A stretch of 64,000 nucleotides of DNA from Donghicola eburneus (GTDB lineage: Bacteria; Pseudomonadota; Alphaproteobacteria; Rhodobacterales; Rhodobacteraceae). Location of the stretch: NCBI RefSeq assembly GCF_900115865.1, contig NZ_FOXY01000003.1:124001-188000 (forward strand). The letters are read 5' to 3'. Below are positions 1 to 64,000 of this stretch, one piece after another. Position 1 is the stretch's first letter, and each line of letters starts with the position of its first letter. The translations under genes and the position numbers were made by a program. The notes beneath the pieces are model-generated. The model ran no database searches. It was not told the DNA's origin and was given only the letters and a program-made list of their open reading frames with translations.

Positions 1-2
1 AA

Positions 3-3000
3 GACCTGATTGGTCTGGTCCGCGATCAGGGTGTGCCGCTGAATGCCGAGATTTTGGATATTTTGATGCTGACGGGGGACACCCTCCGCGGCATGCTGGA
101 CGAAACAGCTGCCACCCGCGCAGACGTTGACCCCGGCCCTTCGGAAAAACTGCATGAGGATCTGAAGCGCATGGTAGCCAAGTATTCTGGCGAAGGCGGT
201 GAGGAAGAGGCTGCGGCCTCCACCGAAGACGCAGCCACCGAGGCTGCCACTGACGAAGAGGATCCTGCTCCGGCTGAAGTCGAGGCAGAAGCTCCGGCTG
301 CGCCTGCTGCACCCGCAGCGGATGATCCGATGGCATCGATGTTCGCTGCGCTGGACGATTTGGGTGACGCGCCCACGAACTACGGCGATGACGACGATCT
401 GTTCGGCGAGATGGAGGACGGTTCCGACGCCCCTGCAGAGGACGAAGAGCCCGAAGCAGCGGCAGCTCCGGCAGAGCCCGAACCGGCCCCCGAGCCAGAG
501 CCTGTGGTCGAAGCTGCGCCCGAACCTGCCCCGGCTGAGGAAGCGCCGGCAGAAGAGGCTGCGGCCGATGACGCGTCGCCCTCCGAAGCGGCCAAGCGCT
601 TGCTCGAGGACAAGGTTTATCACAAGATCTACAGCGACATGGTCGCCGAAACGCTCGAGCATTTCGAGAAATCGCTTGCAGATGCGCCTGGCGACATGCC
701 CGCCGACACCATCAAAAAGGGTGACGGTCTGGCCTATGCTGCAAAGCAGCTGGGTCTGGATGATTGGGTTGCCGAGATCGACAAGCTGAAGGCTGGCGAG
801 GGCAGCGCGACGGACGTGCTCACTCAGGTGATCAAGCGGATCAAGCAACTGCGCAAGCGTGATCTGGGCATCGGCGGCGACGATGTCGAGGATGACGCAC
901 CCGCAGCGGCCCCCGCGCCCGCAGAGCCTGCCCCGGCGGCAGAGGCACCTGCAGAGCCTGCTCCTGCACCCGAGCCTATCCCTGCGCCAGCAGCGGCTCC
1001 GGCACCTGCAGCACCCGCTCCGGCACCAGTTGCGCCCGCAGCGGCGGCGGCAACCGACAAGGACTCTACCACCAAGGTGCTGAGCGACCTGTCGGACATG
1101 TTCAAGCGTGTTTCGGAAACCGGCATGCGCTTTGGCGGGGCGAACAAGCCTACCGGCAAAGAACTGGACGAGCTGAGCCAATCGATCATCAAAATGGTCG
1201 AAGAGCAGGGCTATGTCCGTGTGACCCGCGCTGCGGAACTAATCGCAATGGCGACCACGGCAACCAGCTTCCGCGCTGCCGAACTTCAGTTCTACGAAGA
1301 ACTGGCTGCTGTTGAGGCGGTCCTGCCCCAAGGCGCGGTGCCCGAAGATCTGCTGACCCCGACCAAGTTGCTGCGCATCTGGGGTGCAGACAACATCTTT
1401 GATACCCTGACTGAACTGCGCACAGGGCTCGAGGAAAACAACGGCCAAGGCGAGACTTGGTTTGTCGGCTTCGACGGGCTGATGCGCCGTGCGTTCCACG
1501 CCTGTAACTACTTCCGCATGGAGACAGCGGCTCAGCTGACCATGGCGCTGATCGACTTGTTCGCACGTGTTCGCGTGGACGGGGTCAAGCCGGACGTCAT
1601 CCTGATCCAGATCGCCCGCGGCTTTGTAGATACGATGGAGCTGGTTTTCGACGCGCTGGATCAGGGGGACAACCCTGATACGAGTAAGATCGAAAAGCTG
1701 TTCGAAGAAGCATCGACCGTCTGCTTCCTTGCCTCGGGCATGGTGACGGCCAAGAGCATCGAGCAGCGTCTGGGCCTGCCCAAAGAGTTCCACCGCGTTC
1801 TGTCGCCAGACAGCGTAAAGAAGGCGCAGTCGGCGATCGAAGCGGGTCTGAACTTCCACGTGATCCGTGCCGACTTGAACGATGACGAAGATATCGCGCA
1901 AGCGTTTCTCGATTGGGTGTCGTCCAAGCAAGCGCGCATGATCACCAACGTGACGGTGTTCCAAGACGACATCACCCTGTTTGACTTCTTGGTGGCGACC
2001 ACGCTGCCGGATGACCACCTGCATGAAACGCTGATCCAGATCGACCCCTCGTCGACCAAGTTGTTCAGCACCATGCGTCTGGAAGTCCAAGAAGAAGAGG
2101 GCGCAACCCAACAGGCAGCGAGCGACGATCCGATCGACTTTAACGTTGCGATGGGATCGGGCGGTGACGGGCTGCGTCTGTTGGAAACCATTGGCGAGAT
2201 TAGCTCTGGTCAGGCGATGGTTCAGGAAATGGTTCGCCAGATGGCGATGTCCGACCTGATGCAGGAAATCGAGATGAGCATCCAGCATTCGGATGCTCCG
2301 CCGTTGAATGCACGTCACCGCACCATCCTGCGGGACGTGATGGACAACCACATGGGTCGTCTGCAGCAGTTGGCCGAAGCGGAAACGCAATTGGCCAGCC
2401 AGCTGGGGCAGTTGCAGGAAGAAAGCGTCGCGATGCGTTCGCGTCCTGCGAACGTCTTGCTCAAGCCGCTGGCGTCCTTTGTGGAAACGATGGCGCGCAA
2501 GCACGGTGGAAGCGCGCGCTTGTCGGCGGCGGGCGGCGAAGCGATGCTCGATCAGACTATGATCACCGATTTGCGCCACTTCCTGAAGGCACTGGTGACT
2601 CTGCGTATGGAATCTGACGCCAAACCGGCCAAGTTCCACATTTCGCTGGCGAACGAAGACGACCGTGTGGTGGTCGATCTGAGCGACGACGGCGCGTTTA
2701 TCGAAGGCAATGCTGATTTCGCAAAGCTGGTCGAAGACGTGAAGAGCAAGGGCGGCGCGCTGAAAACAACGTCCATTCCCAAGGGCGGTCAGCGTTTCCA
2801 CCTCAGTTTGCCTCTGCACATGATCGTTCTGGACGGCATGGTCGTTCGGGTTGGGGATGTGCGCTACGTGCTGCCGATTGAATCGATCCAGCGGATCCAT
2901 CAGGGCAAAGACGTCGTTCCTGTCGTTGCCGCTCGTAACATGGCGATGCTGCGGTTGGACGACGGGGACCTGATCAAGATCCAGCCCCTGTCGAACGGCA

Positions 3001-3221
3001 AATTCAAGAACGGCGACAGCCCAGACGGCCTCTATGTGATTGTGCGCTATAGCGACATCCGTCGCGCAATCCCGGTCGACGAGCTGCTGGGGCAGCAGTT
3101 GGTCTTGCTTCGTCCGCTGCGCGGTGTGCTGTCTGGCATGCGCGATCTGTCGGGAATTGCGATCCTGACCGGCGGTGACGTTGGCATGGTTCTGTCTGTC
3201 AGCAGCTTTGCCTCGGCATAA
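3..3221 (+). CDS. CheA-like chemotaxis protein with degenerate kinase core (5' partial)
   Basis: The reading frame is open from the first bases of the window, so the N-terminus (including any phospho-accepting Hpt histidine) lies outside; 1072 residues are visible. They show the tail of an Hpt-like domain, an Ala/Pro/Glu-rich linker (about residues 60-190), a second Hpt-like helical block (about 195-285) where the expected HTLKG-type motif reads TIKKGDGL, another Pro/Ala linker, a long helical middle, a CheA-like core around 815-930 and a CheW-like end with LPLHMIVLDGMVVRVGDVRY. In the core, the N-box (normally HLIRNAxDHG) reads HFLKALVTLRME and no G-boxes are apparent. A CheA-derived scaffold without ATP-binding activity is therefore inferred. 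A strong terminator follows. It sits at the edge of a flagellar cluster. Family assignment is good; loss of activity is an inference. Confidence 0.75.
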   Translation, partial: DLIGLVRDQGVPLNAEILDILMLTGDTLRGMLDETAATRADVDPGPSEKLHEDLKRMVAKYSGEGGEEEAAASTEDAATEAATDEEDPAPAEVEAEAPAAPAAPAADDPMASMFAALDDLGDAPTNYGDDDDLFGEMEDGSDAPAEDEEPEAAAAPAEPEPAPEPEPVVEAAPEPAPAEEAPAEEAAADDASPSEAAKRLLEDKVYHKIYSDMVAETLEHFEKSLADAPGDMPADTIKKGDGLAYAAKQLGLDDWVAEIDKLKAGEGSATDVLTQVIKRIKQLRKRDLGIGGDDVEDDAPAAAPAPAEPAPAAEAPAEPAPAPEPIPAPAAAPAPAAPAPAPVAPAAAAATDKDSTTKVLSDLSDMFKRVSETGMRFGGANKPTGKELDELSQSIIKMVEEQGYVRVTRAAELIAMATTATSFRAAELQFYEELAAVEAVLPQGAVPEDLLTPTKLLRIWGADNIFDTLTELRTGLEENNGQGETWFVGFDGLMRRAFHACNYFRMETAAQLTMALIDLFARVRVDGVKPDVILIQIARGFVDTMELVFDALDQGDNPDTSKIEKLFEEASTVCFLASGMVTAKSIEQRLGLPKEFHRVLSPDSVKKAQSAIEAGLNFHVIRADLNDDEDIAQAFLDWVSSKQARMITNVTVFQDDITLFDFLVATTLPDDHLHETLIQIDPSSTKLFSTMRLEVQEEEGATQQAASDDPIDFNVAMGSGGDGLRLLETIGEISSGQAMVQEMVRQMAMSDLMQEIEMSIQHSDAPPLNARHRTILRDVMDNHMGRLQQLAEAETQLASQLGQLQEESVAMRSRPANVLLKPLASFVETMARKHGGSARLSAAGGEAMLDQTMITDLRHFLKALVTLRMESDAKPAKFHISLANEDDRVVVDLSDDGAFIEGNADFAKLVEDVKSKGGALKTTSIPKGGQRFHLSLPLHMIVLDGMVVRVGDVRYVLPIESIQRIHQGKDVVPVVAARNMAMLRLDDGDLIKIQPLSNGKFKNGDSPDGLYVIVRYSDIRRAIPVDELLGQQLVLLRPLRGVLSGMRDLSGIAILTGGDVGMVLSVSSFASA

Positions 3222-3246
3222 CTGCTTGATATCGGACTCTTTTTGG

Positions 3247-3280
3247 CCACGCCCCTCGGGGCGTGGTTTTTTTATTTTTT
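3247..3280 (+). terminator. Rho-independent terminator of the cheA-like gene
   Basis: A perfect 9-bp stem (CCACGCCCC / GGGGCGTGG, loop TC) is followed by seven T, one A and six T. It lies 25 bases after the stop codon. Confidence 0.9.
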
Positions 3281-3313
3281 GACAAACACTTAACTCGGCC
3301 AGAACAGGCAATT

Positions 3314-3330
3314 TGGCCTAAAAGATGCAA
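3314..3330 (+). promoter_or_regulatory. Possible sigma-54 promoter upstream of fliS
   Basis: TTGGCCTAAAAGATGCAA keeps the GG and GC dinucleotides with exactly ten bases between them, as in -24/-12 elements, but the flanking bases depart from TGGCACG and TTGCA. It lies about 63 bases before the fliS start. It is weaker than the other sigma-54-like sites in this window. Confidence 0.4.
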
Positions 3331-3392
3331 AGGAATTGTCGTTGAATTTAACACGACGATGGAAGCGTCAGGGAAACTGAAGGAGCATCAAA

Positions 3393-3791
3393 ATGTCCAT
3401 TGCCCTAGCACGATCGCGCTATCGCCAAGCCCAATCCGCGAACGCGGCCGAGGTCGACAATCCGCACGAGATTATCCTTGTTACCCTACGAGAGCTCGAA
3501 CGGTCCCTGTCGGTTTTGGCGACCTCGTTCGGCGAAGGAGTGAAGGCGCCGGACGAACATACCAGCCGCGCCCTAACCGCGATCTACATTCTGCAGTCCT
3601 CTTTGGACTTTGAAAAAGGCGGCGACATCGCAACAAGCCTGTTCCAGCTGTACGAATATTCGCGCCAGCAGATCCTGGCACTGATGCGCCGCGATCCCGA
3701 GGCACAGATTGTTGCGGCCCGCGATTGCATCTCGGACGTGATGTCTGCATGGCGCCAGATTGGCCCCGAAGTCGGGGGTAAACCGTCGTGA
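3393..3791 (+). CDS. fliS: Flagellin export chaperone FliS
   Basis: A 132-aa protein of the usual FliS length. FliS binds the C-terminus of flagellin in the cytoplasm and stops premature polymerisation before export. The all-helical pattern and the signature stretch FEKGGDIATSLFQLYEYSRQ (near residues 71-90) match the family, as does the closing SDVMSAWRQI. The start is supported by GAAGGAG eight bases upstream. It overlaps the next gene by four bases, so the two are probably co-translated, like fliS-fliT in other bacteria. The N-terminal TASPxEL segment is degenerate (DNPHEIILVTLRELE). Confidence 0.85.
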   Translation: MSIALARSRYRQAQSANAAEVDNPHEIILVTLRELERSLSVLATSFGEGVKAPDEHTSRALTAIYILQSSLDFEKGGDIATSLFQLYEYSRQQILALMRRDPEAQIVAARDCISDVMSAWRQIGPEVGGKPS

Positions 3792-4114
3792 GCAGTGATC
3801 TGGTCCGGCATATGACATCGGCCCAGTCGCTCGAGCGACTGTCCGATATCGCGCAGCGCCTAGAGTTGGCCGCAAACGCGGGCGCTCTGGACGAGGTCGC
3901 GCGGCTGGACCACGAGCTGCGGTGCGCGGCGCTGGCGGTTGTTGGCACGGTGCCAAAGGGCGAAGCCCCATTGGTCGAGCAGCTGGAATCCGTCAGAGAT
4001 GCGCTCAAAGCAATCGAGCTTGCGATATCGTCGGTGAAGCTACAGCAAAAACAATTGAAACATAAAATAGACCAGTCACGCCGGTTGCGTCTGGCCTACA
4101 AGCGCAAGGATTGA
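3788..4114 (+). CDS. FliT-like small helical protein
   Basis: A 108-aa, Leu/Ala-rich, fully helical protein that starts with GTG inside the fliS stop codon (4-base overlap). Its position after fliS, size and heptad-like C-terminal half (about 60-105, ending in a Lys/Arg-rich tail) are what is expected of a FliT-type export chaperone. Sequence identity to FliT cannot be shown by eye, so the role is inferred from context. The next gene begins three bases later. Confidence 0.55.
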   Translation: MSSDLVRHMTSAQSLERLSDIAQRLELAANAGALDEVARLDHELRCAALAVVGTVPKGEAPLVEQLESVRDALKAIELAISSVKLQQKQLKHKIDQSRRLRLAYKRKD

Positions 4115-4117
4115 GCC

Positions 4118-4333
4118 ATGGCATTGCTCGGTAAACCCTGCCGTTCTTGCATGCGCATTCGCGTTTTCATGATGTGTGCGCTACCCATCGTGATCCTGAT
4201 CGGCCTGCGACCCGAGGGCGTGGTCCGTCTGGCTGGCTTGGTGCCTGATGCGGGCTGGATTGCAACCGCTATGATGGTTGTTGGTAGTATCAGCTTCATC
4301 GTCAAATATAGAAAATACAAAAGCCAGAGCTGA
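4118..4333 (+). CDS. Small membrane protein of unknown function
   Basis: A 71-aa protein with two hydrophobic segments (about residues 14-29 and 45-61), a CRSC motif near the N-terminus and a basic C-terminal tail (KYRKYK). It starts three bases after the FliT-like gene, and its stop codon lies in the operon terminator, so it is the third gene of the fliS operon. No family is recognised. Co-transcription with export chaperones hints at a membrane role in flagellar assembly, but nothing in the sequence proves this. Confidence 0.6.
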   Translation: MALLGKPCRSCMRIRVFMMCALPIVILIGLRPEGVVRLAGLVPDAGWIATAMMVVGSISFIVKYRKYKSQS

Positions 4334-4354
4334 GGGACATCCTCAGGTCTGGCT
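4322..4354 (+). terminator. Stem-loop ending the fliS operon
   Basis: A 14-bp stem with one mismatch (AGCCAGAGCTGAGG / CCTCAGGTCTGGCT, loop GACAT) overlaps the stop codon of the 71-aa gene and is followed by TTGAT, a weak T-tract. Confidence 0.65.
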
Positions 4355-4380
4355 TTGATCTTGTCGCGGATGTGTGAGGG

Positions 4381-4542
4381 TTAGCCGATCCGCAGAGGTG
4401 TCTTGAGCGCTTCGACCAGCGAAGTGAGCGACACACGCTTGCGGTTCCGAGGGGCACCGTTCTTATCGCAGAAAACGGTTTCCACCATCATCACAGGCGC
4501 GGGCGTGGCGGGTGCGGTTTTGGGGTCGTAGATCATGTTCAT
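4381..4542 (-). CDS. 53-aa small protein with its own sigma-54-like promoter
   Basis: This ORF encodes 53 residues beginning MNMIYDPKTAPATPAPVM and ending LVEALKTPLRIG. It has a well-placed AGGAGA ribosome-binding site seven bases before the ATG and a near-consensus -24/-12 element about 34 bases upstream. The N-terminal half is Pro/Ala-rich with one Cys (FCDKNGAPRNRKR), and the C-terminal part could form a short helix. No signal peptide or membrane segment is visible and no family is recognised. It lies downstream of the fliL-like gene on the same strand, inside the flagellar block. The RBS and promoter argue that it is a real gene. Confidence 0.65.
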   Translation of the reverse strand: MNMIYDPKTAPATPAPVMMVETVFCDKNGAPRNRKRVSLTSLVEALKTPLRIG

Positions 4543-4575
4543 GGCAGGGTCTCCTGTGTCTCTTGATAGAAACCC

Positions 4576-4591
4576 TGCAAGAGGCGGGCCA
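4576..4591 (-). promoter_or_regulatory. Sigma-54 (-24/-12) promoter for the 53-aa ORF
   Basis: On the minus strand the sequence is TGGCCCGCCTCTTGCA, which differs from the consensus TGGCACG-N4-TTGCA at one -24 base. GG and GC are ten bases apart. The -12 element is about 34 bases from the ATG at 4542. Confidence 0.65.
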
Positions 4592-4593
4592 AT

Positions 4594-5103
4594 TTAGCCG
4601 CCTATGGTGAAATTCAGGATCAGGACCTCGTAAACCGGATTTGGGCGGTCTTCAGAAGTCAGTTCGACGTTCATTTTGTCGCGGATCACCGCAGGCAGCT
4701 CAGCACGCAAATCCTGCCAGTCACTGTCCGGAGGCATCTGGTCTACCAGATCCTGAACAGCGTCCGTCATGGGCGCCATAAGCGGGCCCGGATTATCCTT
4801 AAGCATATCGTAGACCTTTTTGCCGACATCCTCGCGGATCGCGAGCCCTATGTTGATCAGGACGGTCCCGCCAAGCTGGGGCAGGGTCGCTTTGATCGGG
4901 TTGATGATGTCGATATAAGTCCGATCCGGCAGGTCCTCTGTCTCTTCTTCCAACACCTCTTCCTCAACAATTTCAGGTTCGGGAAGATCGGGTTTGGCTG
5001 TCAGAGAAAAGTACAGACCGCCCCCAAAGGCCCCGACCACAACAATGGCGGGGAGGATGGTGAGCAGGATGCTGGCTTTGGATGAAATCGGCTCGGCCGA
5101 CAT
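4594..5103 (-). CDS. FliL-like flagellar basal body-associated protein
   Basis: A 169-aa single-pass membrane protein: short cytoplasmic N-terminus, one transmembrane segment (about residues 11-33), an acidic linker rich in Glu (about 40-56), then a periplasmic domain ending VYEVLILNFTIGG, which resembles the FliL end (VxxVxFxxFxxQ). FliL associates with the stator around the motor and affects torque. The start at 5103 was chosen because GGAGG lies just upstream; the frame extends further but without an RBS. A sigma-54 -24/-12 element precedes it. The match to FliL is moderate, resting on topology, length and C-terminal pattern. Confidence 0.6.
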   Translation of the reverse strand: MSAEPISSKASILLTILPAIVVVGAFGGGLYFSLTAKPDLPEPEIVEEEVLEEETEDLPDRTYIDIINPIKATLPQLGGTVLINIGLAIREDVGKKVYDMLKDNPGPLMAPMTDAVQDLVDQMPPDSDWQDLRAELPAVIRDKMNVELTSEDRPNPVYEVLILNFTIGG

Positions 5104-5145
5104 AGGCGCGTGCCTCCTTGGGCTTTTCAAATCTGCAAAAGGTTG

Positions 5146-5161
5146 TGCAAGGCAGGTGCCA
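5146..5161 (-). promoter_or_regulatory. Sigma-54 (-24/-12) promoter of the fliL-like gene
   Basis: The minus-strand sequence TGGCACCTGCCTTGCA matches TGGCACG-N4-TTGCA except for one base after TGGCAC, with GG/GC spacing of ten. It lies about 43 bases upstream of the start at 5103. Confidence 0.75.
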
Positions 5162-5186
5162 AACCTGTTAGACTTTAACGCAGGGC

Positions 5187-5213
5187 TAAAAAATTTCGGA
5201 AGATGACCGAAAG
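5187..5213 (+). promoter_or_regulatory. Possible FliA (sigma-28) promoter of the 5268-6352 operon
   Basis: TAAA at 5187-5190, a 15-base spacer, then ACCGAAAG (consensus GCCGATAA, five of eight bases). The spacing fits sigma-28 promoters, and a fliA gene is present in this window, but the -10 match is only partial. Confidence 0.35.
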
Positions 5214-5267
5214 ATAAATACAAGAGCACTGCACCCGTGACCCACATCGGGGCAAGAGAGGACGTAG

Positions 5268-5717
5268 ATGGCATTCGCTATGAAATGGGCGCTGGCCCCA
5301 TTCAGGCTTTTGTTTGGACGTGGCGTACGAACGCCCACGGCCGAGGTGTTGCCTGCGGATCCGGACTGGACGCCGCCCCCTGCGGCAGAAGCTCAGGGCA
5401 CCTTGCCTGCCGAAGAATTTGTGCTGGTCGAACGGATCACCCGCCTGATGACGCTGGATGAGATTGAGCGTCACCTGCCTGACATTCTGGGCCGCGCGCT
5501 AGCGCGTGGCTGGATCGACAAACCTTTTCAATCGGCGTTCATGGATGACCCCAAGCGGATGCTGGCGACTTATGATGTGCACCTGCCAGACGCGGTCGAG
5601 ATCGAGGTCGAGACCGAGCCAGGAAAGCGCCCGCGGATTGTGGTCTACCAGATCAGCCTTGGCGGCCGGAAGCGGCGGCTCTTGTATCTACAGCTCGTGA
5701 TGATGGCGGGACGATGA
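5268..5717 (+). CDS. Unknown protein with NHLP/nitrile-hydratase-alpha-like domain
   Basis: A 149-aa protein divergent from the fliL-like gene and overlapping the next gene by four bases. After a hydrophobic, basic N-terminus (FAMKWALAPFRLLFGR) and a Pro-rich stretch, residues about 60-140 read as D-x-F-x-x-x-F-M-x-D-P-x-x-x-L, then LPDAVEIEVE. That layout (aspartate/phenylalanine, xxDPxxxL, LPxxVxxxV) is like the N-terminal domain of nitrile hydratase alpha and the NHLP leader-peptide domain. There is no metal-binding CxxCSC motif and no Gly-Gly cleavage site. The resemblance is by eye; function is unknown. The location suggests a flagellar regulon link. Confidence 0.65.
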   Translation: MAFAMKWALAPFRLLFGRGVRTPTAEVLPADPDWTPPPAAEAQGTLPAEEFVLVERITRLMTLDEIERHLPDILGRALARGWIDKPFQSAFMDDPKRMLATYDVHLPDAVEIEVETEPGKRPRIVVYQISLGGRKRRLLYLQLVMMAGR

Positions 5718-6352
5718 AAGCAACTTTGACCAGAACACTCAGCGCAGCGGCCTTGGCTCTGGCAGTGGCACTGCCTGCTTCGGCGGACCAGTTCGACGAA
5801 GCGATGGCGGCCTTCAAGGGGGGAGACCTAGACCGCGCGGTAGTTCTGTTTCGTGACCTGGCCGATCACAACGATGGTGCCGCACAGGCCAATCTGGCCG
5901 TGCTCTACGCGATCGGGCAGGGCGTTCCGCAGAATGACCAAGATGCCTATTACTGGGCTTGGCGATCGCGGTTCTCGGGCGAGAAGGCGGCAATCGACAT
6001 GATCAAATTGCTGCGTGAACGCCTGACCGAGGAAGGCCGCGCCGACGTAGCTGCGAGGCTGATCAAGGATTTGACGGATACGGCGCTGCGCGGTGACCTT
6101 GGAGCGCTCACCGCTCTTGGCCGCGTTTATAACGAGGTTAGCGAACCCTCGCAAAAGGCAGAGGCCCTGTTGTGGTTCACGGTCGCGGCTGCGTTCGAGG
6201 CCCCTTATGCGGCGCTCTTCCGCGAAGGCGTGAGCCAGGAGATCTCAAAACAAGAGCGCCTGACCATTCAGGCCCGCGCTCGTCAGTTGTTTACAGAATG
6301 GTGTGGTAAGTTGCCGGAAAACAAGCTGCCGGCAACCTGCAACAAGAGTTGA
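5714..6352 (+). CDS. Periplasmic Sel1-like (TPR) repeat protein
   Basis: A 212-aa protein with a Sec signal peptide (residues 1-24, cleavage after PASA) and two Sel1-like helical pairs: GAAQANLAVLYAIGQGVPQN near residue 55 and LGALTALGRVYNEVSE near 125. Sel1 repeats mediate protein-protein contacts, here in the periplasm. It overlaps the upstream 149-aa gene by ATGA, so the two are translationally coupled. Two Cys near the C-terminus (WCGKLPENKLPATC) could form a disulfide. Partner and role are unknown; a scaffold in flagellar or envelope assembly is possible. Confidence 0.75.
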   Translation: MKATLTRTLSAAALALAVALPASADQFDEAMAAFKGGDLDRAVVLFRDLADHNDGAAQANLAVLYAIGQGVPQNDQDAYYWAWRSRFSGEKAAIDMIKLLRERLTEEGRADVAARLIKDLTDTALRGDLGALTALGRVYNEVSEPSQKAEALLWFTVAAAFEAPYAALFREGVSQEISKQERLTIQARARQLFTEWCGKLPENKLPATCNKS

Positions 6353-6703
6353 TTAGTGGCGGCGGAAAGCCTGCATTGCCACCAGTTCATCGGCTGAAAT
6401 GCCGGTCTGGCGCGCAATCTCGGAGCCGCTTTCCCCTTCACGGGCCATGTTGATGGCCTGATCAATCATGCGTTCGCTGGTCAGCCACTGGATGTCTGAG
6501 CGCATGTCTTTGATCTCGGTGGCAATTGCTTCGATCGTTGCTCCGATCTTGGCCTGTTCCTCGGCAACGTTGGCCAGGACTGCCTTTTCGGCTTTGGTCG
6601 CGGATTTCTGGGCACGCTTACGGCGCAGGGCGACATAGGCACCACCCGCCAGAAGAGTGGAAACTGCTGCGGCGGTGGTCAAAAGGATCAGTTCGCTGGT
6701 CAC
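6353..6703 (-). CDS. Membrane-anchored coiled-coil protein with HTH-like tail
   Basis: A 116-aa protein: N-terminal transmembrane helix (about residues 4-26), a basic turn (RRKRAQK), a coiled-coil (about 37-75) and a C-terminal helical pair, IARQTGISADELVAMQAF, that reads like a minimal helix-turn-helix. It is the last gene of the flgP-flgT-flgA-flgM group, 38 bases after flgM, and ends immediately next to the convergent Sel1 gene. No family name can be assigned. It might be a membrane-tethered adaptor. Confidence 0.6.
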   Translation of the reverse strand: MTSELILLTTAAAVSTLLAGGAYVALRRKRAQKSATKAEKAVLANVAEEQAKIGATIEAIATEIKDMRSDIQWLTSERMIDQAINMAREGESGSEIARQTGISADELVAMQAFRRH

Positions 6704-6741
6704 GTTCGGGATTCCAGTTTTATTGCTTCGAGTTTTTGTTC

Positions 6742-7047
6742 TTAGAGCATCAGCTCACGGTAGCCTTCGAAGAGGCTGTCCGTGATCCGGTCCAGATCGA
6801 CAGGGTAGTTGCCCTGCGAAATGGCATCCTTGATGCGCTTCACGGCTTCGACGTCGAACGGCGGGCTCGTTTCGTCGACGCCAGCAGGCATCTGGGCCAC
6901 AGCGGCACTGAGCGACACGCTGTCAGTTGCAGCGGGCGCGTTGACGCTCGTTGAACCCTCGGCACCTTTGGAGCTTTGGGCGGGCGTATCACCCTGCGTC
7001 TTTTGAATTCGGGCGCGGGCGAGGGACGGATTGATGGAGTCTACCAT
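6742..7047 (-). CDS. flgM: Anti-sigma-28 factor FlgM
   Basis: A 101-aa protein with an unstructured, Ala/Ser/Thr-rich N-terminal half and the characteristic C-terminal FliA-binding region: VSLSAAVAQM, then VEAVKRIKDAISQGNYPVDL and DRITDSLFEGYREL. FlgM holds FliA inactive until the hook is complete, then leaves through the export gate. The start at 7047 was chosen for its GAGGAGAA ribosome-binding site; the frame continues upstream without one. It lies downstream of flgA, the usual neighbour, and its target fliA is encoded in this window at 12850-13560. Confidence 0.85.
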   Translation of the reverse strand: MVDSINPSLARARIQKTQGDTPAQSSKGAEGSTSVNAPAATDSVSLSAAVAQMPAGVDETSPPFDVEAVKRIKDAISQGNYPVDLDRITDSLFEGYRELML

Positions 7048-7114
7048 GACGTTCTCCTCGGGTTTAGACAGAAACAGGCATACAAATACTCTCGGACAGT
7101 ACAACGACGGATGG

Positions 7115-7822
7115 CTAGTTCATTTTAGCCGCCACTCGTACTTTATTGCGTTCGGTTACGATGGCTTTGACGAGCCTGTCGCTTCCTACATTCCGTACTG
7201 CAATTATCTGGCCACGTTGGCCGTTCTCGGCTGCAATTCCTGATGCTAAGATCAACATTCCTGCAGCATTGTAGACAATTGCGACGGGTGTCCCTTCGGT
7301 AACCAACCAGTTGTGTTCCAGATGACGCGCCAGAACAGGGCGACCCTCGCCTAGATTGACCGTCAGAGTGCGGCCAATCACAGAGTTTGGATCTGTCATC
7401 AGGCCATCTAACGACCCATCTCGGACAGGTTTTAGAGTCAAATGTGTAGGTTCGATCACCGTTCCGGCAGCCAGACTTTCGGTCAGGGTCAACACGGGAA
7501 TACCGGCGGGTTCGGCGCGCGTGGTGCGTTGGGGCAATGCGCCCGCCGATGCAGAGGTCCGAACAGAGCGGCTCCAACTGCGGGGGGCGGCGCAGCGCAG
7601 TTCGACAGTGCGCCAGTCTCCGCTGCGGGGGCTCACCGCTGGCGCATCTGAACAGGCGGGAAAGCCGCGCATCTGGCTGACTTGGATTTGCCCGTTCTGA
7701 CCGGCAGCGACCATCGCCTGACTAACCAGATCGGTCACTTCGGTCGGGCTGATCCCATCCGCATAGGGGGAGGCCATCGCAACCGTCGGCATCAAAGCTA
7801 GAAGAAGTGCGCGCAGTTTCAC
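7115..7822 (-). CDS. flgA: Flagellar P-ring assembly chaperone FlgA
   Basis: A 235-aa periplasmic protein with a Sec signal peptide (cleavage after AMA, residue 17) and the SAF-like core typical of FlgA: IPVLTLTESLAAGTVIEPTHL, VIGRTLTVNLGEGRPVLARHL and the C-terminal VAIVYNAAGMLILASGIA...GQIIAVRN. FlgA helps FlgI assemble into the P ring. The start overlaps the stop of the upstream flgT-like gene by four bases. The N-terminal third, with Cys at about 57 and 77, is more variable, as usual in this family. Confidence 0.85.
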   Translation of the reverse strand: MKLRALLLALMPTVAMASPYADGISPTEVTDLVSQAMVAAGQNGQIQVSQMRGFPACSDAPAVSPRSGDWRTVELRCAAPRSWSRSVRTSASAGALPQRTTRAEPAGIPVLTLTESLAAGTVIEPTHLTLKPVRDGSLDGLMTDPNSVIGRTLTVNLGEGRPVLARHLEHNWLVTEGTPVAIVYNAAGMLILASGIAAENGQRGQIIAVRNVGSDRLVKAIVTERNKVRVAAKMN

Positions 7823-8949
7823 AGGCCAGCCTCCATGAAGTACACCAGACGTCCGGCAAAGCTAGAGGCGCTGCGGGTCGGGTCGAGCGGGCGCAGAACA
7901 GCACGATTGTTTTCCAATTTGGTGATCTCGAGCAGACCAAAGCTGTCATTGGGGTCTTCAAGTACGGCGAGCGCGCCGCGTGTGATCCCGTGACGGGCGC
8001 CGACAGGCACACTCAGGGTGTTGCTTGCGTAATCGACGCGTGCGGCTGGTGGCTCACATCCCAAGGCGCTGAGCACTTGGTTGAATTCGTCACCAACGCC
8101 GCGCAGCAAAAGCGCTTCGGTCGTGGTGCGGGTGCGCAGTGTCAGACCGTGCAGGGTGGTATTCTTTGGCACAGGCGCCGCGCGCTGGATGCGGTGAGTG
8201 CGGATGTTGCCGTTGCTCTCGCGCATGTCGATGTCGATGTTCAGCACAACCGTTTGCATTCCGTTCTGCAGCGCGACATCGCCGTTGAAGGTCACGCGCA
8301 GCACGTGGTCACCAGGTACCGAAGAGGGCGCGGTGCCACGGGTCAGGCTGTTGTAGTCCATGCCGCTGGCGCGCACGGTGCTGGACTCGCGTCCGGTGCT
8401 CGCCATCACACGCTCTAGCCTAGTCGCGGGGTTGCGCTCGATGGTGTAGAGCATGTCTTTGTAGACTTCCTGCGCCATGGGCAGGGTAAAGGCAGGTACG
8501 TGGGGCGACATGCGATAGGTCGGCGCATGGGCGCTGATCACGAGGCTCCGCTTGCTGCCGCAGTAGCCTGCGGGCACGGGGCCCACCAAGGCTTGTACGC
8601 GAACTTGCCACAGATTGCCGTCGAAATTCGAGGACAGGATTTTGTGGCGCATCACACGCCCCTTGGCCAGCATCAGCGCGCGGTCGGCGACGATGTTGCT
8701 CTTGTCCATAAAGGTATAGCCGCGGATGGTCGCGCCGCCTTGCAGGCCCGCATTCACCAGCGCGTCGATCAAGGCACGGCGCTTGGCGCTGTCCTGACTT
8801 TCGCCGCGGGCGGGCGCTGCATGGCCCCAAGCCTCGATCCAGACAGCCTGATCATTCTTGGTCGCGGCCGATACGGGCAGCGCAAGAGACAGCAGAACTG
8901 TGGCAATGGTGGCCAGACGGATCAGCAGAGCGAGGGGCGAAGGGATCAT
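7819..8949 (-). CDS. FlgT-like flagellar assembly (H-ring) protein
   Basis: A 376-aa exported protein (signal peptide about residues 1-28, cleavage after VSA). The N-terminal block (ARGESQDSAKRRALIDALVNAG, then DRALMLAKGRVMRHKILSSN) has the layout of the FlgT N-terminal domain, where an A-rich helix is followed by a conserved beta segment. The C-terminal part (VGARHGITRGALAVLEDP) resembles FlgT-C. In Vibrio, FlgT with FlgO and FlgP builds the H ring around the basal body. It lies between flgP-like and flgA genes (3-base gap and 4-base overlap), as in Vibrio-type operons. The length matches Vibrio FlgT. The detailed role here is inferred. Confidence 0.65.
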   Translation of the reverse strand: MIPSPLALLIRLATIATVLLSLALPVSAATKNDQAVWIEAWGHAAPARGESQDSAKRRALIDALVNAGLQGGATIRGYTFMDKSNIVADRALMLAKGRVMRHKILSSNFDGNLWQVRVQALVGPVPAGYCGSKRSLVISAHAPTYRMSPHVPAFTLPMAQEVYKDMLYTIERNPATRLERVMASTGRESSTVRASGMDYNSLTRGTAPSSVPGDHVLRVTFNGDVALQNGMQTVVLNIDIDMRESNGNIRTHRIQRAAPVPKNTTLHGLTLRTRTTTEALLLRGVGDEFNQVLSALGCEPPAARVDYASNTLSVPVGARHGITRGALAVLEDPNDSFGLLEITKLENNRAVLRPLDPTRSASSFAGRLVYFMEAGL

Positions 8950-8952
8950 GGC

Positions 8953-9486
8953 TTAGTTCCCGGTTTTAGCAGCTTTGACGATGTAACGAACAACATCAGG
9001 GTCGAGGGTCAGGACAACTTCGAAAGTGTCGCTGCTCTTGGGCTTGATGCTGGTCGTGCGGGCGCCGCGGATTTCACCGTCGACAAGGCCGCGAATGTAG
9101 TCGCTGCGCAGCACCATGTCGTTCACGGTCGAGGTCGAATCCAGACGCAGACCGTGCACCTGTTCGGTCAGATCGCGCATCGCCTCTAGGCGGGCAGCGC
9201 GAATGGCCATCAGGCGCTTTTCATTGGTGGTTTTGCCGGGTTGGCCTGCCACTTGCGAAAAGCCCATGCCGGTGAGCGGCACGATCTCTTCGGCCTTTTT
9301 GGCGCGGGCCATCATGGCGGGGGTGTTCTGGTCAATCGCGTCCTTCAGTTCTGCCAGTTCGCGGGTCTGCGGGTCAGGGTCCGAGGGCAGATCCTGAACG
9401 GCGCGATGGGGCATTTGGCAACCTGCCAGCGCCATTCCGATGCTGGCGGCACATGCAAGGCGCATGAAATAGGGGGTCGTGGGCAT
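8953..9486 (-). CDS. FlgP-like outer-membrane lipoprotein (LPP20 family)
   Basis: A 177-aa lipoprotein with lipobox LAGC (Cys23) and an LPP20-type domain: KRLMAIRAARLEAMRDLTEQ, then VNDMVLRSDYIRGLVDGEIRGARTT and a beta strand EVVLTLD. FlgP-type lipoproteins form the outer part of the H ring or basal disk in Vibrio and Campylobacter. The start at 9486 has AGGAGA nine bases upstream and places the signal sequence correctly. A sigma-54 element is about 40 bases upstream, and flhA is read divergently. First gene of the flgP-flgT-flgA-flgM operon. Confidence 0.7.
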   Translation of the reverse strand: MPTTPYFMRLACAASIGMALAGCQMPHRAVQDLPSDPDPQTRELAELKDAIDQNTPAMMARAKKAEEIVPLTGMGFSQVAGQPGKTTNEKRLMAIRAARLEAMRDLTEQVHGLRLDSTSTVNDMVLRSDYIRGLVDGEIRGARTTSIKPKSSDTFEVVLTLDPDVVRYIVKAAKTGN

Positions 9487-9525
9487 CAGGCTCTCCTGTT
9501 GCGGGCCGGTGGATGCCGGAGAGTC

Positions 9526-9541
9526 TGCAAGCCCTGTGCCA
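9526..9541 (-). promoter_or_regulatory. Sigma-54 (-24/-12) promoter of flgP-flgT-flgA
   Basis: The minus-strand sequence TGGCACAGGGCTTGCA matches TGGCACG-N4-TTGCA at all positions but one, with the correct GG-N10-GC spacing, about 40 bases before the flgP-like ATG. Confidence 0.8.
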
Positions 9542-9591
9542 TCCTGCCCCGCAGATCGGCTATTCCCTAAAACCAATGGGATAGGGGCGAC

Positions 9592-9607
9592 TGGCACGCC
9601 TTTTGCA
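9592..9607 (+). promoter_or_regulatory. Sigma-54 (-24/-12) promoter of flhA-flhF-fliA
   Basis: TGGCACGCCTTTTGCA is an exact match to TGGCACG-N4-TTGCA, 61 bases upstream of the flhA ATG. It is head-to-head with the flgP promoter; 50 bases separate the two elements. Confidence 0.85.
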
Positions 9608-9668
9608 GATTATCCGACGAACGGCGCAAAGCGTCGAAAAACCGTCAACTGCGAAAGAGACCGCCAGC

Positions 9669-11786
9669 ATGGCTGACATTTCAAATCCTTCGGCGACAGA
9701 GAAGATGGGCGGCATGTTCCTGCCCTTAGGCATTCTGGCGATGATCGCCATGATGGTCCTGCCGCTGCCGGTATTCCTGCTCGACGTTTTCTTTGTATTT
9801 AACATCCTGCTGTCGCTGCTCGTGCTGATGGTTGCGATCAACACCTACAAGCCGCTGGACTTCAGCAGTTTCCCCAGCCTTTTGCTAATGGCGACCACCC
9901 TGCGACTGGCCTTGAACGTGGCCTCGACCCGTATCGTTCTGACCGACGGCCACACGGGCGCTGGCGCTGCGGGCAAGGTGATCGAGGCCTTTGGTGCCTT
10001 TGTCATCGGCGGTAACTTTGCGGTTGGTATCGTCGTCTTTATCATCCTGATGATCATCAACCTTGTGGTGATTACCAAAGGTGCGGGCCGCGTGTCCGAA
10101 GTCTCGGCGCGCTTCACTCTGGACGCGATGCCAGGCAAGCAGATGGCAATCGACGCCGACCTGAACGCTGGCATCATGAGCCCCGAAGATGCGCGCGCGC
10201 GTCGCAAGGAGGTCGCGGAAGAGGCTGATTTCTACGGGGCCATGGACGGTGCATCGAAGTTTGTCAAAGGTGACGCCGTTGCCGGTATCATGATCCTCGC
10301 GGCCAACATCTTGGGCGGTATCATCATCGGTACCACTCAATATGGATTGTCGGCTGGAACCGCGGCAGAGACCTATGTTCTGCTGTCGATCGGTGACGGT
10401 CTGGTTGCTCAGATCCCGTCGCTGCTTCTCTCGATCGCGACTGCAATCATCGTGACGCGCGTTTCGGGCGAGGCTGACATGGCCGAGCACATTACCGAAC
10501 AGGTCAACATCAGCCGCGCATGGCTACCCGTTGCAGGTGTAATGGCCCTGCTGGGGATGGTTCCTGGCATGCCCAATATCCTGTTCCTCTTGGGGGCGTC
10601 TGGTGCGGGTGCGGCCTACTGGTATTCTCGCCAAAACGAGATCAATCCCAAACAGGACGAGGCATCTGGCGGTGCCAATCTGCCCGCCCTTCCGGGCGCT
10701 GAAGGCGAGGCGCAAAACAGCGGGACCATTACTGCAGAAGAGGTCACCGACTACGCACCCATCTCAATCCAGATCGGCTTTGGTCTGGTCGGAATGATCG
10801 ATACCGCGTCGGGCGGAGAGCTGTTGTCGCGCATTACCGGCATTCGCCGCGAGGTGTCGAAATCCATGGGCTTCGTGGTGCCTGGCGTGCGTATCCGCGA
10901 CGACCTGAACCTGCCTTCGAACACCTATCGCATCCGCATTGGTCAGGCGATTGTGGCCGAGGATACCGTCTACCCAGACCGTATTCTGGCCCTACAGGGC
11001 GGTATGTCGACCAAGAAACTGAAGGGCGTAGATGTCAAAGATCCGTCATTCGGTATGGATGCGACGTGGATCATGCCCCATCAGCGCGCCGAGGCCGAAG
11101 CCGACGATCATGTGGTGGTCGAGCCCGACTCTGTCATTGCGACCCACCTGAGCCAGATGCTGTACCAGCACGCGGCCAACCTGATTGGCCCCGACGATGT
11201 CCAAGGTCTGCTTGATCGTCTGGCAGAGGTCAGCCCCACACTGGTCGAGTCGGTCGTCCCCAAGCCCGTGCCGCTGCACACCGTCACCTCTGTCATGCGT
11301 CATCTGCTGTCCGAACGTATTCCTGTCAGCGATTTGCGCAGAATCTTGGAAGGATTGGCCGATGTGGCAAGCCGTTTGCAAGACCCCCAAGACATGGCCG
11401 AGGCTCTGCGCCCCGCACTGACGCCGCTCTTGCTGCAACAGATCGCGCCGCTGAACCAAAACCTGCCTTTGATCACGCTGTCGCCTGACTTCGAAGAGCT
11501 GCTGACTCGCAGCTACCAGAAAGGGGCGGGGCTGATCGTGGATCAGGGCCTGACCCAGCAGATGCTGCAGGCGCTGAACCAGGCAAACGAAGAGATGCTC
11601 TCTCAGGGGCGGCAGCCCGTGGTGATCGTCTCGAATGCGCTGCGTAGACCCTTTGCGGGCTTCCTGCGTGGACATGGCAGCGATGCCATTGTGCTGGCGG
11701 TGAATGAACTGCCGGACAACCGCAAGATCGAAATCGTGGCCACCGTGGGCGGAAATCGCCAAATCGGTCAGGCCCCCCAGAACTGA
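9669..11786 (+). CDS. flhA: Flagellar export gate protein FlhA
   Basis: A 705-aa inner-membrane component of the flagellar type III export apparatus; it conducts protons and docks substrate-chaperone complexes on its cytoplasmic ring. Eight hydrophobic segments occupy about residues 18-320. The conserved FHIPEP-type loop (SARFTLDAMPGKQMAIDADLN, about 145-165) is present, followed by the large cytoplasmic domain (about 370-705). Length is typical. The start at 9669 (MADISNPS) gives the usual N-terminus; the frame continues upstream but into the promoter. It heads the flhA-flhF-fliA operon. Confidence 0.95.
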   Translation: MADISNPSATEKMGGMFLPLGILAMIAMMVLPLPVFLLDVFFVFNILLSLLVLMVAINTYKPLDFSSFPSLLLMATTLRLALNVASTRIVLTDGHTGAGAAGKVIEAFGAFVIGGNFAVGIVVFIILMIINLVVITKGAGRVSEVSARFTLDAMPGKQMAIDADLNAGIMSPEDARARRKEVAEEADFYGAMDGASKFVKGDAVAGIMILAANILGGIIIGTTQYGLSAGTAAETYVLLSIGDGLVAQIPSLLLSIATAIIVTRVSGEADMAEHITEQVNISRAWLPVAGVMALLGMVPGMPNILFLLGASGAGAAYWYSRQNEINPKQDEASGGANLPALPGAEGEAQNSGTITAEEVTDYAPISIQIGFGLVGMIDTASGGELLSRITGIRREVSKSMGFVVPGVRIRDDLNLPSNTYRIRIGQAIVAEDTVYPDRILALQGGMSTKKLKGVDVKDPSFGMDATWIMPHQRAEAEADDHVVVEPDSVIATHLSQMLYQHAANLIGPDDVQGLLDRLAEVSPTLVESVVPKPVPLHTVTSVMRHLLSERIPVSDLRRILEGLADVASRLQDPQDMAEALRPALTPLLLQQIAPLNQNLPLITLSPDFEELLTRSYQKGAGLIVDQGLTQQMLQALNQANEEMLSQGRQPVVIVSNALRRPFAGFLRGHGSDAIVLAVNELPDNRKIEIVATVGGNRQIGQAPQN

Positions 11787-11803
11787 AGTGACGAGACCCT
11801 CTG

Positions 11804-12853
11804 ATGCCGACAACAGTCGTACGAGCAGAAGATAGCGCACAGGCGATGGACGAGATCGTCGCCCGTCTGGGGCCCGATGCCCTGATCCTGTCTACGGTTA
11901 AACGGAACGGGATGGTCGAGATTACGGCGACCACCGACCCCGTACCACCGAAAGAAGCCGTCGCTATTGCCACACAGCCGGCCCCCGAAGCGCCGGCCGC
12001 GGTTCCTAGCACGGCGGAGATCGTACCGATGCCTCAGGTCGAGCAGCCCAAGTCGCCTGTATCTACGGCCTCTGGCGCAGAGGCGCCCAAAGCGGGGTTC
12101 GCCAAACTGTTCAAGTCGCGGATGAACCCCGTGCCCGGTGAAACAGCCAAGGTCGTGGCGACTCCTGCCCCGAACGCCGATACAGATGGCGTGGCTGCTC
12201 TGATGCGCCGCACCCAGATCGCACCTGCGGCTACTGTCCTGCGGGCACGCCGTTTGGTGCTGGTGGGCCGCGTTGGCGCGGGTAAGTCCCTGCTGTCTCT
12301 GCAAATTGCCGCAGCTCAGGCACAAGCAGGCCGCGACGTCCAAGTCAGTTTCGTCGGCGCCTCGCATGCGGATGGTGCGTACCTGATGTCCAAGTCGCGG
12401 CTTTTGGGCTGTCCGATGGACTTCGCCAATGCCGATATGCTCAAGAAATCACCGACTGATTGCGATTTGCACATCGTGGTCGTGTCGGGCCGTAGCGCTC
12501 TGCCAGAGGACGTCATCGACGCCATGGCGACGCAAGAAGACACAGTCGCAGTTCTCACGCTGCCTTTGGGGATGCGGCGCAAGGCTGTCCTGACCAGTGC
12601 GAGCCAATGGCGCGCGCTGGACCCTGTGGTCGCCTTGACCACCAACCCCGGAGAAGAGTTGGACCCTGATGACATTACGGGTCTGGTCGATGCCGGTCTG
12701 CCGCTGACATGGATCAGCGCAATGAAATCCGTGGTGGGCGCGCTGACAGCTGCTGACCGCGACCAGATATCCGCAGCCCTGAGCCAAACCCTGCCTGCGG
12801 GCATCCAAAGCCTATACGCACAAAAGCCCTCAAGTTCCGGAGGTGTGGAATGA
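11804..12853 (+). CDS. flhF: FlhF-like protein with degenerate GTPase motifs
   Basis: A 349-aa protein whose N-terminus (DSAQAMDEIVARLGPDALIL) and place between flhA and fliA match FlhF, the SRP-type GTPase that sets flagellar position and number. A Pro/Ala linker (about 50-120) precedes the NG-like domain. The P-loop is GRVGAGKS (about 153-160). The expected DTYRxGA element is replaced by SFVGASHADGA, the DTAG element by VVVSGRS and the TKxD element by LTTNPGEELD. Nucleotide hydrolysis is therefore doubtful. Stop and fliA start overlap by four bases. Confidence 0.75.
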   Translation: MPTTVVRAEDSAQAMDEIVARLGPDALILSTVKRNGMVEITATTDPVPPKEAVAIATQPAPEAPAAVPSTAEIVPMPQVEQPKSPVSTASGAEAPKAGFAKLFKSRMNPVPGETAKVVATPAPNADTDGVAALMRRTQIAPAATVLRARRLVLVGRVGAGKSLLSLQIAAAQAQAGRDVQVSFVGASHADGAYLMSKSRLLGCPMDFANADMLKKSPTDCDLHIVVVSGRSALPEDVIDAMATQEDTVAVLTLPLGMRRKAVLTSASQWRALDPVVALTTNPGEELDPDDITGLVDAGLPLTWISAMKSVVGALTAADRDQISAALSQTLPAGIQSLYAQKPSSSGGVE

Positions 12854-13560
12854 TTGCGCCAAAATCCTATGCCGAGCAGGCGCCGAGCCCCGAAAAACTG
12901 GTCAAAGATCACATGCATCTGGTCAAGCGATTGGCCTGGCATTTCTTGGGACGAGTCGGACGGTTCGTAGAACTCGAAGACTTAATGCAGGCCGGGTATC
13001 TCGGCCTCGTCGACGCCTCGCAGCGCTACAGCGTGCGCGAAGGGGTCTCTTTCTCTGCCTATGCTGCGATCCGTGTTCGGGGATCAATCGTCGATCTGCT
13101 GCGGCGAAATTCGAACCTGTGCCGCAAGACAATTGCGATGCAGCAAGAGGTCAAGAAAGCCATTCAGGCCCTCGAAGGCGAATTCGGGCGGACGCCCGAG
13201 GCCGAAGAGGTCGCGGCCAAACTGGAAATTCCCATTGAGGAATACGAGGAATGGCAAGCACGGTTCCAAGCAAACCGCGTGCAGTCGCTGGACGAGGTAT
13301 ACTCGGATCAGTCTATGCTGTTCGAAGATCGAAACCAGAACTCCGAAGACCTGACGCATCAGTCGCAGCTCAAACAGCTGTTACGCAATGCACTGGAAAA
13401 GCTGCCAGAGCGCGAGGCGCTGCTCTTGCACCTGTACTATGTCGAGGAGCTGAACGTCTACGAGGTCGCGGCGATCCTTGGTGTGACCACAGGCCGTGTG
13501 TCACAAATCAAAAAAGCCGCGATCATGCGGCTCCGTGGGTTGATCGGCGAAGTGAACTAG
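12850..13560 (+). CDS. fliA: Flagellar sigma factor FliA (sigma-28)
   Basis: A 236-aa sigma-70 family protein of group 3. Region 2 (about residues 17-90) contains LVKRLAWHFLGRVGRFVELE and DLMQAGYLGLVDASQRY; region 3 (ALEGEFGRTPEAEEVAAKLE) and region 4 (about 175-232, ILGVTTGRVSQIKKAAIMRL) follow. FliA directs late flagellar gene transcription and is held by FlgM (6742-7047). It is coupled to flhF by an ATGA overlap. Transcription under a sigma-54 promoter upstream of flhA would place fliA in the middle tier of a cascade. Confidence 0.9.
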   Translation: MIAPKSYAEQAPSPEKLVKDHMHLVKRLAWHFLGRVGRFVELEDLMQAGYLGLVDASQRYSVREGVSFSAYAAIRVRGSIVDLLRRNSNLCRKTIAMQQEVKKAIQALEGEFGRTPEAEEVAAKLEIPIEEYEEWQARFQANRVQSLDEVYSDQSMLFEDRNQNSEDLTHQSQLKQLLRNALEKLPEREALLLHLYYVEELNVYEVAAILGVTTGRVSQIKKAAIMRLRGLIGEVN

Positions 13561-13561
13561 C

Positions 13562-13584
13562 GGGGCGCGCTTCTACAGCGCCCC
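13562..13584. terminator. Hairpin between convergent fliA and response regulator genes
   Basis: The 7-bp stem GGGGCGC / GCGCCCC lies in the 31-base gap between two convergent genes. There is no good T-tract on the plus strand, so it may act as a bidirectional barrier. Confidence 0.55.
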
Positions 13585-13591
13585 ACTTAAA

Positions 13592-14230
13592 TTACAGCAG
13601 GCCAGAGTTCCGCGCGATGAACACCGCATGGGTGCGGTTGTTGGCAGACAGCTTGGTGCAGATCGAACGAACGTGCATCTTGATCGTCGCTTCGGACAGG
13701 TCGAGCTCGTATGCGATCTCTTTGTTCTGTTTGCCTTCGCCAAGGAAATTCAGAACGGTCATTTCACGGTCGCTGAGCGGGCTGTCAGGGTTCGCAGCCT
13801 GTGCCGGTTCCTCGTGCATGAGGCTGAGCGGTGTATACACCTCGCCCGACGCGATAAAGCGGATGGCATTTGCCAAGCTGCGCGCCTGCATCGTTTTGGG
13901 GATCAGGCCTGCGCCGCCCATTTCCAGAGTCTCATCCAGCAACTTCCGCGTCGGCGTGCCGGTGATGATACCAACTGGTTTGCCAGCGGTGCTGTCCAGC
14001 ATCTTTTTCAGACCCTCGAGACCATTCATGCCAGGCATGTTGTAATCCAGAAGAACCACGTCGACCGTGCCTTCTTCTTTTAGCTTATCAAGGGCTTCGT
14101 CCAGATTTGTCGCAGAAACAACTGCCAAATCGGGCTGTGAGGCCAGGAATAGGCTGAGAACCTCGAGGACCATCGAGTGGTCGTCTGCAATCAGGACTTT
14201 AGTCTTCTCGGATGCTTGCTCAGCAATCAT
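13592..14230 (-). CDS. NarL/LuxR-type response regulator
   Basis: A 212-aa two-domain regulator. The receiver (about 1-125) has the acidic pair D16-D17, phospho-acceptor D62 (LLDYNMPG), T90 and K112. The C-terminal LuxR HTH (about 150-210) contains LSDREMTVLNFLGEGKQNKE and SEATIKMHVRSICTKL. All catalytic receiver residues are present. No histidine kinase gene is adjacent. It is convergent with fliA, so a role in motility control is possible but not shown. Confidence 0.85.
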   Translation of the reverse strand: MIAEQASEKTKVLIADDHSMVLEVLSLFLASQPDLAVVSATNLDEALDKLKEEGTVDVVLLDYNMPGMNGLEGLKKMLDSTAGKPVGIITGTPTRKLLDETLEMGGAGLIPKTMQARSLANAIRFIASGEVYTPLSLMHEEPAQAANPDSPLSDREMTVLNFLGEGKQNKEIAYELDLSEATIKMHVRSICTKLSANNRTHAVFIARNSGLL

Positions 14231-14425
14231 TCTACCCGCTCGTACGTTTGTAGTGTTGTTCTAAATGATAACCGACGCACAACAAAACACTATCAAAGTC
14301 TACTGGGGAACGCTGAGGAAGGCAAAAGTAAAATAGCAAAAAGTATAATATGTTTTTTTGAATGTGTTCTAGGTGAAGTCTTTTGACCTATTGGCCTAGT
14401 TCGCCTGCCAAGTTAATCAGGCCCT
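14231..14425. other. AT-rich divergent intergenic region
   Basis: 195 bases between the divergent response regulator and zapE genes, much richer in A/T than its surroundings (runs such as AGTATAATATGTTTTTTTG). It probably carries both promoters; no consensus was assigned. Confidence 0.4.
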
Positions 14426-15493
14426 ATGACACAGACGATCCAACATATTTATGCGGCCCGAGTCGCTGCCGGTGACATCCAGAGCGACCCTGCCCAAGAG
14501 GCTGTTCTGCCCGAATTCGAGCGCATTCGCGCCGAGTTGGCGACTCCGGTAAAACGCGGGCTCTTTCGCAAGGCGCCACCGCCTCCAAAGGGTCTGTACC
14601 TATGGGGCGGGGTGGGCCGCGGTAAATCCATGGTGATGGATCTGTTCGTCTCTGAGTTGAACGTGCCGGCGCGCCGCGTTCACTTTCATGCCTTTATGCA
14701 GGAAATCCACGAGGCGATGCACAAAGCCCGTGCCGAGGGTGTTGAGGATGCTCTGAAACCCGCAGCACAAAAGATCATCGATGATGTGAAGCTGCTCGCT
14801 TTTGACGAGATGCAGATCACTGACATTACCGATGCGATGATAGTCGGACGCTTGTTCCAGATGCTCTTCGATGCCGGGGTGGTCGTGGTGACTACTTCGA
14901 ACCGCGTGCCGGACGATCTGTATAAGAATGGTCTGAACCGCCAGCTTTTCCTGCCATTTATTGCTTTGATCAAAGAGCAACTGGTCGTGTGGGAGATGGC
15001 AAGCCCCCGAGATTATCGTCAGGACCGTCTGGCTGGGAGCCCTGTCTATTTCTCGCCCGCCAACGAAGCCGCTCGCACAGAGATCAATGCAATTTGGAAG
15101 GACCTGACGGGCGGACAAGAGGACTCGTTGGTTTTGACTGTCAAAGGCCGGAAACTTGAAATACCGCGCCATCATAACGGTGTCGGACGCGCTGGTTTCC
15201 ACGAACTTTGCGGAGCGGCGCTGGGGCCTGCAGATTATTTGGCGATTGCCCATGCGCTACGCGTGCTGGTGATCGAGAATATCCCGACTTTGGGCCGCTC
15301 GAATTTCAACGAGGCCAAACGGTTCGTAACTCTGATCGATGCCCTGTACGAAGCGAAGGTTCGCCTGATTGCGAGCGCAGCTGATAAACCCGAGATGTTG
15401 TATGTCGAAGGGGACGGTGCGTTTGAATTTACCCGTACCGCCAGCCGCCTGCGTGAGATGCAATCCGAAGGCTGGGGTGACGATCGGGAGTGA
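14426..15493 (+). CDS. zapE: Cell division ATPase ZapE (AFG1 family)
   Basis: A 355-aa AFG1/ZapE P-loop ATPase. Walker A is WGGVGRGKS (about residues 60-68), Walker B LLAFDEMQ (123-130); the motif GVVVVTTSNRVPDDLYKNGL (sensor 1 and arginine-containing segment) and the family-typical RFVTLIDALYE near the C-terminus follow. ZapE acts at the Z-ring in bacteria; the mitochondrial relative handles damaged membrane proteins. Length is typical. Single gene. Confidence 0.9.
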   Translation: MTQTIQHIYAARVAAGDIQSDPAQEAVLPEFERIRAELATPVKRGLFRKAPPPPKGLYLWGGVGRGKSMVMDLFVSELNVPARRVHFHAFMQEIHEAMHKARAEGVEDALKPAAQKIIDDVKLLAFDEMQITDITDAMIVGRLFQMLFDAGVVVVTTSNRVPDDLYKNGLNRQLFLPFIALIKEQLVVWEMASPRDYRQDRLAGSPVYFSPANEAARTEINAIWKDLTGGQEDSLVLTVKGRKLEIPRHHNGVGRAGFHELCGAALGPADYLAIAHALRVLVIENIPTLGRSNFNEAKRFVTLIDALYEAKVRLIASAADKPEMLYVEGDGAFEFTRTASRLREMQSEGWGDDRE

Positions 15494-15894
15494 TCCCGCC
15501 GGCCAAGGGTTTGCGACGCCGGTCGGCGAATCGCGGTTGCAGCGCAGACGGCCTGAGCGCGACTCGCGAATACCCATATGAGATATCTTCTACGGTCGAG
15601 GTGATAGTTAAACCTACACGATGATCTGGTGCGACTCGCCGTCTGCGAGATGGGCAGTTGACTGCGCTTCGGATATGAAAGTCGGCGCATATCCGCTCTG
15701 ATTGGCAAAAACGCGAGACAATTCCTGCCGATACAGCGCTCAACCACCACGGACGTTCCGCTCGGGACAATCCTACGGATGTATGGAGCACCCCAAAGGA
15801 TATAACTCGATACCGAAGGATGTCTGTCGAGTACGCCTCAAGTGGAGTAGGGTTTTCATGAATTTGACACACCCTTCTACGGTGGCGCGATACG
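15494..15894. other. 401-base gap without a convincing gene
   Basis: The base composition is lower in G+C than the neighbours. Two copies of TTCTACGGT (15588-15596 and 15884-15892, each followed by GATA within about ten bases) and repeated GCGACTCGC are visible. A 69-codon frame at 15702-15911 has no RBS or family resemblance. It may be the leader of the following gene. Confidence 0.3.
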
Positions 15895-16503
15895 ATGTTC
15901 GAAAACGATAACACCCCCTCTGGTGGGCGCCGTAGCGTTCGCACATGTGGCTACCTTCCTCGCAAGGAGCCCCGTGGCCTGACATTCGTGTGCAGCGCGG
16001 ATGGTGGCATTCATTTCGAGCGGTACGGCCGCGCGATGCATCTGGTAGCGAATGAGCCTGTGCGGACATGGGCGCCTGATGCGAAAAGCGCCGCTGGCCC
16101 TGCATCGTTGCCTGTCTTGCTGGTCACGGATTCGACAGAAGCACTTGGGGCGATGACCCAGCTCCTGTCCGAAGAAGGGCTCGAGGTTGCCGGATCAGAC
16201 GATCCAACGTTGGCCGTGTCTATCATGCGCAACAGCGGCATGACCTTTCACACCGTAATTCTTTGCCTAGAGGACAGCGCCTCTGACGAGGAGCACGCCG
16301 AAGCACTGCTGAGCATTATCGAACAGGGCAACAGCCCCGTTGTTATGATGGTTCGCCCTGGAAGCGGTGCCTGCAACGTCGCACGCAAGCGTGTTCCGAC
16401 CGCAAATGTGGTCGTTATGCCTGCGTCTGAAGCAGACGTCGTTGCGACCGTGATGCGCGCACAGGGCCGTGCGCAGCGCCGCGTGTCGAACCGCAAAGCT
16501 TAA
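15895..16503 (+). CDS. Receiver-like protein lacking a clear phospho-acceptor
   Basis: A 202-aa protein. Residues about 73-195 have the alternating hydrophobic beta strands and helices of a response-regulator receiver: LPVLLVTDSTEALGAMTQLL, VILCLEDSAS, SPVVMMVRPG and NVVVMPAS. The first strand ends in TDS instead of two acidic residues, and the usual phospho-aspartate position has CLED. The N-terminal 70 residues match nothing recognised. The start is uncertain because the RBS at 15895 is poor; an internal ATG at 16036 would leave the receiver-like part intact. A terminator follows. Confidence 0.55.
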   Translation: MFENDNTPSGGRRSVRTCGYLPRKEPRGLTFVCSADGGIHFERYGRAMHLVANEPVRTWAPDAKSAAGPASLPVLLVTDSTEALGAMTQLLSEEGLEVAGSDDPTLAVSIMRNSGMTFHTVILCLEDSASDEEHAEALLSIIEQGNSPVVMMVRPGSGACNVARKRVPTANVVVMPASEADVVATVMRAQGRAQRRVSNRKA

Positions 16504-16532
16504 TAACCCGACCGCTCACATCGGAATGAAAG

Positions 16533-16563
16533 CGGCTGGACCCCCACGGGTTCAGCCGTTTTT
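16533..16563 (+). terminator. Terminator of the receiver-like gene
   Basis: An 11-bp stem (CGGCTGGACCC / GGGTTCAGCCG, one G-U pair) and TTTTT. It overlaps the stop codon of convergent folC. Confidence 0.8.
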
Positions 16564-17826
16564 CTGTAGAATCTGACCCGCTAGATACAGCGATCCACAA
16601 ATCAGAACGCGGATATTCTGGTTGCCTTCGGTTAGCTGGCGCAAGGCGGTGTCGACATCAGGCGCAGTCGACGCAGTCATCCCGACCTTTGCAGCTGCCT
16701 CTGCTGTGGTTTCCGCAGGCAGAGTGTTCGGTTCACCTGGGATCGAAACGGCAGTCAGGCTGCTGGCATACTGTGCGATGGGGCGAAGGTAGCCTGTGAT
16801 GTCCTTGGTGTTCAGCATCCCGCAGATCAGGTGCGTCTCGCGTTCGGGCATCTGCGACAGGGTCGCCGCAATCGCGTCACCGGCGGCGGGGTTGTGCCCG
16901 CCGTCCAGCCAGAGTTCTGCGTCACCGGCGATGTCGAACAGGGGGCCCTCGCGCAGGCGCTGCATGCGGGCAGGCCAGAACGCTTGGGTAACGGCCGCTT
17001 CGCAGGCCGCTTCGTCCGCGCCAAGATGGCGCAGGGCAGCCAGCGCGGCGCCTGCGTTCATGATCTGGTGTGGACCGGGCAGGTTGGGCAGAGGCAGATC
17101 CAGCAGACCCTGTTCGTCCTGATAAACCAGGCGGCCATTCTCGGTCCCGACGTGCCAGTGCTGACCGTAGGCCAGAACCGGAGCGCCAAGGCGCTCGGCG
17201 CGGGCTTCGATCACTTCGAGGCCTTCGTCCTTCTGAGGGCCGACGATCACTGGTACGCCACGCTTGATGATGCCGGCTTTCTCGCCTGCGATCTCTGGCA
17301 GCGTCTCGCCAAGGAACTGCTGGTGGTCGATGTCCACGGGCGTGATGATGGTCAGCGCGGGTTTGTCGATCACATTGGTTGCGTCGAGGCGTCCGCCAAG
17401 CCCAACTTCCAGCAGAGTGTAATCCGCCGGTGCCCGCGCAAAGGCCAGTAGGGCTGCGCAGGTCGTGATCTCGAAATAGGTGATATTCTCGCCGCCATTC
17501 TTCTCGTAGCACTCGTCGAGAAGGGCGGTCAGAGCGGGTTCGCTGATCAACTCGCCCGCCAGACGAATGCGCTCGTGGAAACGGGCCAAATGGGGCGAGG
17601 TGTAGGCGTGGACCTTCTTGCCCATCGCCTCGAGGCCTGCGCGGATCATGGCTTGGGTGCTGCCCTTGCCATTTGTGCCCGCCAGATGAATCACGGGGGG
17701 CATCGCGTTCTGCGGGTTATCCAGAGCTTCGAGCAAACGCCAGACACGGTCTAGCGTAAGGTCGATGACTTTGGGGTGCAGCGCCATCATCCGGTCAAGG
17801 ATGACGTCCGATGTCACCTCAGTCAT
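16552..17826 (-). CDS. folC: Folylpolyglutamate/dihydrofolate synthase FolC
   Basis: A 424-aa Mur-ligase family enzyme that adds glutamate to dihydropteroate and folates in the cytoplasm. It has the P-loop GTNGKGS (residues 50-56), [12 protein letters not shown], the loop [14 protein letters not shown] with catalytic residues, [12 protein letters not shown] and the C-terminal DGGHNPAA motif. Length is typical. Its start overlaps the accD stop by four bases, an arrangement common in proteobacteria. Confidence 0.95.
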
Positions 17827-18755
17827 TTCTGCTCTTCTGCAGGTGCGTCGAGGGCAGGTGCCTCGGCGGCTTCGTCAGGGGCAGGCAGGTCACCGGCCAC
17901 GGCTGGTGGTTGTCCCATGAGCATACGGGTGATGGTGATCAGCTCGTCACGCAGCTTGGTGCGCGGGGTCACGCGGTCCAGCATGCCATGGTCCAGCAGG
18001 TATTCGGCGCGCTGGAACCCCTCGGGCAGCTTTTCACGGATGGTCTGCTCGATCACGCGGGGACCTGCAAAGCAGATCAGGGCATTGGGTTCGGCAATCT
18101 GGATGTCGCCGAGCATCGCATAGGACGCGGTCACGCCACCTGTGGTGGGGTGGGTCAGGACGACAATGTAGGGAAGGTTCGCTTCTTTGAGCATCTGCAC
18201 GGCGACGGTGGTGCGGGGCATCTGCATCAGGGACAGGATACCCTCTTGCATGCGGGCGCCACCAGCGGCCGAGAACAGAACAAAGGGACGGCCCATTTCA
18301 ACTGCACGCTCGGCACCAGCGATGATCGCGTTGCCCACGTACATGCCCATGGAGCCACCCATAAAGGTGAAGTCCTGCGCCGCCGCCACAATGGGGGTCC
18401 GGCCGATTTCGCCTTCGGCGACCAGCATGGCTTCTTTCTCGCCGGTCTTTTTCTGGGCCGCTTTCATGCGGTCGGGGTATTTCTTCTGGTCGCGGAACTG
18501 CAAGGGGTCCGCGATCGGCTCTGGCACGGCTACCTCGGTAAAGACGCCGCCGTCGAACAGGTGCTCGAAACGCTCGCGCGGCGTGATCGCCATGTGGTGA
18601 CCACAGTTGGTGCAGACGTTCTGGTTATCCCTGAGTTCACGGTGGAACAGCATGGTTCCGCACGACTCACACTTGGTCCACAGGTTCTCGGGAACTTCAC
18701 GGCGCGAGAAGAACGAGTTGATTGTCGGACGGACGTAGTTGGTGATCCAGTTCAT
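17823..18755 (-). CDS. accD: Acetyl-CoA carboxylase carboxyltransferase subunit beta
   Basis: A 310-aa subunit that, with AccA, transfers the carboxyl group from biotin to acetyl-CoA, the first step of fatty acid synthesis. The N-terminal zinc ribbon has Cys29, Cys32, Cys48 and Cys51; the crotonase-type core includes [19 protein letters not shown] and [17 protein letters not shown]. The start [10 protein letters not shown] is family-typical; the frame continues upstream only as non-homologous codons. Coupled to folC downstream. The acidic Pro/Ala-rich tail (about 285-310) is a common add-on in this group. Confidence 0.95.
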
Positions 18756-18821
18756 TGCATACCCCTGAGGCCTACTGCGGCGCGTTGGCGCACAAATAAG
18801 CGTCATGGCGCAGGATTGCAA

Positions 18822-19724
18822 TCAGCGGCGAATAGCCAGCCGCACGGCGAGCCACAGAACCAGAGGCAAGGCGAGGTCGCTCAAGAAAATCAGGTCAATC
18901 AGGGGCACAGCTTCGGGCGCGGCGGCCCCATCCCATTCGGGAAACAGCAGGAGCGCCAGTCCTGAGTCGGGCGTGAATTCCTCGGCCCAGAACAGGAATA
19001 CGTAGGCATTATTGGCGAAGTGAAAGCCCATGGCCGCCGCCAAACTGCCCGTGCGGGCAGTCAGGTCACTGCAGGCCAGCCCGAATACGAAGGTCCACGC
19101 GACGTATTGCAGGCTCAGAATGGGATCACCGCTCAGGTCCAGATGGGCGATCGCGAACAAGACGTTCGGTGCTACCATCCAGATCACGGGACTTTGAAAG
19201 CGTGCCGCGAATTGCTGCTGAAGGTACCCGCGGTATAGCATTTCCTCGGCCCCCGTTTGGACAAGGATCGCAACAAGCGATAGTGGCAGCAGGATCATTC
19301 GACCGAGTTGCAACTCCCCACCGTCGTAACTGTAAAACGGCGGCAGAAACTCGAGCGCAGCAAAGACTGCGAAGCAGGCCAAAGCAGACCAGAACAGTGT
19401 ATGACCAAAGCCAGTACGATCGCCAAAGATCGTCCAGCCGCTGCGATTGTGCTGGATCCAGACAATGGCCAAGACAGCCAGTCCAAGGAAACCAAAGGAG
19501 AAGAGCTGAAGTAAAAGCCCGAGAGCGGTGTCCCCGAATTCATAACTGGGCTTTAGATCTGACGGCCCGACGGTCTCTCCGATCAGGATAAGCAGCAGTG
19601 AAAATGCGCGTTGCGAGACGAAATACGCGGCCTCGATCAGGGCAAAGCCGATGATCAGTCGTCCAAGGTCCGCGCTCTCTTTGGCTGGGGCGACATAGCG
19701 GTCGTGGGGGGCATAGGACTTCAT
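18822..19724 (-). CDS. CPBP family intramembrane metalloprotease (copy 1)
   Basis: A 300-aa polytopic membrane protein with the three CPBP (CaaX/Abi) motifs: EEMLYRGYL (motif 1), FAIAHLDL (motif 2) and HFANN (motif 3). These residues line the intramembrane active site of Rce1-type proteases. About eight hydrophobic segments. It starts inside the stop of a related gene upstream (4-base overlap), and both N-termini read YAPHD, so the pair arose by tandem duplication. accD follows after 66 bases. Substrate unknown. Confidence 0.85.
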   Translation of the reverse strand: MKSYAPHDRYVAPAKESADLGRLIIGFALIEAAYFVSQRAFSLLLILIGETVGPSDLKPSYEFGDTALGLLLQLFSFGFLGLAVLAIVWIQHNRSGWTIFGDRTGFGHTLFWSALACFAVFAALEFLPPFYSYDGGELQLGRMILLPLSLVAILVQTGAEEMLYRGYLQQQFAARFQSPVIWMVAPNVLFAIAHLDLSGDPILSLQYVAWTFVFGLACSDLTARTGSLAAAMGFHFANNAYVFLFWAEEFTPDSGLALLLFPEWDGAAAPEAVPLIDLIFLSDLALPLVLWLAVRLAIRR

Positions 19725-20620
19725 CGGCGCAGTGCCACGCGTGCCGCAAGCCAAGTGACGAGCAGCATAAGCAGATCTACGGGTAAAGCCGCGCGCACTG
19801 GCGCGACATCGTCCATCGCAGAGGGCAGGGTAAACAAGGCCAGACCTGAAAGATCCCCTTTGAACGAGACAAAGAGGATGGCGAGGGCATTGTTGACGAA
19901 ATGCACTGCGATAGCAGGGCCCAACGTGCCTGACCTCGCTGTGAGATCCGCCATCGCAAGGCCAAAGAGGCCAGCCCAAATTGCCAAGGGGACCGCATTT
20001 GCGCCTGCTTCGGCGGGCGCGTAGTGCCCTAGTGCAAAGAGGGCAGAAGGAACGCCGATCCAAATGCGCGGATCGTTGGTCAGAGCAGACAAATGTTGCT
20101 GCAAATAGCCGCGAAAAAGCAGCTCTTCGGTGACGATTTGCACAGCCAAAGCAAAGAGGGACAGAGGCAGGAGGACCAGCCAGTATCCAAATGGCAGGTT
20201 TGTTTGCAGTGTTGGCGTGTCGCCGGGACTAGGCAGTATTGCTACGAAAAATGTCAAGCCAGCGACGGGCAAGAGCACTGTCTTGAACTGGGCCCAAGCC
20301 AGATCGAGCGGGCCAAAGAGCCCAAGAAAGGATCGCTTGTGCACTTGCTGGACAGATAAGGCGAGGCCTAGGCCAAGGGCGCCAAAACTGATCAGAAGCA
20401 GGATCAGCCCGATTGGGCTCGACCCGTTCTCGGCATCGCTGATCACGGCTGGGGCCTGCGCACCGGCGAGAGCTTGGACCAAGGCCCAATAGGTCGACAT
20501 GATCCCGTAGCCAGCAACCAGCAGGACCACCATGCCCAGTCCTAACCGCCAAGGCTCTGGTCGAGCGTGGGACGGTGCGGCAAGTGAGTCGTGGGGGGCG
20601 TAGGGCGAGGGACGTTTCAT
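19721..20620 (-). CDS. CPBP family intramembrane metalloprotease (copy 2)
   Basis: A 299-aa paralogue of the downstream gene, with EELLFRGYL (motif 1), FALGHY (motif 2) and HFVNN (motif 3), and about eight hydrophobic segments. Both proteins share SPYAPHD-type starts, similar loops (LPLSLFALAVQIVTEE against LPLSLVAILVQTGAEE) and ends (LPLVLWLAVRLAIRR-like). The start at 20620 was preferred because it gives the shared N-terminus; the frame is open further upstream. Likely first gene of a CPBP-CPBP-accD-folC transcript. Role unknown. Confidence 0.85.
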   Translation of the reverse strand: MKRPSPYAPHDSLAAPSHARPEPWRLGLGMVVLLVAGYGIMSTYWALVQALAGAQAPAVISDAENGSSPIGLILLLISFGALGLGLALSVQQVHKRSFLGLFGPLDLAWAQFKTVLLPVAGLTFFVAILPSPGDTPTLQTNLPFGYWLVLLPLSLFALAVQIVTEELLFRGYLQQHLSALTNDPRIWIGVPSALFALGHYAPAEAGANAVPLAIWAGLFGLAMADLTARSGTLGPAIAVHFVNNALAILFVSFKGDLSGLALFTLPSAMDDVAPVRAALPVDLLMLLVTWLAARVALRR

Positions 20621-20882
20621 ATCTTTATCTGTAGCAGGGACACCCGCGCCGACAATCCGGACAAATCGGATTGTTCGCAAATGTGGTAATCTCAAACTCG
20701 GAATCGCGGACTTTGTGCACAGTTACCGAAAAATGGAATTTGGTTGCCGCTGGGTTCCGTTGAATCCGTAGCGAAATGCTCCAATTTGCCTTTTTTACTT
20801 GGGGTAATGCCGATATGTAGGCTTGGTGATTCGCGTGATTTGTTGTTTGGTTGAACGCGACGGAGGAAGGGTTTTTCCCAGA

Positions 20883-21443
20883 ATGAGACGTACCTTTCGA
20901 GCATTGCTGATTTTGGTCGGGGTGATTGTCGCTGCGAGCTGTGATCGCCTGCCTTTGCTTGAGGCAAGTCCTCGCACCGTTGCATTGGCTGGCGGCGACG
21001 TCGGGATTGCCGCGCCGGCGGGCTACTGCATCGATACGGGGAACACGTCGGATTTCGGAGCCAAGGGCGGTTTCGCTCTGGTCTCCAGCTGCCGATCCTT
21101 GCTGGGGGTCGCAGCGTCACCGGCGATTATCACAATTTCCATTGGCCCAAAGGTTGGCGCGTCCCAAGTGTCGCCAGCTGCGTTTGCCGATGCCTTGGGT
21201 AACCCCGTGGTCTTAGCAAGCGAGGAGGCAGGTGCCGTGTCCCTGCTGCACATCGCGTCGGGTGGGCAGGATACTTTGCCTGGTGGGGATGATCGTTACT
21301 GGCGCGCAATCCGCGTTGTGTCGGGGCGCTTGGTCTCGATGGCGCTCTACGCGCCTGCCGGAGCGGACGAGGCGCAGGCTCGCGGAAATGCCATTCTGAA
21401 ATCTTTGGCCAATAGGCTGTATGATCCAGGACCGACGGTCTGA
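20883..21443 (+). CDS. Putative lipoprotein of unknown function
   Basis: A 186-aa protein with a signal peptide and lipobox VAASC (Cys20). The mature part is Gly/Ala/Ser-rich with paired Cys (GYCIDTG and VSSCRSLLG) and a beta-rich pattern, ending in a probable C-terminal helix (ARGNAILKSLANRL). GGAGG lies rather far upstream (about 17 bases), so a start further up at 20823 cannot be excluded, but the lipobox supports this one. No family is recognised. Confidence 0.6.
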   Translation: MRRTFRALLILVGVIVAASCDRLPLLEASPRTVALAGGDVGIAAPAGYCIDTGNTSDFGAKGGFALVSSCRSLLGVAASPAIITISIGPKVGASQVSPAAFADALGNPVVLASEEAGAVSLLHIASGGQDTLPGGDDRYWRAIRVVSGRLVSMALYAPAGADEAQARGNAILKSLANRLYDPGPTV

Positions 21444-21581
21444 TCCTGCGGGCGCACGACGCTTGGGCGATTGTTGACGAAACAGAATAAAAAACTGGGT
21501 GCGTTGGCTATTCTTCCCTAGGTTTCTTTGTCAGTTTTCTTGATAAGGTTCAGAAAAGACCCAAGAAAGGGACAGCACAGT

Positions 21582-22355
21582 ATGGGTAAGACCAGACAAC
21601 TGGTGAACGCGGTTGTGTTTCGGCGTATTTTGACACGCTGGGCTGCGCTGGCACAGCGCGCCGATGTGGTGGACCTGAGCCGCCTTCGGGTGCAGAATAA
21701 TCGGGCTAAGTTGCTACGTCACCATCTGGACCGGATCATCGCTGTTGCTGACAGCCGTCTTGCCCTGCCTGCCATTGGGACCGAAATTTTTCGCCAGCCG
21801 CGCGATTCCGACTGGGGATGGAGGCCGCCCTTGTGGCGTGAGCCCATCCCGCACAAGGGCGTTGCATCGGTTCCCAGCAATACGGAGTTTGGGCCGGGAT
21901 CGACCATTTTCCACGATTGCTCTGCCTCAGAACTGACCCTGCGCCAGATCCGGAATACCCGAGAGTCAGACCTCGCGCCCTATGCCGTACGCATGGATGT
22001 CTTTCGGTTCGATGGCAGCTTCTTGTCGATCGCGGTCGATCTGCCAAAAGACGCGCTGAATGGTTTGCGTCGCAAACACCTGATCCGCATGGATACGCAG
22101 ATTGAAGCTGAGAAAACGCTGGAAATTTTTGCGCGTCTGAATATCAAGCACGGCCCGAACACAGAGCAGATTGTGCGCGAGGTGCCCTTGCAGCAAGGGG
22201 GCGAAATGATGGTCGAGTTCGACCTTGGCTACAGCGATATCGCGGAGAACCGGCTCGAAAGTGCTTGGGTCGATCTGATTTTCGAAGGGGCCCAGATGAA
22301 TCAGGTCACGATCCGCGATCTGACCTTCTGCCGTTTGCCCCGCGCCGATCTGTAA
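21582..22355 (+). CDS. Conserved Rhodobacteraceae protein, DUF6478-like
   Basis: A 257-aa soluble protein with no signal peptide. A basic N-terminal helix bundle (about 1-55) precedes a region rich in Trp and aromatic residues (WGWRPPLWREP), then a beta-rich domain (about 90-257) with FGPGSTIFHDCSASELTLRQ and FRFDGSFLSIAVDLP. It resembles the DUF6478 proteins of Rhodobacteraceae from memory; the family number needs checking. The next gene starts 16 bases downstream and may be co-transcribed. Function unknown. Confidence 0.65.
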   Translation: MGKTRQLVNAVVFRRILTRWAALAQRADVVDLSRLRVQNNRAKLLRHHLDRIIAVADSRLALPAIGTEIFRQPRDSDWGWRPPLWREPIPHKGVASVPSNTEFGPGSTIFHDCSASELTLRQIRNTRESDLAPYAVRMDVFRFDGSFLSIAVDLPKDALNGLRRKHLIRMDTQIEAEKTLEIFARLNIKHGPNTEQIVREVPLQQGGEMMVEFDLGYSDIAENRLESAWVDLIFEGAQMNQVTIRDLTFCRLPRADL

Positions 22356-22370
22356 TAAAAGGATTTCTTG

Positions 22371-22757
22371 ATGACCGATTTGTCCGTCACCAAAACCCGT
22401 ATCATCGAGGGCGTCTGGGAAGGCGTGGTCCTGAGGAACGGTGGCCGTAATGGCGAAACCCCGGCGATTTCGGTTTCGCACTTGGGTGAACCGATTGAGG
22501 GCGTTGCATTGGACGACATGGATGGGGGCTGGCAGCTGCGCGTCCCGATCCCGCCGCACACCATTTCCGAGGGCGTTCAGACCTATTTGATTGTCGACTC
22601 CGCGACACACGAGGAGGTTGGAGCCTTTAACTTGATCGCGGGACAGGCCTTGGCGCACGACATACGCGTCGAAGTGGACCTCTTGCGCGAGGAGCTGGAC
22701 CTCTTGAAACGTGCCTTCCGACGCCATTGCGTCGAGACTGGAACTGACCGCGGGTAA
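22371..22757 (+). CDS. Unknown 128-aa protein
   Basis: A 128-aa protein beginning MTDLSVTKTRIIEG with AAGGA eight bases upstream. The sequence reads as a beta-rich domain (about 10-80, GVWEGVVLRNGGRN, WQLRVPIPPHTIS) and a C-terminal helix with heptad-like Leu spacing (VEVDLLREELDLLKRAFRRH), possibly for oligomerisation. It follows the DUF6478-like gene on the same strand, so the two probably work together. No recognised family. Confidence 0.65.
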   Translation: MTDLSVTKTRIIEGVWEGVVLRNGGRNGETPAISVSHLGEPIEGVALDDMDGGWQLRVPIPPHTISEGVQTYLIVDSATHEEVGAFNLIAGQALAHDIRVEVDLLREELDLLKRAFRRHCVETGTDRG

Positions 22758-22773
22758 CCAGCCGCCTTTCTGA

Positions 22774-24861
<2,088 letters not shown>

Positions 24862-25036
24862 CCGAGCGTTAAAGATGCAAAAGATAGACCCGTTCGGAGG
24901 GGGTAATCCTACATAATTGTTGTTTCGGTTTGAGGAACGATCCCTATCATTCCCCGCAATTGTCCGCCCTTGGACACAGTCCTGCCCCAATCTCTGGGCA
25001 GGACAAGGGCAGGTCAAAGAGTATCGAGGATGGGGC

Positions 25037-25942
25037 ATGGATCGGCTCACTGAAATGGAAGCTTTCGCAACAGTCGTAGACCAAGGTGGGTTTACGGATG
25101 CGGCAAAGAAAATGGGGATTTCAAAGTCGGCGGTCTCGAAACACGTCTCATCACTCGAAGCGCGATTGGGCGCTAGATTGTTGAACCGTACAACCAGACG
25201 GGTGAGCCCGACAGAGATCGGACTGGCCTATTACGACCGGGCCCGTCGCGTGCTGACCGACGCTGGAGAAGCGGATGCGCTGGTCACATCCATGCAAGCC
25301 GCGCCTTCGGGGCAATTGCGAATTTCGGTGGCAACTGACTTTGGCGTGAACCACCTGAGCCCCGTCTTGGGGGACTTCTTGGCGACCTATCCGGACATCA
25401 GCGTCAACATGGTGCTGAATAACCGCTACGTTGAACTGATCTCTGAAGGGTTCGATCTGGCTGTGCGCATTGGCGAACTGGAAGACAGCTCTTTGCGGGC
25501 CCGCAAATTGACCGAAACCAAGATGCGGATGATCGCCTCTCCTGCGTATCTTGAGAAATACGGAAGGCCGAAGCGGCTGGATGATCTGAACGAGCACAAG
25601 CTGCTGCATTACTCGAACCAAGCGAACGGCTCGGTCTGGAAGGTCAGTGCGCCGTCGGGCGAAAAACGTCAGATCCGCACTGCTGGCTGGCTGAGCGTCA
25701 ATGACGGCCAGTCCCTGTTGAACGCGGCCAAGTCGGGCCTTGGCATCGCCTATCTGCCGTCGTTCCTCTATGCCGACGCGATGAAGAATGGCGAGATCGA
25801 AGATGTGATCCCCGATTTGCCGGTCGACACTCAGGGGATTTACGCGGTGTACCCACCGGGCCGCTTCCCGCAGCCCAAGGTCCGTGCGTTCATCGATTTC
25901 CTTGTGGATGCTTTCTCGGAAAAAGGGCCCGAGAGCTGGTGA
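25037..25942 (+). CDS. LysR-family transcriptional regulator
   Basis: A 301-aa LysR protein. The winged HTH is at about 1-60 (FTDAAKKMGISKSAVSKHVS, ARLLNRTTRRVSPTE), followed by a periplasmic-binding-like effector domain. GAGGA precedes the ATG; the frame is open upstream without RBS. It lies 175 bases after the FadH-like gene, so regulation of that gene is possible. It ends one base before the convergent OmpA-like gene. Effector unknown. Confidence 0.85.
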   Translation: MDRLTEMEAFATVVDQGGFTDAAKKMGISKSAVSKHVSSLEARLGARLLNRTTRRVSPTEIGLAYYDRARRVLTDAGEADALVTSMQAAPSGQLRISVATDFGVNHLSPVLGDFLATYPDISVNMVLNNRYVELISEGFDLAVRIGELEDSSLRARKLTETKMRMIASPAYLEKYGRPKRLDDLNEHKLLHYSNQANGSVWKVSAPSGEKRQIRTAGWLSVNDGQSLLNAAKSGLGIAYLPSFLYADAMKNGEIEDVIPDLPVDTQGIYAVYPPGRFPQPKVRAFIDFLVDAFSEKGPESW

Positions 25943-25943
25943 G

Positions 25944-26867
25944 CTACTCGGGCAAGAGCACAGCTTCGACCCGCCGGTTGGCTGTGCGTCCCTCTTCTGT
26001 CTCGTTGCTGGCCACAGGCGCCACGTAGCCGGCCCCCTGAGCCTCAATCTGGGCTGCTGGGACACCAAGGTCGCGGACCAACGCGTCTCGCACTGACTGC
26101 GCGCGGCTGCGCGATACGGCGATGTTGCCGTCCAGACTGCCAGTCGCATCCGTGTGGCCGACCAACAGAATGCGGCGCGAGGGATTTTCGGACAGATATT
26201 CCGCCAGTGCTTTTAGGCTGGCATGGTCTGCCGTGGCCAGTTGGCTCTTGCCACTTTCAAAAGTCAGATCGCTGAGGACGGCGTGCCCTTTGCCAACCAA
26301 TTCCTTCAGGACCGGCGTCGCATAGCTGACCGATACAGCTGGTGCGGCTGCCGTGCCCTCTGTCTCGGTGTCTGCATCCGCAGTGGGCGCGACGTGGATC
26401 AATTGAATGAACCCGTGCGAGTCCTGACGACTGACCAAGAGGCTGATAGCCTCACCACTGTCCTTTTGAGCCGAGGTAAAGCGGAAATCACGCAGGTTGA
26501 CGTACATCTCTGGACCGGGCGCGACGCGCGTACCAAAGCGGAAATCAAATCCCCCGCATTTCAAAGTCGTGCAGCTGTAGACTGTCTCGAACCCTTGCAG
26601 CGCCACTTGGGCCTTGAGCATGTCCAGCAGCGATCGGCTGGTGAGATCGCGGTTCTCGACCTGCCAGACCTGCACGCTGGTTCTGCCCGACACCGGCTTG
26701 GTCGGTACCAGCCCGTCGTTATAGGGGCCGATTGGCATGTTGTAGCTGTCATTGTCAGAGGTTTCAGAGAACACCAAATTCGCGCCAGCTGGGACCGCTA
26801 AATCCAACGCAGCGGCCTGACCTGCCGCCAACAGACCAACCAAGACACTCGTACAAAAACGTTTCAT
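25944..26867 (-). CDS. OmpA-family envelope protein
   Basis: A 307-aa exported protein with a signal peptide (about 1-21), an N-terminal domain with a disulfide-type Cys pair (YSCTTLKCGGFDF) like DUF4892 proteins, and a C-terminal OmpA peptidoglycan-binding domain (about 200-305) with ILLVGHTDATGSLDGN and SRSRAQSVRDAL, ending TEEGRTANRRVEAVL. The OmpA domain binds peptidoglycan diaminopimelate through Asp and Arg residues in these motifs. Overlaps the AhpD-like gene by four bases. Confidence 0.85.
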   Translation of the reverse strand: MKRFCTSVLVGLLAAGQAAALDLAVPAGANLVFSETSDNDSYNMPIGPYNDGLVPTKPVSGRTSVQVWQVENRDLTSRSLLDMLKAQVALQGFETVYSCTTLKCGGFDFRFGTRVAPGPEMYVNLRDFRFTSAQKDSGEAISLLVSRQDSHGFIQLIHVAPTADADTETEGTAAAPAVSVSYATPVLKELVGKGHAVLSDLTFESGKSQLATADHASLKALAEYLSENPSRRILLVGHTDATGSLDGNIAVSRSRAQSVRDALVRDLGVPAAQIEAQGAGYVAPVASNETEEGRTANRRVEAVLLPE

Positions 26868-27430
26868 CGGGCGATGGCGTGATATTCACTGTTTGGACGC
26901 ATATCCACGGCAGAGGCCATGCGGTTCGTCATGTTGTAGAACGACGCGACCGAGGCGATGTCCCAGATGTCGCGATCCGTGAAGTCATGATCGCGCAAGG
27001 CTTGCCTGTCCGCTTCTTCGATGGTGCTGCTGGCGATCGTCATCTGGACCGCAAAGTCGAGCATTGCGCGCTGTCGGGCTGTGATGGGGGCCACGCGGTA
27101 GTTCATCACCAGTGCCTCGCCCAACGCCGGATCGCCGGACAATTGGCGCACAGCGGCCCCATGCGCAACAAGGCAATAGAAGCACTTATTCTGCGCGGAC
27201 ACGGCGACCGCGATCATCTCGCGCTCCAGCTTGGTCAGACCACTATCTGCCAGCATCAGGTCGTTATACATCGCGGTAAAGGTGTTCAGCTTGTCGATGT
27301 CAAAGGCATAAGCGCGCAGAACGTTCGGGACCATGCCAAGCTTTTCCATGCAGATGTCAAAATACTTCTGCGTGTCCTCGGGTAGGGGATTCACCGGAGG
27401 CAGGTTCAGGGCGGTCGGCTGGTCGGTCAT
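26864..27430 (-). CDS. AhpD-like peroxidase-related protein
   Basis: A 188-aa all-helical carboxymuconolactone decarboxylase/AhpD family protein. The redox CxxC is KCFYCLVAHG (about residues 83-92), with Cys and His placed as in AhpD, which reduces lipoyl partners of peroxiredoxins. Residues about 30-70 (PNVLRAYAFDIDKLNTFTAM) are typical of the peroxidase-related subfamily. Overlaps both neighbours by four bases, so it is part of the cinA-like/GNAT/AhpD/OmpA operon. Substrate unknown. Confidence 0.85.
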   Translation of the reverse strand: MTDQPTALNLPPVNPLPEDTQKYFDICMEKLGMVPNVLRAYAFDIDKLNTFTAMYNDLMLADSGLTKLEREMIAVAVSAQNKCFYCLVAHGAAVRQLSGDPALGEALVMNYRVAPITARQRAMLDFAVQMTIASSTIEEADRQALRDHDFTDRDIWDIASVASFYNMTNRMASAVDMRPNSEYHAIAR

Positions 27431-28146
27431 TCTGCGTTTTCCTTAATGCGGTAGTGGTAGCTTCCCACAACCGACATGCCCAAGGAAGCGTATAGCGCAT
27501 TCGCAGGCGCATTCTTGCGCGTGACCAGAAGGGCCAGTTCTGCCGCCCCGTGACGGGCGGCCCAGCGTGCGGCAGCGCGCATCAGGTATCGACCCAAGCC
27601 TTTGCCACGAAACGTCTCTAGCACTTCTAGCGCGTGGAGCATCGCGACCCCGTCATGGATGGCGACTAAGGCTGTGCCCGCCGCGCGGTCCTGTGTCCGG
27701 CCCAAGAGATAGGTCTTCGGTCCCTTGGCGCGGGCCATCACGGCAAGCCGGTTGGGTCCTATGCCGCCTTCGGCCCAGATTTCCTGCATGATCGCCAAGG
27801 GGGTCTCGGTCTCGAAGCAGGTCACTGCAGGGATGTCCCCTGCGCCGACTTGCGTCGGATCGCAGGTGTAGATGTGCACGGGATCGACGATTTCGTAGCC
27901 TCGGTCTGCGAGCGCTTGATCCAGTTCGTTGTCCACGGGGCGCAGCATGAACAGGTTTTGCTGTCCCAAGGCGCGCATAGCTTCGATTGCCTGCGGAATG
28001 TCGTTGGCCTTGGCAATGTCCGCCGCAGAGGCGGCGCTCACTCGTTTACCACCACCGCGCCCCTCGCGGATCAGCCAAGGGCCGGTCCGCGTGATGGCAT
28101 AGGGCGGCCACGTGGCGTCCACCACGTCGAAGTAGCGCAGGTCCAT
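27427..28146 (-). CDS. GNAT-family N-acetyltransferase
   Basis: A 239-aa protein with an N-terminal lead domain and a C-terminal GNAT fold (about 120-235). The acetyl-CoA-binding motif A is LEVLETFRGKGLGRYLMRAA (Q/RxxGxG/A pattern), followed by ALYASLGMSVVGSYHYRI. Substrate is not indicated. It overlaps the upstream cinA-like gene by one base (TGATG) and the AhpD-like gene by four. Confidence 0.85.
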   Translation of the reverse strand: MDLRYFDVVDATWPPYAITRTGPWLIREGRGGGKRVSAASAADIAKANDIPQAIEAMRALGQQNLFMLRPVDNELDQALADRGYEIVDPVHIYTCDPTQVGAGDIPAVTCFETETPLAIMQEIWAEGGIGPNRLAVMARAKGPKTYLLGRTQDRAAGTALVAIHDGVAMLHALEVLETFRGKGLGRYLMRAAARWAARHGAAELALLVTRKNAPANALYASLGMSVVGSYHYRIKENAE

Positions 28147-28868
28147 CAGGTGCCGACCTCTGCCGCGAGGCGGGTCATTGCAGCGTCGATCATTACGCCG
28201 TCTGTTCCGCGCACCACGATATTGGTGCCATACGCACCATCGCGCTGGAACGGGTAGGAGCCGATCGACAGGTCTGGAAAATCCGCTGCCAGCGCAGACA
28301 GAGGCGTTGCCACATCACCTTCGCCGCGCATCAGGCATAGGGTTTGAGATAGTAGAGGCGCGCCGCCGACAAGATGGGGTAGGACGCTGGCGACCATGGC
28401 CTGAAACACGCTGGGAACACCCGCCATGACATTCACGTTCTGCAGGGTGAAGCCAGGCGCGGTGCTGACCGGATTGTCGATCAGGGCGGCACCATCCGGA
28501 ATGCGGGCCATGCGCAAGCGCGCTTCGTTCAGTTCTTGTCCGCGCGCGTCGTAGTGGGCCTGTAGCAGCGCACGGGCATCGTCGCGCACGTCGATGTGCG
28601 TATTGAACGCGGCGGCAATGCACTCTGCGGTGATATCATCGTGGGTCGGCCCAATCCCGCCCGATGTAAACACATGGTCATAGGCTACCGACAGCGCCTG
28701 AACCGCTGCGATAATGGCCTCGCGGTCGTCGCTGACCACGCGGGCTTCCTTCAGGTCGATCCCGATCTTGGTTAGTTCGCCAGCCAGATAATTCATGTTG
28801 GAATCGCGTGTGCGACCGGACAGGATTTCGTCTCCGATCACGAGCATGGCTGCGGTAGGATTGGGCAT
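28146..28868 (-). CDS. CinA N-terminal/MoaB-like molybdopterin-binding domain protein
   Basis: A 240-aa protein of the MoCF/CinA-N family, with MLVIGDEILSGRTRDSNMNYL and VFTSGGIGPTHDDITAECIA. It lacks the C-terminal nicotinamide-nucleotide amidase domain of full CinA. Members are linked to competence or to nicotinamide nucleotide repair, but the activity of standalone forms is uncertain. The start at 28868 has GGAG upstream. First gene of the overlapping four-gene operon, divergent from sfsA. Confidence 0.8.
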   Translation of the reverse strand: MPNPTAAMLVIGDEILSGRTRDSNMNYLAGELTKIGIDLKEARVVSDDREAIIAAVQALSVAYDHVFTSGGIGPTHDDITAECIAAAFNTHIDVRDDARALLQAHYDARGQELNEARLRMARIPDGAALIDNPVSTAPGFTLQNVNVMAGVPSVFQAMVASVLPHLVGGAPLLSQTLCLMRGEGDVATPLSALAADFPDLSIGSYPFQRDGAYGTNIVVRGTDGVMIDAAMTRLAAEVGT

Positions 28869-28978
28869 GGACGGCTCCGTTTCGATGTTACGCGCAGATG
28901 CTAGGGCAGCGATGGGGTCTTTTCCATAGGGACTGGATCGATTTGCCAAAACTGGCTGATCCGCCTAAATCCAAAGCC

Positions 28979-29701
28979 ATGGAATTTGCGACCCCTTTGA
29001 TCCCCGCGCGGCTGGTGCGCCGCTATAACCGATTTCTGTCCGATATGATTATCGAGGAAACCGGACAAGAGGTGCGCGCCCACTGCCCGAACCCCGGCGC
29101 GATGCTGGGCCTCAAAGATCCGGGAATGCGCTGCTGGCTCGAGCCGAATGACGACCCGAAAAAGAAACTCGACTATGGCTGGCGGCTGGCCGAGCTAGAG
29201 GATGGGCACATGGCGGGCATCGACACATCCATCCCGAACCGTGTGGTGGGCGAAGGGCTGCGGGCGGGCAAGGTCGCCAGTCTGAGCCACTACACAACGA
29301 TCCGCCCCGAGGTGAAATACGGCACCAACAGCCGCGTGGATTTCCTACTGACGGGCGAGGGGCTGCCGGACGCCTATGTCGAGGTCAAGAATGTGCACCT
29401 GCGCCGCGAAAGCGACTGGGCCGAGTTTCCCGACTGCGTCACCGCGCGTGGCGCAAAGCATCTGGCCGAACTGACCGAGATGGTTGCCCAAGGGCACCGC
29501 GCTGTAATGCTGTTCTTGATCCAGCGGACCGATTGTGGGCGGTTCAAATTGGCAGCAGACCTTGATCCGGCCTATGCACGCGCCTTTGACGCAGCCCGCG
29601 CGGCTGGTGTCGAAGCCATCTGCTATGGTACAGATATCACCGTGAACGGTGTGTTTTTCGGTCAGGAGTTGCCGGTGGATCCAAATACACAGGCGTTGTG
29701 A
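28979..29701 (+). CDS. sfsA: DNA/RNA nuclease SfsA
   Basis: A 240-aa SfsA-family protein with the family motifs HCPNPGAMLGL (about 39-49), VDFLLTGEGLPDAYVEVKNV (catalytic-type Asp/Glu/Lys, about 120-138) and FPDCVTARGAKHLAEL. SfsA has been tied to sugar fermentation and to nuclease activity. The ATG at 28979 lacks a strong RBS, but upstream codons do not match the family. Map follows 79 bases later. Confidence 0.85.
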   Translation: MEFATPLIPARLVRRYNRFLSDMIIEETGQEVRAHCPNPGAMLGLKDPGMRCWLEPNDDPKKKLDYGWRLAELEDGHMAGIDTSIPNRVVGEGLRAGKVASLSHYTTIRPEVKYGTNSRVDFLLTGEGLPDAYVEVKNVHLRRESDWAEFPDCVTARGAKHLAELTEMVAQGHRAVMLFLIQRTDCGRFKLAADLDPAYARAFDAARAAGVEAICYGTDITVNGVFFGQELPVDPNTQAL

Positions 29702-29780
29702 ATTGCCAAAGATGCGCAGCTTCTGGCAAATGGCCACAAATTTTCTTAGATATGGCTCAGCGAATACAAAGGAGAGCCCA

Positions 29781-30590
29781 TTGGAAAAGCGACACCAAGG
29801 GCGGATGACCAAAGACGGGATCCGTATACACGAGGCCGCCGACTTTGCCGGAATGCATGCCGCGGGCCGTCTGGCCGCCCAAATTCTGGACGAAATCGCA
29901 GAGCATGTGTTTGTTGGTCAGACCACCGGCGAGATTGATCGGATCATCGAAGACAAGGTGAATGCGTCTGGCGCGACCTCGGCCACGATCGGATATCGCG
30001 GGTACAAACATGCCAGCTGCATCAGCGTGAACCACGTGGTTTGCCACGGCATCCCCGGTGACAAGAAGCTGAAGGAAGGCGACATCCTGAACATCGACGT
30101 GACCGTGATCGTCGATGGCTGGTTCGGTGACACAAGCCGCATGTACGTTGCGGGCAAAGTGTCCCGCAAGGCAGAGCGTCTGCTGGACGTCACCCACGAG
30201 GCGCTCATGCGCGGGATCGAAGTGGTCAAGCCGGGCAACACATTCGGTGACATTGGCTACGCGATTCAGAGCTTTGTCGAAGCGCAGCGGATGTCTGTGG
30301 TCCGCGACTTCTGTGGTCACGGTCTTGGCACTGTCTTCCACGCGCCGCCGAACGTCCTGCACTATGGTCGCGCGGGCACGGGTCCGGTTCTGGAAGAGGG
30401 CATGTTCTTTACGATCGAGCCGATGGTGAATTTGGGCCGTCCAGAGACCAAAGTGCTGGCCGACGATTGGACTGCGGTAACGCGTGATAAATCCCTGAGC
30501 GCGCAGTTTGAGCACTCAATCGGCGTGACAGCGGATGGTTGCGAAATCTTCACTCTGTCTCCTGCGGACAAATTCCATCCCACTTGGTGA
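29781..30590 (+). CDS. map: Methionine aminopeptidase (TTG start)
   Basis: A 269-aa type I methionine aminopeptidase, which removes the N-terminal Met from new proteins. Metal ligands are apparent in NHVVCHGIPGDKKLKEGDILNID, VIVDGWFGDTSRM, GHGLG and FTIEPMVNLG, plus FEHSIGV. The TTG at 29781 (MEKRHQGRMTKDG) was chosen because AAGGAGAG lies five bases upstream and no ATG is suitably placed; an ATG further in (MTKDG) is possible. A strong terminator follows. Confidence 0.9.
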   Translation: MEKRHQGRMTKDGIRIHEAADFAGMHAAGRLAAQILDEIAEHVFVGQTTGEIDRIIEDKVNASGATSATIGYRGYKHASCISVNHVVCHGIPGDKKLKEGDILNIDVTVIVDGWFGDTSRMYVAGKVSRKAERLLDVTHEALMRGIEVVKPGNTFGDIGYAIQSFVEAQRMSVVRDFCGHGLGTVFHAPPNVLHYGRAGTGPVLEEGMFFTIEPMVNLGRPETKVLADDWTAVTRDKSLSAQFEHSIGVTADGCEIFTLSPADKFHPTW

Positions 30591-30642
30591 TCGCCCAAGC
30601 GCGTCCATCGATGCGCTGTAAGTATTCTGAAAAGATTCAAAG

Positions 30643-30676
30643 CGGGTGGGCACTTTGCCTGCCCGTTTTGCTTTTT
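30643..30676 (+). terminator. Terminator of map
   Basis: A 10-bp stem (CGGGTGGGCA / TGCCTGCCCG, two G-U pairs, loop CTT) followed by TTTT and CTTTTT. Confidence 0.85.
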
Positions 30677-30774
30677 CATCAAAGCGGTCTCTAATTTTGA
30701 GAAAGCATTTGGAGAAAGTTACGATCAATGGGAGTGTGGCTGCGCCAGAGATTGAAACATAGGCGGATATTTCC

Positions 30775-31029
30775 ATGAAAAAGTGTTTTTTGCTGGTAGC
30801 GATTGTTTTGGTTTCAGCTTGTACAGACGATAAAGCTGCGCATTTCGCAGTTGGTGCCGCGAGTTCAGCAGCAGTCACACATTACACAGGATCACGGCTT
30901 GCTGGATGCGGCACAGCGTTGGCCCTTGGGGTTGCCAAAGAGGCTTATGACAAAAACCAAGGTGCGCGGTTTGATCCACAGGACGTTGGTGCGACGACAG
31001 CTGGCTGCGTTGTGACCTTGGCCTTCTGA
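30775..31029 (+). CDS. Small YfiM-like (DUF2279) lipoprotein
   Basis: An 84-aa protein with a lipobox VSAC (Cys16) and a mature part that reads HFAVGAASSAAVTHYTGSRL, then AGCGTALALGVAKEAYDKNQG and FDPQDVGATTAGC. The His, GxxKExYD and D..ANxxG-like layout resembles YfiM/DUF2279 lipoproteins. It ends exactly where the convergent rsmD gene ends. Function unknown. Confidence 0.7.
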   Translation: MKKCFLLVAIVLVSACTDDKAAHFAVGAASSAAVTHYTGSRLAGCGTALALGVAKEAYDKNQGARFDPQDVGATTAGCVVTLAF

Positions 31030-31590
31030 TCAGGCGGGCACCGCAAAGGTGATATGTGTGTCGCCGAACTTGCGGTGCTCTTTCAGGAAAAAACCTGCTG
31101 GTGGGAGCTGGGGGCTGTTTTCTTCCCAAACAATCAGTGCGTTTGGGGCAATCCATCCGTTCCGTATTGCTGAAGATAGGGCGCGATCTCCCATGCCTTT
31201 GCCATAGGGCGGGTCGAGAAAGACTACATCGAAGGGCTCGCCTTTGTTCGGGCCTAGATCGCAGGCATTTCCGCGCAAGATTTCCGTGACATCTTTGGCG
31301 CGGCACTTGTCAATGTTTTGCTTAAGCAGCGAATGCGCCTTGGTGCCGTCGTCAACGAAAGTGATATGCTTGGCGCCCCGTGATAACGCTTCTAGCCCCA
31401 GCGCTCCTGTTCCGGCGAATAGATCCAGCACGCGGGCCCCGACAAGTGGCGAAACGCCACCCTGATTGCCAAGAATATTGAATAAGCTTTCGCGGACGCG
31501 GTCGGAGGTTGGGCGAAGGTGAGCGGCGGCATCACCTTCGCCCACATCGGCCAGTTTTAACCCGCGCCATTGTCCTGCGATAATTCTCAT
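31030..31590 (-). CDS. rsmD: 16S rRNA (guanine966-N2)-methyltransferase RsmD
   Basis: A 186-aa Rossmann-fold SAM methyltransferase that modifies G966 of 16S rRNA. Motifs: LRPTSDRVRESLFNIL (about 26-41), VLDLFAGTGALGLEALSRGA (SAM-binding), and DPPYG at about 125 (catalytic motif IV). Length typical. Its ATG overlaps the stop of the upstream ferredoxin reductase-like gene by four bases. Confidence 0.95.
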   Translation of the reverse strand: MRIIAGQWRGLKLADVGEGDAAAHLRPTSDRVRESLFNILGNQGGVSPLVGARVLDLFAGTGALGLEALSRGAKHITFVDDGTKAHSLLKQNIDKCRAKDVTEILRGNACDLGPNKGEPFDVVFLDPPYGKGMGDRALSSAIRNGWIAPNALIVWEENSPQLPPAGFFLKEHRKFGDTHITFAVPA

Positions 31591-32795
31591 TTCAACAGCG
31601 CCTTGAGGTTTGTGCTCGGGTCAGCGACAGCCTCGGCCGAGGGGCTGCGGCCTGCCTCGATCAGGCGTTTGGCGACCATAAAGGCTTTGGCATCGTTCAT
31701 GGCGTCTACCGCAAGCAGGGTGTCGCCCGCATAGTACCAGAAGGACATCGCACCATCGCCACTCTCGCGGGTGATGATCCGATCATAGCCAGTGTTCAGG
31801 CCCGCGATCTGCAGTTTTGTGTCGTACTGATCAGACCAGAACCATGGTTTCGGTACATAGGTTTCTGTGCCGCCCAAGATGTTCCGTGCAACGCATTCGG
31901 CTTGGTCGATGGCGTTCGGCACGCTTTCCAGCCGCATCCGCCCCTCGCCATGGGGGAAGCTGGCGCAGTCGCCTGCGGCCCAGATGTCCGGCGCGCTGGT
32001 GCGGCCCTGTTCATCAACAGCAATCCCGTTATCCAAAGCGATGCCAGCCGCTTCGGCCAGACCAGTTGCCGGTGTGATGCCGACCCCAACAATCACAAGG
32101 TCGACGTCCAACGTGGCGCCGTCGGCCAACTCGGCCGATGTGACGCGACCATCAGTACCGTTAAGGCGCGCGAGGCCAAGCCCTTCGTGGATTTTGACTC
32201 CGTTTGATTGGTGCAGATTGCGGAAATAGTCTGCTGCTTCGGGCGAGGCGACGCGGCCCAAGATGCGCGGAGCCGCTTCAATCAGGGTGACGTCCATTTT
32301 GCGTTTGGCGCAAACAGCCGCAGCCTCTAGCCCGATGTAGCCGCCCCCCACAATCAAGACGCGCTTGCCTTCTGTTGCTTCGGGGCCCATCGCATCCACG
32401 TCTGCGAGGTTGCGCACGACATAGACGCCTTCTAGATCACCACCAATCGCGGCCGGGAGGTGACGCGGCGACGAACCAGTGGTCAAAACCAGTTGGTCCC
32501 ACGCGATATGTTCGTTCTCGACAGTCAGTGTTTTGCCTGACACGTCGATTGCATCCACATGGGTGCCCAGACGCAGGGTTACGTTGTTGTCGATATACCA
32601 TTGTTCGGGACGCAGATAGAGACGCTCAAGCGGCATTTCCCCCAAGAGATAAGCCTTGGACAGCGGGGGGCGCTGATAGGGCAGGACGGGCTCGGCACCG
32701 AACAGAGTGATGTCCCCATCAAATCCACGCTTGCGCAACTCGGCAATCAACGACGCGGCGGCTTGGCCCGCCCCGATAACAGCAATGTGAGACAT
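31587..32795 (-). CDS. NAD(P)H ferredoxin/rubredoxin reductase-like FAD protein
   Basis: A 402-aa FAD-dependent pyridine nucleotide-disulfide oxidoreductase family protein without a redox disulfide. It has the FAD-binding VIGAGQAAASL (about 5-15), PPLSKAYLLGEM, ATG-type LVLTTGSSPRHLP, NAD(P)-binding VLIVGGGYIGLEAAAV (about 148-163) and C-terminal IWAAGDCASFPH. Such proteins feed electrons to ferredoxins for oxygenases or P450s. No ferredoxin gene is adjacent. The start at 32795 has AGGGAA just upstream. Coupled to rsmD. Confidence 0.85.
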   Translation of the reverse strand: MSHIAVIGAGQAAASLIAELRKRGFDGDITLFGAEPVLPYQRPPLSKAYLLGEMPLERLYLRPEQWYIDNNVTLRLGTHVDAIDVSGKTLTVENEHIAWDQLVLTTGSSPRHLPAAIGGDLEGVYVVRNLADVDAMGPEATEGKRVLIVGGGYIGLEAAAVCAKRKMDVTLIEAAPRILGRVASPEAADYFRNLHQSNGVKIHEGLGLARLNGTDGRVTSAELADGATLDVDLVIVGVGITPATGLAEAAGIALDNGIAVDEQGRTSAPDIWAAGDCASFPHGEGRMRLESVPNAIDQAECVARNILGGTETYVPKPWFWSDQYDTKLQIAGLNTGYDRIITRESGDGAMSFWYYAGDTLLAVDAMNDAKAFMVAKRLIEAGRSPSAEAVADPSTNLKALLK

Positions 32796-32888
32796 TTCCC
32801 TGCGCGCTCCTATGTAGTTCAATGGGTCTGCACAGGATCTGATTAAACGCAGCCTGACTGCGAACGCAATTCTTCAGAGGGAAAATAA

Positions 32889-33377
32889 ATGACTATTTCG
32901 ATTGGGGATACGCTGCCCGGTGGCACCTTGTTGATGCTGGGGGCAGAAGGCCCGCAAACCGTGGAGTTGGCTGACAAGTTCAAAGGGCGCAAAGTCGTTC
33001 TTTTTGGCCTACCCGGCGCGTACACTGGGACTTGCAGCACTGCGCACGTGCCCAGCTTCATGCGGACCAAAGACGCTTTGGCTGAAAAGGGCGTGGACGA
33101 GGTGATCTGCGTCTCCGTGAACGACCCCTTTGTGATGGCCGCGTGGGCCAAAGACACCGGCGCGGACGAGGCTGGTCTGACCATGCTGGGTGATGCCGAG
33201 GGCGCGTGGATCAAAGCGATCGGCATGGACTTTACCGCACCCCCGGTCGGATTCTTTGGTCGCTCCAAGCGCTTTACTCTGGTTGCCGAAGATGGCGTCG
33301 TGACGCAGCTGAACGTTGATGAGAACCCGGGCGTTTGCGAGCTGTCGGCTGGGGAGACTGTCCTCGAACAGCTCTGA
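32889..33377 (+). CDS. Prx5-type peroxiredoxin
   Basis: A 162-aa peroxiredoxin that reduces hydroperoxides. The peroxidatic Cys motif is PGAYTGTCSTAHVPSF (Cys about 48), and Cys at about 150 (ENPGVCELSAGE) is at the place of the resolving Cys of human-type Prx5. Length typical. AGGG precedes the ATG. It ends in a strong terminator, so is probably single. Confidence 0.9.
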   Translation: MTISIGDTLPGGTLLMLGAEGPQTVELADKFKGRKVVLFGLPGAYTGTCSTAHVPSFMRTKDALAEKGVDEVICVSVNDPFVMAAWAKDTGADEAGLTMLGDAEGAWIKAIGMDFTAPPVGFFGRSKRFTLVAEDGVVTQLNVDENPGVCELSAGETVLEQL

Positions 33378-33399
33378 CCTGTCTGCATGGACTTAAGGC

Positions 33400-33431
33400 A
33401 AGGCCCGCTGTTTTTGGCGGGCCTTTTCTTT
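33400..33431 (+). terminator. Terminator of the peroxiredoxin gene
   Basis: A 9-bp stem (AAGGCCCGC / GCGGGCCTT) followed by TTTTCTTTT. Confidence 0.9.
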
Positions 33432-33458
33432 TGGATCAGGAAGGGGATTGACGAAGGC

Positions 33459-33471
33459 GACTAAAATAGTC
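33459..33471. promoter_or_regulatory. Perfect palindrome upstream of the hemP locus
   Basis: GACTA-AAA-TAGTC is a perfect 13-base inverted repeat in the 156-base space between the peroxiredoxin gene and the ORF at 33534. Iron-regulated genes of this order often have A/T-rich palindromic operators (IscR/RirA, Irr or Fur types). Which regulator could bind is not decided by the sequence. Confidence 0.5.
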
Positions 33472-33533
33472 AGGTTTAAGTCAGCCAACCTGAATCGGGT
33501 CAGCCAGCGTTTTTGTCAAACAGGACACATCCC

Positions 33534-33677
33534 ATGACCCAACCGCCCAAGGCCGACCGCATTCAGGAGAATACCTCTCGTGCATCAGAATTGCGCGCAA
33601 TCCTTGCAGAGCTGACATGGCCAGTGGACCTGTGTGCCGAACGTTTGCTGGACCATATAGAAACCCGCGACCATTGA
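33534..33677 (+). CDS. 47-aa small ORF upstream of hemP
   Basis: A 47-codon frame beginning MTQPPKADRIQEN and ending LLDHIETRDH. CAGGA lies about nine bases upstream of the ATG. The sequence is acidic and would form one amphipathic helix (RASELRAILAELTWPVDLCAERLLDHI). It precedes hemP by 28 bases, so is probably co-transcribed. No family is recognised; codon usage looks normal for the region. Confidence 0.5.
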   Translation: MTQPPKADRIQENTSRASELRAILAELTWPVDLCAERLLDHIETRDH

Positions 33678-33705
33678 TGCCGCGCGCACCGCAAGGAACT
33701 TTCCG

Positions 33706-33876
33706 ATGACCGTCATGACTTCGACATTCCGCACCGCCAGCCCGCATTCCCCCGAACTGCCCCTGCACATCGCCGAAGAGCTGACCGCAGGTGGCGCACA
33801 GGCGCTGATCCAATTGGGGGATCAGATCTACACGTTGCGCATCACGCGTCAGGGCAAGCTGATCCTGACCAAGTAA
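33706..33876 (+). CDS. hemP: Hemin uptake protein HemP
   Basis: A 56-aa protein with the HemP family C-terminus IQLGDQIYTLRITRQGKLIL followed by TK. HemP (HmuP in rhizobia and Burkholderia) is linked to heme uptake gene regulation. The ATG has AAGGAA upstream. No heme transporter gene is next to it in this window, so it stands alone with the 47-aa ORF. It converges with the polyamine-type ABC operon. Confidence 0.85.
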   Translation: MTVMTSTFRTASPHSPELPLHIAEELTAGGAQALIQLGDQIYTLRITRQGKLILTK

Positions 33877-33895
33877 GACCAAACCTATCAGCAGC

Positions 33896-33925
33896 AAAAA
33901 GGGCGCTCCGAAACGGGCGCCCTTT
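33896..33925 (-). terminator. Terminator of the polyamine-type ABC operon, shared with hemP
   Basis: A 9-bp stem (AAAGGGCGC / GCGCCCTTT) followed on the minus strand by TTTTTGCTGC. It lies between convergent hemP and the permease gene and could act both ways. Confidence 0.8.
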
Positions 33926-33951
33926 CGCGTGTTTCAGGATGTCGCCGGACT

Positions 33952-34818
33952 TTAGCCCGGGCTCATGCCGCGCAGACGCTCGCTGCGGCGGCGGAGTAGT
34001 TCTACGGTTGTCAGAAGTGCGATCGAGATCACCACGAGGATTGTCGCAACGGCCAGAATTGTGGGCGAGATCTGTTCGCGCAGACCAATGAACATCTGCC
34101 AAGGCAGGGTTTTCTGACCAGCCGAGCCGACGAGCAGCACCACCACAACTTCGTCGAACGAGGTGATAAAGGCAAAGAGGCCACCCGAGATGACGCCGGG
34201 CAAGATCAAAGGCATCTGGATCTTGAAGAACGTGGTCACCGGATCGGCGCCCATGTTCGCCGCTGCACGGGTCAAACTGGTGTCAAAGCTGCTGAGGGTC
34301 GCTGTCACCGTGATGATGACGAACGGGATACCCAGAGCAGCGTGGGCCAAAACAACACCGAACAGAGTGCCTTGCAGGCTGACGCTGGAGTAAAAGAAGA
34401 ACATACCAGCCGAGGTGATGATCAGCGGAACAATCATCGGCGAAATCAGCAGAGCCATGATCTGACGCTTGAAGGGCACGTGCGGTTGGCTCAGGCCAAT
34501 CGCAGCGAGTGTCCCAAGGCTCACCGAGAGCAGGGTCGCCAGCGGGGCGATGATCAGCGAGTTGCTGAAAGCTTGCAGCCAGCTGTAGTCACCATTCGCG
34601 CCGAGGAAGTCCTTGTAGTGTTTCAGCGAGTAGCCTTCGGGATCAAGCCGCAGCATTTCCGGCGTGAAGGTAAAGAAGTCCTGCGCGTTGAAGCTGAGCG
34701 GGATCACGATCAAGATTGGGAAGATCAGGTAAAAGAAGACCAGACCGCAGAAGACACGGAAGCCGTAGTACCAAATCTTCTGACCCGTTGTCGCATAGGG
34801 AGGAAGTGTCGTTGCCAT
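33952..34818 (-). CDS. ABC transporter permease, PotC/PotI type
   Basis: A 288-aa polytopic permease with about six transmembrane segments and the EAA loop RAAANMGADPVTTFFKIQMPLI (about 185-206), which contacts the ATPase. The N-terminal segment VFCGLVFFYLIFPILIVIPLSF is typical of PotC/PotI. It starts six bases after the upstream permease gene. Last gene of the operon. Confidence 0.85.
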   Translation of the reverse strand: MATTLPPYATTGQKIWYYGFRVFCGLVFFYLIFPILIVIPLSFNAQDFFTFTPEMLRLDPEGYSLKHYKDFLGANGDYSWLQAFSNSLIIAPLATLLSVSLGTLAAIGLSQPHVPFKRQIMALLISPMIVPLIITSAGMFFFYSSVSLQGTLFGVVLAHAALGIPFVIITVTATLSSFDTSLTRAAANMGADPVTTFFKIQMPLILPGVISGGLFAFITSFDEVVVVLLVGSAGQKTLPWQMFIGLREQISPTILAVATILVVISIALLTTVELLRRRSERLRGMSPG

Positions 34819-34824
34819 GATAGA

Positions 34825-36099
34825 TTACCCCAGCTTCACGTTATCGATGCCAACGAGCTTGTCGTAGACGTAGTAGAGCAGAAGGACGACGGCGAGCATG
34901 ATGGTGCCAAGTGCCGCGGCCAGACCCCAGTTGCCCAAGGTCGAGAACTGGAAGTAAATCCGGTTCGAGATGAAGGTACCATCAGCACCACCGACGAGTT
35001 CGGGGGTAATGAAGTAACCAACCGCCAGAATGAAGACCAGCAGAGCGCCCGCACCAATGCCCGGAGTGGTCTGCGGGAAGTAGACCCGCAGGAAGGCAGT
35101 GGTGTTGGTCGCGCCAAGCGACTTGGCAGCACGCAGGTACGAGGGCGGGATCGTTTTCATCACGGAGTAGAGCGGTAGGATCATAAACGGCAGCAGGATG
35201 TGGGTCATCGCAATCACCACGCCAAGCTGATTGTTGATCAAACTCAGGCGGTCCGAGAAGCCAAGGGCAATCCAGATGTCGTTAATCACGCCTTGTTCTT
35301 GCAGTAGAATTTTCCAAGCAGAGGTCCGAACAAGCAGTGAGGTCCAGAAGGGCAGCAGAACCAAGATCATCAGGAGGTTCGAGGTCCGGAGCGGTAGGTC
35401 TGCCAGAAGCCAAGCCACAGGATAGCCAATCGCCAGAGTGCAGAAGGTAATCAAACCGCTCAGCCACAAGGTTCGCAGCATCAGCTTTTGGTAGATCCGC
35501 TGATCAGGGTCCTTCATTTGAACGCCCTCAATGGTGCGTTCCGCGTCAAAGGCCGCCATGTAGTAGCTGGACGTGTAGTAGCCCGAGTTCGCTTTGATTG
35601 TGGCCCAATACTGGAGATTCCCCCAGTCTTCATCCACGTCGAGCAACGCAGCCTTGGCATCGGTGATCTCTGCTACGTCCATCCGAGAGACTTTGCGGCC
35701 CGATTTACGGAAGAGCGAGGACATGCCCGGGGTTTCGTAGTTAAAGCGGCGTCCCAACTGGGTGTGCTGCTTGTTCTCGAACGCCACCTGAAAGTCGATG
35801 ATCATGGCCTTGAACGCGGCTTCAGATGGCAACTCTCCGGTTGTCGGATCCCACTCTTCGAGTTCGGCGACAACGTTGGGCAGGATGTCTGGCACGTATT
35901 CGGTGCCTGCAGTGTTCTGGATCGAGCGCATCAGCATCGAGCCAATCGGCATGATGAACGACACCAGAACAAAAATCAGCAGCGGTGCGGTCAGCATCAA
36001 AGCTCGGATTTTTTGCCGCCGCAGAGCTCTAGCGAGGCTCTGTTTTAGCGGGGTGCCGTCGGCGGCCAACATCGGGCCATCGGTCGTGGTATCAGCCAT
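34825..36099 (-). CDS. ABC transporter permease, PotB/PotH type
   Basis: A 424-aa permease, longer than usual because of an insertion of about 130 residues (about 55-190) after the first membrane segment, predicted periplasmic. Then come the core segments and the EAA loop LRAAKSLGATNTTAFLRVYFPQTTPGIGAG. It pairs with the PotC/PotI-type protein. The stop is six bases before that gene. 147 bases separate it from the substrate-binding gene, with a G/C hairpin between. Confidence 0.85.
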   Translation of the reverse strand: MADTTTDGPMLAADGTPLKQSLARALRRQKIRALMLTAPLLIFVLVSFIMPIGSMLMRSIQNTAGTEYVPDILPNVVAELEEWDPTTGELPSEAAFKAMIIDFQVAFENKQHTQLGRRFNYETPGMSSLFRKSGRKVSRMDVAEITDAKAALLDVDEDWGNLQYWATIKANSGYYTSSYYMAAFDAERTIEGVQMKDPDQRIYQKLMLRTLWLSGLITFCTLAIGYPVAWLLADLPLRTSNLLMILVLLPFWTSLLVRTSAWKILLQEQGVINDIWIALGFSDRLSLINNQLGVVIAMTHILLPFMILPLYSVMKTIPPSYLRAAKSLGATNTTAFLRVYFPQTTPGIGAGALLVFILAVGYFITPELVGGADGTFISNRIYFQFSTLGNWGLAAALGTIMLAVVLLLYYVYDKLVGIDNVKLG

Positions 36100-36211
36100 A
36101 GTTATCCCTGTTGAGGTCAGCGCCAGTTATCCGGCGTCTCTTAAATGGTTGTTGGGCAAAGCCGCGGACGGCTTGGCGCAAGAACCGAATGCTCTGAAAA
36201 GTGCGAGAGGT

Positions 36212-36237
36212 GGAAAGGGGGCAGGTGCCCCCCTTCC
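36212..36237 (-). other. Stem-loop between binding-protein and permease genes
   Basis: GGAAAGGGGGC / GCCCCCCTTCC forms a strong hairpin just after the binding-protein stop. Such hairpins stabilise the upstream mRNA and reduce read-through, giving more binding protein than permease. Function inferred. Confidence 0.55.
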
Positions 36238-36246
36238 GAATGCAGA

Positions 36247-37359
36247 TTACTGCAGCAGCCATGCCTGGTACTGTGCATCCAGGTCATCGCGGTAGCTTGC
36301 CCACCAGTCGTAGTTGAACAGGAAGGTGTTCTGCGCGTTGTTGGGATCTGTCGGCATGTGAGGCGCCATTTCGATGCCCAGTTCGGCGTGCTGACCAACC
36401 AGCGGTGCCGACGATGCGCGTGCAGGGCCGTACGAGATGTACTTGGCCTGATCTGCCAGACGCTGAGTGTCGGTCGCGAACTTCACGAAGTCCAGCGCAC
36501 GTGCTTCACGGTCTGCGGGCAGACCAGCGGGGATGATCCAACCGTCGAGGTCAAACATCTGCCAGTCCCAGAGCATGCCGATGGGCTGACCCTGCTCGGC
36601 AATCGCCGAGAACAGACGACCATTGTAGGTCGAACCAATGGTCACTTCGCCGTCAGCCAGCAGCTGGGGTGTTTCGGCGCCAGCCGACCACCAGACAACA
36701 TCGTCCTTGATGGTGTCGAGCTTGGCGAATGCGCGCTGGACGCCTTCTTCGGTTTCCAGAGTGTCGTAGACGTCTTCGATTGCGACGCCGTCACAGATCA
36801 GAGCCCACTCCATGTTGCCGATCGGGCGCTTTTCGAGTGCGCGCTTGCCGGGGAAGGTTTCGGTGTCGAAGATGTCACAAACGCTGGTCGGAGCGGTGTC
36901 CAGCAGGTCGGTGCGATAGCCGAAGGTGGTCGAATAGACGATCTGCGGGATGAAGCACTCGCTGACGATCAGATCGCCAAAGTCTTCGGACGCTTTGGTG
37001 CCGTCAGGCGCGTCTGCCAGCATGGTGTCAGGGTCGATTTCCAGCGCCAGGCCTTCGTCGCAAAGACGCATCGCGTCTGCGGCCACAACGTCAACGACGT
37101 CCCAAGTGATGTTGCCAGCTTCGGACATCGCGCGCAGCTTGGTCACTGCTTCGGCCGAGCTTTCGTCGGTGACAACTTCGAGGCCTTCGTTCATTTCGAC
37201 GTAGGGTTCGACGTATGCTTTCACCTGGCTGTTCTGATAGGCGCCGCCCCACGACACAACGGTCATCGAGTCAGCCATCGAGCCATGGCCTTCGGCGAAT
37301 GCAGCACCGGCGGCAACGGTCAGAGCCGTGGTGGTCAGCATCATTTTGGTGAGTTTCAT
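36247..37359 (-). CDS. Periplasmic substrate-binding protein, PotD/spermidine-putrescine type
   Basis: A 370-aa exported binding protein with a Sec signal peptide (cleavage near AFA, residue 22), then an SBP_bac_8 fold beginning MTVVSWGGAYQNSQVKAYVE. Residues such as WGGAY, DVVDVVAADAM, GNMEWALICDG and WWSAGAETPQLL resemble PotD-like proteins. The substrate could be polyamines, opines or related amines; this cannot be fixed by eye. Second gene of the ABC operon. Confidence 0.85.
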   Translation of the reverse strand: MKLTKMMLTTTALTVAAGAAFAEGHGSMADSMTVVSWGGAYQNSQVKAYVEPYVEMNEGLEVVTDESSAEAVTKLRAMSEAGNITWDVVDVVAADAMRLCDEGLALEIDPDTMLADAPDGTKASEDFGDLIVSECFIPQIVYSTTFGYRTDLLDTAPTSVCDIFDTETFPGKRALEKRPIGNMEWALICDGVAIEDVYDTLETEEGVQRAFAKLDTIKDDVVWWSAGAETPQLLADGEVTIGSTYNGRLFSAIAEQGQPIGMLWDWQMFDLDGWIIPAGLPADREARALDFVKFATDTQRLADQAKYISYGPARASSAPLVGQHAELGIEMAPHMPTDPNNAQNTFLFNYDWWASYRDDLDAQYQAWLLQ

Positions 37360-37461
37360 TTCTTACTCCCTAATAGGCGCCCGGATTTTGATATTGATGA
37401 TTCCCAGCCCCGGGACAGGCCGTGAAATCCTTCCCTCGCATCCGACCTCGTCTGCGAGGCG

Positions 37462-37485
37462 CCGCAGCGATTTTGTTCGCTGCGG
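37462..37485 (-). other. Stem-loop between ATPase and binding-protein genes
   Basis: A perfect 9-bp stem, CCGCAGCGA / TCGCTGCGG, loop of six, 25 bases after the ATPase stop codon and upstream of the binding-protein gene. There is no T-tract. May be a processing or stability element. Confidence 0.45.
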
Positions 37486-37510
37486 TATCTCTGAGTGTAA
37501 CGCTTAATTA

Positions 37511-38611
37511 TCAGGCGTCCAGCGCGCGGCAGTCATCTGCCAGCCAGCCGATTTCGATCATCTCGCCGGGCTTGAGGCGACGCTGATCCGGAGCGTTACG
37601 GGTTTTGATCACAAAGTCTTCGCGGCCCGCGACACGCAGGCGCGTGCGGAAGATGTCGCCCATGTAGACGAATTCCAGCACTTCGGCCTGCAATGTGTGT
37701 GCGTCGGGGTGCAGACGGGATTTGTCGATCTCGACACGCTCTGGGCGGATCGAAACAAGCGTGCGCTCGCCAGGCTTGCTGACATTCACAGGCTTGCAGT
37801 CGATCGTTTCACCGCTGTCCAGCTTGACGATTGCATAGCCGTCCCTGATCTCCTGCACAGTGCCGTCCAGTGTGTTATTCTCGCCGATGAACTGCGCAAC
37901 GAAGCTGTTTTGCGGCGCTTCGTATAGTTCGTCCGGTGGGGCCAACTGTTGAATGCGGCCGTCGTTAAATACGGCGACGCGGTCCGACATGGTAAGCGCT
38001 TCGGTCTGGTCGTGCGTCACATACACAGTTGTGATGCCCAGATCATGCGCGATGCGGGTGATTTCGAACTGCATGTGTTCGCGCAGCTGCTTGTCGAGCG
38101 CACCGAGTGGTTCGTCCATCAGAACCAGCTCGGGTTCGAACACCAAAGCGCGGGCCAGAGCAATACGCTGCTGCTGACCACCCGAGAGCTGCGCAGGGCG
38201 ACGACCGCCAAAGGCACCCATCTGAACCATGTCCAGAGCGCGCTTTACTTTCGCTTCGCGTTCGGACTTGCCGAGCTTGCGCACTTCCAGAGGGAAGGCG
38301 AGGTTCTCGGCGACGGTCATGTGGGGGAAAAGCGCGTAGTTCTGAAAGACCATCCCGATGCCGCGCTTGTGGGGCGGGATGTTGTTGATGGGCTTCCCAT
38401 CTAGCTTGATCTCGCCGTAGGTGGCGGTCTCAAAGCCTGCCAGCATCATCAGGCAGGTGGTTTTGCCAGAACCCGACGGCCCGAGCATCGTGAGGAACTC
38501 GCCCTTCGGCAGCGACAGGTTAAGGTCTTTGACGACTAATGTTTCGCCGTCATAGCTTTTTTGCACGCGTTCGAAGGCAACGAACGCATCGTTTGAATGT
38601 GTTTGCGCCAA
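37511..38611 (-). CDS. ABC transporter ATPase, PotA type (TTG start)
   Basis: A 366-aa ATPase with Walker A GPSGSGKT, signature LSGGQQQRIALARAL, Walker B LVLMDEPLGALD and switch His (THDQTEAL), then a C-terminal TOBE domain (about 285-360). The TTG at 38611 (MAQTHSND) was chosen because AGGGAG lies six bases upstream and the next ATG would remove the Walker A strand. First gene of the ATPase-binding protein-permease-permease operon. Confidence 0.9.
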   Translation of the reverse strand: MAQTHSNDAFVAFERVQKSYDGETLVVKDLNLSLPKGEFLTMLGPSGSGKTTCLMMLAGFETATYGEIKLDGKPINNIPPHKRGIGMVFQNYALFPHMTVAENLAFPLEVRKLGKSEREAKVKRALDMVQMGAFGGRRPAQLSGGQQQRIALARALVFEPELVLMDEPLGALDKQLREHMQFEITRIAHDLGITTVYVTHDQTEALTMSDRVAVFNDGRIQQLAPPDELYEAPQNSFVAQFIGENNTLDGTVQEIRDGYAIVKLDSGETIDCKPVNVSKPGERTLVSIRPERVEIDKSRLHPDAHTLQAEVLEFVYMGDIFRTRLRVAGREDFVIKTRNAPDQRRLKPGEMIEIGWLADDCRALDA

Positions 38612-38659
38612 AACTGGCTCCCTGTGTATGCGGCAGCTTTTGTGCTGCACTTTTTCGCT

Positions 38660-38684
38660 CTCGACTAAAACCCGTGCAGTCGAG
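38660..38684. promoter_or_regulatory. Inverted repeat upstream of the polyamine-type ABC operon
   Basis: CTCGACT / AGTCGAG, 11 bases apart, 49-73 bases upstream of the ATPase start. It could be an operator or a leader hairpin. No regulator gene is adjacent. Confidence 0.35.
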
Positions 38685-39015
38685 TCTTGCAACAGTGGGT
38701 TTTGGTGAATTCGGTACTCGCCAAGCAAGTCAGTCCAAACGTTTAATTTGCTGCGTGGAAGCCGACCAAATGGACTGCGAAAACGACCCATACGGTGAAT
38801 CCGGTGCGCACCAAGGGTGCACTTTTCCTAGGCATACAAGGCTATGAGGACGCAGCCAGAGGTCTGGTTCCGACTGGAAGATAGCTGCGGGCTGGATGTC
38901 TCCGAGGCCGGAACTAAGCCGTATTATACCCGCGACAAGCCCTTAGCGCGGAAAGGTAAAATTTTCGCGACGCTCTTTCCGAAATCTCGGCGGCGTGGTC
39001 CGCTGCCTGCAGATT

Positions 39016-39042
39016 GGGCGAATCGAATCAATTGATTCGCCC
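39016..39042. promoter_or_regulatory. Nested palindrome upstream of the argE-like gene
   Basis: GGGCGAATC at 39016-39024 and GATTCGCCC at 39034-39042 form a 9-bp inverted repeat. Inside it GAATCAATTGATTC (39025-39038) is itself a perfect 14-base palindrome. The element lies 111 bases before the argE-like start. Operator-like. Confidence 0.4.
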
Positions 39043-39152
39043 GCTAACGTCCCGTCCATGCGCGTGTGTGGGCAGGGCTGCACAAAGTGTCTTGATTCCT
39101 GAACCGCGCCCTTCAGTATGCGGGCAAAGACCAATTCGAAAAGTGACGCAAC

Positions 39153-40313
39153 ATGAGCACCTTATCCCGTGCACAAGACATTCTGGGTGATCTGATACGC
39201 TTTCCGACGATCTCGGTTGATAGCAATTTGCAGATGATCGAATATCTCAAACAGACCCTGACCGATGCTGGTGCCGAGGTTATGATTCAGTCGGACCCGA
39301 CGGGGACAAAGGCGAATCTTTGGGCAACGCTAGGGCCCAAGCTGGACGGCGGGATTGTTCTGTCTGGCCACACTGACGTGGTGCCTGTGGCAGATCAGGA
39401 CTGGACCGAGGACCCCTTCGAAATGTCCCTGCGCGATGGTCGGCTGTATGGTCGCGGCACCTGCGACATGAAGGGCTTTATTGCGTGCTGTCTGGCCCTA
39501 TTGGAAAAGGTCGAGGCAGACACGCTGCAACGACCTCTGCACTTTGCGTTCACCTATGACGAGGAGACAGGCTGCCTTGGAGCGCAGTCGTTGGTGGAGG
39601 AGTTACGGAGTTTTCCACTAAAACCGGCGATTTGCGTAATTGGCGAGCCAACTGGCATGCGCGTGATCGAAGGGCACAAAGGCTGCTGCGAGTACACCAC
39701 TCACTTTACCGGGCTCGAAGGGCACGGAAGTGCGCCGGATGCCGGCCTGAATGCGGTGGAATATGCCGTGAAATACGTGAGCCACCTGCTTGAAGTGCGC
39801 GAGGGTCTGAAAGCCAGAGCACCGGAAAATGGCAGGTTTGACCCGCCATGGACGACACTGAATATCGGAGGATTGCACGGTGGTGTCGCCCACAACGTGA
39901 TCCCTGGCAAAGCTCACGTGGAATGGGAATTCCGTCCGGTGCAGAACTCGGACTACGACTACGTGACCGGAGAAGTGCGCCGCTACGTGCAAGAGACTCT
40001 GCTGCCCGAAATGCAAAAGAATTGGCCCGACGCGAACATCGTGACCGAAACCATTGGCGAGGTCGCAGGTCTGGAGCCCATGGACACCAATGAAGCGCGC
40101 GATCTGGTGCTGGCGCTGACCGGCGAGAATGATGTGGACGTTGTTGCCTTTGCGACCGAAGGTGGGCTGTTCCAGTCGATTGGCATGGATGTTGTGGTCT
40201 GCGGTCCCGGCTACATCGCGCAGGCGCACAAGCCGGACGAATATGTCGAACTTTCGCAGCTGGCGGAGTGTCTGGACATGCTGGACGGCATCGCTGCGCG
40301 TTTGGCGTCTTAA
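39153..40313 (+). CDS. argE: Acetylornithine deacetylase-like M20 peptidase
   Basis: A 386-aa M20-family metallohydrolase of the ArgE type. Zinc ligands and catalytic residues are visible: SGHTDVVP (His, about 72), GRGTCDMKGF (bridging Asp), TYDEETGCLGA (Glu-Glu) and GEPTGM; the C-terminal CGPGYIAQAHKPDEYVE holds the last His. ArgE deacetylates N-acetylornithine. Alphaproteobacteria usually use ArgJ, so this may act on another N-acyl amino acid or polyamine delivered by the divergent ABC transporter. ArgE-type assignment good; substrate uncertain. Confidence 0.85.
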   Translation: MSTLSRAQDILGDLIRFPTISVDSNLQMIEYLKQTLTDAGAEVMIQSDPTGTKANLWATLGPKLDGGIVLSGHTDVVPVADQDWTEDPFEMSLRDGRLYGRGTCDMKGFIACCLALLEKVEADTLQRPLHFAFTYDEETGCLGAQSLVEELRSFPLKPAICVIGEPTGMRVIEGHKGCCEYTTHFTGLEGHGSAPDAGLNAVEYAVKYVSHLLEVREGLKARAPENGRFDPPWTTLNIGGLHGGVAHNVIPGKAHVEWEFRPVQNSDYDYVTGEVRRYVQETLLPEMQKNWPDANIVTETIGEVAGLEPMDTNEARDLVLALTGENDVDVVAFATEGGLFQSIGMDVVVCGPGYIAQAHKPDEYVELSQLAECLDMLDGIAARLAS

Positions 40314-40375
40314 AAACGAAGGCGCGCCATAGATCAGGATTTGACTTTTCTTGGCGCTCGGGAAACACCGCTGCT

Positions 40376-41500
40376 ATGACCAAAGACGTATTGAATGCGC
40401 GCTTAATTCAGGGCCGAACACTAGCACACGCAGCGTTGCCCGATGGCGCACGCCGCACATCGAAGCTATCAGCAAAATACCACCGCGAAGGGTATGCCGA
40501 AGCGTTCGACGATACGACCCTGTGGTACGACGCTGTGTATCGAAAGGGCCGCGTGCATCTGGTGTGTCCCAAGCTGAATAACTTGAAGGCCGAGGTTCAG
40601 AAGGGATCTTTTTCGCTGGATGGCTTGCCCGTACGTATTGCGCGTATCCGCCAGTTTTATCGCCACGATATCATCGAGTTGCCCTCGACCACGTGTCCGT
40701 CGGAGGTGCGTCTCAGGGCTTTCGGCGGAACCATCACGTCCCCAGTGCATGCCGAAGAAACCGATCCATTTGCCGGACTGAATACTGCGCTCTGTCTGTC
40801 CAAGGACAATGAGTTGCGTTGGATCACCGACTTCGCCCGTTACCATGTCGAGATGCACGGGCTCGAGGCGCTGGTGCTGCTGGACAACGGCTCGACGAGT
40901 TACAGCGTTCAGGACATCGAAGATGCGCTGTCCTTGACCGATTTGAAGCGGATCATGGTGGTGTCGGTCCCTTGGAAATATGGTCCTCGGGGACGTGCAC
41001 CTTATGCGCGGACGGAGAAGTATCTGCAAACTGCGCTCTTTAATGTGCTCCGGCTGCGCTGGATGCGACAGGCGCGCGCTGTCCTAAGCTGTGATGTCGA
41101 CGAGCTGATCTACACGCCGGGGACGACGATCTTTGATCTGGCTTTGAAGTCGTGGGGCGGGTTCGTGCGAGTGCCGGGATACTGGCGTTATCCCGACCCA
41201 GAGGCATCCGATCCCTCGCTGCATTCCAGCCACACGCACATGAAAAAGAGCGAGAAGCCCTGTCCCACCAAGTGGTGCATTAATCCTTCGGGGCCGCTAG
41301 GTGGCTTTCAGTGGGACACCCATCTGCTGGAAAGATTGCCTTTGCCGAGCCTGTTCAAGTCGAAGCAGGGCAAGTTTTGGCATTGCCGGTCGACGACCAC
41401 GGGCTGGAAATCCAACCGCCAACTCAAACAACAGAGTGATCTGGAGCCGGATCGGGAAACCGCCGAAGCGTTGGCTCAGGTGTTTAACCCGCCCGCCTGA
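40376..41500 (+). CDS. Glycosyltransferase, GT2-4/GT92-like
   Basis: A 374-aa protein with the Glyco_tranf_2_4 pattern: NELRWITDFARYHVEMHGLE then LVLLDNGSTSYSVQD, and SCDVDELIY (about 240), a DxD-type metal-binding motif. It also has a WXXH-like WHCRSTTTGWK near the C-terminus. No signal or membrane segment. Donor and acceptor unknown. The GGGA-type RBS is weak. Cell-surface polysaccharide synthesis is likely, as other glycan genes lie at 44.9-47.5 kb. Confidence 0.75.
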   Translation: MTKDVLNARLIQGRTLAHAALPDGARRTSKLSAKYHREGYAEAFDDTTLWYDAVYRKGRVHLVCPKLNNLKAEVQKGSFSLDGLPVRIARIRQFYRHDIIELPSTTCPSEVRLRAFGGTITSPVHAEETDPFAGLNTALCLSKDNELRWITDFARYHVEMHGLEALVLLDNGSTSYSVQDIEDALSLTDLKRIMVVSVPWKYGPRGRAPYARTEKYLQTALFNVLRLRWMRQARAVLSCDVDELIYTPGTTIFDLALKSWGGFVRVPGYWRYPDPEASDPSLHSSHTHMKKSEKPCPTKWCINPSGPLGGFQWDTHLLERLPLPSLFKSKQGKFWHCRSTTTGWKSNRQLKQQSDLEPDRETAEALAQVFNPPA

Positions 41501-41577
41501 CGTTGCGCCGCTCTTGTTCCGATGGCGCGGGCGTGACAAGTTGACCAAAGAGTCAATTCCAGATCACAGGAAGCACC

Positions 41578-42555
41578 GTGCCTTCGACCTACGATCTTGC
41601 GCCAGACGCGGACTTTGCCCGCAATCCGGGCGTTCCGCTGGATATGGCATGGGTGAACGCCGCCCAAGCCAACACCCCCGCCATTCAACGCCGATGTGCG
41701 ACCTTGCCTGGTCGCCGCAGCGTGAAGAAAGACTATCAAGCCGCTTGGCTGTGCCGCGCGATCAGTTGCATCGACCTGACCACCTTGTCGGGTGATGACA
41801 CTGTGGGCCGCGTCGCCCGCCTGACCGCCAAGGCCCGCCAACCCGTCCGCGCCGACATCCTGAGCGCCTTGGGCATGGAGGGGCTGACCGTTGGCGCCGT
41901 CTGTGTGTATCACGACATGATCGAAGCTGCGGTCAAAGGGCTGGATGGCTCTGGCATTCCTGTCGCAGCGGTGTCCACGGGGTTTCCTGCGGGTCTGTCG
42001 CCTTTGCACCTGCGGATCGCTGAAATCGAAGAGTCGGTGAAATCGGGTGCGCATGAAATCGATATCGTGATTTCGCGCCGCCACGTGCTGAGTGGCAACT
42101 GGCAGGCGCTGTACGATGAAATGCGCGCCTTCCGCGATGCCTGCGGGCATGCCCATGTCAAAGCGATCCTCGCCACGGGCGAGCTTGGCACTCTGCGCAA
42201 CGTCGCCAAAGCCAGCCTGATTTGCATGATGGCGGGTGCCGACTTTATCAAAACTTCGACCGGCAAAGAGCCTGTGAACGCGACCCTGCCTGTGACGCTG
42301 GTGATGCTGCGGGCGATCCGCGATTACTACGCACAGACTGGCCATGTTGTCGGCTACAAACCCGCGGGCGGGATCAGCAAGGCCAAGGATGCGATCAACT
42401 ATCTGGCCCTGATCAAAGAGGAACTCGGCGACCGCTGGCTGCGCCCCGATCTGTTCCGCTTTGGCGCGTCGTCCCTGCTCGGCGACATTGAACGCCAGCT
42501 CGAACACCACATCACCGGCGCTTATTCCGCCGCTTACCGCCACCCGATGGGGTAA
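41578..42555 (+). CDS. deoC: Deoxyribose-phosphate aldolase
   Basis: A 325-aa class I aldolase that cleaves deoxyribose-5-phosphate to glyceraldehyde-3-phosphate and acetaldehyde. Residues near the Schiff-base Lys are ADFIKTSTGKEP (about 220-230), with VKAILATGELGTL (second catalytic Lys region), IDLTTL at the first Asp and VGYKPAGGI. Long form with N-terminal extension as in animals and many proteobacteria. GTG start with AGGAAG upstream. The aldehyde dehydrogenase gene starts six bases after its stop, so acetaldehyde is probably oxidised directly. Confidence 0.9.
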   Translation: MPSTYDLAPDADFARNPGVPLDMAWVNAAQANTPAIQRRCATLPGRRSVKKDYQAAWLCRAISCIDLTTLSGDDTVGRVARLTAKARQPVRADILSALGMEGLTVGAVCVYHDMIEAAVKGLDGSGIPVAAVSTGFPAGLSPLHLRIAEIEESVKSGAHEIDIVISRRHVLSGNWQALYDEMRAFRDACGHAHVKAILATGELGTLRNVAKASLICMMAGADFIKTSTGKEPVNATLPVTLVMLRAIRDYYAQTGHVVGYKPAGGISKAKDAINYLALIKEELGDRWLRPDLFRFGASSLLGDIERQLEHHITGAYSAAYRHPMG

Positions 42556-42561
42556 TCCGAC

Positions 42562-44904
42562 ATGTCCGTGAAAGAGATTTTTGAGACCATGAGCTACGGT
42601 CCCGCCCCCGAATCCGCCGCCGAGGCGCTGGCTTGGCTGGTCGATAATGGCAGCAGCTTTGGCCATTTTATCAACGGTGCCTTCACCGAGGTTGGCGACA
42701 CCTTTGAAACCCGCAACCCTGCGACGGGCGAGGTTCTGGCCGAACTGACCCAAGCCACCCAAGCCGACGTTGATGCCGCCGTGGATGCCGCCCGCGCAGC
42801 CCAGCCGAAGTGGGAGGCTTTGGGCGGGGCAGGCCGTGCGCGGTACATGTACGCGCTCGCCCGTGCGCTGCAGAAACACGGGCGGCTGCTTGCCGTGCTG
42901 GAGACTTTGGACAACGGCAAGCCGATCCGCGAGTCGCGCGACATCGACATCCCCTTGGTGCAGCGCCACTTCTACCACCACGCAGGCCACGCGCAGTTGA
43001 TGGACAAGACCATGGCAGACCGTGCCCCCGTGGGTGTGTGCGGACATGTGATCCCGTGGAATTTCCCGCTGCTGATGCTGGCGTGGAAGGTCGCGCCTGC
43101 CATCGCAATGGGCAACACCGTGGTTCTGAAGCCCGCCGAATACACCAGCCTGACCGCCCTGTGCTTTGCCGACATCTGCCGTCAGATCGGCCTGCCTGCG
43201 GGTGTGGTGAACATCGTGACAGGCGACGGCGCGGTCGGCGAAATGGTGGTGAATGCCGACGTTGATAAGGTCGCGTTCACTGGTTCAACTTCTGTTGGCC
43301 GCAAAATTCGCGAGGCGACGGCTGGCGCTGGCAAAGGGCTGACGCTCGAGTTGGGGGGCAAGTCCGCCTACATCGTGTTCGAGGACGCCGATCTGGACAG
43401 CGCGGTCGAGGGCCTCGTCGATGCGATCTGGTTTAACCAAGGGCAGGTCTGCTGCGCAGGTTCGCGCCTGATCGTGCAAGAGGGCATCGCCGATGACTTC
43501 CATGCGCGGCTGAGGGCACGGATGGATCGGCTGCGGGTCGGGAACCCCTTGGACAAATGCATCGACGTGGGCGCGATCGTGGACCACGTGCAGGTGGAAA
43601 CCATCACGAAACTGGTTGGTAGCAACACCTCGGGTGATCTCTATCGTAGCGCCGCCGAGATGCCCACAGAGGGCTGCTATTATCCGCCGACCCTGATCAC
43701 TGGCCTGTCGCCCGCCGACACGCTGATGCAAGAGGAAATCTTTGGGCCGGTGCTGGTCTCGACCACCTTCCGCTTGCCGTCAGAGGCAGTGCAGATCGCG
43801 AACAACACGCGCTATGGCCTTGCCGCCAGTGTGTGGACCGAGAATATCAACCGTGCTTTGGATTTGGCTCCGCAGCTGGCCGCTGGCGTGGTCTGGGTGA
43901 ACGGGACCAACCTTTTCGACGCAGCTGCCGGTTTCGGCGGTGTGCGCGAGAGTGGCTTTGGCCGCGAAGGCGGATGGGAGGGACTGAGCGCCTACACCCG
44001 CCCGAACCGCGAGCCCCGTGAGCTGGCCAAGGTCGAGCCCAAAGAGGGTGACGGCCTGCCCGTGGACGCCATCGACCGGACGGCCAAGCTGTACATCGGC
44101 GGCAAACAAGCGCGGCCCGATGGCGGCTATTCCCAGCCCGTCTGGCAGGCCGATGGCGCATTGGCGGGGCTGGTCAGCATCGCCAGCCGCAAGGACATCC
44201 GCAACGCCGTTGAGGCCGCGCATGGTGCCAAAGGCTGGGCCAAGACGACCGGCCACCTGCGCGCGCAAATATTGTTCTATCTGGGCGAAAACCTGTCCGC
44301 GCGGGCTTATGAGTTCGCAGAGCGCATTGATGCCCTGACCGGACGCGGCGACGGCACGGCCGAAGTGAAGGCTGCCATTAACCGCCTGTTCACCTATGCC
44401 GCGTGGGCCGACAAATACGATGGCCGCGTGCACGGTGTCCCGATCAAGGGCGTGGCGATGGCCATGAACGAACCTGTTGGCGTAGTGGGCGCGATTTGTC
44501 CTGATGAGCGGCCCTTGCTGGGGCTGGTGTCTGTGATGGCGCCGCTGATGGCGATGGGGAATACGTCGGTCTTGATGGCGTCGGAACCCTATCCGCTGCT
44601 GGCGACGGATTTTATTCAGGTGCTCGAAACCTCTGACGTGCCTGCGGGCGTGGTGAACATCCTGACTGGCTGCCACGGCGATTTGGCCAATACGATGGCG
44701 CAGCACATGGATATGGACGCGGTCTGGAGCTTTAGCAGTTCGGACCTGTCCGGCCAGATCGAGGCTGCCAGCACGACGAACCTCAAGCGGACTTGGGTGA
44801 ACAACGCCCTGAGCCGCGATTGGATGGGCGAGGACGGCGAGGGCACAGAGTTCCTTGAGTCTGCGACTCGCGTCAAAAACATCTGGGTGCCCTACGGCGA
44901 ATAA
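42562..44904 (+). CDS. Two-domain aldehyde dehydrogenase with truncated second copy
   Basis: A 780-aa protein. Residues about 1-490 are a full aldehyde dehydrogenase: NAD-binding FTGSTSVGRKIREATAG, general-base LELGGKSAY (Glu about 263) and catalytic QGQVCCAGSRL (Cys about 296-297). Residues about 500-780 are a second ALDH-like domain (MNEPVGVVGAICPDERPLLG, VPAGVVNILTG, SFSSSDLSGQI) that stops before a catalytic domain and has no Cys motif. It follows deoC directly, so it probably oxidises the acetaldehyde formed from deoxyribose. The second half may be structural. Confidence 0.85.
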   Translation: MSVKEIFETMSYGPAPESAAEALAWLVDNGSSFGHFINGAFTEVGDTFETRNPATGEVLAELTQATQADVDAAVDAARAAQPKWEALGGAGRARYMYALARALQKHGRLLAVLETLDNGKPIRESRDIDIPLVQRHFYHHAGHAQLMDKTMADRAPVGVCGHVIPWNFPLLMLAWKVAPAIAMGNTVVLKPAEYTSLTALCFADICRQIGLPAGVVNIVTGDGAVGEMVVNADVDKVAFTGSTSVGRKIREATAGAGKGLTLELGGKSAYIVFEDADLDSAVEGLVDAIWFNQGQVCCAGSRLIVQEGIADDFHARLRARMDRLRVGNPLDKCIDVGAIVDHVQVETITKLVGSNTSGDLYRSAAEMPTEGCYYPPTLITGLSPADTLMQEEIFGPVLVSTTFRLPSEAVQIANNTRYGLAASVWTENINRALDLAPQLAAGVVWVNGTNLFDAAAGFGGVRESGFGREGGWEGLSAYTRPNREPRELAKVEPKEGDGLPVDAIDRTAKLYIGGKQARPDGGYSQPVWQADGALAGLVSIASRKDIRNAVEAAHGAKGWAKTTGHLRAQILFYLGENLSARAYEFAERIDALTGRGDGTAEVKAAINRLFTYAAWADKYDGRVHGVPIKGVAMAMNEPVGVVGAICPDERPLLGLVSVMAPLMAMGNTSVLMASEPYPLLATDFIQVLETSDVPAGVVNILTGCHGDLANTMAQHMDMDAVWSFSSSDLSGQIEAASTTNLKRTWVNNALSRDWMGEDGEGTEFLESATRVKNIWVPYGE

Positions 44905-44908
44905 AAGC

Positions 44909-44940
44909 AAACGCCCGATCTGGTCTGGATCGGGCGTTTA
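44909..44940. terminator. Bidirectional terminator after the ALDH gene
   Basis: A perfect 12-bp stem (AAACGCCCGATC / GATCGGGCGTTT), loop of seven, between the convergent ALDH and sulfotransferase genes. Confidence 0.9.
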
Positions 44941-44946
44941 CTACAT

Positions 44947-45765
44947 TTACTCACCGAGTTTGGCGTGAACCTCGTCTAGGTCAATCTCGCCGATGGGCAT
45001 CTTGTTTCCCGGATTGTCGAAGTCGTATTTGAACAGCTCGAAATCGCGGTGGTAGATTTCTTTGACCAGATGCATCGACAGATCGTCAAAGTAATCCTCG
45101 ACCGGATGAGCGCGCTTGGGCCCGTGGCCTTCGGATTCGTTGAAGCGCGGGATGTTCGCCAGATCGACGGTATTCGGCGTCTCGATCGCGTCTAGCACGC
45201 TTTGCATGCCGTCGTTGAACTTCTCGGTCCAGAAAATGTTGTCGTAGCGCCCGCCGTTCACAATGAACGTGCTGACGTGACCTGCCATGGCCGACCAGTG
45301 GATGTCCGGCTCCATAGGGCGGCGCCAACGGATGGTGTCGCGGGTGAACAGTAGGAAGCGGCGGAACGATTTGATCTGGTCGAACTCTTGCTTGCCGTCC
45401 TCGCCGCCGACCTCAATCCCGTATTTCTGGATGAGCAGGGGGACGAGGTTGCCGCGATACCGGCGCCCGTTCCGCTGGATGCCGCAGATCTTGTCAAAGA
45501 ACGACGACAGCACGCGGGTGTAGGGGTTGCGCACGCAGGTGAACGCATAACTTTTGTGCGACAGCACGTTGCGTTCGATCAGCGGCTGGCTGTCGTCTTG
45601 TGACCACTTATGGAGGCCGGACTTGGAGTCGTGAATGTCTCCGTCAAAGAAACGACCATGGTCCGAATAGAACATGATCTGCCCAATGGTCGAGCAGGCA
45701 CACTTGGGAACGACGCGGTAAACGACGCTCTCGCTCTCGGTCATCCAGGTCCCTGGAAATCCCAT
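44947..45765 (-). CDS. Sulfotransferase family protein
   Basis: A 272-aa PAPS-dependent sulfotransferase-like protein. The 5' phosphosulfate-binding element is VVPKCACSTIGQIM (about 18-31), and the 3' phosphate element is FTCVRNPYTRVLSSF (Arg and Ser, about 75-89). It resembles carbohydrate sulfotransferases (Sulfotransfer_2). The start at 45765 has GGAGG eight bases upstream; an upstream Met has no RBS. Divergent from a branching glycosyltransferase, so a sulfated surface glycan is plausible. Confidence 0.75.
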   Translation of the reverse strand: MGFPGTWMTESESVVYRVVPKCACSTIGQIMFYSDHGRFFDGDIHDSKSGLHKWSQDDSQPLIERNVLSHKSYAFTCVRNPYTRVLSSFFDKICGIQRNGRRYRGNLVPLLIQKYGIEVGGEDGKQEFDQIKSFRRFLLFTRDTIRWRRPMEPDIHWSAMAGHVSTFIVNGGRYDNIFWTEKFNDGMQSVLDAIETPNTVDLANIPRFNESEGHGPKRAHPVEDYFDDLSMHLVKEIYHRDFELFKYDFDNPGNKMPIGEIDLDEVHAKLGE

Positions 45766-45888
45766 ACACAATCCTCCGAAACGCGGCTCGCGTTCAATAT
45801 TACTAATACAAAGCAAAGAATTGCGGTTTATTCAATTCCGCATCTCGCCTAACAAGGTATGGACGCGTTTTACTGGATTGTGGAGCAC

Positions 45889-47466
45889 ATGTCGCGCATT
45901 GCATTTATACTTCTCTGCCATAAAGACCCCAAAGCGATTATTGATCAGGCAGAGCGGCTGACCGCGGTAGGTGACTACATCTCGATCCACTTTGATGCGC
46001 GGGCGAAACCCGAACATTTTGCCATGATCAAAGAGGCTTTGGGGCCGAACCCGAACGTTGCTTTTGCCAAAAAACGCATCAAATGTGGCTGGGGCGAATG
46101 GAGCCTCGTTGAGGCATCCTTGTACGCGGTCGAAGCCGCGACCGAGGCTTTCCCACGTGCAACTCATTTTTACATGCTGTCCGGTGACTGCATGTCAGTG
46201 AAAACTGCCGAATATGCGCACGAGTTTCTGGATTCGAACGATTGCGATTTCATCGAGAGTTTCGATTTCTTCTCGAGCGATTGGATCAAAACGGGGATCA
46301 AGGAAGAGCGCCTGATCTACCGCCATTGGTTCAATGAGCGAAACAGTAAGTGGCTTTTCTACAAGAGTCTCGAGTGGCAGCAGCGGCTGGGCCTGACCCG
46401 CGAAATTCCGCATGATATCGATGTGCAAATCGGTAGTCAGTGGTGGTGTCTACGCCGCGAAACTGTCGAAGCGATCCTAGACTTCACCAAGCAGCGCAAG
46501 GATGTCATGCGCTTTTTCCGGACCACGTGGATCCCTGACGAGACGTTCTTTCAGACGCTGGTCCGCCATCTGGTGCCCGCCAAGGAAATCGAAACCCGCA
46601 CGCTGACATTCCTGATGTTCAACGACTACGGGATGCCGGTGAATTTCTATAACGACCACTACGACATGCTTCTGGCGCAGAACTTCCTGTTTGCGCGCAA
46701 AATCAGCCCCGAAGCCAAAGAGTTGCGCGCCCGTTTGGGTGAGCTGTGGGCGACCGAGGATGTGGAGTTCCGCATCTCGGATGAGGGGCGCAACTTGTAC
46801 AAATTTCTTGCAGGTCGTGGCCGTGTTGGGCGCCGCTTTGCCCCCCGTTTCTGGGAGGCTGAGGCCACCTTGGGTCGGCACCGTGAACTGCTGATCATGG
46901 TCTGCAAGAAGTGGCACGTGGCCAAGCGTTTGCTGGACCAGATCAAGCAGCGCGTGGACATCGCGGGCGTCGAATACCTGTTCGAGGAAGAGGGAACGCC
47001 GCTCCCCGATCTGGGGGGTATTCAGAGCAGTCTGGACAAGCGTGCCCGTCACCGCCGCGTGCTGGTCCGGATGCTGTACGAGGTCTACGAGACCGACAAG
47101 ATGATTCTCTGCATGGACCCGTCCAACCTTGATCTCTTGCAGGACTTCATGTCGGACCGCTCGACGACTCGCGTTCTCGAGATCGACTGCTCTTTCAGTG
47201 ATGAATATTTAGCCGGTCATGCAAAACGGACGGGGCTGGCGGGCGATCACACGACCGACGAACAGTTGGAACGTCTGGTGCCAACCCTGCGGAACGACCT
47301 GCATCACGAGCTCGACCGCATTCGCGACAAGGAATACGAGAACTACGAACGCATCAGCGAAGAGGCCAGCCCCGAGGAAAATGCCGAAGCCTTGGAGCGT
47401 TTCCTTGAGGTCGACGGCGATACAGCGCTAGAGATTATGCAAATCCATTACTTGTTCTCTGACTGA
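45889..47466 (+). CDS. Core-2/I-branching-type glycosyltransferase with long C-terminal domain
   Basis: A 525-aa protein. Residues about 1-280 are a GT14-like (beta-1,6-N-acetylglucosaminyltransferase) domain: IAFILLCHKDP, GWGEWSLVEASLYAVEAA, HFYMLSGDCMSVK and IPDETFFQTL. The last about 240 residues (FWEAEATLGRHRELLIMVCK onward) match no known catalytic fold and contain acidic and helical blocks; Rhodobacteraceae proteins with DUF5927/5928-type tails are similar from memory. The ATG at 45889 gives the family N-terminus with GGAG close by; an ATG at 45859 is also open. Two genes on, HIT begins eight bases after the stop. Confidence 0.75.
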   Translation: MSRIAFILLCHKDPKAIIDQAERLTAVGDYISIHFDARAKPEHFAMIKEALGPNPNVAFAKKRIKCGWGEWSLVEASLYAVEAATEAFPRATHFYMLSGDCMSVKTAEYAHEFLDSNDCDFIESFDFFSSDWIKTGIKEERLIYRHWFNERNSKWLFYKSLEWQQRLGLTREIPHDIDVQIGSQWWCLRRETVEAILDFTKQRKDVMRFFRTTWIPDETFFQTLVRHLVPAKEIETRTLTFLMFNDYGMPVNFYNDHYDMLLAQNFLFARKISPEAKELRARLGELWATEDVEFRISDEGRNLYKFLAGRGRVGRRFAPRFWEAEATLGRHRELLIMVCKKWHVAKRLLDQIKQRVDIAGVEYLFEEEGTPLPDLGGIQSSLDKRARHRRVLVRMLYEVYETDKMILCMDPSNLDLLQDFMSDRSTTRVLEIDCSFSDEYLAGHAKRTGLAGDHTTDEQLERLVPTLRNDLHHELDRIRDKEYENYERISEEASPEENAEALERFLEVDGDTALEIMQIHYLFSD

Positions 47467-47474
47467 GGCCTCCG

Positions 47475-47846
47475 ATGTCCTATACCTACGACGACCAGAA
47501 CATTTTCGCGAAAATCCTGCGCGGGGAAATCCCCAATAAAACCGTTCTGGAGACCGATCATACGCTGGCGTTCCATGACATTTATCCTCAGGCGCCGATC
47601 CACGTGTTGGTGATCCCCAAGGGCCCCTACGTCTGCTACGATCACTTCTGTCAGGAGGCGTCGGACGCAGAGATCCTGGATTTCAACCGGACCTTTGGCA
47701 AGGTTTGCGAAATGGTGGGGGTCAAGGACGGCGGCTTCCGCACGATCGCCAACGCTGGCGAGAACGCGATCCAAGAAGTGCCGCACCTGCATTTCCACAT
47801 CTTGGGCGGCCGCAATCTGGGCCGGATGCTTGCCAAGGCCGAGTAA
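47475..47846 (+). CDS. HIT-family nucleotide hydrolase
   Basis: A 123-aa HIT protein (HINT/PKCI branch) with N-terminal IFAKILRGEIPNKTVLETD and catalytic triad motif HLHFHILGGR (about 104-113). Such enzymes hydrolyse AMP-linked phosphoramidates. It starts eight bases after the glycosyltransferase gene. The terminator after it runs into the next gene. Confidence 0.9.
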   Translation: MSYTYDDQNIFAKILRGEIPNKTVLETDHTLAFHDIYPQAPIHVLVIPKGPYVCYDHFCQEASDAEILDFNRTFGKVCEMVGVKDGGFRTIANAGENAIQEVPHLHFHILGGRNLGRMLAKAE

Positions 47847-47883
47847 CGCGCGGTCGGTTCACCGCCCATTCACGCGATTTGCC

Positions 47884-47913
47884 AAAGGCTCTCTGGAAAC
47901 GGAGGGCCTTTTT
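47884..47913 (+). terminator. HIT-gene terminator carrying the next gene's ribosome-binding site
   Basis: AAGGCTCTCT / GGAGGGCCTT pair over ten positions (two or three G-U) with loop GGAAAC, then TTTTT. GGAGGG in the 3' arm is the only RBS for the ATG at 47916, nine bases on. Confidence 0.7.
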
Positions 47914-47915
47914 CT

Positions 47916-48626
47916 ATGGATATCGCAGGTGCGCTAAACAAGCTGGAGACGTCGGAGCTGCAAGCGTTGCTGGGGCGATTGCTGGAAGAGTACGCACAGC
48001 CTGCGTTCGGGGTGCTGCCAAAGCGCGAAGTGGACCTGATGATCTACCGAACTCTGAGGGATGCAGGCGTCGTTGCGCAGGATACCCCGCTCTATCAGTT
48101 GATGGCAGACCTACGTGTCAGTCGTAGCAAGGCGCGCAACCTGATGTTCGATCTGGAAATCCGGCAGACTCAGTCGGGTCAGCTGGACGATCAGGTGCGG
48201 TCGGTCATCATGAACGACAGCTATTTTCGAGACGCCAACTGGTTCGTGCTCGAAGTCGAGAACCCTGTCGTTCAAGCGCATCTGCGTGAAATCTGCCGCC
48301 GTGCGCGTGTCGTCACGGACGCCAGTTTCAATCCCAGTCTGGTGCGGCTCCCGGTGTCTGGGCTGGCAAGTGTGCTCGAGGAATTCTTGACTAAGGCTCA
48401 GCAAGCCGAGGTGAAGCGCGGCCTCTACCGTGCGGGCAAACTGGATGATCCATCCTTCCGTGGGTTGATGAAGCGAGCTATGTCCGATCTGGCGGGGCGC
48501 TTCGCGGGCAAGGTCGGCGGCGAGGTCATGGACGGCGCAATCGGCGCCGTCGGAGAGTTCTTGCAGCCCATTCTGTCCGGTGATCAGGAGGCGATCACAG
48601 ATATCTGGTCAGGCATCTATTCCTAA
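47916..48626 (+). CDS. Unknown 236-aa protein
   Basis: A 236-aa, mainly helical protein without signal peptide. An HTH-like segment, MADLRVSRSKARNLMFDLEI (about 66-85), sits in the N-terminal half. The C-terminal half has a Gly-rich stretch (RFAGKVGGEVMDGAIGAVGE) that could lie near a membrane. No family is recognised. It starts just after a terminator hairpin that holds its RBS, so translation may depend on transcript structure. It converges with the ABC ATPase gene. Confidence 0.65.
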   Translation: MDIAGALNKLETSELQALLGRLLEEYAQPAFGVLPKREVDLMIYRTLRDAGVVAQDTPLYQLMADLRVSRSKARNLMFDLEIRQTQSGQLDDQVRSVIMNDSYFRDANWFVLEVENPVVQAHLREICRRARVVTDASFNPSLVRLPVSGLASVLEEFLTKAQQAEVKRGLYRAGKLDDPSFRGLMKRAMSDLAGRFAGKVGGEVMDGAIGAVGEFLQPILSGDQEAITDIWSGIYS

Positions 48627-48629
48627 CGC

Positions 48630-49559
48630 TCAGGCGTGGTGGGTCAGTTTCAGGAAGACGTCTTCGAGATCCGCCTGCTCGGTCTTTACATCGCGAATCA
48701 CGATCCCTGCGTCATGAACTGCGTGCAGCACACGGTCTGCGGTGATCTGCTTGCTGTGATACCGGATGACCAAAGCGCCGTCGTGGCGGGTCGACACGTC
48801 CAGGCCCTCGCCCTCGGGCAGGCGGTCAGGAGTGGTCTCGGGCTGGATCACCATCGCTTTGGCATCCAAGCGCCCCAGCAGATTGGCAGTCGTATCGCGG
48901 GCGACCAGAGAGCCTTCGTTGATGATGGCGATCTCGTCACACATTTCCTCGGCCTCTTCCAAATAGTGGGTGGTCAGGATGATGGTCATGCCCTCTTCCT
49001 GATTAAGCTTGCGGACGTTGTTCCACAGCATCTGGCGCAGTTGGATGTCGACGCCCGCGGTCGGTTCGTCCAGCACCAGAATATGGGGGCGGTGGACGAG
49101 TGCTTTGCCGAGCAGCAGACGGCGGCGCATCCCGCCCGACAGCGTGCGGGCATAGGCCTCTGCTTTGTCTTCAAGGCCAACAAACTTCAGGATTTCATCG
49201 CTGCGGCGCTGGCTGCGAGGAACGCCATAGAGGCCTGCCTGCACTTCGAGCGATCCGCGCGGGGTAAAGAACGGGTCTAGGTTCAGCTCCTGCGGCATGA
49301 TCCCGATCGAGGCACGAGACTGGCGCGGGTTCTTGTCCTGATCCCACCCCCAGATGCGCACGGCCCCTTCGGTTTTCACCACGAGGCCCGCCAGAATATT
49401 GATCAGCGTCGATTTACCCGCGCCGTTTGGGCCCAACAGCCCAAAGACTGAGCCACGGGGAATGGACAGGTCGATGCCCTTCAGGGCCTCTTTGGGCGCG
49501 GATTTTCCGCTGCCGCTGTAGATTTTCCGAAGTCCTTCGATTTCGATCGCGTTGCTCAC
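48630..49559 (-). CDS. ABC-2 type transporter ATPase (GTG start)
   Basis: A 309-aa ATPase of the CcmA/NodI/DrrA type: Walker A GPNGAGKS, LSGGMRRRLLLGKALVHRP, Walker B ILVLDEPTAGVD and switch THYLEEAEEM, followed by a C-terminal regulatory tail. The GTG start at 49559 was chosen by family alignment; the RBS is weak. No permease gene lies next to it on the same strand in this window, so the partner is elsewhere. Substrate unknown. Confidence 0.85.
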   Translation of the reverse strand: MSNAIEIEGLRKIYSGSGKSAPKEALKGIDLSIPRGSVFGLLGPNGAGKSTLINILAGLVVKTEGAVRIWGWDQDKNPRQSRASIGIMPQELNLDPFFTPRGSLEVQAGLYGVPRSQRRSDEILKFVGLEDKAEAYARTLSGGMRRRLLLGKALVHRPHILVLDEPTAGVDIQLRQMLWNNVRKLNQEEGMTIILTTHYLEEAEEMCDEIAIINEGSLVARDTTANLLGRLDAKAMVIQPETTPDRLPEGEGLDVSTRHDGALVIRYHSKQITADRVLHAVHDAGIVIRDVKTEQADLEDVFLKLTHHA

Positions 49560-49637
49560 CGCTCTTGCCCCTTGCCAATGTGCCGATAGTATCGCACCTA
49601 ACGCGCATAGCGCCCTGCGACAACTGTGAGGACAGAT

Positions 49638-49829
49638 ATGACCACCAAAGCACCGGAAACCAAGATCGTAGATACCTATCGTGTTGCCTGTGACGGCGGC
49701 GAGGGCGCTCTGGGCCATCCGCGCGTGTGGCTGATGATCCCAGAGAGCGACGGCTACGTCGAATGCGGATATTGCGACGCGAAGTTCATTCACAAGGACC
49801 ACGCAGACAAGGTCGGCACCGAAGCCTGA
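49638..49829 (+). CDS. CHCC zinc-finger protein (NDUFS6-like)
   Basis: A 63-aa protein with the zf-CHCC pattern: [19 protein letters not shown], then [11 protein letters not shown]. Cys, His and two Cys bind zinc. Homologues relate to the complex I subunit NDUFS6. GAGGA lies seven bases before the ATG. Divergent from the ABC ATPase. Confidence 0.85.
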
Positions 49830-49857
49830 TCAGGCGGCGCGTCTGGAGGCTGCAATT

Positions 49858-49893
49858 CCGCCTCCGGCGGGGGTATTTTATCCCAAGTTGAAG
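49858..49893 (-). repeat. Dispersed Rhodobacteraceae intergenic repeat, copy 1
   Basis: CCGCCTCCGGCGGGGGTATT, then TTATCCCAAGTTGAAG, in the gap between convergent genes. The second copy at 56316-56351 shares the CCTCC...GTATTTT...GAAG order. Read on the minus strand it follows the stop of the DgoK-like gene and contains a GC hairpin. Elements of this type recur in roseobacter genomes (from memory). Confidence 0.6.
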
Positions 49894-49894
49894 A

Positions 49895-50614
49895 TTAGAG
49901 GGCGTTCAGGATCTGGAAGCCCTTTTCCACCATTTTCGTGCCGTCAGCGCGGATCAGGGGAACGTGCTGCGCGTTCAGGATGGTGGCATAGGCCTCGGTG
50001 ATCGGTGTCGTGCCGATCAGGGCGACCTCTTGACCCAGCCAGTAGGGGCGGGTCGCAGCGATTTCAGCACCCAAGAGATGACCGAGCAGAGCGTTTGCGT
50101 TCTGGCTGACCTGCGCTGTGTGGATTTGCGCGGCAAGGTTCGCAGGGCGAGACATGGTCTGCTCCGCCGCCTCGGTTTCCGGGGTCGTACTTGCGTTCAG
50201 GGTACGGGCCAGTTGCGGGGTTGCGCAGCCTTGGAAGCTGACGATTTCCTTGGCCGAGAGATGGACCCAATAAGTCGTGTCGTGACCGGGCAGGCACAGG
50301 ATGCCATCCCATTCGGGGTTCAGGCTCTGAAAGCCGATGGCGGCGACGCGCGCCCATGTCAGGCGGTCGCGCGGGGCGGCTTGGGTCACGGTGGGCAGAA
50401 CGCGCTGAGGGCCGCTGGATGGCAGGGCATCCGGGATCACGGGGCAGGGCACAGCTAAGGTGTAGCTGCTGTCGCCTGCGATGATCGCGTTGTCAGGGAG
50501 GGTCTCTGTCTGGGCGGGCCCCATGGCGCGGCCTGCGTCAAAGGTCCAGAGGGTGGCGGTTGCGCCTTCGATCAGGGCGCCGTGCCAAGGGGAGTTTTTC
50601 GCGGAAGAGGTCAT
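49895..50614 (-). CDS. Divergent 2-dehydro-3-deoxygalactonokinase (DgoK)-like protein
   Basis: A 239-aa protein. The C-terminal segment YWLGQEVALIGTTPITEAYATILNAQHV resembles the end of DgoK kinases; IGFQSLNPEWDGILCLPGHDTTYW, with CLPGHDTTYWV standing for the usual LPGTHSKWV, matches the middle. It is shorter than typical DgoK (about 300), and the N-terminal ATP-binding glycine-rich strands are not clear. Activity doubtful. No sugar-acid genes are adjacent. Confidence 0.55.
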   Translation of the reverse strand: MTSSAKNSPWHGALIEGATATLWTFDAGRAMGPAQTETLPDNAIIAGDSSYTLAVPCPVIPDALPSSGPQRVLPTVTQAAPRDRLTWARVAAIGFQSLNPEWDGILCLPGHDTTYWVHLSAKEIVSFQGCATPQLARTLNASTTPETEAAEQTMSRPANLAAQIHTAQVSQNANALLGHLLGAEIAATRPYWLGQEVALIGTTPITEAYATILNAQHVPLIRADGTKMVEKGFQILNAL

Positions 50615-50656
50615 GCCCGCGCGCCTAGCTGAAAAGAGGCGCGCGGGTCAATGTTT

Positions 50657-52402
50657 TTAGGCGACCGCAGGGCGCGAGGCTTCGGGCCAGAGGGCCACCA
50701 CAGCATCGTACTGCGCGAGGAAGACCTTGCCGGTCAGTTCGTGCAGGAAGTGACTGCGCTGCAGGCGGTCCATGACCGGGCCCTTGACCTCGGACAGGTG
50801 CAGTTTGATGCCCATTTCCGACAGCCGCGTGTTGATCGTCTCGAGGCTTTCGAGGGCGCTCATGTCGATCTCGTTCACGGCGCTGCACATTAGGACGACG
50901 TTCTTGATCGGCTGATCGCAGACGACGCGGTCAATCACGTAGTCCTCGAGGTAGCGGGCATTCGCGAAGTACAGGCTTTCATCGATGCGGATGGTCAGCA
51001 GGCTCGGGTGTGTCTTCACGTCGTGGCGACGGATGTTGCGGAAGTGCTGGGTGCCGGGAACAAGGCCGACCTCTGCAATGTGCGGACGCGAGGTTTTGTA
51101 GAGGAACAGACCGATGGACAGCAGAACGCCCGCCGACACGCCCTTTTCCACTCCGAATGCCAGAGTAACCACAATAGTGACAAAGACAGCAGCGAAATCG
51201 ACGCGCGAGTAGGCCCATGTCTTTTTCAGGATGGAGAAATCTACGAGGCTGAGCACAGCTACGATAATGGTCGCGGCCAGTGTCGCTTTGGGCAGGAAGA
51301 ACAGGGCAGGGGTCAGGAACAGGGTCGCAAGACCAATGCCGACTGCGGTGAACGCACCTGCGGCGGGGGTCTGCGCGCCTGCGTCAAAGTTCACGACCGA
51401 GCGCGAGAAGCCACCTGTAACAGGGAAGCCACCAGACAGGGCCGAACCGAGGTTCGCCGTGCCTAGACCGATAAGCTCTTGGTCCGGGTCAATGCGCTGG
51501 CGGCGCTTGGCGGCCAGAGTTTGCGCGACCGAAATCGTCTCTACATAGCCCACGATCGAGATCAGCAGGGCAGGGATGGCGATTTGGCTCCAGAGGCCAA
51601 GGTCGAAGCTGGGAACGGCGAGACCAGGGAGGCCGGTGGGGATGTCACCCACAACTTTGACACCTGCCTGATCCAGCGAGAGACCGTAGGTGACCAATGT
51701 GGTCGCGACAACGGCAGCGACGGGGCCGGTGCGCGCCAGAGCCGCGCCGAGCTGTCCGGTCAGGCCGATCTTGGCGAGCAGAGGCTTCAGATTGCCGCGT
51801 ACCCAGAACAGGAAGGCCGTTGTCGCCACACCAATGACAATCGTGGGCAGGTTTGCCTCGCCGATGTTTTCAAAAATGCGGTGGACGATTTCTATCAGGT
51901 TGTCGCCGCCGCCTTGGATGCCAAGGATGTGGCGCACCTGACTGGCCGCAATGATCACACCGGACGCAGTGATGAAGCCGGAAATCACGGGGTGCGAGAG
52001 GAAGTTCGCCAAAAAGCCGAGCCGCAACAGGCCCATCACGGTCAGCATCAAGCCGGACAAGAACGCCAGCAGGATCGCAGCTGTGTAGTATTCAGGAGTG
52101 CCGTTCGCGGCCAACTGACCCGCAGCGGCAGCAGTCATCAGCGAGGCGACAGCCACAGGGCCCACCGCCAGAGCACGAGAGGTGCCGAACACGGCATAGA
52201 TCACCAGGGGGGCGATAGAGGCATAGAGGCCGACCTCTGCCGGGAGGCCCGCCAGCAGGGCATAGGCCAGCGACTGGGGGATCAGCATGATCGTAACGAT
52301 GACGGCGGCCACGAGGTCGCTGGTCAGGGTCTCTTTGTTATAGCTGGTCAGCCAGTCAAAGATCGGGAAGTAGCGTTTAAGCGAGGTGGTGCGTCGTGCC
52401 AT
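50657..52402 (-). CDS. SulP-family anion transporter with STAS domain
   Basis: A 581-aa SulP protein. Transmembrane core (about 25-430) with IPQSLAYALLAGLPAEVGLYASIAP and SGGFPVTGGFSRSVVN; C-terminal STAS domain (about 450-560) with LMCSAVNEIDMSALESLETI. SulP proteins move sulfate, bicarbonate or other anions. It follows the DUF442/SQR-like gene by 62 bases on the same strand, a pairing common in sulfide-response operons, so sulfur anion transport is suggested. Confidence 0.85.
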   Translation of the reverse strand: MARRTTSLKRYFPIFDWLTSYNKETLTSDLVAAVIVTIMLIPQSLAYALLAGLPAEVGLYASIAPLVIYAVFGTSRALAVGPVAVASLMTAAAAGQLAANGTPEYYTAAILLAFLSGLMLTVMGLLRLGFLANFLSHPVISGFITASGVIIAASQVRHILGIQGGGDNLIEIVHRIFENIGEANLPTIVIGVATTAFLFWVRGNLKPLLAKIGLTGQLGAALARTGPVAAVVATTLVTYGLSLDQAGVKVVGDIPTGLPGLAVPSFDLGLWSQIAIPALLISIVGYVETISVAQTLAAKRRQRIDPDQELIGLGTANLGSALSGGFPVTGGFSRSVVNFDAGAQTPAAGAFTAVGIGLATLFLTPALFFLPKATLAATIIVAVLSLVDFSILKKTWAYSRVDFAAVFVTIVVTLAFGVEKGVSAGVLLSIGLFLYKTSRPHIAEVGLVPGTQHFRNIRRHDVKTHPSLLTIRIDESLYFANARYLEDYVIDRVVCDQPIKNVVLMCSAVNEIDMSALESLETINTRLSEMGIKLHLSEVKGPVMDRLQRSHFLHELTGKVFLAQYDAVVALWPEASRPAVA

Positions 52403-52464
52403 AACTTGGCCTCTCGGGAAGGTAGGAATTGGCGGGCGCTGGAGGGAGCGCCCGCCCATCGTGA

Positions 52465-54138
52465 TCAGCTTGCGCTGACTTTTTCAGGAGTCGCCATCCA
52501 CTCTTTGCCGCGGAGCATGGCTTTCCAGTAAACGGGGGGCAGGATTTGCTCTTTGAGCAGCCAAGCCAGACGGGTCGGCTTGGTGCCGTCCAAAATCCAC
52601 TTGGGGAAGCTGGGCAGCAGGCTGCCGCCGTAGCCGAACTCGGCCAGAACGATCTTGCCGCGTTCGACGGTCAGCGGGCAGGAGCCGTAGCCGTTGTAGA
52701 CGGCGCGGGGCGACTTGCCTTCGATGTCGGCGCTGACGTTTTCGGCAACGATGGGCGCTTGGATGCGGGCCGCCGCAGCGGTTTTTGCGTTGGGCGCATT
52801 CATCACGTCCCCGAGCGACCAGACGTTTTCATAGGTCTTGTGGCGCAGGGTGGCTTGGTCCACGTCGACCCAGCCTGCTGCGTCTGCCAAGGGCGACACG
52901 CGAATGAAGTCCGGTGCACATTGGGGCGGGACCACGTGGATCATGTCGAACTCGGTGGTGACTTCGGTCGGTTCGGTGTCGGGCTTCGACACCTTGAAGG
53001 TCGCGGTTTTCGCGTCACCGTCGATCGACACGAGGTTGTGGAAGAAGTTCAGGGTTGCGTCGTAACGCTTCACATATTCTTCAAGTGCGGGGACGTAGTC
53101 TTTGACACCGAACAAAACGCCGCCCGCGTTCATAAACTGGATGTCGATATCGCCGAGAACGCCGTTGCGCTGCCAGTTGTCGCCGGAGAGGTACATCGCC
53201 TTTTGCGGGGCGCCCGCGCATTTGATCGGCATCGGCGGCTGGGTAAAGATCGCGCGGCCCTTCTTCATGCCCTTCACCAATTCGTAGGTGTAGGGGGCCA
53301 GATCGTAGCGGTAGTTCGAGGTCACGCCATTGCGGCCCAAGGTGTCGACCAGACCGGGGATCGCGTTCCAGTTCAGCTTCAGTCCGGGGCAGACGATCAG
53401 GCGGTCGTATTTCACGACGCGGCAGCCATCCAGCACGACAGCGTTGTTCTGAGGCTCGAAGGCTGCAACGGCCGATTTGATCCAGTGCACGCCGTGGGGG
53501 ATGAGCGATCCCATGGTTTTCGAGGTGGTTTCAGGGTCGAAAACGCCGCCGCCCACCATCGTCCAGCCGGGCTGATAGTAGTGGATGTCCGCAGGATCGA
53601 TCAGAGCGATTTCAAGATTGGGTTGGCGCGCGCGCAGGCTTGACGCAACCGAGATGCCGGCAGCGCCAGCGCCCACGATCACCGCGTCGAACTTTGCGTC
53701 GCCTTCGCTGGTGGGGGTTTTGCCGCCATTCACGATGCGGCGCACCACACCTGCCATGTCGTAGCCCGCGCCCTTGGTGGCGGCCAGAATGTCCGAGGAG
53801 GATTTCTTGTCGGCTTGCGAAAGTGACCACAGGGTTGCCGAGCGGGTGCCAGTGCGGCAGTAGGCCAGCACGGGACCGGGCAGTTCAACCAGCGCTTCGC
53901 CAAACTTGGCAGCGTCTTCGTCGGTCACCATGCCCGATGTGACGGGCATGTAGCAGGCCTCCAGCCCGACCTCTTTGGCAGCGCGTTCGATTTCCTCGAA
54001 CGTGGGCTGGTCAGCCCCTTCGCCATCGGGACGGTTGCAGATGATGGCGCGGAAGCCGGCGGCCTTGATGGCGGCCAGATCAGCGGACTCAATCTGTGGG
54101 CTGACTGAAACGGTCTTGTCGATCTGACGCAGATCCAT
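52465..54138 (-). CDS. DUF442 (Blh) and sulfide:quinone reductase-like fusion
   Basis: A 557-aa protein. Residues about 1-110 are a DUF442/beta-lactamase-hydrolase-like phosphatase-rhodanese fold with CxxxxxR motif YCRTGTRS (Cys about 94). Residues about 145-555 are an FAD SQR-type domain: AVIVGAGAAGISVASSL, YYQPGWTMVGGGV, VCPGLKLNW and PIKCAGAPQK with Cys at SQR-like places, and VWSLGDVMNAPNAKTAAA. It should oxidise sulfide, with the rhodanese part handling persulfide. The operator upstream fits an SqrR/BigR-type repressor. No such repressor gene is in this window. Confidence 0.8.
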   Translation of the reverse strand: MDLRQIDKTVSVSPQIESADLAAIKAAGFRAIICNRPDGEGADQPTFEEIERAAKEVGLEACYMPVTSGMVTDEDAAKFGEALVELPGPVLAYCRTGTRSATLWSLSQADKKSSSDILAATKGAGYDMAGVVRRIVNGGKTPTSEGDAKFDAVIVGAGAAGISVASSLRARQPNLEIALIDPADIHYYQPGWTMVGGGVFDPETTSKTMGSLIPHGVHWIKSAVAAFEPQNNAVVLDGCRVVKYDRLIVCPGLKLNWNAIPGLVDTLGRNGVTSNYRYDLAPYTYELVKGMKKGRAIFTQPPMPIKCAGAPQKAMYLSGDNWQRNGVLGDIDIQFMNAGGVLFGVKDYVPALEEYVKRYDATLNFFHNLVSIDGDAKTATFKVSKPDTEPTEVTTEFDMIHVVPPQCAPDFIRVSPLADAAGWVDVDQATLRHKTYENVWSLGDVMNAPNAKTAAAARIQAPIVAENVSADIEGKSPRAVYNGYGSCPLTVERGKIVLAEFGYGGSLLPSFPKWILDGTKPTRLAWLLKEQILPPVYWKAMLRGKEWMATPEKVSAS

Positions 54139-54172
54139 GGGGCACTCCTCCGAAAAACTGTCACCTCTAAAT

Positions 54173-54188
54173 ATTCAATTTTGTGAAT
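54173..54188. promoter_or_regulatory. SqrR/BigR-type operator upstream of the SQR fusion gene
   Basis: ATTCAATTTTGTGAAT fits ATTC-N8-GAAT, the half-site layout reported for the Rhodobacter sulfide-responsive repressor SqrR. It starts 35 bases upstream of the ATG at 54138. The flanking T/A extends the palindrome to TATTCA-N6-TGAATA. Confidence 0.65.
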
Positions 54189-54256
54189 AACACAAGACTG
54201 GAATGTGTGTTTAAGCCCGGGCCTGTGCACTTTGGCGTGTGCTCGAAGACGAAAGA

Positions 54257-54282
54257 GGGCGCGATCCGGATGGATCGCGCCC
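54257..54282 (-). terminator. Terminator of the urate/xanthine permease gene
   Basis: A perfect 11-bp stem (GGGCGCGATCC / GGATCGCGCCC, loop GGAT); on the minus strand it is followed by TCTTTC. Confidence 0.75.
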
Positions 54283-54311
54283 TGACTAAGACAGCAGTTC
54301 TGCCCTATAAA

Positions 54312-55706
54312 TTAGCGGTGGCCCTTCATGCCGCCCGAGATTTCTTCGGTCGATTCGTCGGCCAGTTCTTCGGGAAGTACCAGGTTCAGCACGATCGCGA
54401 TCAGCGCTGCGGGTAGGATGCCGCTCGTTGCTAGTACCTTAATCGACTGGGGAAGGTGCTGCAGGGCACCGGGTTCCAACTGCAGACCCAAGCCAAGGCT
54501 TAGGGCAATCGCAAAGATCACCATGTTGCGGCGGTTCCAGTCCACGTCAGATAGCATCGAGACACCCGCGGCGACGACCATGCCGAACATGACAATGACA
54601 CCGCCACCAAGGACTTCGATCGGGCAGGTCGAAATGATCGCGCCGACTTTGGGGATCAGGCCGCAAACAATCAGGAAGATCGCGCCGATGGTGACCACGT
54701 GGCGGCTCATGACGCCGGTCATGGCGATCAGGCCGACGTTCTGGCTGAAAGATGTGTTGGGCAGGGCGCCGAACAGGCCCGAAACCGCAGTGCCCAAGCC
54801 GTCAGCAAAGGTCGCGCCTTGGATCTCTTTGTCGGTGGCTTCGCGGCCTGCGCCACCTTTGGTAATGCCCGACACGTCGCCCACGGTTTCAACAGCCGAA
54901 ACGAACGCCATCAGGCAGAAACCGACAACACCAGCGACTGTGAATTCGAGGCCAAAGTGCAGCGGGTTTGGCAGCGCCAAAGTGGCCGCGTTGCCTACGT
55001 TTCCATAGCTGACCATGCCCATGAGGTAGGCAACGACGTAGCCCGCCAACAAACCGACCAGCACTGCAGATACCGACAGCATCCCACGCGTGAAAAACTT
55101 GAGGGCCAGCGTTACGATGATCACGACAAAGGCGACGAACCAGTTCTGCGCGCTGCCGTATTCTTCGGTGCCGATGGCGGGTACACCGCCGGCGGCGTAT
55201 TGGATGCCGACTTTGACCAGCGCCAAACCGATCATCGTGACCACGAGGCCGGTGACCAGAGGCGGCAGGGCGAACCGGATTTTCCCGATGAAGAGGCCCA
55301 GAATAAAGTGGAAGATACCGCCAAGGAATACGCCGCCCATAAGGACCGCCATAGCATCCACGCCTTTGCCCGCGACGAGCGGGATCATGATCGGGATAAA
55401 CGCAAAGCTGGTGCACTGTACGATGGGCAGTTTGGCGCCCACGGGACCTATGCCAATCGTCTGGAACAGAGTCGCGATGCCAGCAAAGAACATCGACATC
55501 TGGATCATGTAGATCATCTGCGGAAAGTCAGGCGAGTTCGAGCCGAACCCGAAACCCGCAGCGCCAGCGATGATAATCGCAGGTGTCACGTTAGAGACAA
55601 ACATCGCCAAAACGTGCTGAATTCCCAGCGGCACGGCCTTGGCGAGTGGGGGCGTGTAATTCGGGTCTTTTAGTTCGGCTGGAGTGCCGATGGATGCGTC
55701 AGACAT
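54312..55706 (-). CDS. NCS2-family xanthine/urate permease
   Basis: A 464-aa polytopic permease of the nucleobase-cation symporter-2 family (UacT/XanQ type), about 14 hydrophobic segments. Conserved FVSAVETVGDVSGITKGG (Glu in TM8 region) and GALPNTSFSQNVGLIAMTGV (NCS2 signature) are present. It is next to ureidoglycolate and urate genes on the same strand, so it probably imports urate or xanthine. The acidic C-terminal tail is typical. A hairpin lies just upstream. Confidence 0.9.
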   Translation of the reverse strand: MSDASIGTPAELKDPNYTPPLAKAVPLGIQHVLAMFVSNVTPAIIIAGAAGFGFGSNSPDFPQMIYMIQMSMFFAGIATLFQTIGIGPVGAKLPIVQCTSFAFIPIMIPLVAGKGVDAMAVLMGGVFLGGIFHFILGLFIGKIRFALPPLVTGLVVTMIGLALVKVGIQYAAGGVPAIGTEEYGSAQNWFVAFVVIIVTLALKFFTRGMLSVSAVLVGLLAGYVVAYLMGMVSYGNVGNAATLALPNPLHFGLEFTVAGVVGFCLMAFVSAVETVGDVSGITKGGAGREATDKEIQGATFADGLGTAVSGLFGALPNTSFSQNVGLIAMTGVMSRHVVTIGAIFLIVCGLIPKVGAIISTCPIEVLGGGVIVMFGMVVAAGVSMLSDVDWNRRNMVIFAIALSLGLGLQLEPGALQHLPQSIKVLATSGILPAALIAIVLNLVLPEELADESTEEISGGMKGHR

Positions 55707-55775
55707 TACTCTGTTCCCTTCCTGATGGGGGTGATGGCGGCCTTGTGGCCGCTCTTTTGTTTTGGTGCTTCGCGT

Positions 55776-56264
55776 TTAGTCGCGATCGACAGTGACGGGT
55801 GCGTCCAACCCGAATTCTTCGAGGTTCACGGTGGTTCCGATGCGGTCGACGACGGCAAACAGGCCCGGAGCGTGCAGCGGGGTCAGCACTCCGTGCCACG
55901 TGCCGCGGTGCAGATTGACGGCGGTGTGGGGCGGCACGATGAAGGCGTGGATCGGGCCCGGGATATCGTCCTGCCCTTCGGCCACGATGATAAGCCATTC
56001 ATTCTCATGCATCGGAATGAATGCCTGTGATCCTTCGGGATGGCGTTCGATCAGATCGCAAGTGTAGGGCATTTCACGTGGAACAGCGTTGAACAGGCTA
56101 ATGCCTGCGCGTCCCTCGGGGCCGAAATCCATATTGGCGCGGTCGTGGTAGCGGCCACAGAAGCCTGCGTTGATGATCTTGTCCGGTTCGCCTGCGGTGG
56201 TCAGGACGTCTCCGAACGGGGCGAAAGCTTCGGCAGTGAGGGGGAGCGCGGTGATTTTAGTCAT
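55776..56264 (-). CDS. allA: Ureidoglycolate lyase AllA
   Basis: A 162-aa cupin-type ureidoglycolate lyase, which splits ureidoglycolate to glyoxylate and urea. Family stretches ISLFNAVPREMPYTCDLIER and the metal-site region IHAFIVPPHTAVNLHRGTWH are present. Length typical. The start at 56264 (MTKITALPLTAEAFAPFGDV) matches the family. 69 bases separate it from the permease gene. Confidence 0.9.
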   Translation of the reverse strand: MTKITALPLTAEAFAPFGDVLTTAGEPDKIINAGFCGRYHDRANMDFGPEGRAGISLFNAVPREMPYTCDLIERHPEGSQAFIPMHENEWLIIVAEGQDDIPGPIHAFIVPPHTAVNLHRGTWHGVLTPLHAPGLFAVVDRIGTTVNLEEFGLDAPVTVDRD

Positions 56265-56315
56265 ACTGGGGCCTTTGAGCGGGGGAGGGGGCTGTCTGCC
56301 CCCCCCGGCGCATGT

Positions 56316-56351
56316 GCGCCTCCCCCCGAGAGTATTTTGGCAAAGATGAAG
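56316..56351 (-). repeat. Dispersed Rhodobacteraceae intergenic repeat, copy 2
   Basis: GCGCCTCCCCCCGAGAGTAT, then TTTGGCAAAGATGAAG, just 3' of the uglY stop on the minus strand and in the same orientation to it as copy 1 (49858-49893) is to its gene. Confidence 0.6.
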
Positions 56352-56353
56352 CA

Positions 56354-57169
56354 TTACAGGGTGAGGGCCGGATGGCGGTTCACGTCCTTGTAGAGCAGGT
56401 AGCGGAACGGTTTGTGCCCGCGCGCGATGCACGCCTGCGGGCAAAAGGCGCGGAGCCACATGAAATCGCCGGCGCCAACGCGGACCCATTGGTCGTTCAG
56501 GAGGTAGTCGGCTTCGCCCTCTAACACGTAGAGGCCGTGTTCCATGATGTGGGTTTCGGCAAAGGGGATGCGGCCACCCGGTTGGAAGGTCACGATATTG
56601 ACGTGCATATCGTGGCGGATGTCATCGGGATCAGCAAAGCGCGTGGTCGCCCATTTGTCTGTGTTGGGCATGGCGGTCGGGGTGCGTTCTAGGTCGCTGG
56701 TGATGAAGGCGTCGGGGCGCGAGAGGCCGGGGACGCTTTGGTATTTTTTGCGCACCCAGTGGAATTGCAGCGGCTCATCGGCGGGGTTGTGGACGGTCCA
56801 TGCGCTGTGGGGCGGGATGTAGGCGTAGCCGCCTGCTGTCAGGGTGTGGGTCTGGCCGTCCAGCGTCAGGGTCATGGTGCCGCTGGCGACAAACAGCACT
56901 GCTTGCGCGTCGGGGTTCGGCTCCGGGCGGGTGGAACCGCCGTTCGGAGCGACTTCTACCGCGTACTGGGCGAAGGTTTCTGCAAATCCCGAGAGCGGGC
57001 GGGCCAGAATCCACACGCGGGTGTCGGTCCAGTCCGGCAGCAGGCTGGTGACGATGTCGCGGTGGGTGCAAGCGGGCAGCACGGCATAGGCGGTGGTGAA
57101 GATGGCAGTGCCGACGGGATCGCCATCTTGTTCGGGCAGGCCACCGGGGGGGAAGGCGTATTGGGTCAT
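56354..57169 (-). CDS. uglY: (S)-Ureidoglycine aminohydrolase
   Basis: A 271-aa bicupin enzyme that removes ammonia from ureidoglycine to give ureidoglycolate. First cupin about 70-130 (AVLFVASGTMTLTLDGQTH); second about 190-260 (IPFAETHIMEHGLYVLEGEAD, with Glu/His metal ligands). Length typical. It overlaps the puuE-uraD stop by four bases and its neighbour AllA takes its product. Confidence 0.9.
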   Translation of the reverse strand: MTQYAFPPGGLPEQDGDPVGTAIFTTAYAVLPACTHRDIVTSLLPDWTDTRVWILARPLSGFAETFAQYAVEVAPNGGSTRPEPNPDAQAVLFVASGTMTLTLDGQTHTLTAGGYAYIPPHSAWTVHNPADEPLQFHWVRKKYQSVPGLSRPDAFITSDLERTPTAMPNTDKWATTRFADPDDIRHDMHVNIVTFQPGGRIPFAETHIMEHGLYVLEGEADYLLNDQWVRVGAGDFMWLRAFCPQACIARGHKPFRYLLYKDVNRHPALTL

Positions 57170-58578
57170 AGCAGATCCTCGAGGCGGAGACGGGCGATGC
57201 GTTCGACCTGTTTGCAGGCCTCTGTGAATTCGGTTTCGGTGTCGTTGGCGATCCGGCGTTCGAACGCGGACAGGATCGAGGCTTTGTCATGGTCGCGGAC
57301 GGCGATGATGAATGGGAAGCCGTGTTTTTCGGTGTAGGCCGTGTTCAGATTGGTGAACTGTGTCCGCTCTTCGTCGGTCAGGGCATCAAGGCCCGCGCTG
57401 GACTGTTCCGAGGTGCTTTCGGCGGTCAGACGCTTGGCGGCTGCCAATTTGCCGGCCAGATCGGGGTGGGCGCGCAGGACGCCGAGACGCTCGTCGTAGC
57501 TGGCGCTGCGGAACATGCGGGCGAGGGCGCTGTGGACGCCAGCCGCGCGGTCATGGGCGGGGCCAAGTTCCAGATCATAGGCGCGGTCGGCAATCCACGG
57601 GGAATGCTCGAAGATGCCGCCAAAGGTGCCGACAAAGGTCTCGCGATCCATCTGGCTGGGGCGCGGTTTGCGGGTGTGGGGATGGGTTTCCGCCCAATGC
57701 CCTGCGATTTCCAGTCGGGTCGGGGTCCAGACATCCTTGTGCATGCGGACGTAGTCGATGAACCGCTTCAGGCCCGCCAATTTGCCCGGTCGGCCGATCA
57801 GACGGCAATGCAGGCCGATCGACATCATGGCGGGGCGTCCCTCGGAGCCCTCGGCGTACAGGGTGTCGAATGCATCCTTCAGGTACTGATAGAACTGTTC
57901 GCCCGTGATGTAGCCCGGCGCGGTAGCGAAGCGCATGTCGTTGGCTTCCAAGGTGTAGGGGATGATCAGCTGGTCGCGATCCCCGACCTCGAGCCAGTAG
58001 GGCAGGTCGTCGTCATAGGTGTCGCTAACATAGGCAAACCCGCCCTCTTCGGCGACCAAGCGCACGGTGTTTTCGCTGCAACGGCCTGTGTACCAACCGA
58101 GGGGACGTTCGCCGACCACTTCGGTGTGCAGGCGGATGGCTTCGGCGATGGCGGCGCGCTCTTCTTCTTCGGGCATGTCTTTGTGTTCGACCCATTTCAG
58201 GCCGTGGCTAGCGATCTCCCAGCCCGCGTCTTTCATCGCCTCGACTTGTTCGGGGCTGCGGGACAACGCGGTGGCCACGCCGTAGATTGTCACGGGGATG
58301 GCCGCGCTGGTGAACAGGCGATGCAGGCGCCAGAAGCCAGCGCGTGCGCCATATTCGTAGATCGACTCCATATTCCAGTGGCGTTTGCCCTGCCACATGG
58401 CGGCGCCCGCGATGTCGGACAGGAATGCCTCGGATGCCTGATCCCCGTGCAACACGCAGTTTTCGCCGCCTTCTTCGTAGTTCAACACAAACTGCACGGC
58501 GATTTTTGCACCACCCGGCCATTGCGGGTCTGGAGCATCGGGGCCGTATCCGATCATATTACGAGCGTAGCGGGTCAT
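57166..58578 (-). CDS. Allantoinase PuuE fused to OHCU decarboxylase UraD
   Basis: A 470-aa fusion. Residues about 1-305 are a PuuE polysaccharide-deacetylase-like allantoinase (GWEIASHGLKWVEHKDMPEE, LGWYTGRCSENTVRLV). Residues about 310-470 are a UraD-type 2-oxo-4-hydroxy-4-carboxy-5-ureidoimidazoline decarboxylase (FGGIFEHSPWIADRAY with the catalytic-type His, LRAHPDLAGKL, YTEKHGFPFI). Together with UraH they take urate to allantoin and allantoate. The fusion is common in roseobacters. Divergent from uraH. Confidence 0.9.
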   Translation of the reverse strand: MTRYARNMIGYGPDAPDPQWPGGAKIAVQFVLNYEEGGENCVLHGDQASEAFLSDIAGAAMWQGKRHWNMESIYEYGARAGFWRLHRLFTSAAIPVTIYGVATALSRSPEQVEAMKDAGWEIASHGLKWVEHKDMPEEEERAAIAEAIRLHTEVVGERPLGWYTGRCSENTVRLVAEEGGFAYVSDTYDDDLPYWLEVGDRDQLIIPYTLEANDMRFATAPGYITGEQFYQYLKDAFDTLYAEGSEGRPAMMSIGLHCRLIGRPGKLAGLKRFIDYVRMHKDVWTPTRLEIAGHWAETHPHTRKPRPSQMDRETFVGTFGGIFEHSPWIADRAYDLELGPAHDRAAGVHSALARMFRSASYDERLGVLRAHPDLAGKLAAAKRLTAESTSEQSSAGLDALTDEERTQFTNLNTAYTEKHGFPFIIAVRDHDKASILSAFERRIANDTETEFTEACKQVERIARLRLEDLL

Positions 58579-58629
58579 CTTTGGGGAAGTCCTTTCTTTG
58601 CGACAGCAGTATGACAGCCGATGGGCAAC

Positions 58630-58638
58630 TGATTATCA
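58630..58638. promoter_or_regulatory. TGATTATCA box between puuE-uraD and uraH
   Basis: TGATTATCA is a 9-base near-palindrome (TGAT-T-ATCA) 50 bases upstream of puuE and about 99 bases from uraH. The same box is at 60052-60060 and, with one change, at 60011-60019. Confidence 0.5.
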
Positions 58639-58736
58639 AAATTTTTTTGAAACAGTTTTTATGGCGGGTTGGTGTGCAAAGAGTGCCCATGTTCACGGCA
58701 ACGCCCTAGGATCACTGCCAGCAAAAGGAGCAAACT

Positions 58737-59096
58737 ATGGCTGACGGATATCTGACCACCCACGTTTTGGACACGGCAAAGGGCGTTCCGGCCCAAGGAC
58801 TGACCATCGACCTCTACCGGATCGAGGGTGAAACGCGGGTGCATCTGGCGACCAAAGTGACAAACGACGATGGCCGCACCGATGGGCCGATCCTGCCTGC
58901 AGGCGAGTTTGCGGTTGGCGTCTATGAACTGGTGTTTCAGGCCGGTGCCTATCTGGATGTCAGCGGTGTGCCGCAAGAAGAGCCGCGTTTTCTGGACGTT
59001 GTGCCGATCCGCTTTGGCATCAGCGATGCGGAGTCGCACTATCATGTTCCGCTGCTGATCTCGCCCTTTGGCATGTCGACCTATCGCGGCAGTTGA
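58737..59096 (+). CDS. uraH: 5-Hydroxyisourate hydrolase
   Basis: A 119-aa transthyretin-like protein that hydrolyses 5-hydroxyisourate. It has the N-terminal [17 protein letters not shown] and the hallmark C-terminal YRGS, with [23 protein letters not shown] lies about eight bases upstream. Its 3' end overlaps the convergent LysR gene by 16 bases. Confidence 0.95.
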
Positions 59097-59998
59097 GCCT
59101 CCAGCGCCTCTTTGCAGCGGACGACCATGAAGTCACGGAAAAGCTGCACTTTGGGGTCACGGAAGCGGCGGCTGGGGGACAGGCAGGCCAATTGAGTCGC
59201 CATGGGCGGCGTGCGTTCGGCCACGGGGACCAGCGCGCCGCTGTTCAGGTGCTCGGCGACCTCGTAGACCGGTTTCATGATGATCCCGCAGCCATCAAGC
59301 GCCCAATTCGTCAGCACATCCCCATCGTCGGATTCGAGCGTGCCTGTGACCTCGAACCGGCGCGGGCCCTTGTCAGTTTGCAGGGTCCACTGGAATTCCT
59401 TGGCCCCCGGAAAGCGCAGGTTTAGACAGTCGTGGCGATCCTCGACGAGTGCTTTGCCGTCCTCTGGCACCCCGCGTTCGGCGATATAGGACGGCGCGGC
59501 ACATAGCACGCGGGGAATTTCGGCGATCACGCGGACTTTCAGGTCGCTGTCCGCCAGAGGCCCGATGTGAAAGGCCAGATCCAGTCCTTCGGTCGTGACA
59601 TCAATGACGCGGTCGGACAGGCGAAGGCGGACGTCGATCTCTGGATATTCCCGTTTGAATGCAGGGACATGTGGTGCAATCAGCCTGCGCCCCAAGCCCA
59701 AGGGTGCGGCAACAAAGACAGTTCCGCGAGGGGATTGGCTGCGCTCCATCACGGCGGCTTCGGCGCGGTCGATTGCCTCAATGATCTCGCAGGCGCCGGT
59801 GTAAAATACCTGCCCATGCTCGGTTGCGTGCAGTGCCCGCGTGGTCCGGTTGAACAGGCGCACCCCTAGGTGTTTCTCCAGCTCGGCAATACGGGCCGAG
59901 GCCACGGCGGCCGAAACCCGTTGGTCCCGCGCCGCGGCGGACATGCTGCCCAATTCGTAGACACGCACGAACATCCGGATGTTGTTCACATAGCTCAT
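59081..59998 (-). CDS. LysR-family regulator of purine catabolism
   Basis: A 305-aa LysR protein. The HTH is at about 1-60 ([35 protein letters not shown]). Divergent from the puuD gene with 111 bases between, a typical LysR-target layout. The region between holds two TGATTATCA-like boxes and an inverted repeat. Regulation of puuD and uraH is an inference. Effector may be urate or allantoin. Confidence 0.85.
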
Positions 59999-60010
59999 GG
60001 GGCCTTCCTG

Positions 60011-60019
60011 CGATTATCA
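60011..60019. promoter_or_regulatory. TGATTATCA-like box near LysR start
   Basis: CGATTATCA differs by one base from the box at 60052-60060, and lies just upstream of the LysR ATG. Confidence 0.4.
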
Positions 60020-60029
60020 GGCTTGATTT

Positions 60030-60050
60030 GAAAGTCCTGCACCGACTTTC
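60030..60050. promoter_or_regulatory. Inverted repeat GAAAGTC-N7-GACTTTC
   Basis: Perfect 7-base arms between the two TGATTATCA-like boxes, midway between the LysR and puuD genes. The T-N11-A form of LysR sites is compatible. Confidence 0.5.
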
Positions 60051-60051
60051 C

Positions 60052-60060
60052 TGATTATCA
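60052..60060. promoter_or_regulatory. TGATTATCA box upstream of puuD
   Basis: Identical to the box at 58630-58638; 50 bases before the puuD start. Confidence 0.5.
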
Positions 60061-60109
60061 AGGGAATAGCCCCTTGGCTATGATCACCTCGATAACAGGA
60101 GGTTTGCCT

Positions 60110-61336
60110 ATGTATGATCTCGCCGCAATGGGCGCGTGGTTGGAATTTGCTGTTCGGTGGTTGCATGTGATCACTGCGATTGCGTGGATCGGATCGTCGT
60201 TCTATTTTATCGCGCTGGACCTTGGCCTGCACCGCGACCGCAATCTGGCCAGCGGCGCGGATGGCGAAGAATGGCAGGTCCATGGCGGCGGATTTTACCA
60301 TATCCAGAAGTACCTTGTGGCCCCTGACCAGATGCCCGGTGACCTGATCTGGTTCAAATGGGAAAGCTACGCGACATGGCTGTCCGGTTTCGCCATGCTG
60401 GCGCTGGTCTACTATCTGGGCGCGGAATTCTACCTGATCGACCCGAACATCGCGGACCTTGCCCCTTGGCAGGCGATCCTGATTTCCATGGGGTCTTTGG
60501 GCTTTGGTTGGCTAGCCTATGACCGTATCTGCAAGACTAAGTTCGGGGACAACAACACCCGCTTGATGCTGCTGCTGTTCGTCATTCTGGTCGGTATGGC
60601 GTGGTTCTATACCCAAGTCTTCACCGGCCGCGCTGCCATGCTGCATTTGGGGGCGTTCACGGCGACCATCATGTCGGGGAACGTGTTCTTTATCATCATG
60701 CCGAACCAGCGGATCGTGGTCGCCGACCTGATCGCAGGCCGCATCCCTGACGCGAAATACGGCAAGATCGCCAAGCAGCGCAGCACCCACAACAACTACC
60801 TGACCCTGCCGGTGGTGTTCCTGATGCTGTCTAACCACTACCCACTGGCCTTTGGCACCGAATATACGTGGCTGATCGCCAGCCTTGTGTTCCTGATGGG
60901 TGTCACGATCCGCCACTTCTTCAACACGATGCACGCCCGCAAAGGGACGCCTTATTGGACGTGGGCCGTGACAGCGATTCTGTTCATCATCATCATGTGG
61001 CTGTCCACCGCGCCCATGTTCCGTGCCGATGAGGCCGAGCAAGAGGTTCAGGCGGGCCTAGTACAGTTCGCGCAGGCCGACGGCTGGGAGGATGTGCATG
61101 ATATCGTGATGGGGCGCTGTTCCATGTGCCACGCCGAGGAGCCCTTTTACGAGGGCATCCTCTGGGCCCCCAAAGGCGTGCGTCTGGATACCGAGGCAGA
61201 GATCATCCGCAACGCCCGCGCCGTGTACTTGCAGGCGGGCCTGAGCCACGCCATGCCTCCGGCCAACCTGTCCTACATCGAGGAAGAAGAGCGCGCGGCC
61301 ATCGTGAAATGGTACGAGGCCGCGACGAGTGGTTAA
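60110..61336 (+). CDS. puuD: Membrane-bound urate oxidase PuuD with cytochrome c domain
   Basis: A 408-aa protein. The N-terminal urate oxidase-type membrane domain (about 1-320, eight or so hydrophobic segments; EFAVRWLHVITAIAWIGSSF, THNNYLTLPVVFLMLSNHY) is followed by a C-terminal cytochrome c domain with heme motif CSMCH (about 349-353). It oxidises urate to 5-hydroxyisourate, passing electrons to the respiratory chain. AACAGGAGG lies seven bases before the ATG. It overlaps the convergent znuA stop by four bases. Confidence 0.9.
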   Translation: MYDLAAMGAWLEFAVRWLHVITAIAWIGSSFYFIALDLGLHRDRNLASGADGEEWQVHGGGFYHIQKYLVAPDQMPGDLIWFKWESYATWLSGFAMLALVYYLGAEFYLIDPNIADLAPWQAILISMGSLGFGWLAYDRICKTKFGDNNTRLMLLLFVILVGMAWFYTQVFTGRAAMLHLGAFTATIMSGNVFFIIMPNQRIVVADLIAGRIPDAKYGKIAKQRSTHNNYLTLPVVFLMLSNHYPLAFGTEYTWLIASLVFLMGVTIRHFFNTMHARKGTPYWTWAVTAILFIIIMWLSTAPMFRADEAEQEVQAGLVQFAQADGWEDVHDIVMGRCSMCHAEEPFYEGILWAPKGVRLDTEAEIIRNARAVYLQAGLSHAMPPANLSYIEEEERAAIVKWYEAATSG

Positions 61337-62325
61337 CCCTCTTGGCAGGTGGCGATTGCGGTCGCCATCTGGCTGATCAAAGCAGGGTAAAGGTCTGCCC
61401 CCAGCGCGAGCTCTGACCCCATTGGGTCGAGCATCCCGACCGAAAGGCCAAGTTCTTCTGCAATCTGTTCCGCCATGGCTGCGTTGTGCTGTGGCTCCGC
61501 AAAGATGCACTTCGCGCCCTCTTCTTCGACTTGGTGTCGGAGCTCGGACAGATGCGCGGCACCCGGTGCTGCGGCATCCCCAAAAGCAATGCTCCCAGCA
61601 ATATGTACATCGAAGCGGCCTGCGAAGTGGCCGTAGGCCTCGTGGAAGACAACAATCGGCGTATCGTGGCTTTGCGCCAGCGTCTCGCGGGTCTTTGCGA
61701 TCAGGTTTTCCAGGTCAATCGAAGCGCGCATCGCATTTTGCGCATAGATCTCGGAGCCTTCGGGGTCGAGAGCAGTCAGATGCGCGGCGATGGCCGACAC
61801 CCAGATGTTTGCATTCTCGGGGTCAAGCCATGCATGGGGATCGTCGCCCGAGTGATCGTGACCGTCATGATCGCCGTGCGCCTCGTCGGCATGGTCATCA
61901 TGGGCGTCATGGGCTTCTTCTTCGTGGGCATGGTCATCGTCATCGTCGTGATGCGCGTCTTCTTCGTGCAGGTGGCCTTCGTGATCCTCGGCGTATCCTC
62001 GGTGCACGGTCCCTTCGATATCCAGCAAAGCCATCGTCGCGCCATCGCCGCGCAGCGATTCCAGTGCATCATCCAGCCATAGGGTCAGTTCGGGCCCCAT
62101 CCAGATCACGCTATCCGCGTTCGCCACGCTGCGGGCTTGGCTTGGGCGGAGTTGGAAATCGTGCGCGTCCGCGCCTTGGTCCATCAAGAGAACCGCTTCG
62201 CCGCGGTCTCCCATCACCATAGAGACCAGAGAGTGCACCGGAGGGATGTCGGTCGCAACGCTGAGCGGTGCAGCATTTGCGGTGCCCGCCATAAGAAGCG
62301 CGAGGGTCGTGAGTGTATTGCGCAT
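61333..62325 (-). CDS. znuA: Zinc ABC transporter substrate-binding protein ZnuA
   Basis: A 330-aa periplasmic zinc-binding protein with a Sec signal peptide (cleavage after NA, residue 18-19) and cluster A-I SBP fold. Zinc ligands: DAHDFQLRPSQ, FHEAYGHFAGRF, and the His region after DDPHAWLDPENA. An acidic, His-rich loop of about 55 residues (HLHEEDAHHDDDDDHAHEEE and beyond, about 118-172) is present, longer than in many ZnuA and thought to sense or buffer zinc. AAGGAGACC precedes the ATG. Divergent from zur. Confidence 0.95.
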   Translation of the reverse strand: MRNTLTTLALLMAGTANAAPLSVATDIPPVHSLVSMVMGDRGEAVLLMDQGADAHDFQLRPSQARSVANADSVIWMGPELTLWLDDALESLRGDGATMALLDIEGTVHRGYAEDHEGHLHEEDAHHDDDDDHAHEEEAHDAHDDHADEAHGDHDGHDHSGDDPHAWLDPENANIWVSAIAAHLTALDPEGSEIYAQNAMRASIDLENLIAKTRETLAQSHDTPIVVFHEAYGHFAGRFDVHIAGSIAFGDAAAPGAAHLSELRHQVEEEGAKCIFAEPQHNAAMAEQIAEELGLSVGMLDPMGSELALGADLYPALISQMATAIATCQEG

Positions 62326-62368
62326 GAGGTCTCCTTGAGGTCGTTCGGAGGTTCTCATATACTGTAAC

Positions 62369-62381
62369 GTGATAATATAAC
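62369..62381. promoter_or_regulatory. Zur box between znuA and zur
   Basis: GTGATAATATAAC matches GTTATAnTATAAC at 11 of the 12 defined bases. It is 44-56 bases upstream of the znuA ATG and 17-29 bases upstream of the zur start, so it may repress both directions. Confidence 0.7.
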
Positions 62382-62397
62382 AATAGGCAGCTAGAAA

Positions 62398-62880
62398 ATG
62401 TCCGAGACGTCGCCAGCATTCCATGCCCACAACCATGACAGCTGCACGCATGATGTGCTGGAACATGCGGAAAATATGGTCCGCCGTGAAGGATTACGCC
62501 TGACGCCGGTTCGGCGCCGCACCTTGGAAATCTTGGTGTCAGAGCACCGCGCGATGGGCGCTTATGAAGTTCTGGACCGCTTGGCCGCCGATGGTTTCGG
62601 GAATCAGCCGCCAGTGGCGTATCGCGCGTTGGAATTTCTGGTCGAGCATGGGCTGGCCCACCGGATCAACCGTCTGAACGCCTTTGCCGCTTGTATGCAC
62701 CCGGGCGAAGCGCACAGCCCCCTGTTCCTGATCTGTCAGAGCTGCGAGGCCGTCGCCGAAGCGCCTGCCGACGCCGTTCGGACGGCCGTCGAGGACGCTG
62801 CGCGGGGTCACGACTTCGCCGTAGAGCGCGTGAATATCGAGGTTCTGGGCACGTGTCCCACCTGTGCCGGAGCTGAGTAA
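62398..62880 (+). CDS. zur: Zinc uptake regulator Zur (Fur family)
   Basis: A 160-aa Fur-family repressor. A winged-helix DNA-binding domain (about 20-85, LTPVRRRTLEILVSEHRAMG, GNQPPVAYRALEFLVEHGLAH) is followed by a dimer domain with structural zinc Cys (CMHPGEAHSPLFLICQSCEA and CPTC). The N-terminal tail is His-rich. Overlaps znuC by one base (TAATG), so it heads the zur-znuC-znuB operon. Confidence 0.9.
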   Translation: MSETSPAFHAHNHDSCTHDVLEHAENMVRREGLRLTPVRRRTLEILVSEHRAMGAYEVLDRLAADGFGNQPPVAYRALEFLVEHGLAHRINRLNAFAACMHPGEAHSPLFLICQSCEAVAEAPADAVRTAVEDAARGHDFAVERVNIEVLGTCPTCAGAE

Positions 62881-63608
62881 TGCTGATTGCGGCTACAAAT
62901 ATGTCAGTGACCCACGGATCGACGCCCGTCCTGCGGGACGTGGATTTCCAGATCGAGAAAGGCGAGATCGTCACGGTGATCGGCCCCAACGGGTCTGGGA
63001 AATCGACCCTGATCCGGGCTCTTTTGGGGGTGTTGACGCCGTCGAGTGGGCATATCGCGCGGGCCAAAGGCCTTCGCATTGGCTACATTCCACAGAAGCT
63101 GGCGATCGATGCGAGTTTTCCAATGACGGTTCGCCGGTTTTTATCTCTGCCGCGTTGGATCAGTGATGACCTTGCTTTGCGCGCCTTAGAGCGCACAGGC
63201 GTCGCAGGGTTGGAACAGCGGCAAATGTCTGACCTCTCGGGCGGACAATTCCAAAGGGTTCTCTTGGCCCGCGCACTTTTGTCTGAACCAGATATTTTGA
63301 TTTTGGACGAACCGACCCAAGGATTGGACCATCCGGGCATTGTCGCATTCTATGAATTGATCGAAGAAGTGCGTCGAGACCTCGGTTGTGCGGTTTTATT
63401 GGTGAGTCATGATCTTCATGTGGTGATGCGTGCCTCTGACCGCGTCATTTGTTTGAACGGTCATATTTGTTGCCAAGGCATACCAAGCGTTGTGCAAAAC
63501 GCGCCCGAGTATCAAGCATTATTCGGGATCAGCGACTCGAGCACTCTGGCAATTTACGAACACCACCACGACCACAGCCACGACGAAAACGGGTGCTGCC
63601 ATGATTGA
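62880..63608 (+). CDS. znuC: Zinc ABC transporter ATPase ZnuC
   Basis: A 242-aa ATPase with Walker A GPNGSGKS, signature DLSGGQFQRVLLARALLSEP, Walker B ILILDEPTQGLD and switch His (VSHDLH). The C-terminal tail is His/Cys-rich (HHHDHSHDENGCCHD), a feature of zinc importers. Overlaps both zur (one base) and znuB (eight bases). Confidence 0.95.
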   Translation: MLIAATNMSVTHGSTPVLRDVDFQIEKGEIVTVIGPNGSGKSTLIRALLGVLTPSSGHIARAKGLRIGYIPQKLAIDASFPMTVRRFLSLPRWISDDLALRALERTGVAGLEQRQMSDLSGGQFQRVLLARALLSEPDILILDEPTQGLDHPGIVAFYELIEEVRRDLGCAVLLVSHDLHVVMRASDRVICLNGHICCQGIPSVVQNAPEYQALFGISDSSTLAIYEHHHDHSHDENGCCHD

Positions 63609-64000
63609 TGATTTTCTTTTGCGCGCCCTTCTGGCTGGCATCGGCTTGGCAATTGCGACCGGTCCTCTGGGCTGTTTCGTTGTTTGGCGGCGTATGGCGT
63701 ATTTTGGTGATGCGACAGCGCACGCCGCGGTTTTGGGGGTCGCATTCGCCTTGATTTTAGGGCTGCCTTTGACTTTCGGAACGCTTCTCATTGCTCTTGC
63801 AATGGGTCTTGCCGTTTCCGCTTTGTCTGCGCGGGGTCATGCGATGGACACCACTCTCGGAGTTTTGGCCCATTCGGCATTGGCCATAGGTTTGGTGGCT
63901 ATTAGTTTCGTTCAGGGCGTTCGAATAGATGTTTCCAGCTTATTGTTCGGCGATATCCTTGCTGTCGGATCCAGCGATTTGACGGTGATATACACTGGTG
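63601..64000 (+). CDS. znuB: Zinc ABC transporter permease ZnuB (3' truncated by window)
   Basis: An ABC-3 permease; 133 codons are visible before the window ends. It begins MIDDFLLRALLAGIGLAIAT with the family motif GPLGCFVVWRRMAYFGDATA and AHSALAIGLVAISFVQGVRI. It starts eight bases inside znuC, so the two are translationally coupled. Confidence 0.9.
   Translation, partial: MIDDFLLRALLAGIGLAIATGPLGCFVVWRRMAYFGDATAHAAVLGVAFALILGLPLTFGTLLIALAMGLAVSALSARGHAMDTTLGVLAHSALAIGLVAISFVQGVRIDVSSLLFGDILAVGSSDLTVIYTG

Follow-up and report, generated by a model that had tools for sequence, protein, structure and literature searches.

The flagellar cluster of the marine bacterium Donghicola eburneus contains a 53-codon open reading frame (ORF) that is almost certainly a real coding gene, and that very probably has a sigma-54 promoter of its own. 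Its sequence is best read as that of an orphan gene for a flagellar micro-protein within a known kind, the sigma-54 flagellar accessory genes. The best explanation overall, to which we give a probability of about 0.5, is that it is an autonomous gene of a sigma-54 flagellar system of the Fla1 kind, whose product would serve as an accessory or assembly factor.

The small ORF lies on the minus strand at positions 4381-4542 of the window (the whole 64,000-nucleotide stretch of DNA analysed here), starts with ATG and encodes the 53-residue protein MNMIYDPKTAPATPAPVMMVETVFCDKNGAPRNRKRVSLTSLVEALKTPLRIG. A ribosome-binding site, AGGAG, can be read directly in the sequence at 4551-4555 (minus strand), 8 nt 5' of the start codon. 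Upstream of this, at 4576-4591 on the same strand, is a -24/-12 element of the sigma-54 type, TGGCCCGCCTCTTGCA. Sites were scored against the sigma-54 consensus TGGCAC-N5-TTGCA; the element matches it at 10 of 11 positions, with the GG and the GC intact and the spacing exact, and its -12 C is 35 nt before the ATG. On the other side of the ORF is a terminator-like hairpin (about 4320-4355, strand not assigned), with a stability of -24.2 kcal/mol (z -4.98) that none of 200 shuffled sequences equalled. It separates the small ORF from the convergent gene on the plus strand, which encodes a 71-residue DsbB-like protein and whose 3' end it overlaps. The order along the minus strand is a FliL-like gene, a 51-nt gap containing both TGGCCCGCCTCTTGCA and the AGGAG, the small ORF and the hairpin, and the unit reads as a promoter, 53 codons and a terminator. 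The original prediction had described a 53-codon ORF with a good ribosome-binding site and, about 34 bases upstream, a -24/-12 element with one mismatch, and had proposed a tiny gene with its own sigma-54 promoter in a flagellar block. At the level of sequence, all of this is upheld; the minus-strand assignment, the hairpin and the perfect element before the FliL-like gene go beyond that prediction, and the regulatory or assembly role that it also suggested is treated below as a proposal.

The coding character of the frame was assessed from its conservation. The proteins of the Donghicola congeners are 85, 75 and 62% identical to that of the window. The three equal-length Donghicola pairs have 8, 14 and 16 amino acid changes, where permutation gives means of 18.1, 24.0 and 27.1; in each pair none of 20,000 permutations was as conservative, in a test that ignores mutation bias. 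Of the six frames, the true one has the highest identity in three Donghicola pairs (0.85, 0.74 and 0.70), although in one pair an antisense frame comes close, at 0.73 vs 0.74. The dN/dS of the small ORF is 0.19-0.48 over six Donghicola pairs, the adjacent FliL-like gene having values of 0.08-0.42, and in the closest pair 18 of the 27 changes are at third positions, the most of any position. Conservation of the frame, judged by synonymous against non-synonymous changes as the original prediction had suggested, stands out clearly among the Donghicola genomes; the signal is weak in the genus of genome G077, where five pairs have a dN/dS of 0.43-0.78 and the closest gives a permutation P of 0.03.

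A site matching at least 10 of the 11 consensus positions occurs by chance in 75 upstream bases with a frequency of 0.0008 (4,000 dinucleotide shuffles). There are five such sites in the 64-kb window, all in the first 11.4 kb, which is the flagellar end. The site TGGCAAGCCGTTTGCA (10/11; 11365-11380, plus strand) is inside the coding region of flhA, and is probably a chance match. Genome-wide there are eight perfect TGGCACN5TTGCA sites, five of them in the flagellar region of the contig that contains the window, against none for the reversed control pattern. The TGGCCC... variant found in the window is also present at C14:90,694, before a gene read as sltF, the site being only 13 nt before the start chosen by script for that gene, which makes it a doubtful case. 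The genome has a single Sigma54_DBD match, rpoN (C14:99262), and the best two of its 15 matches to activator domains (C14:115827 and C14:91756) are both inside the flagellar cluster.

The small-gene family has 16 members and one probable member (G224), from 10 genera. A 4-row profile of the protein matched 10 of the 394 genomes of the host's family at E <= 0.01, and the small genes of G187 and G030 are in the same place, beside the FliL-like gene. The FliL-like gene, used as an anchor, was found in 9 of the 394 genomes; the loci beside these matches confirmed the gene of G077 and added those of G123 and G130, and in G033 there was no small gene beside the anchor match. In the genus of G077, which is probably Cereibacter, with G077 itself probably C. 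sphaeroides 2.4.1, a member was present in all five genomes searched. A 13-row profile matched 16 of the 394 genomes at E <= 0.01, seven of them strongly (E < 1e-17). G200 (E 0.003 in this search) was confirmed by its locus, and the matches in G012, G013, G033, G091, G144, G326, G334 and G415 (E 0.0007-0.009) are left out of the member count. G285, G367 and G224 were not listed by the 13-row genome search. When stretches fetched from the genomes were searched with the profile, G367 (E 0.0013), G200 (E 0.0005) and G285 (E 0.013) were found; these E-values are modest, and each of the three small genes is beside fliS with an element upstream.

The 39-residue form in G224 surfaced in a scan for elements with short ORFs and was picked by eye; the pattern of the scan itself missed it. 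With a profile E of 0.11-1.2, it is regarded as a probable member. In G224 (L127 4225-6090, minus strand) flgA and flgT each match in two frames, flgT with an in-frame stop. These broken frames reflect either a decaying cluster or assembly errors, and if the cluster is decaying the 39-residue form may be truncated. A conserved -24/-12 element can flag genes that are too diverged for profile searches, and the probable G224 member is a case of this. A tblastn search of plasmids with the small ORF gave no matches, and a peptide-pattern scan of genome contigs gave 590 pattern stretches, none of which was confirmed as the small protein.

FlgT is matched in 26 of 355 genomes, and 11 of these 26, including G224, have a member of the small-gene family; around flgT in the other 15 carriers about 11-20 kb were read, and somewhat more for G249, G301 and G294. 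The flagellar plasmid pOA238_118 of Octadecabacter arcticus, searched over all but its first 3.4 kb, contained no member (best E 0.74). Judging from these two results, the small gene does not belong to the core of all flagella of this kind. The same plasmid (NC_020909.1; L061, L123) has a flagellar cluster that contains rpoN, with a CBS-domain gene after the gene in the FliT position.

An element was called before a member where at least 9 of the 11 positions matched with the GG and GC intact. It precedes the small ORF in 15 of the 16 members that were found via the protein, and also in G224, which was found via the element. It is present in eight of the nine genera whose members came from protein searches, and frame and element are conserved jointly in 9 of the 10 genera. 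The distance from the -12 C to the ATG is 29-51 nt in 13 of the 15 element-bearing members and 68-72 nt in G367 and G422; in G224 it is 49 nt, as counted by eye. In shuffled upstream stretches, the chance frequency of a site of at least 9/11 is 0.0005-0.018 per genome (13 genomes tested). In G030 the 36-nt gap before the small gene has no element and the FliL-like gene has one, and here the small gene may use the promoter of the FliL-like gene.

The contig is 448 kb long, and an extensive flagellar cluster occupies it from about 80 to 138 kb. From a reading of its ORFs, which is only partly backed by profiles, the cluster has hook, rod and ring genes, fliD, motAB, fliC, rpoN, flhB to fliK, fliJ to fliE, two activator genes, chemotaxis genes, fliS, flgM, flgA, flgT, an LPP20-type flgP-like gene, flhA, flhF and fliA. 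On the plus strand near the small ORF are fliS (3393-3791; PF02561, E 5e-16), a gene directly after it, in the fliT position, for a 108-residue protein that matches no family (3788-4114), and the convergent gene for a 71-residue CxxC protein that is weakly DsbB-like (4118-4333; PF02600, E 0.0027, below the cut-off). In one genome read per genus, fliS was no more than 0.7 kb from the small ORF in all ten, the FliL-like gene being counted in eight and the DsbB-like gene in seven.

Other small genes in the neighbourhood are also of interest. The CxxC/DsbB-like protein is possibly another unstudied flagellar micro-protein. A 149-residue protein, encoded next to the FliL-like gene (5268-5717, plus strand), resembles NHLP leaders (TIGR03793, E 1.5e-6, below the cut-off), which is odd for a flagellar gene, and has relatives in many of the flagellar stretches read. 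Beside flgM, a 116-residue protein (6353-6703, minus strand) has a weak match to DUF2802 (E 0.00022, below the cut-off), and has relatives in several stretches.

In its architecture, the Donghicola cluster resembles the Fla1 system of R. sphaeroides, which is described as laterally acquired, as driven by RpoN2 together with FleQ and FleT, and as having FlgT and FlgP (PMC7277832). In a survey of Rhodobacterales, C. sphaeroides 2.4.1 is the fla3 reference, and fla3 accounts for 23 of 284 clusters (PMC11974857); the accessible part of this survey makes no mention of Donghicola, so that the assignment of its cluster to the fla3 type is one that we infer. The two papers disagree, in the text available, on the donor of the Fla1/fla3 system (PMC7277832; PMC11974857). 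The sigma-54 class III genes of R. sphaeroides Fla1 have the same class of promoter, in a cluster that likewise has an rpoN of its own and a pair of activators, but those described are known structural or regulatory genes (PMC7277832), whereas the small gene is an orphan, of which G077 carries a member.

The small protein of the window matches no profile in Pfam, NCBIfam or PHROGs, those of FlgM, FliS and FliT included. When 13 members were compared with profiles (NCBIfam being run on the window protein only), one matched DUF3426 (E 0.0029), and each of four PHROGs was hit by a single member (E 0.069-0.25). A sequence search of the PDB gave a single match, at E 0.58, and a Foldseek search with the predicted model gave none at E 0.001, the best being at E 1.8. 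The AlphaFold model, based on four sequences, has a mean pLDDT of 78.1 and a pTM of 0.40, with block means of 92 and 90 over residues 21-40. It consists of a loose N-terminus, two strands (residues 19-25 and 31-38) and a helix (39-47), and the protein is accordingly predicted to fold as a β-hairpin followed by a short helix. FlgM, FliS and FliT-type proteins are likewise small proteins of flagellar clusters, but they are encoded separately nearby, and they are mainly helical, unlike the hairpin and helix modelled here. The maximum hydropathy over 15 residues ranges from 0.07 to 1.85 among the 16 members and is 1.04 for the window protein, which from its sequence looks soluble and is probably cytoplasmic; the high values in G187 (1.85) and G130 (1.75) make contact with the membrane possible.

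We propose that sigma-54 RNA polymerase, together with the enhancer-binding proteins of the cluster itself, would produce a short monocistronic mRNA from the small gene, starting at about 4565 and ending at the hairpin at about 4320, and thus about 245 nt long with a leader of about 23 nt. Translation of this mRNA would give a small and probably cytoplasmic protein, composed of a β-hairpin and a short helix. The hairpin would bind a flagellar partner, and the protein may act as an accessory or assembly factor that is made together with the hook-basal body genes, and that is possibly tied to the adjacent export cassette on the FliS side. We tentatively favour such an assembly or accessory role over regulation, and the tallies of the fliS, DsbB-like and FliL-like neighbours give a slight lean to assembly or export over a function at the stator.

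A regulatory micro-protein is possible, if rather unlikely. Such a protein would be made at the sigma-54 stage and would feed back on activators of the FleQ/FleT type, on sigma-54 or on the FliA/FlgM switch, and in this way time the flagellar genes. The promoter of the small gene is of the same class as those of the putative targets, the gene is maintained as an autonomous unit through rearrangements, and several members have a basic stretch after the turn, all of which fit with regulation. However, the window protein has no family match, flgM is separately encoded nearby (as we read 6742-7047), and the net charge varies from -7 to +4 among the 16 members, which is odd for a protein that binds nucleic acid. 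A distinctly speculative proposal, which we think improbable as a whole, is that the proteins form a new micro-protein family with a minimal hairpin-helix core, down to 39 residues in the probable G224 form, specific to the sigma-54 flagellar clusters of Rhodobacterales and acting as a checkpoint or feedback factor at the assembly stage, the private promoter being kept through inversion or absence of the neighbours because the timing is the function.

The key control for the autonomy of the small gene and its element is the FliL-like neighbour. The neighbour (4594-5103, minus strand) encodes a protein of 169 residues, its start being set by conservation, with an N-terminal hydrophobic helix and a FliL/SPFH-like domain. 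Its model has a mean pLDDT of 67.5, and about 80 in the domain; its closest Foldseek matches, none of which reaches E <= 0.001, are to SPFH domains of stomatins and to Vibrio FliL, the best of them (6ahq; E 3.5e-3, probability 0.99). The match to the NCBIfam FliL profile is weak (E 0.029), and there was no match in Pfam, in the PDB by sequence or among plasmids. Searched across the class, a profile of the protein matched 3 of 385 genomes, these being its own and two of another family (E 1e-5 and 7e-5). The Pfam FliL match that clears the cut-off lies in another part of the cluster (C14:107,080), with a weaker one, below the cut-off, on contig C23.

From the model, we take the neighbour to be a further relative of FliL, distinct both from canonical FliL and from MotF, whose gene in R. 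sphaeroides is presumably RSP_0067. Its identification as MotF was rejected, since MotF is a 24-kDa protein with a transmembrane segment at residues 54-74 (PMC7277832), and RSP_0067 follows flhB (RSP_0066) in the numbering (PMC9779115). MotF resembles the product proposed for the small ORF in being accessory, limited to some Rhodobacteraceae and part of the same kind of flagellar system, but it is much larger than 53 residues and has, besides the transmembrane segment, a periplasmic part (PMC7277832), as against a maximum hydropathy of 1.04 for the small protein, and the place of its gene is unlike that of the small ORF (PMC9779115).

In the window, a perfect sigma-54 element, TGGCACCTGCCTTGCA (5146-5161, minus strand), is found upstream of the FliL-like gene. 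As a control, the best sigma-54 score in the 250 nt before the FliL-like gene was determined in the 15 genomes in which that gene adjoins the small gene. The score is 10-11 in six of them (a perfect element in the four Donghicola genomes, and one with a single mismatch in G187 and G030), and 7 or less in the other nine, in every one of which the small gene has an element. G367 has the FliL-like gene in inverted orientation, with the element lying on the strand of the small gene. In G285 a gene for a hybrid histidine kinase, with PAS, HisKA, HATPase and receiver domains (L125 13136-15601, minus strand), occupies the position expected for the FliL-like gene, and a perfect element precedes the small gene. 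In G224 the small gene faces the cassette of DsbB-like, FliT-position and FliS genes, and no FliL-like gene was found on its 13.6-kb contig (two stretches read). The absence in G285 and G224 applies to the stretches read around the small gene, and a copy elsewhere in these genomes could be overlooked, the whole-genome search having failed to list the FliL-like gene of G200 that was later found. Since 9 of the 15 FliL-like genes have no element where the small gene has one, and since the element is kept where the FliL-like gene is inverted or off the locus, we conclude that the element belongs to the small gene, which at the sequence level is shown to be autonomous from its neighbour. An element that serves a fliL-type operon alone was rejected as an explanation, on account of G367, G285 and G224 and of the comparison of neighbour promoters.

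The same data bear on the suggestion that the small protein works with the adjacent FliL-like protein in activating the stator. The FliL-like gene adjoins the small gene in 15 of 17 genomes, in one of these inverted, and in G030 the only element is that of the FliL-like gene, both of which speak for the suggestion. On the other hand, the stretches read around the small genes of G285 and G224 show no FliL-like gene, and in 9 of the 15 genomes the two genes do not have the promoter class in common, which makes a partnership of this kind quite doubtful. The short unit from promoter to terminator would also suit a small RNA, with the ORF either incidental or serving as a second function, but the changes among the Donghicola genes are concentrated at synonymous sites and the core of the protein is kept across genera, and we consider a mainly RNA function very unlikely. 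That the ORF and the -24/-12 match are products of chance or of decay downstream of the FliL-like gene can be all but dismissed, for even though the element is one mismatch off the consensus and small ORFs are common (113 of at least 40 residues overlap the first 14 kb of the window), frame and element are conserved jointly across genera.

Orphan proteins of flagellar clusters have precedents. The proteins CP1-CP4 of Phaeobacter inhibens are uncharacterised and specific to one type of Rhodobacterales cluster, as the small gene is likewise an orphan of its cluster, and they show that proteins of this sort can be indispensable for motility (PMC11974857). In the available part of that survey they are reported in fla1-type clusters only, and not in fla2 or fla3, which by description sets them apart from the small ORF (PMC11974857). 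Hypothetical genes are also found among the motility genes of R. sphaeroides, with which RSP_6086 to RSP_6091 are placed; RSP_6086, which is up by 3.33 log2 on overexpression of the sRNA UdsC, is among those that rise together with flagellar genes (PMC9779115). RSP_7527, the host gene of UdsC, was rejected as an equivalent of the small gene, its promoter being described as RpoHII-dependent (PMC9779115). In the open-licence PMC literature we found nothing on RSP_6088, and only PMC9779115 on RSP_6086, 6087, 6089, 6090 and 6091. The titles and abstract openings in the same literature gave no description of the small gene, which does not establish its absence from print.

With the small gene, a flagellar regulon of a well-studied kind gains a gene that has apparently not been studied. 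The presence of a member in every genome searched of what is probably Cereibacter opens its function to experiments in a laboratory model whose flagellar genetics are established. If the gene proves to be needed for motility or for timing, then current models both of the sigma-54/FleQ/FleT hierarchy and of Fla1 assembly would be missing a part.
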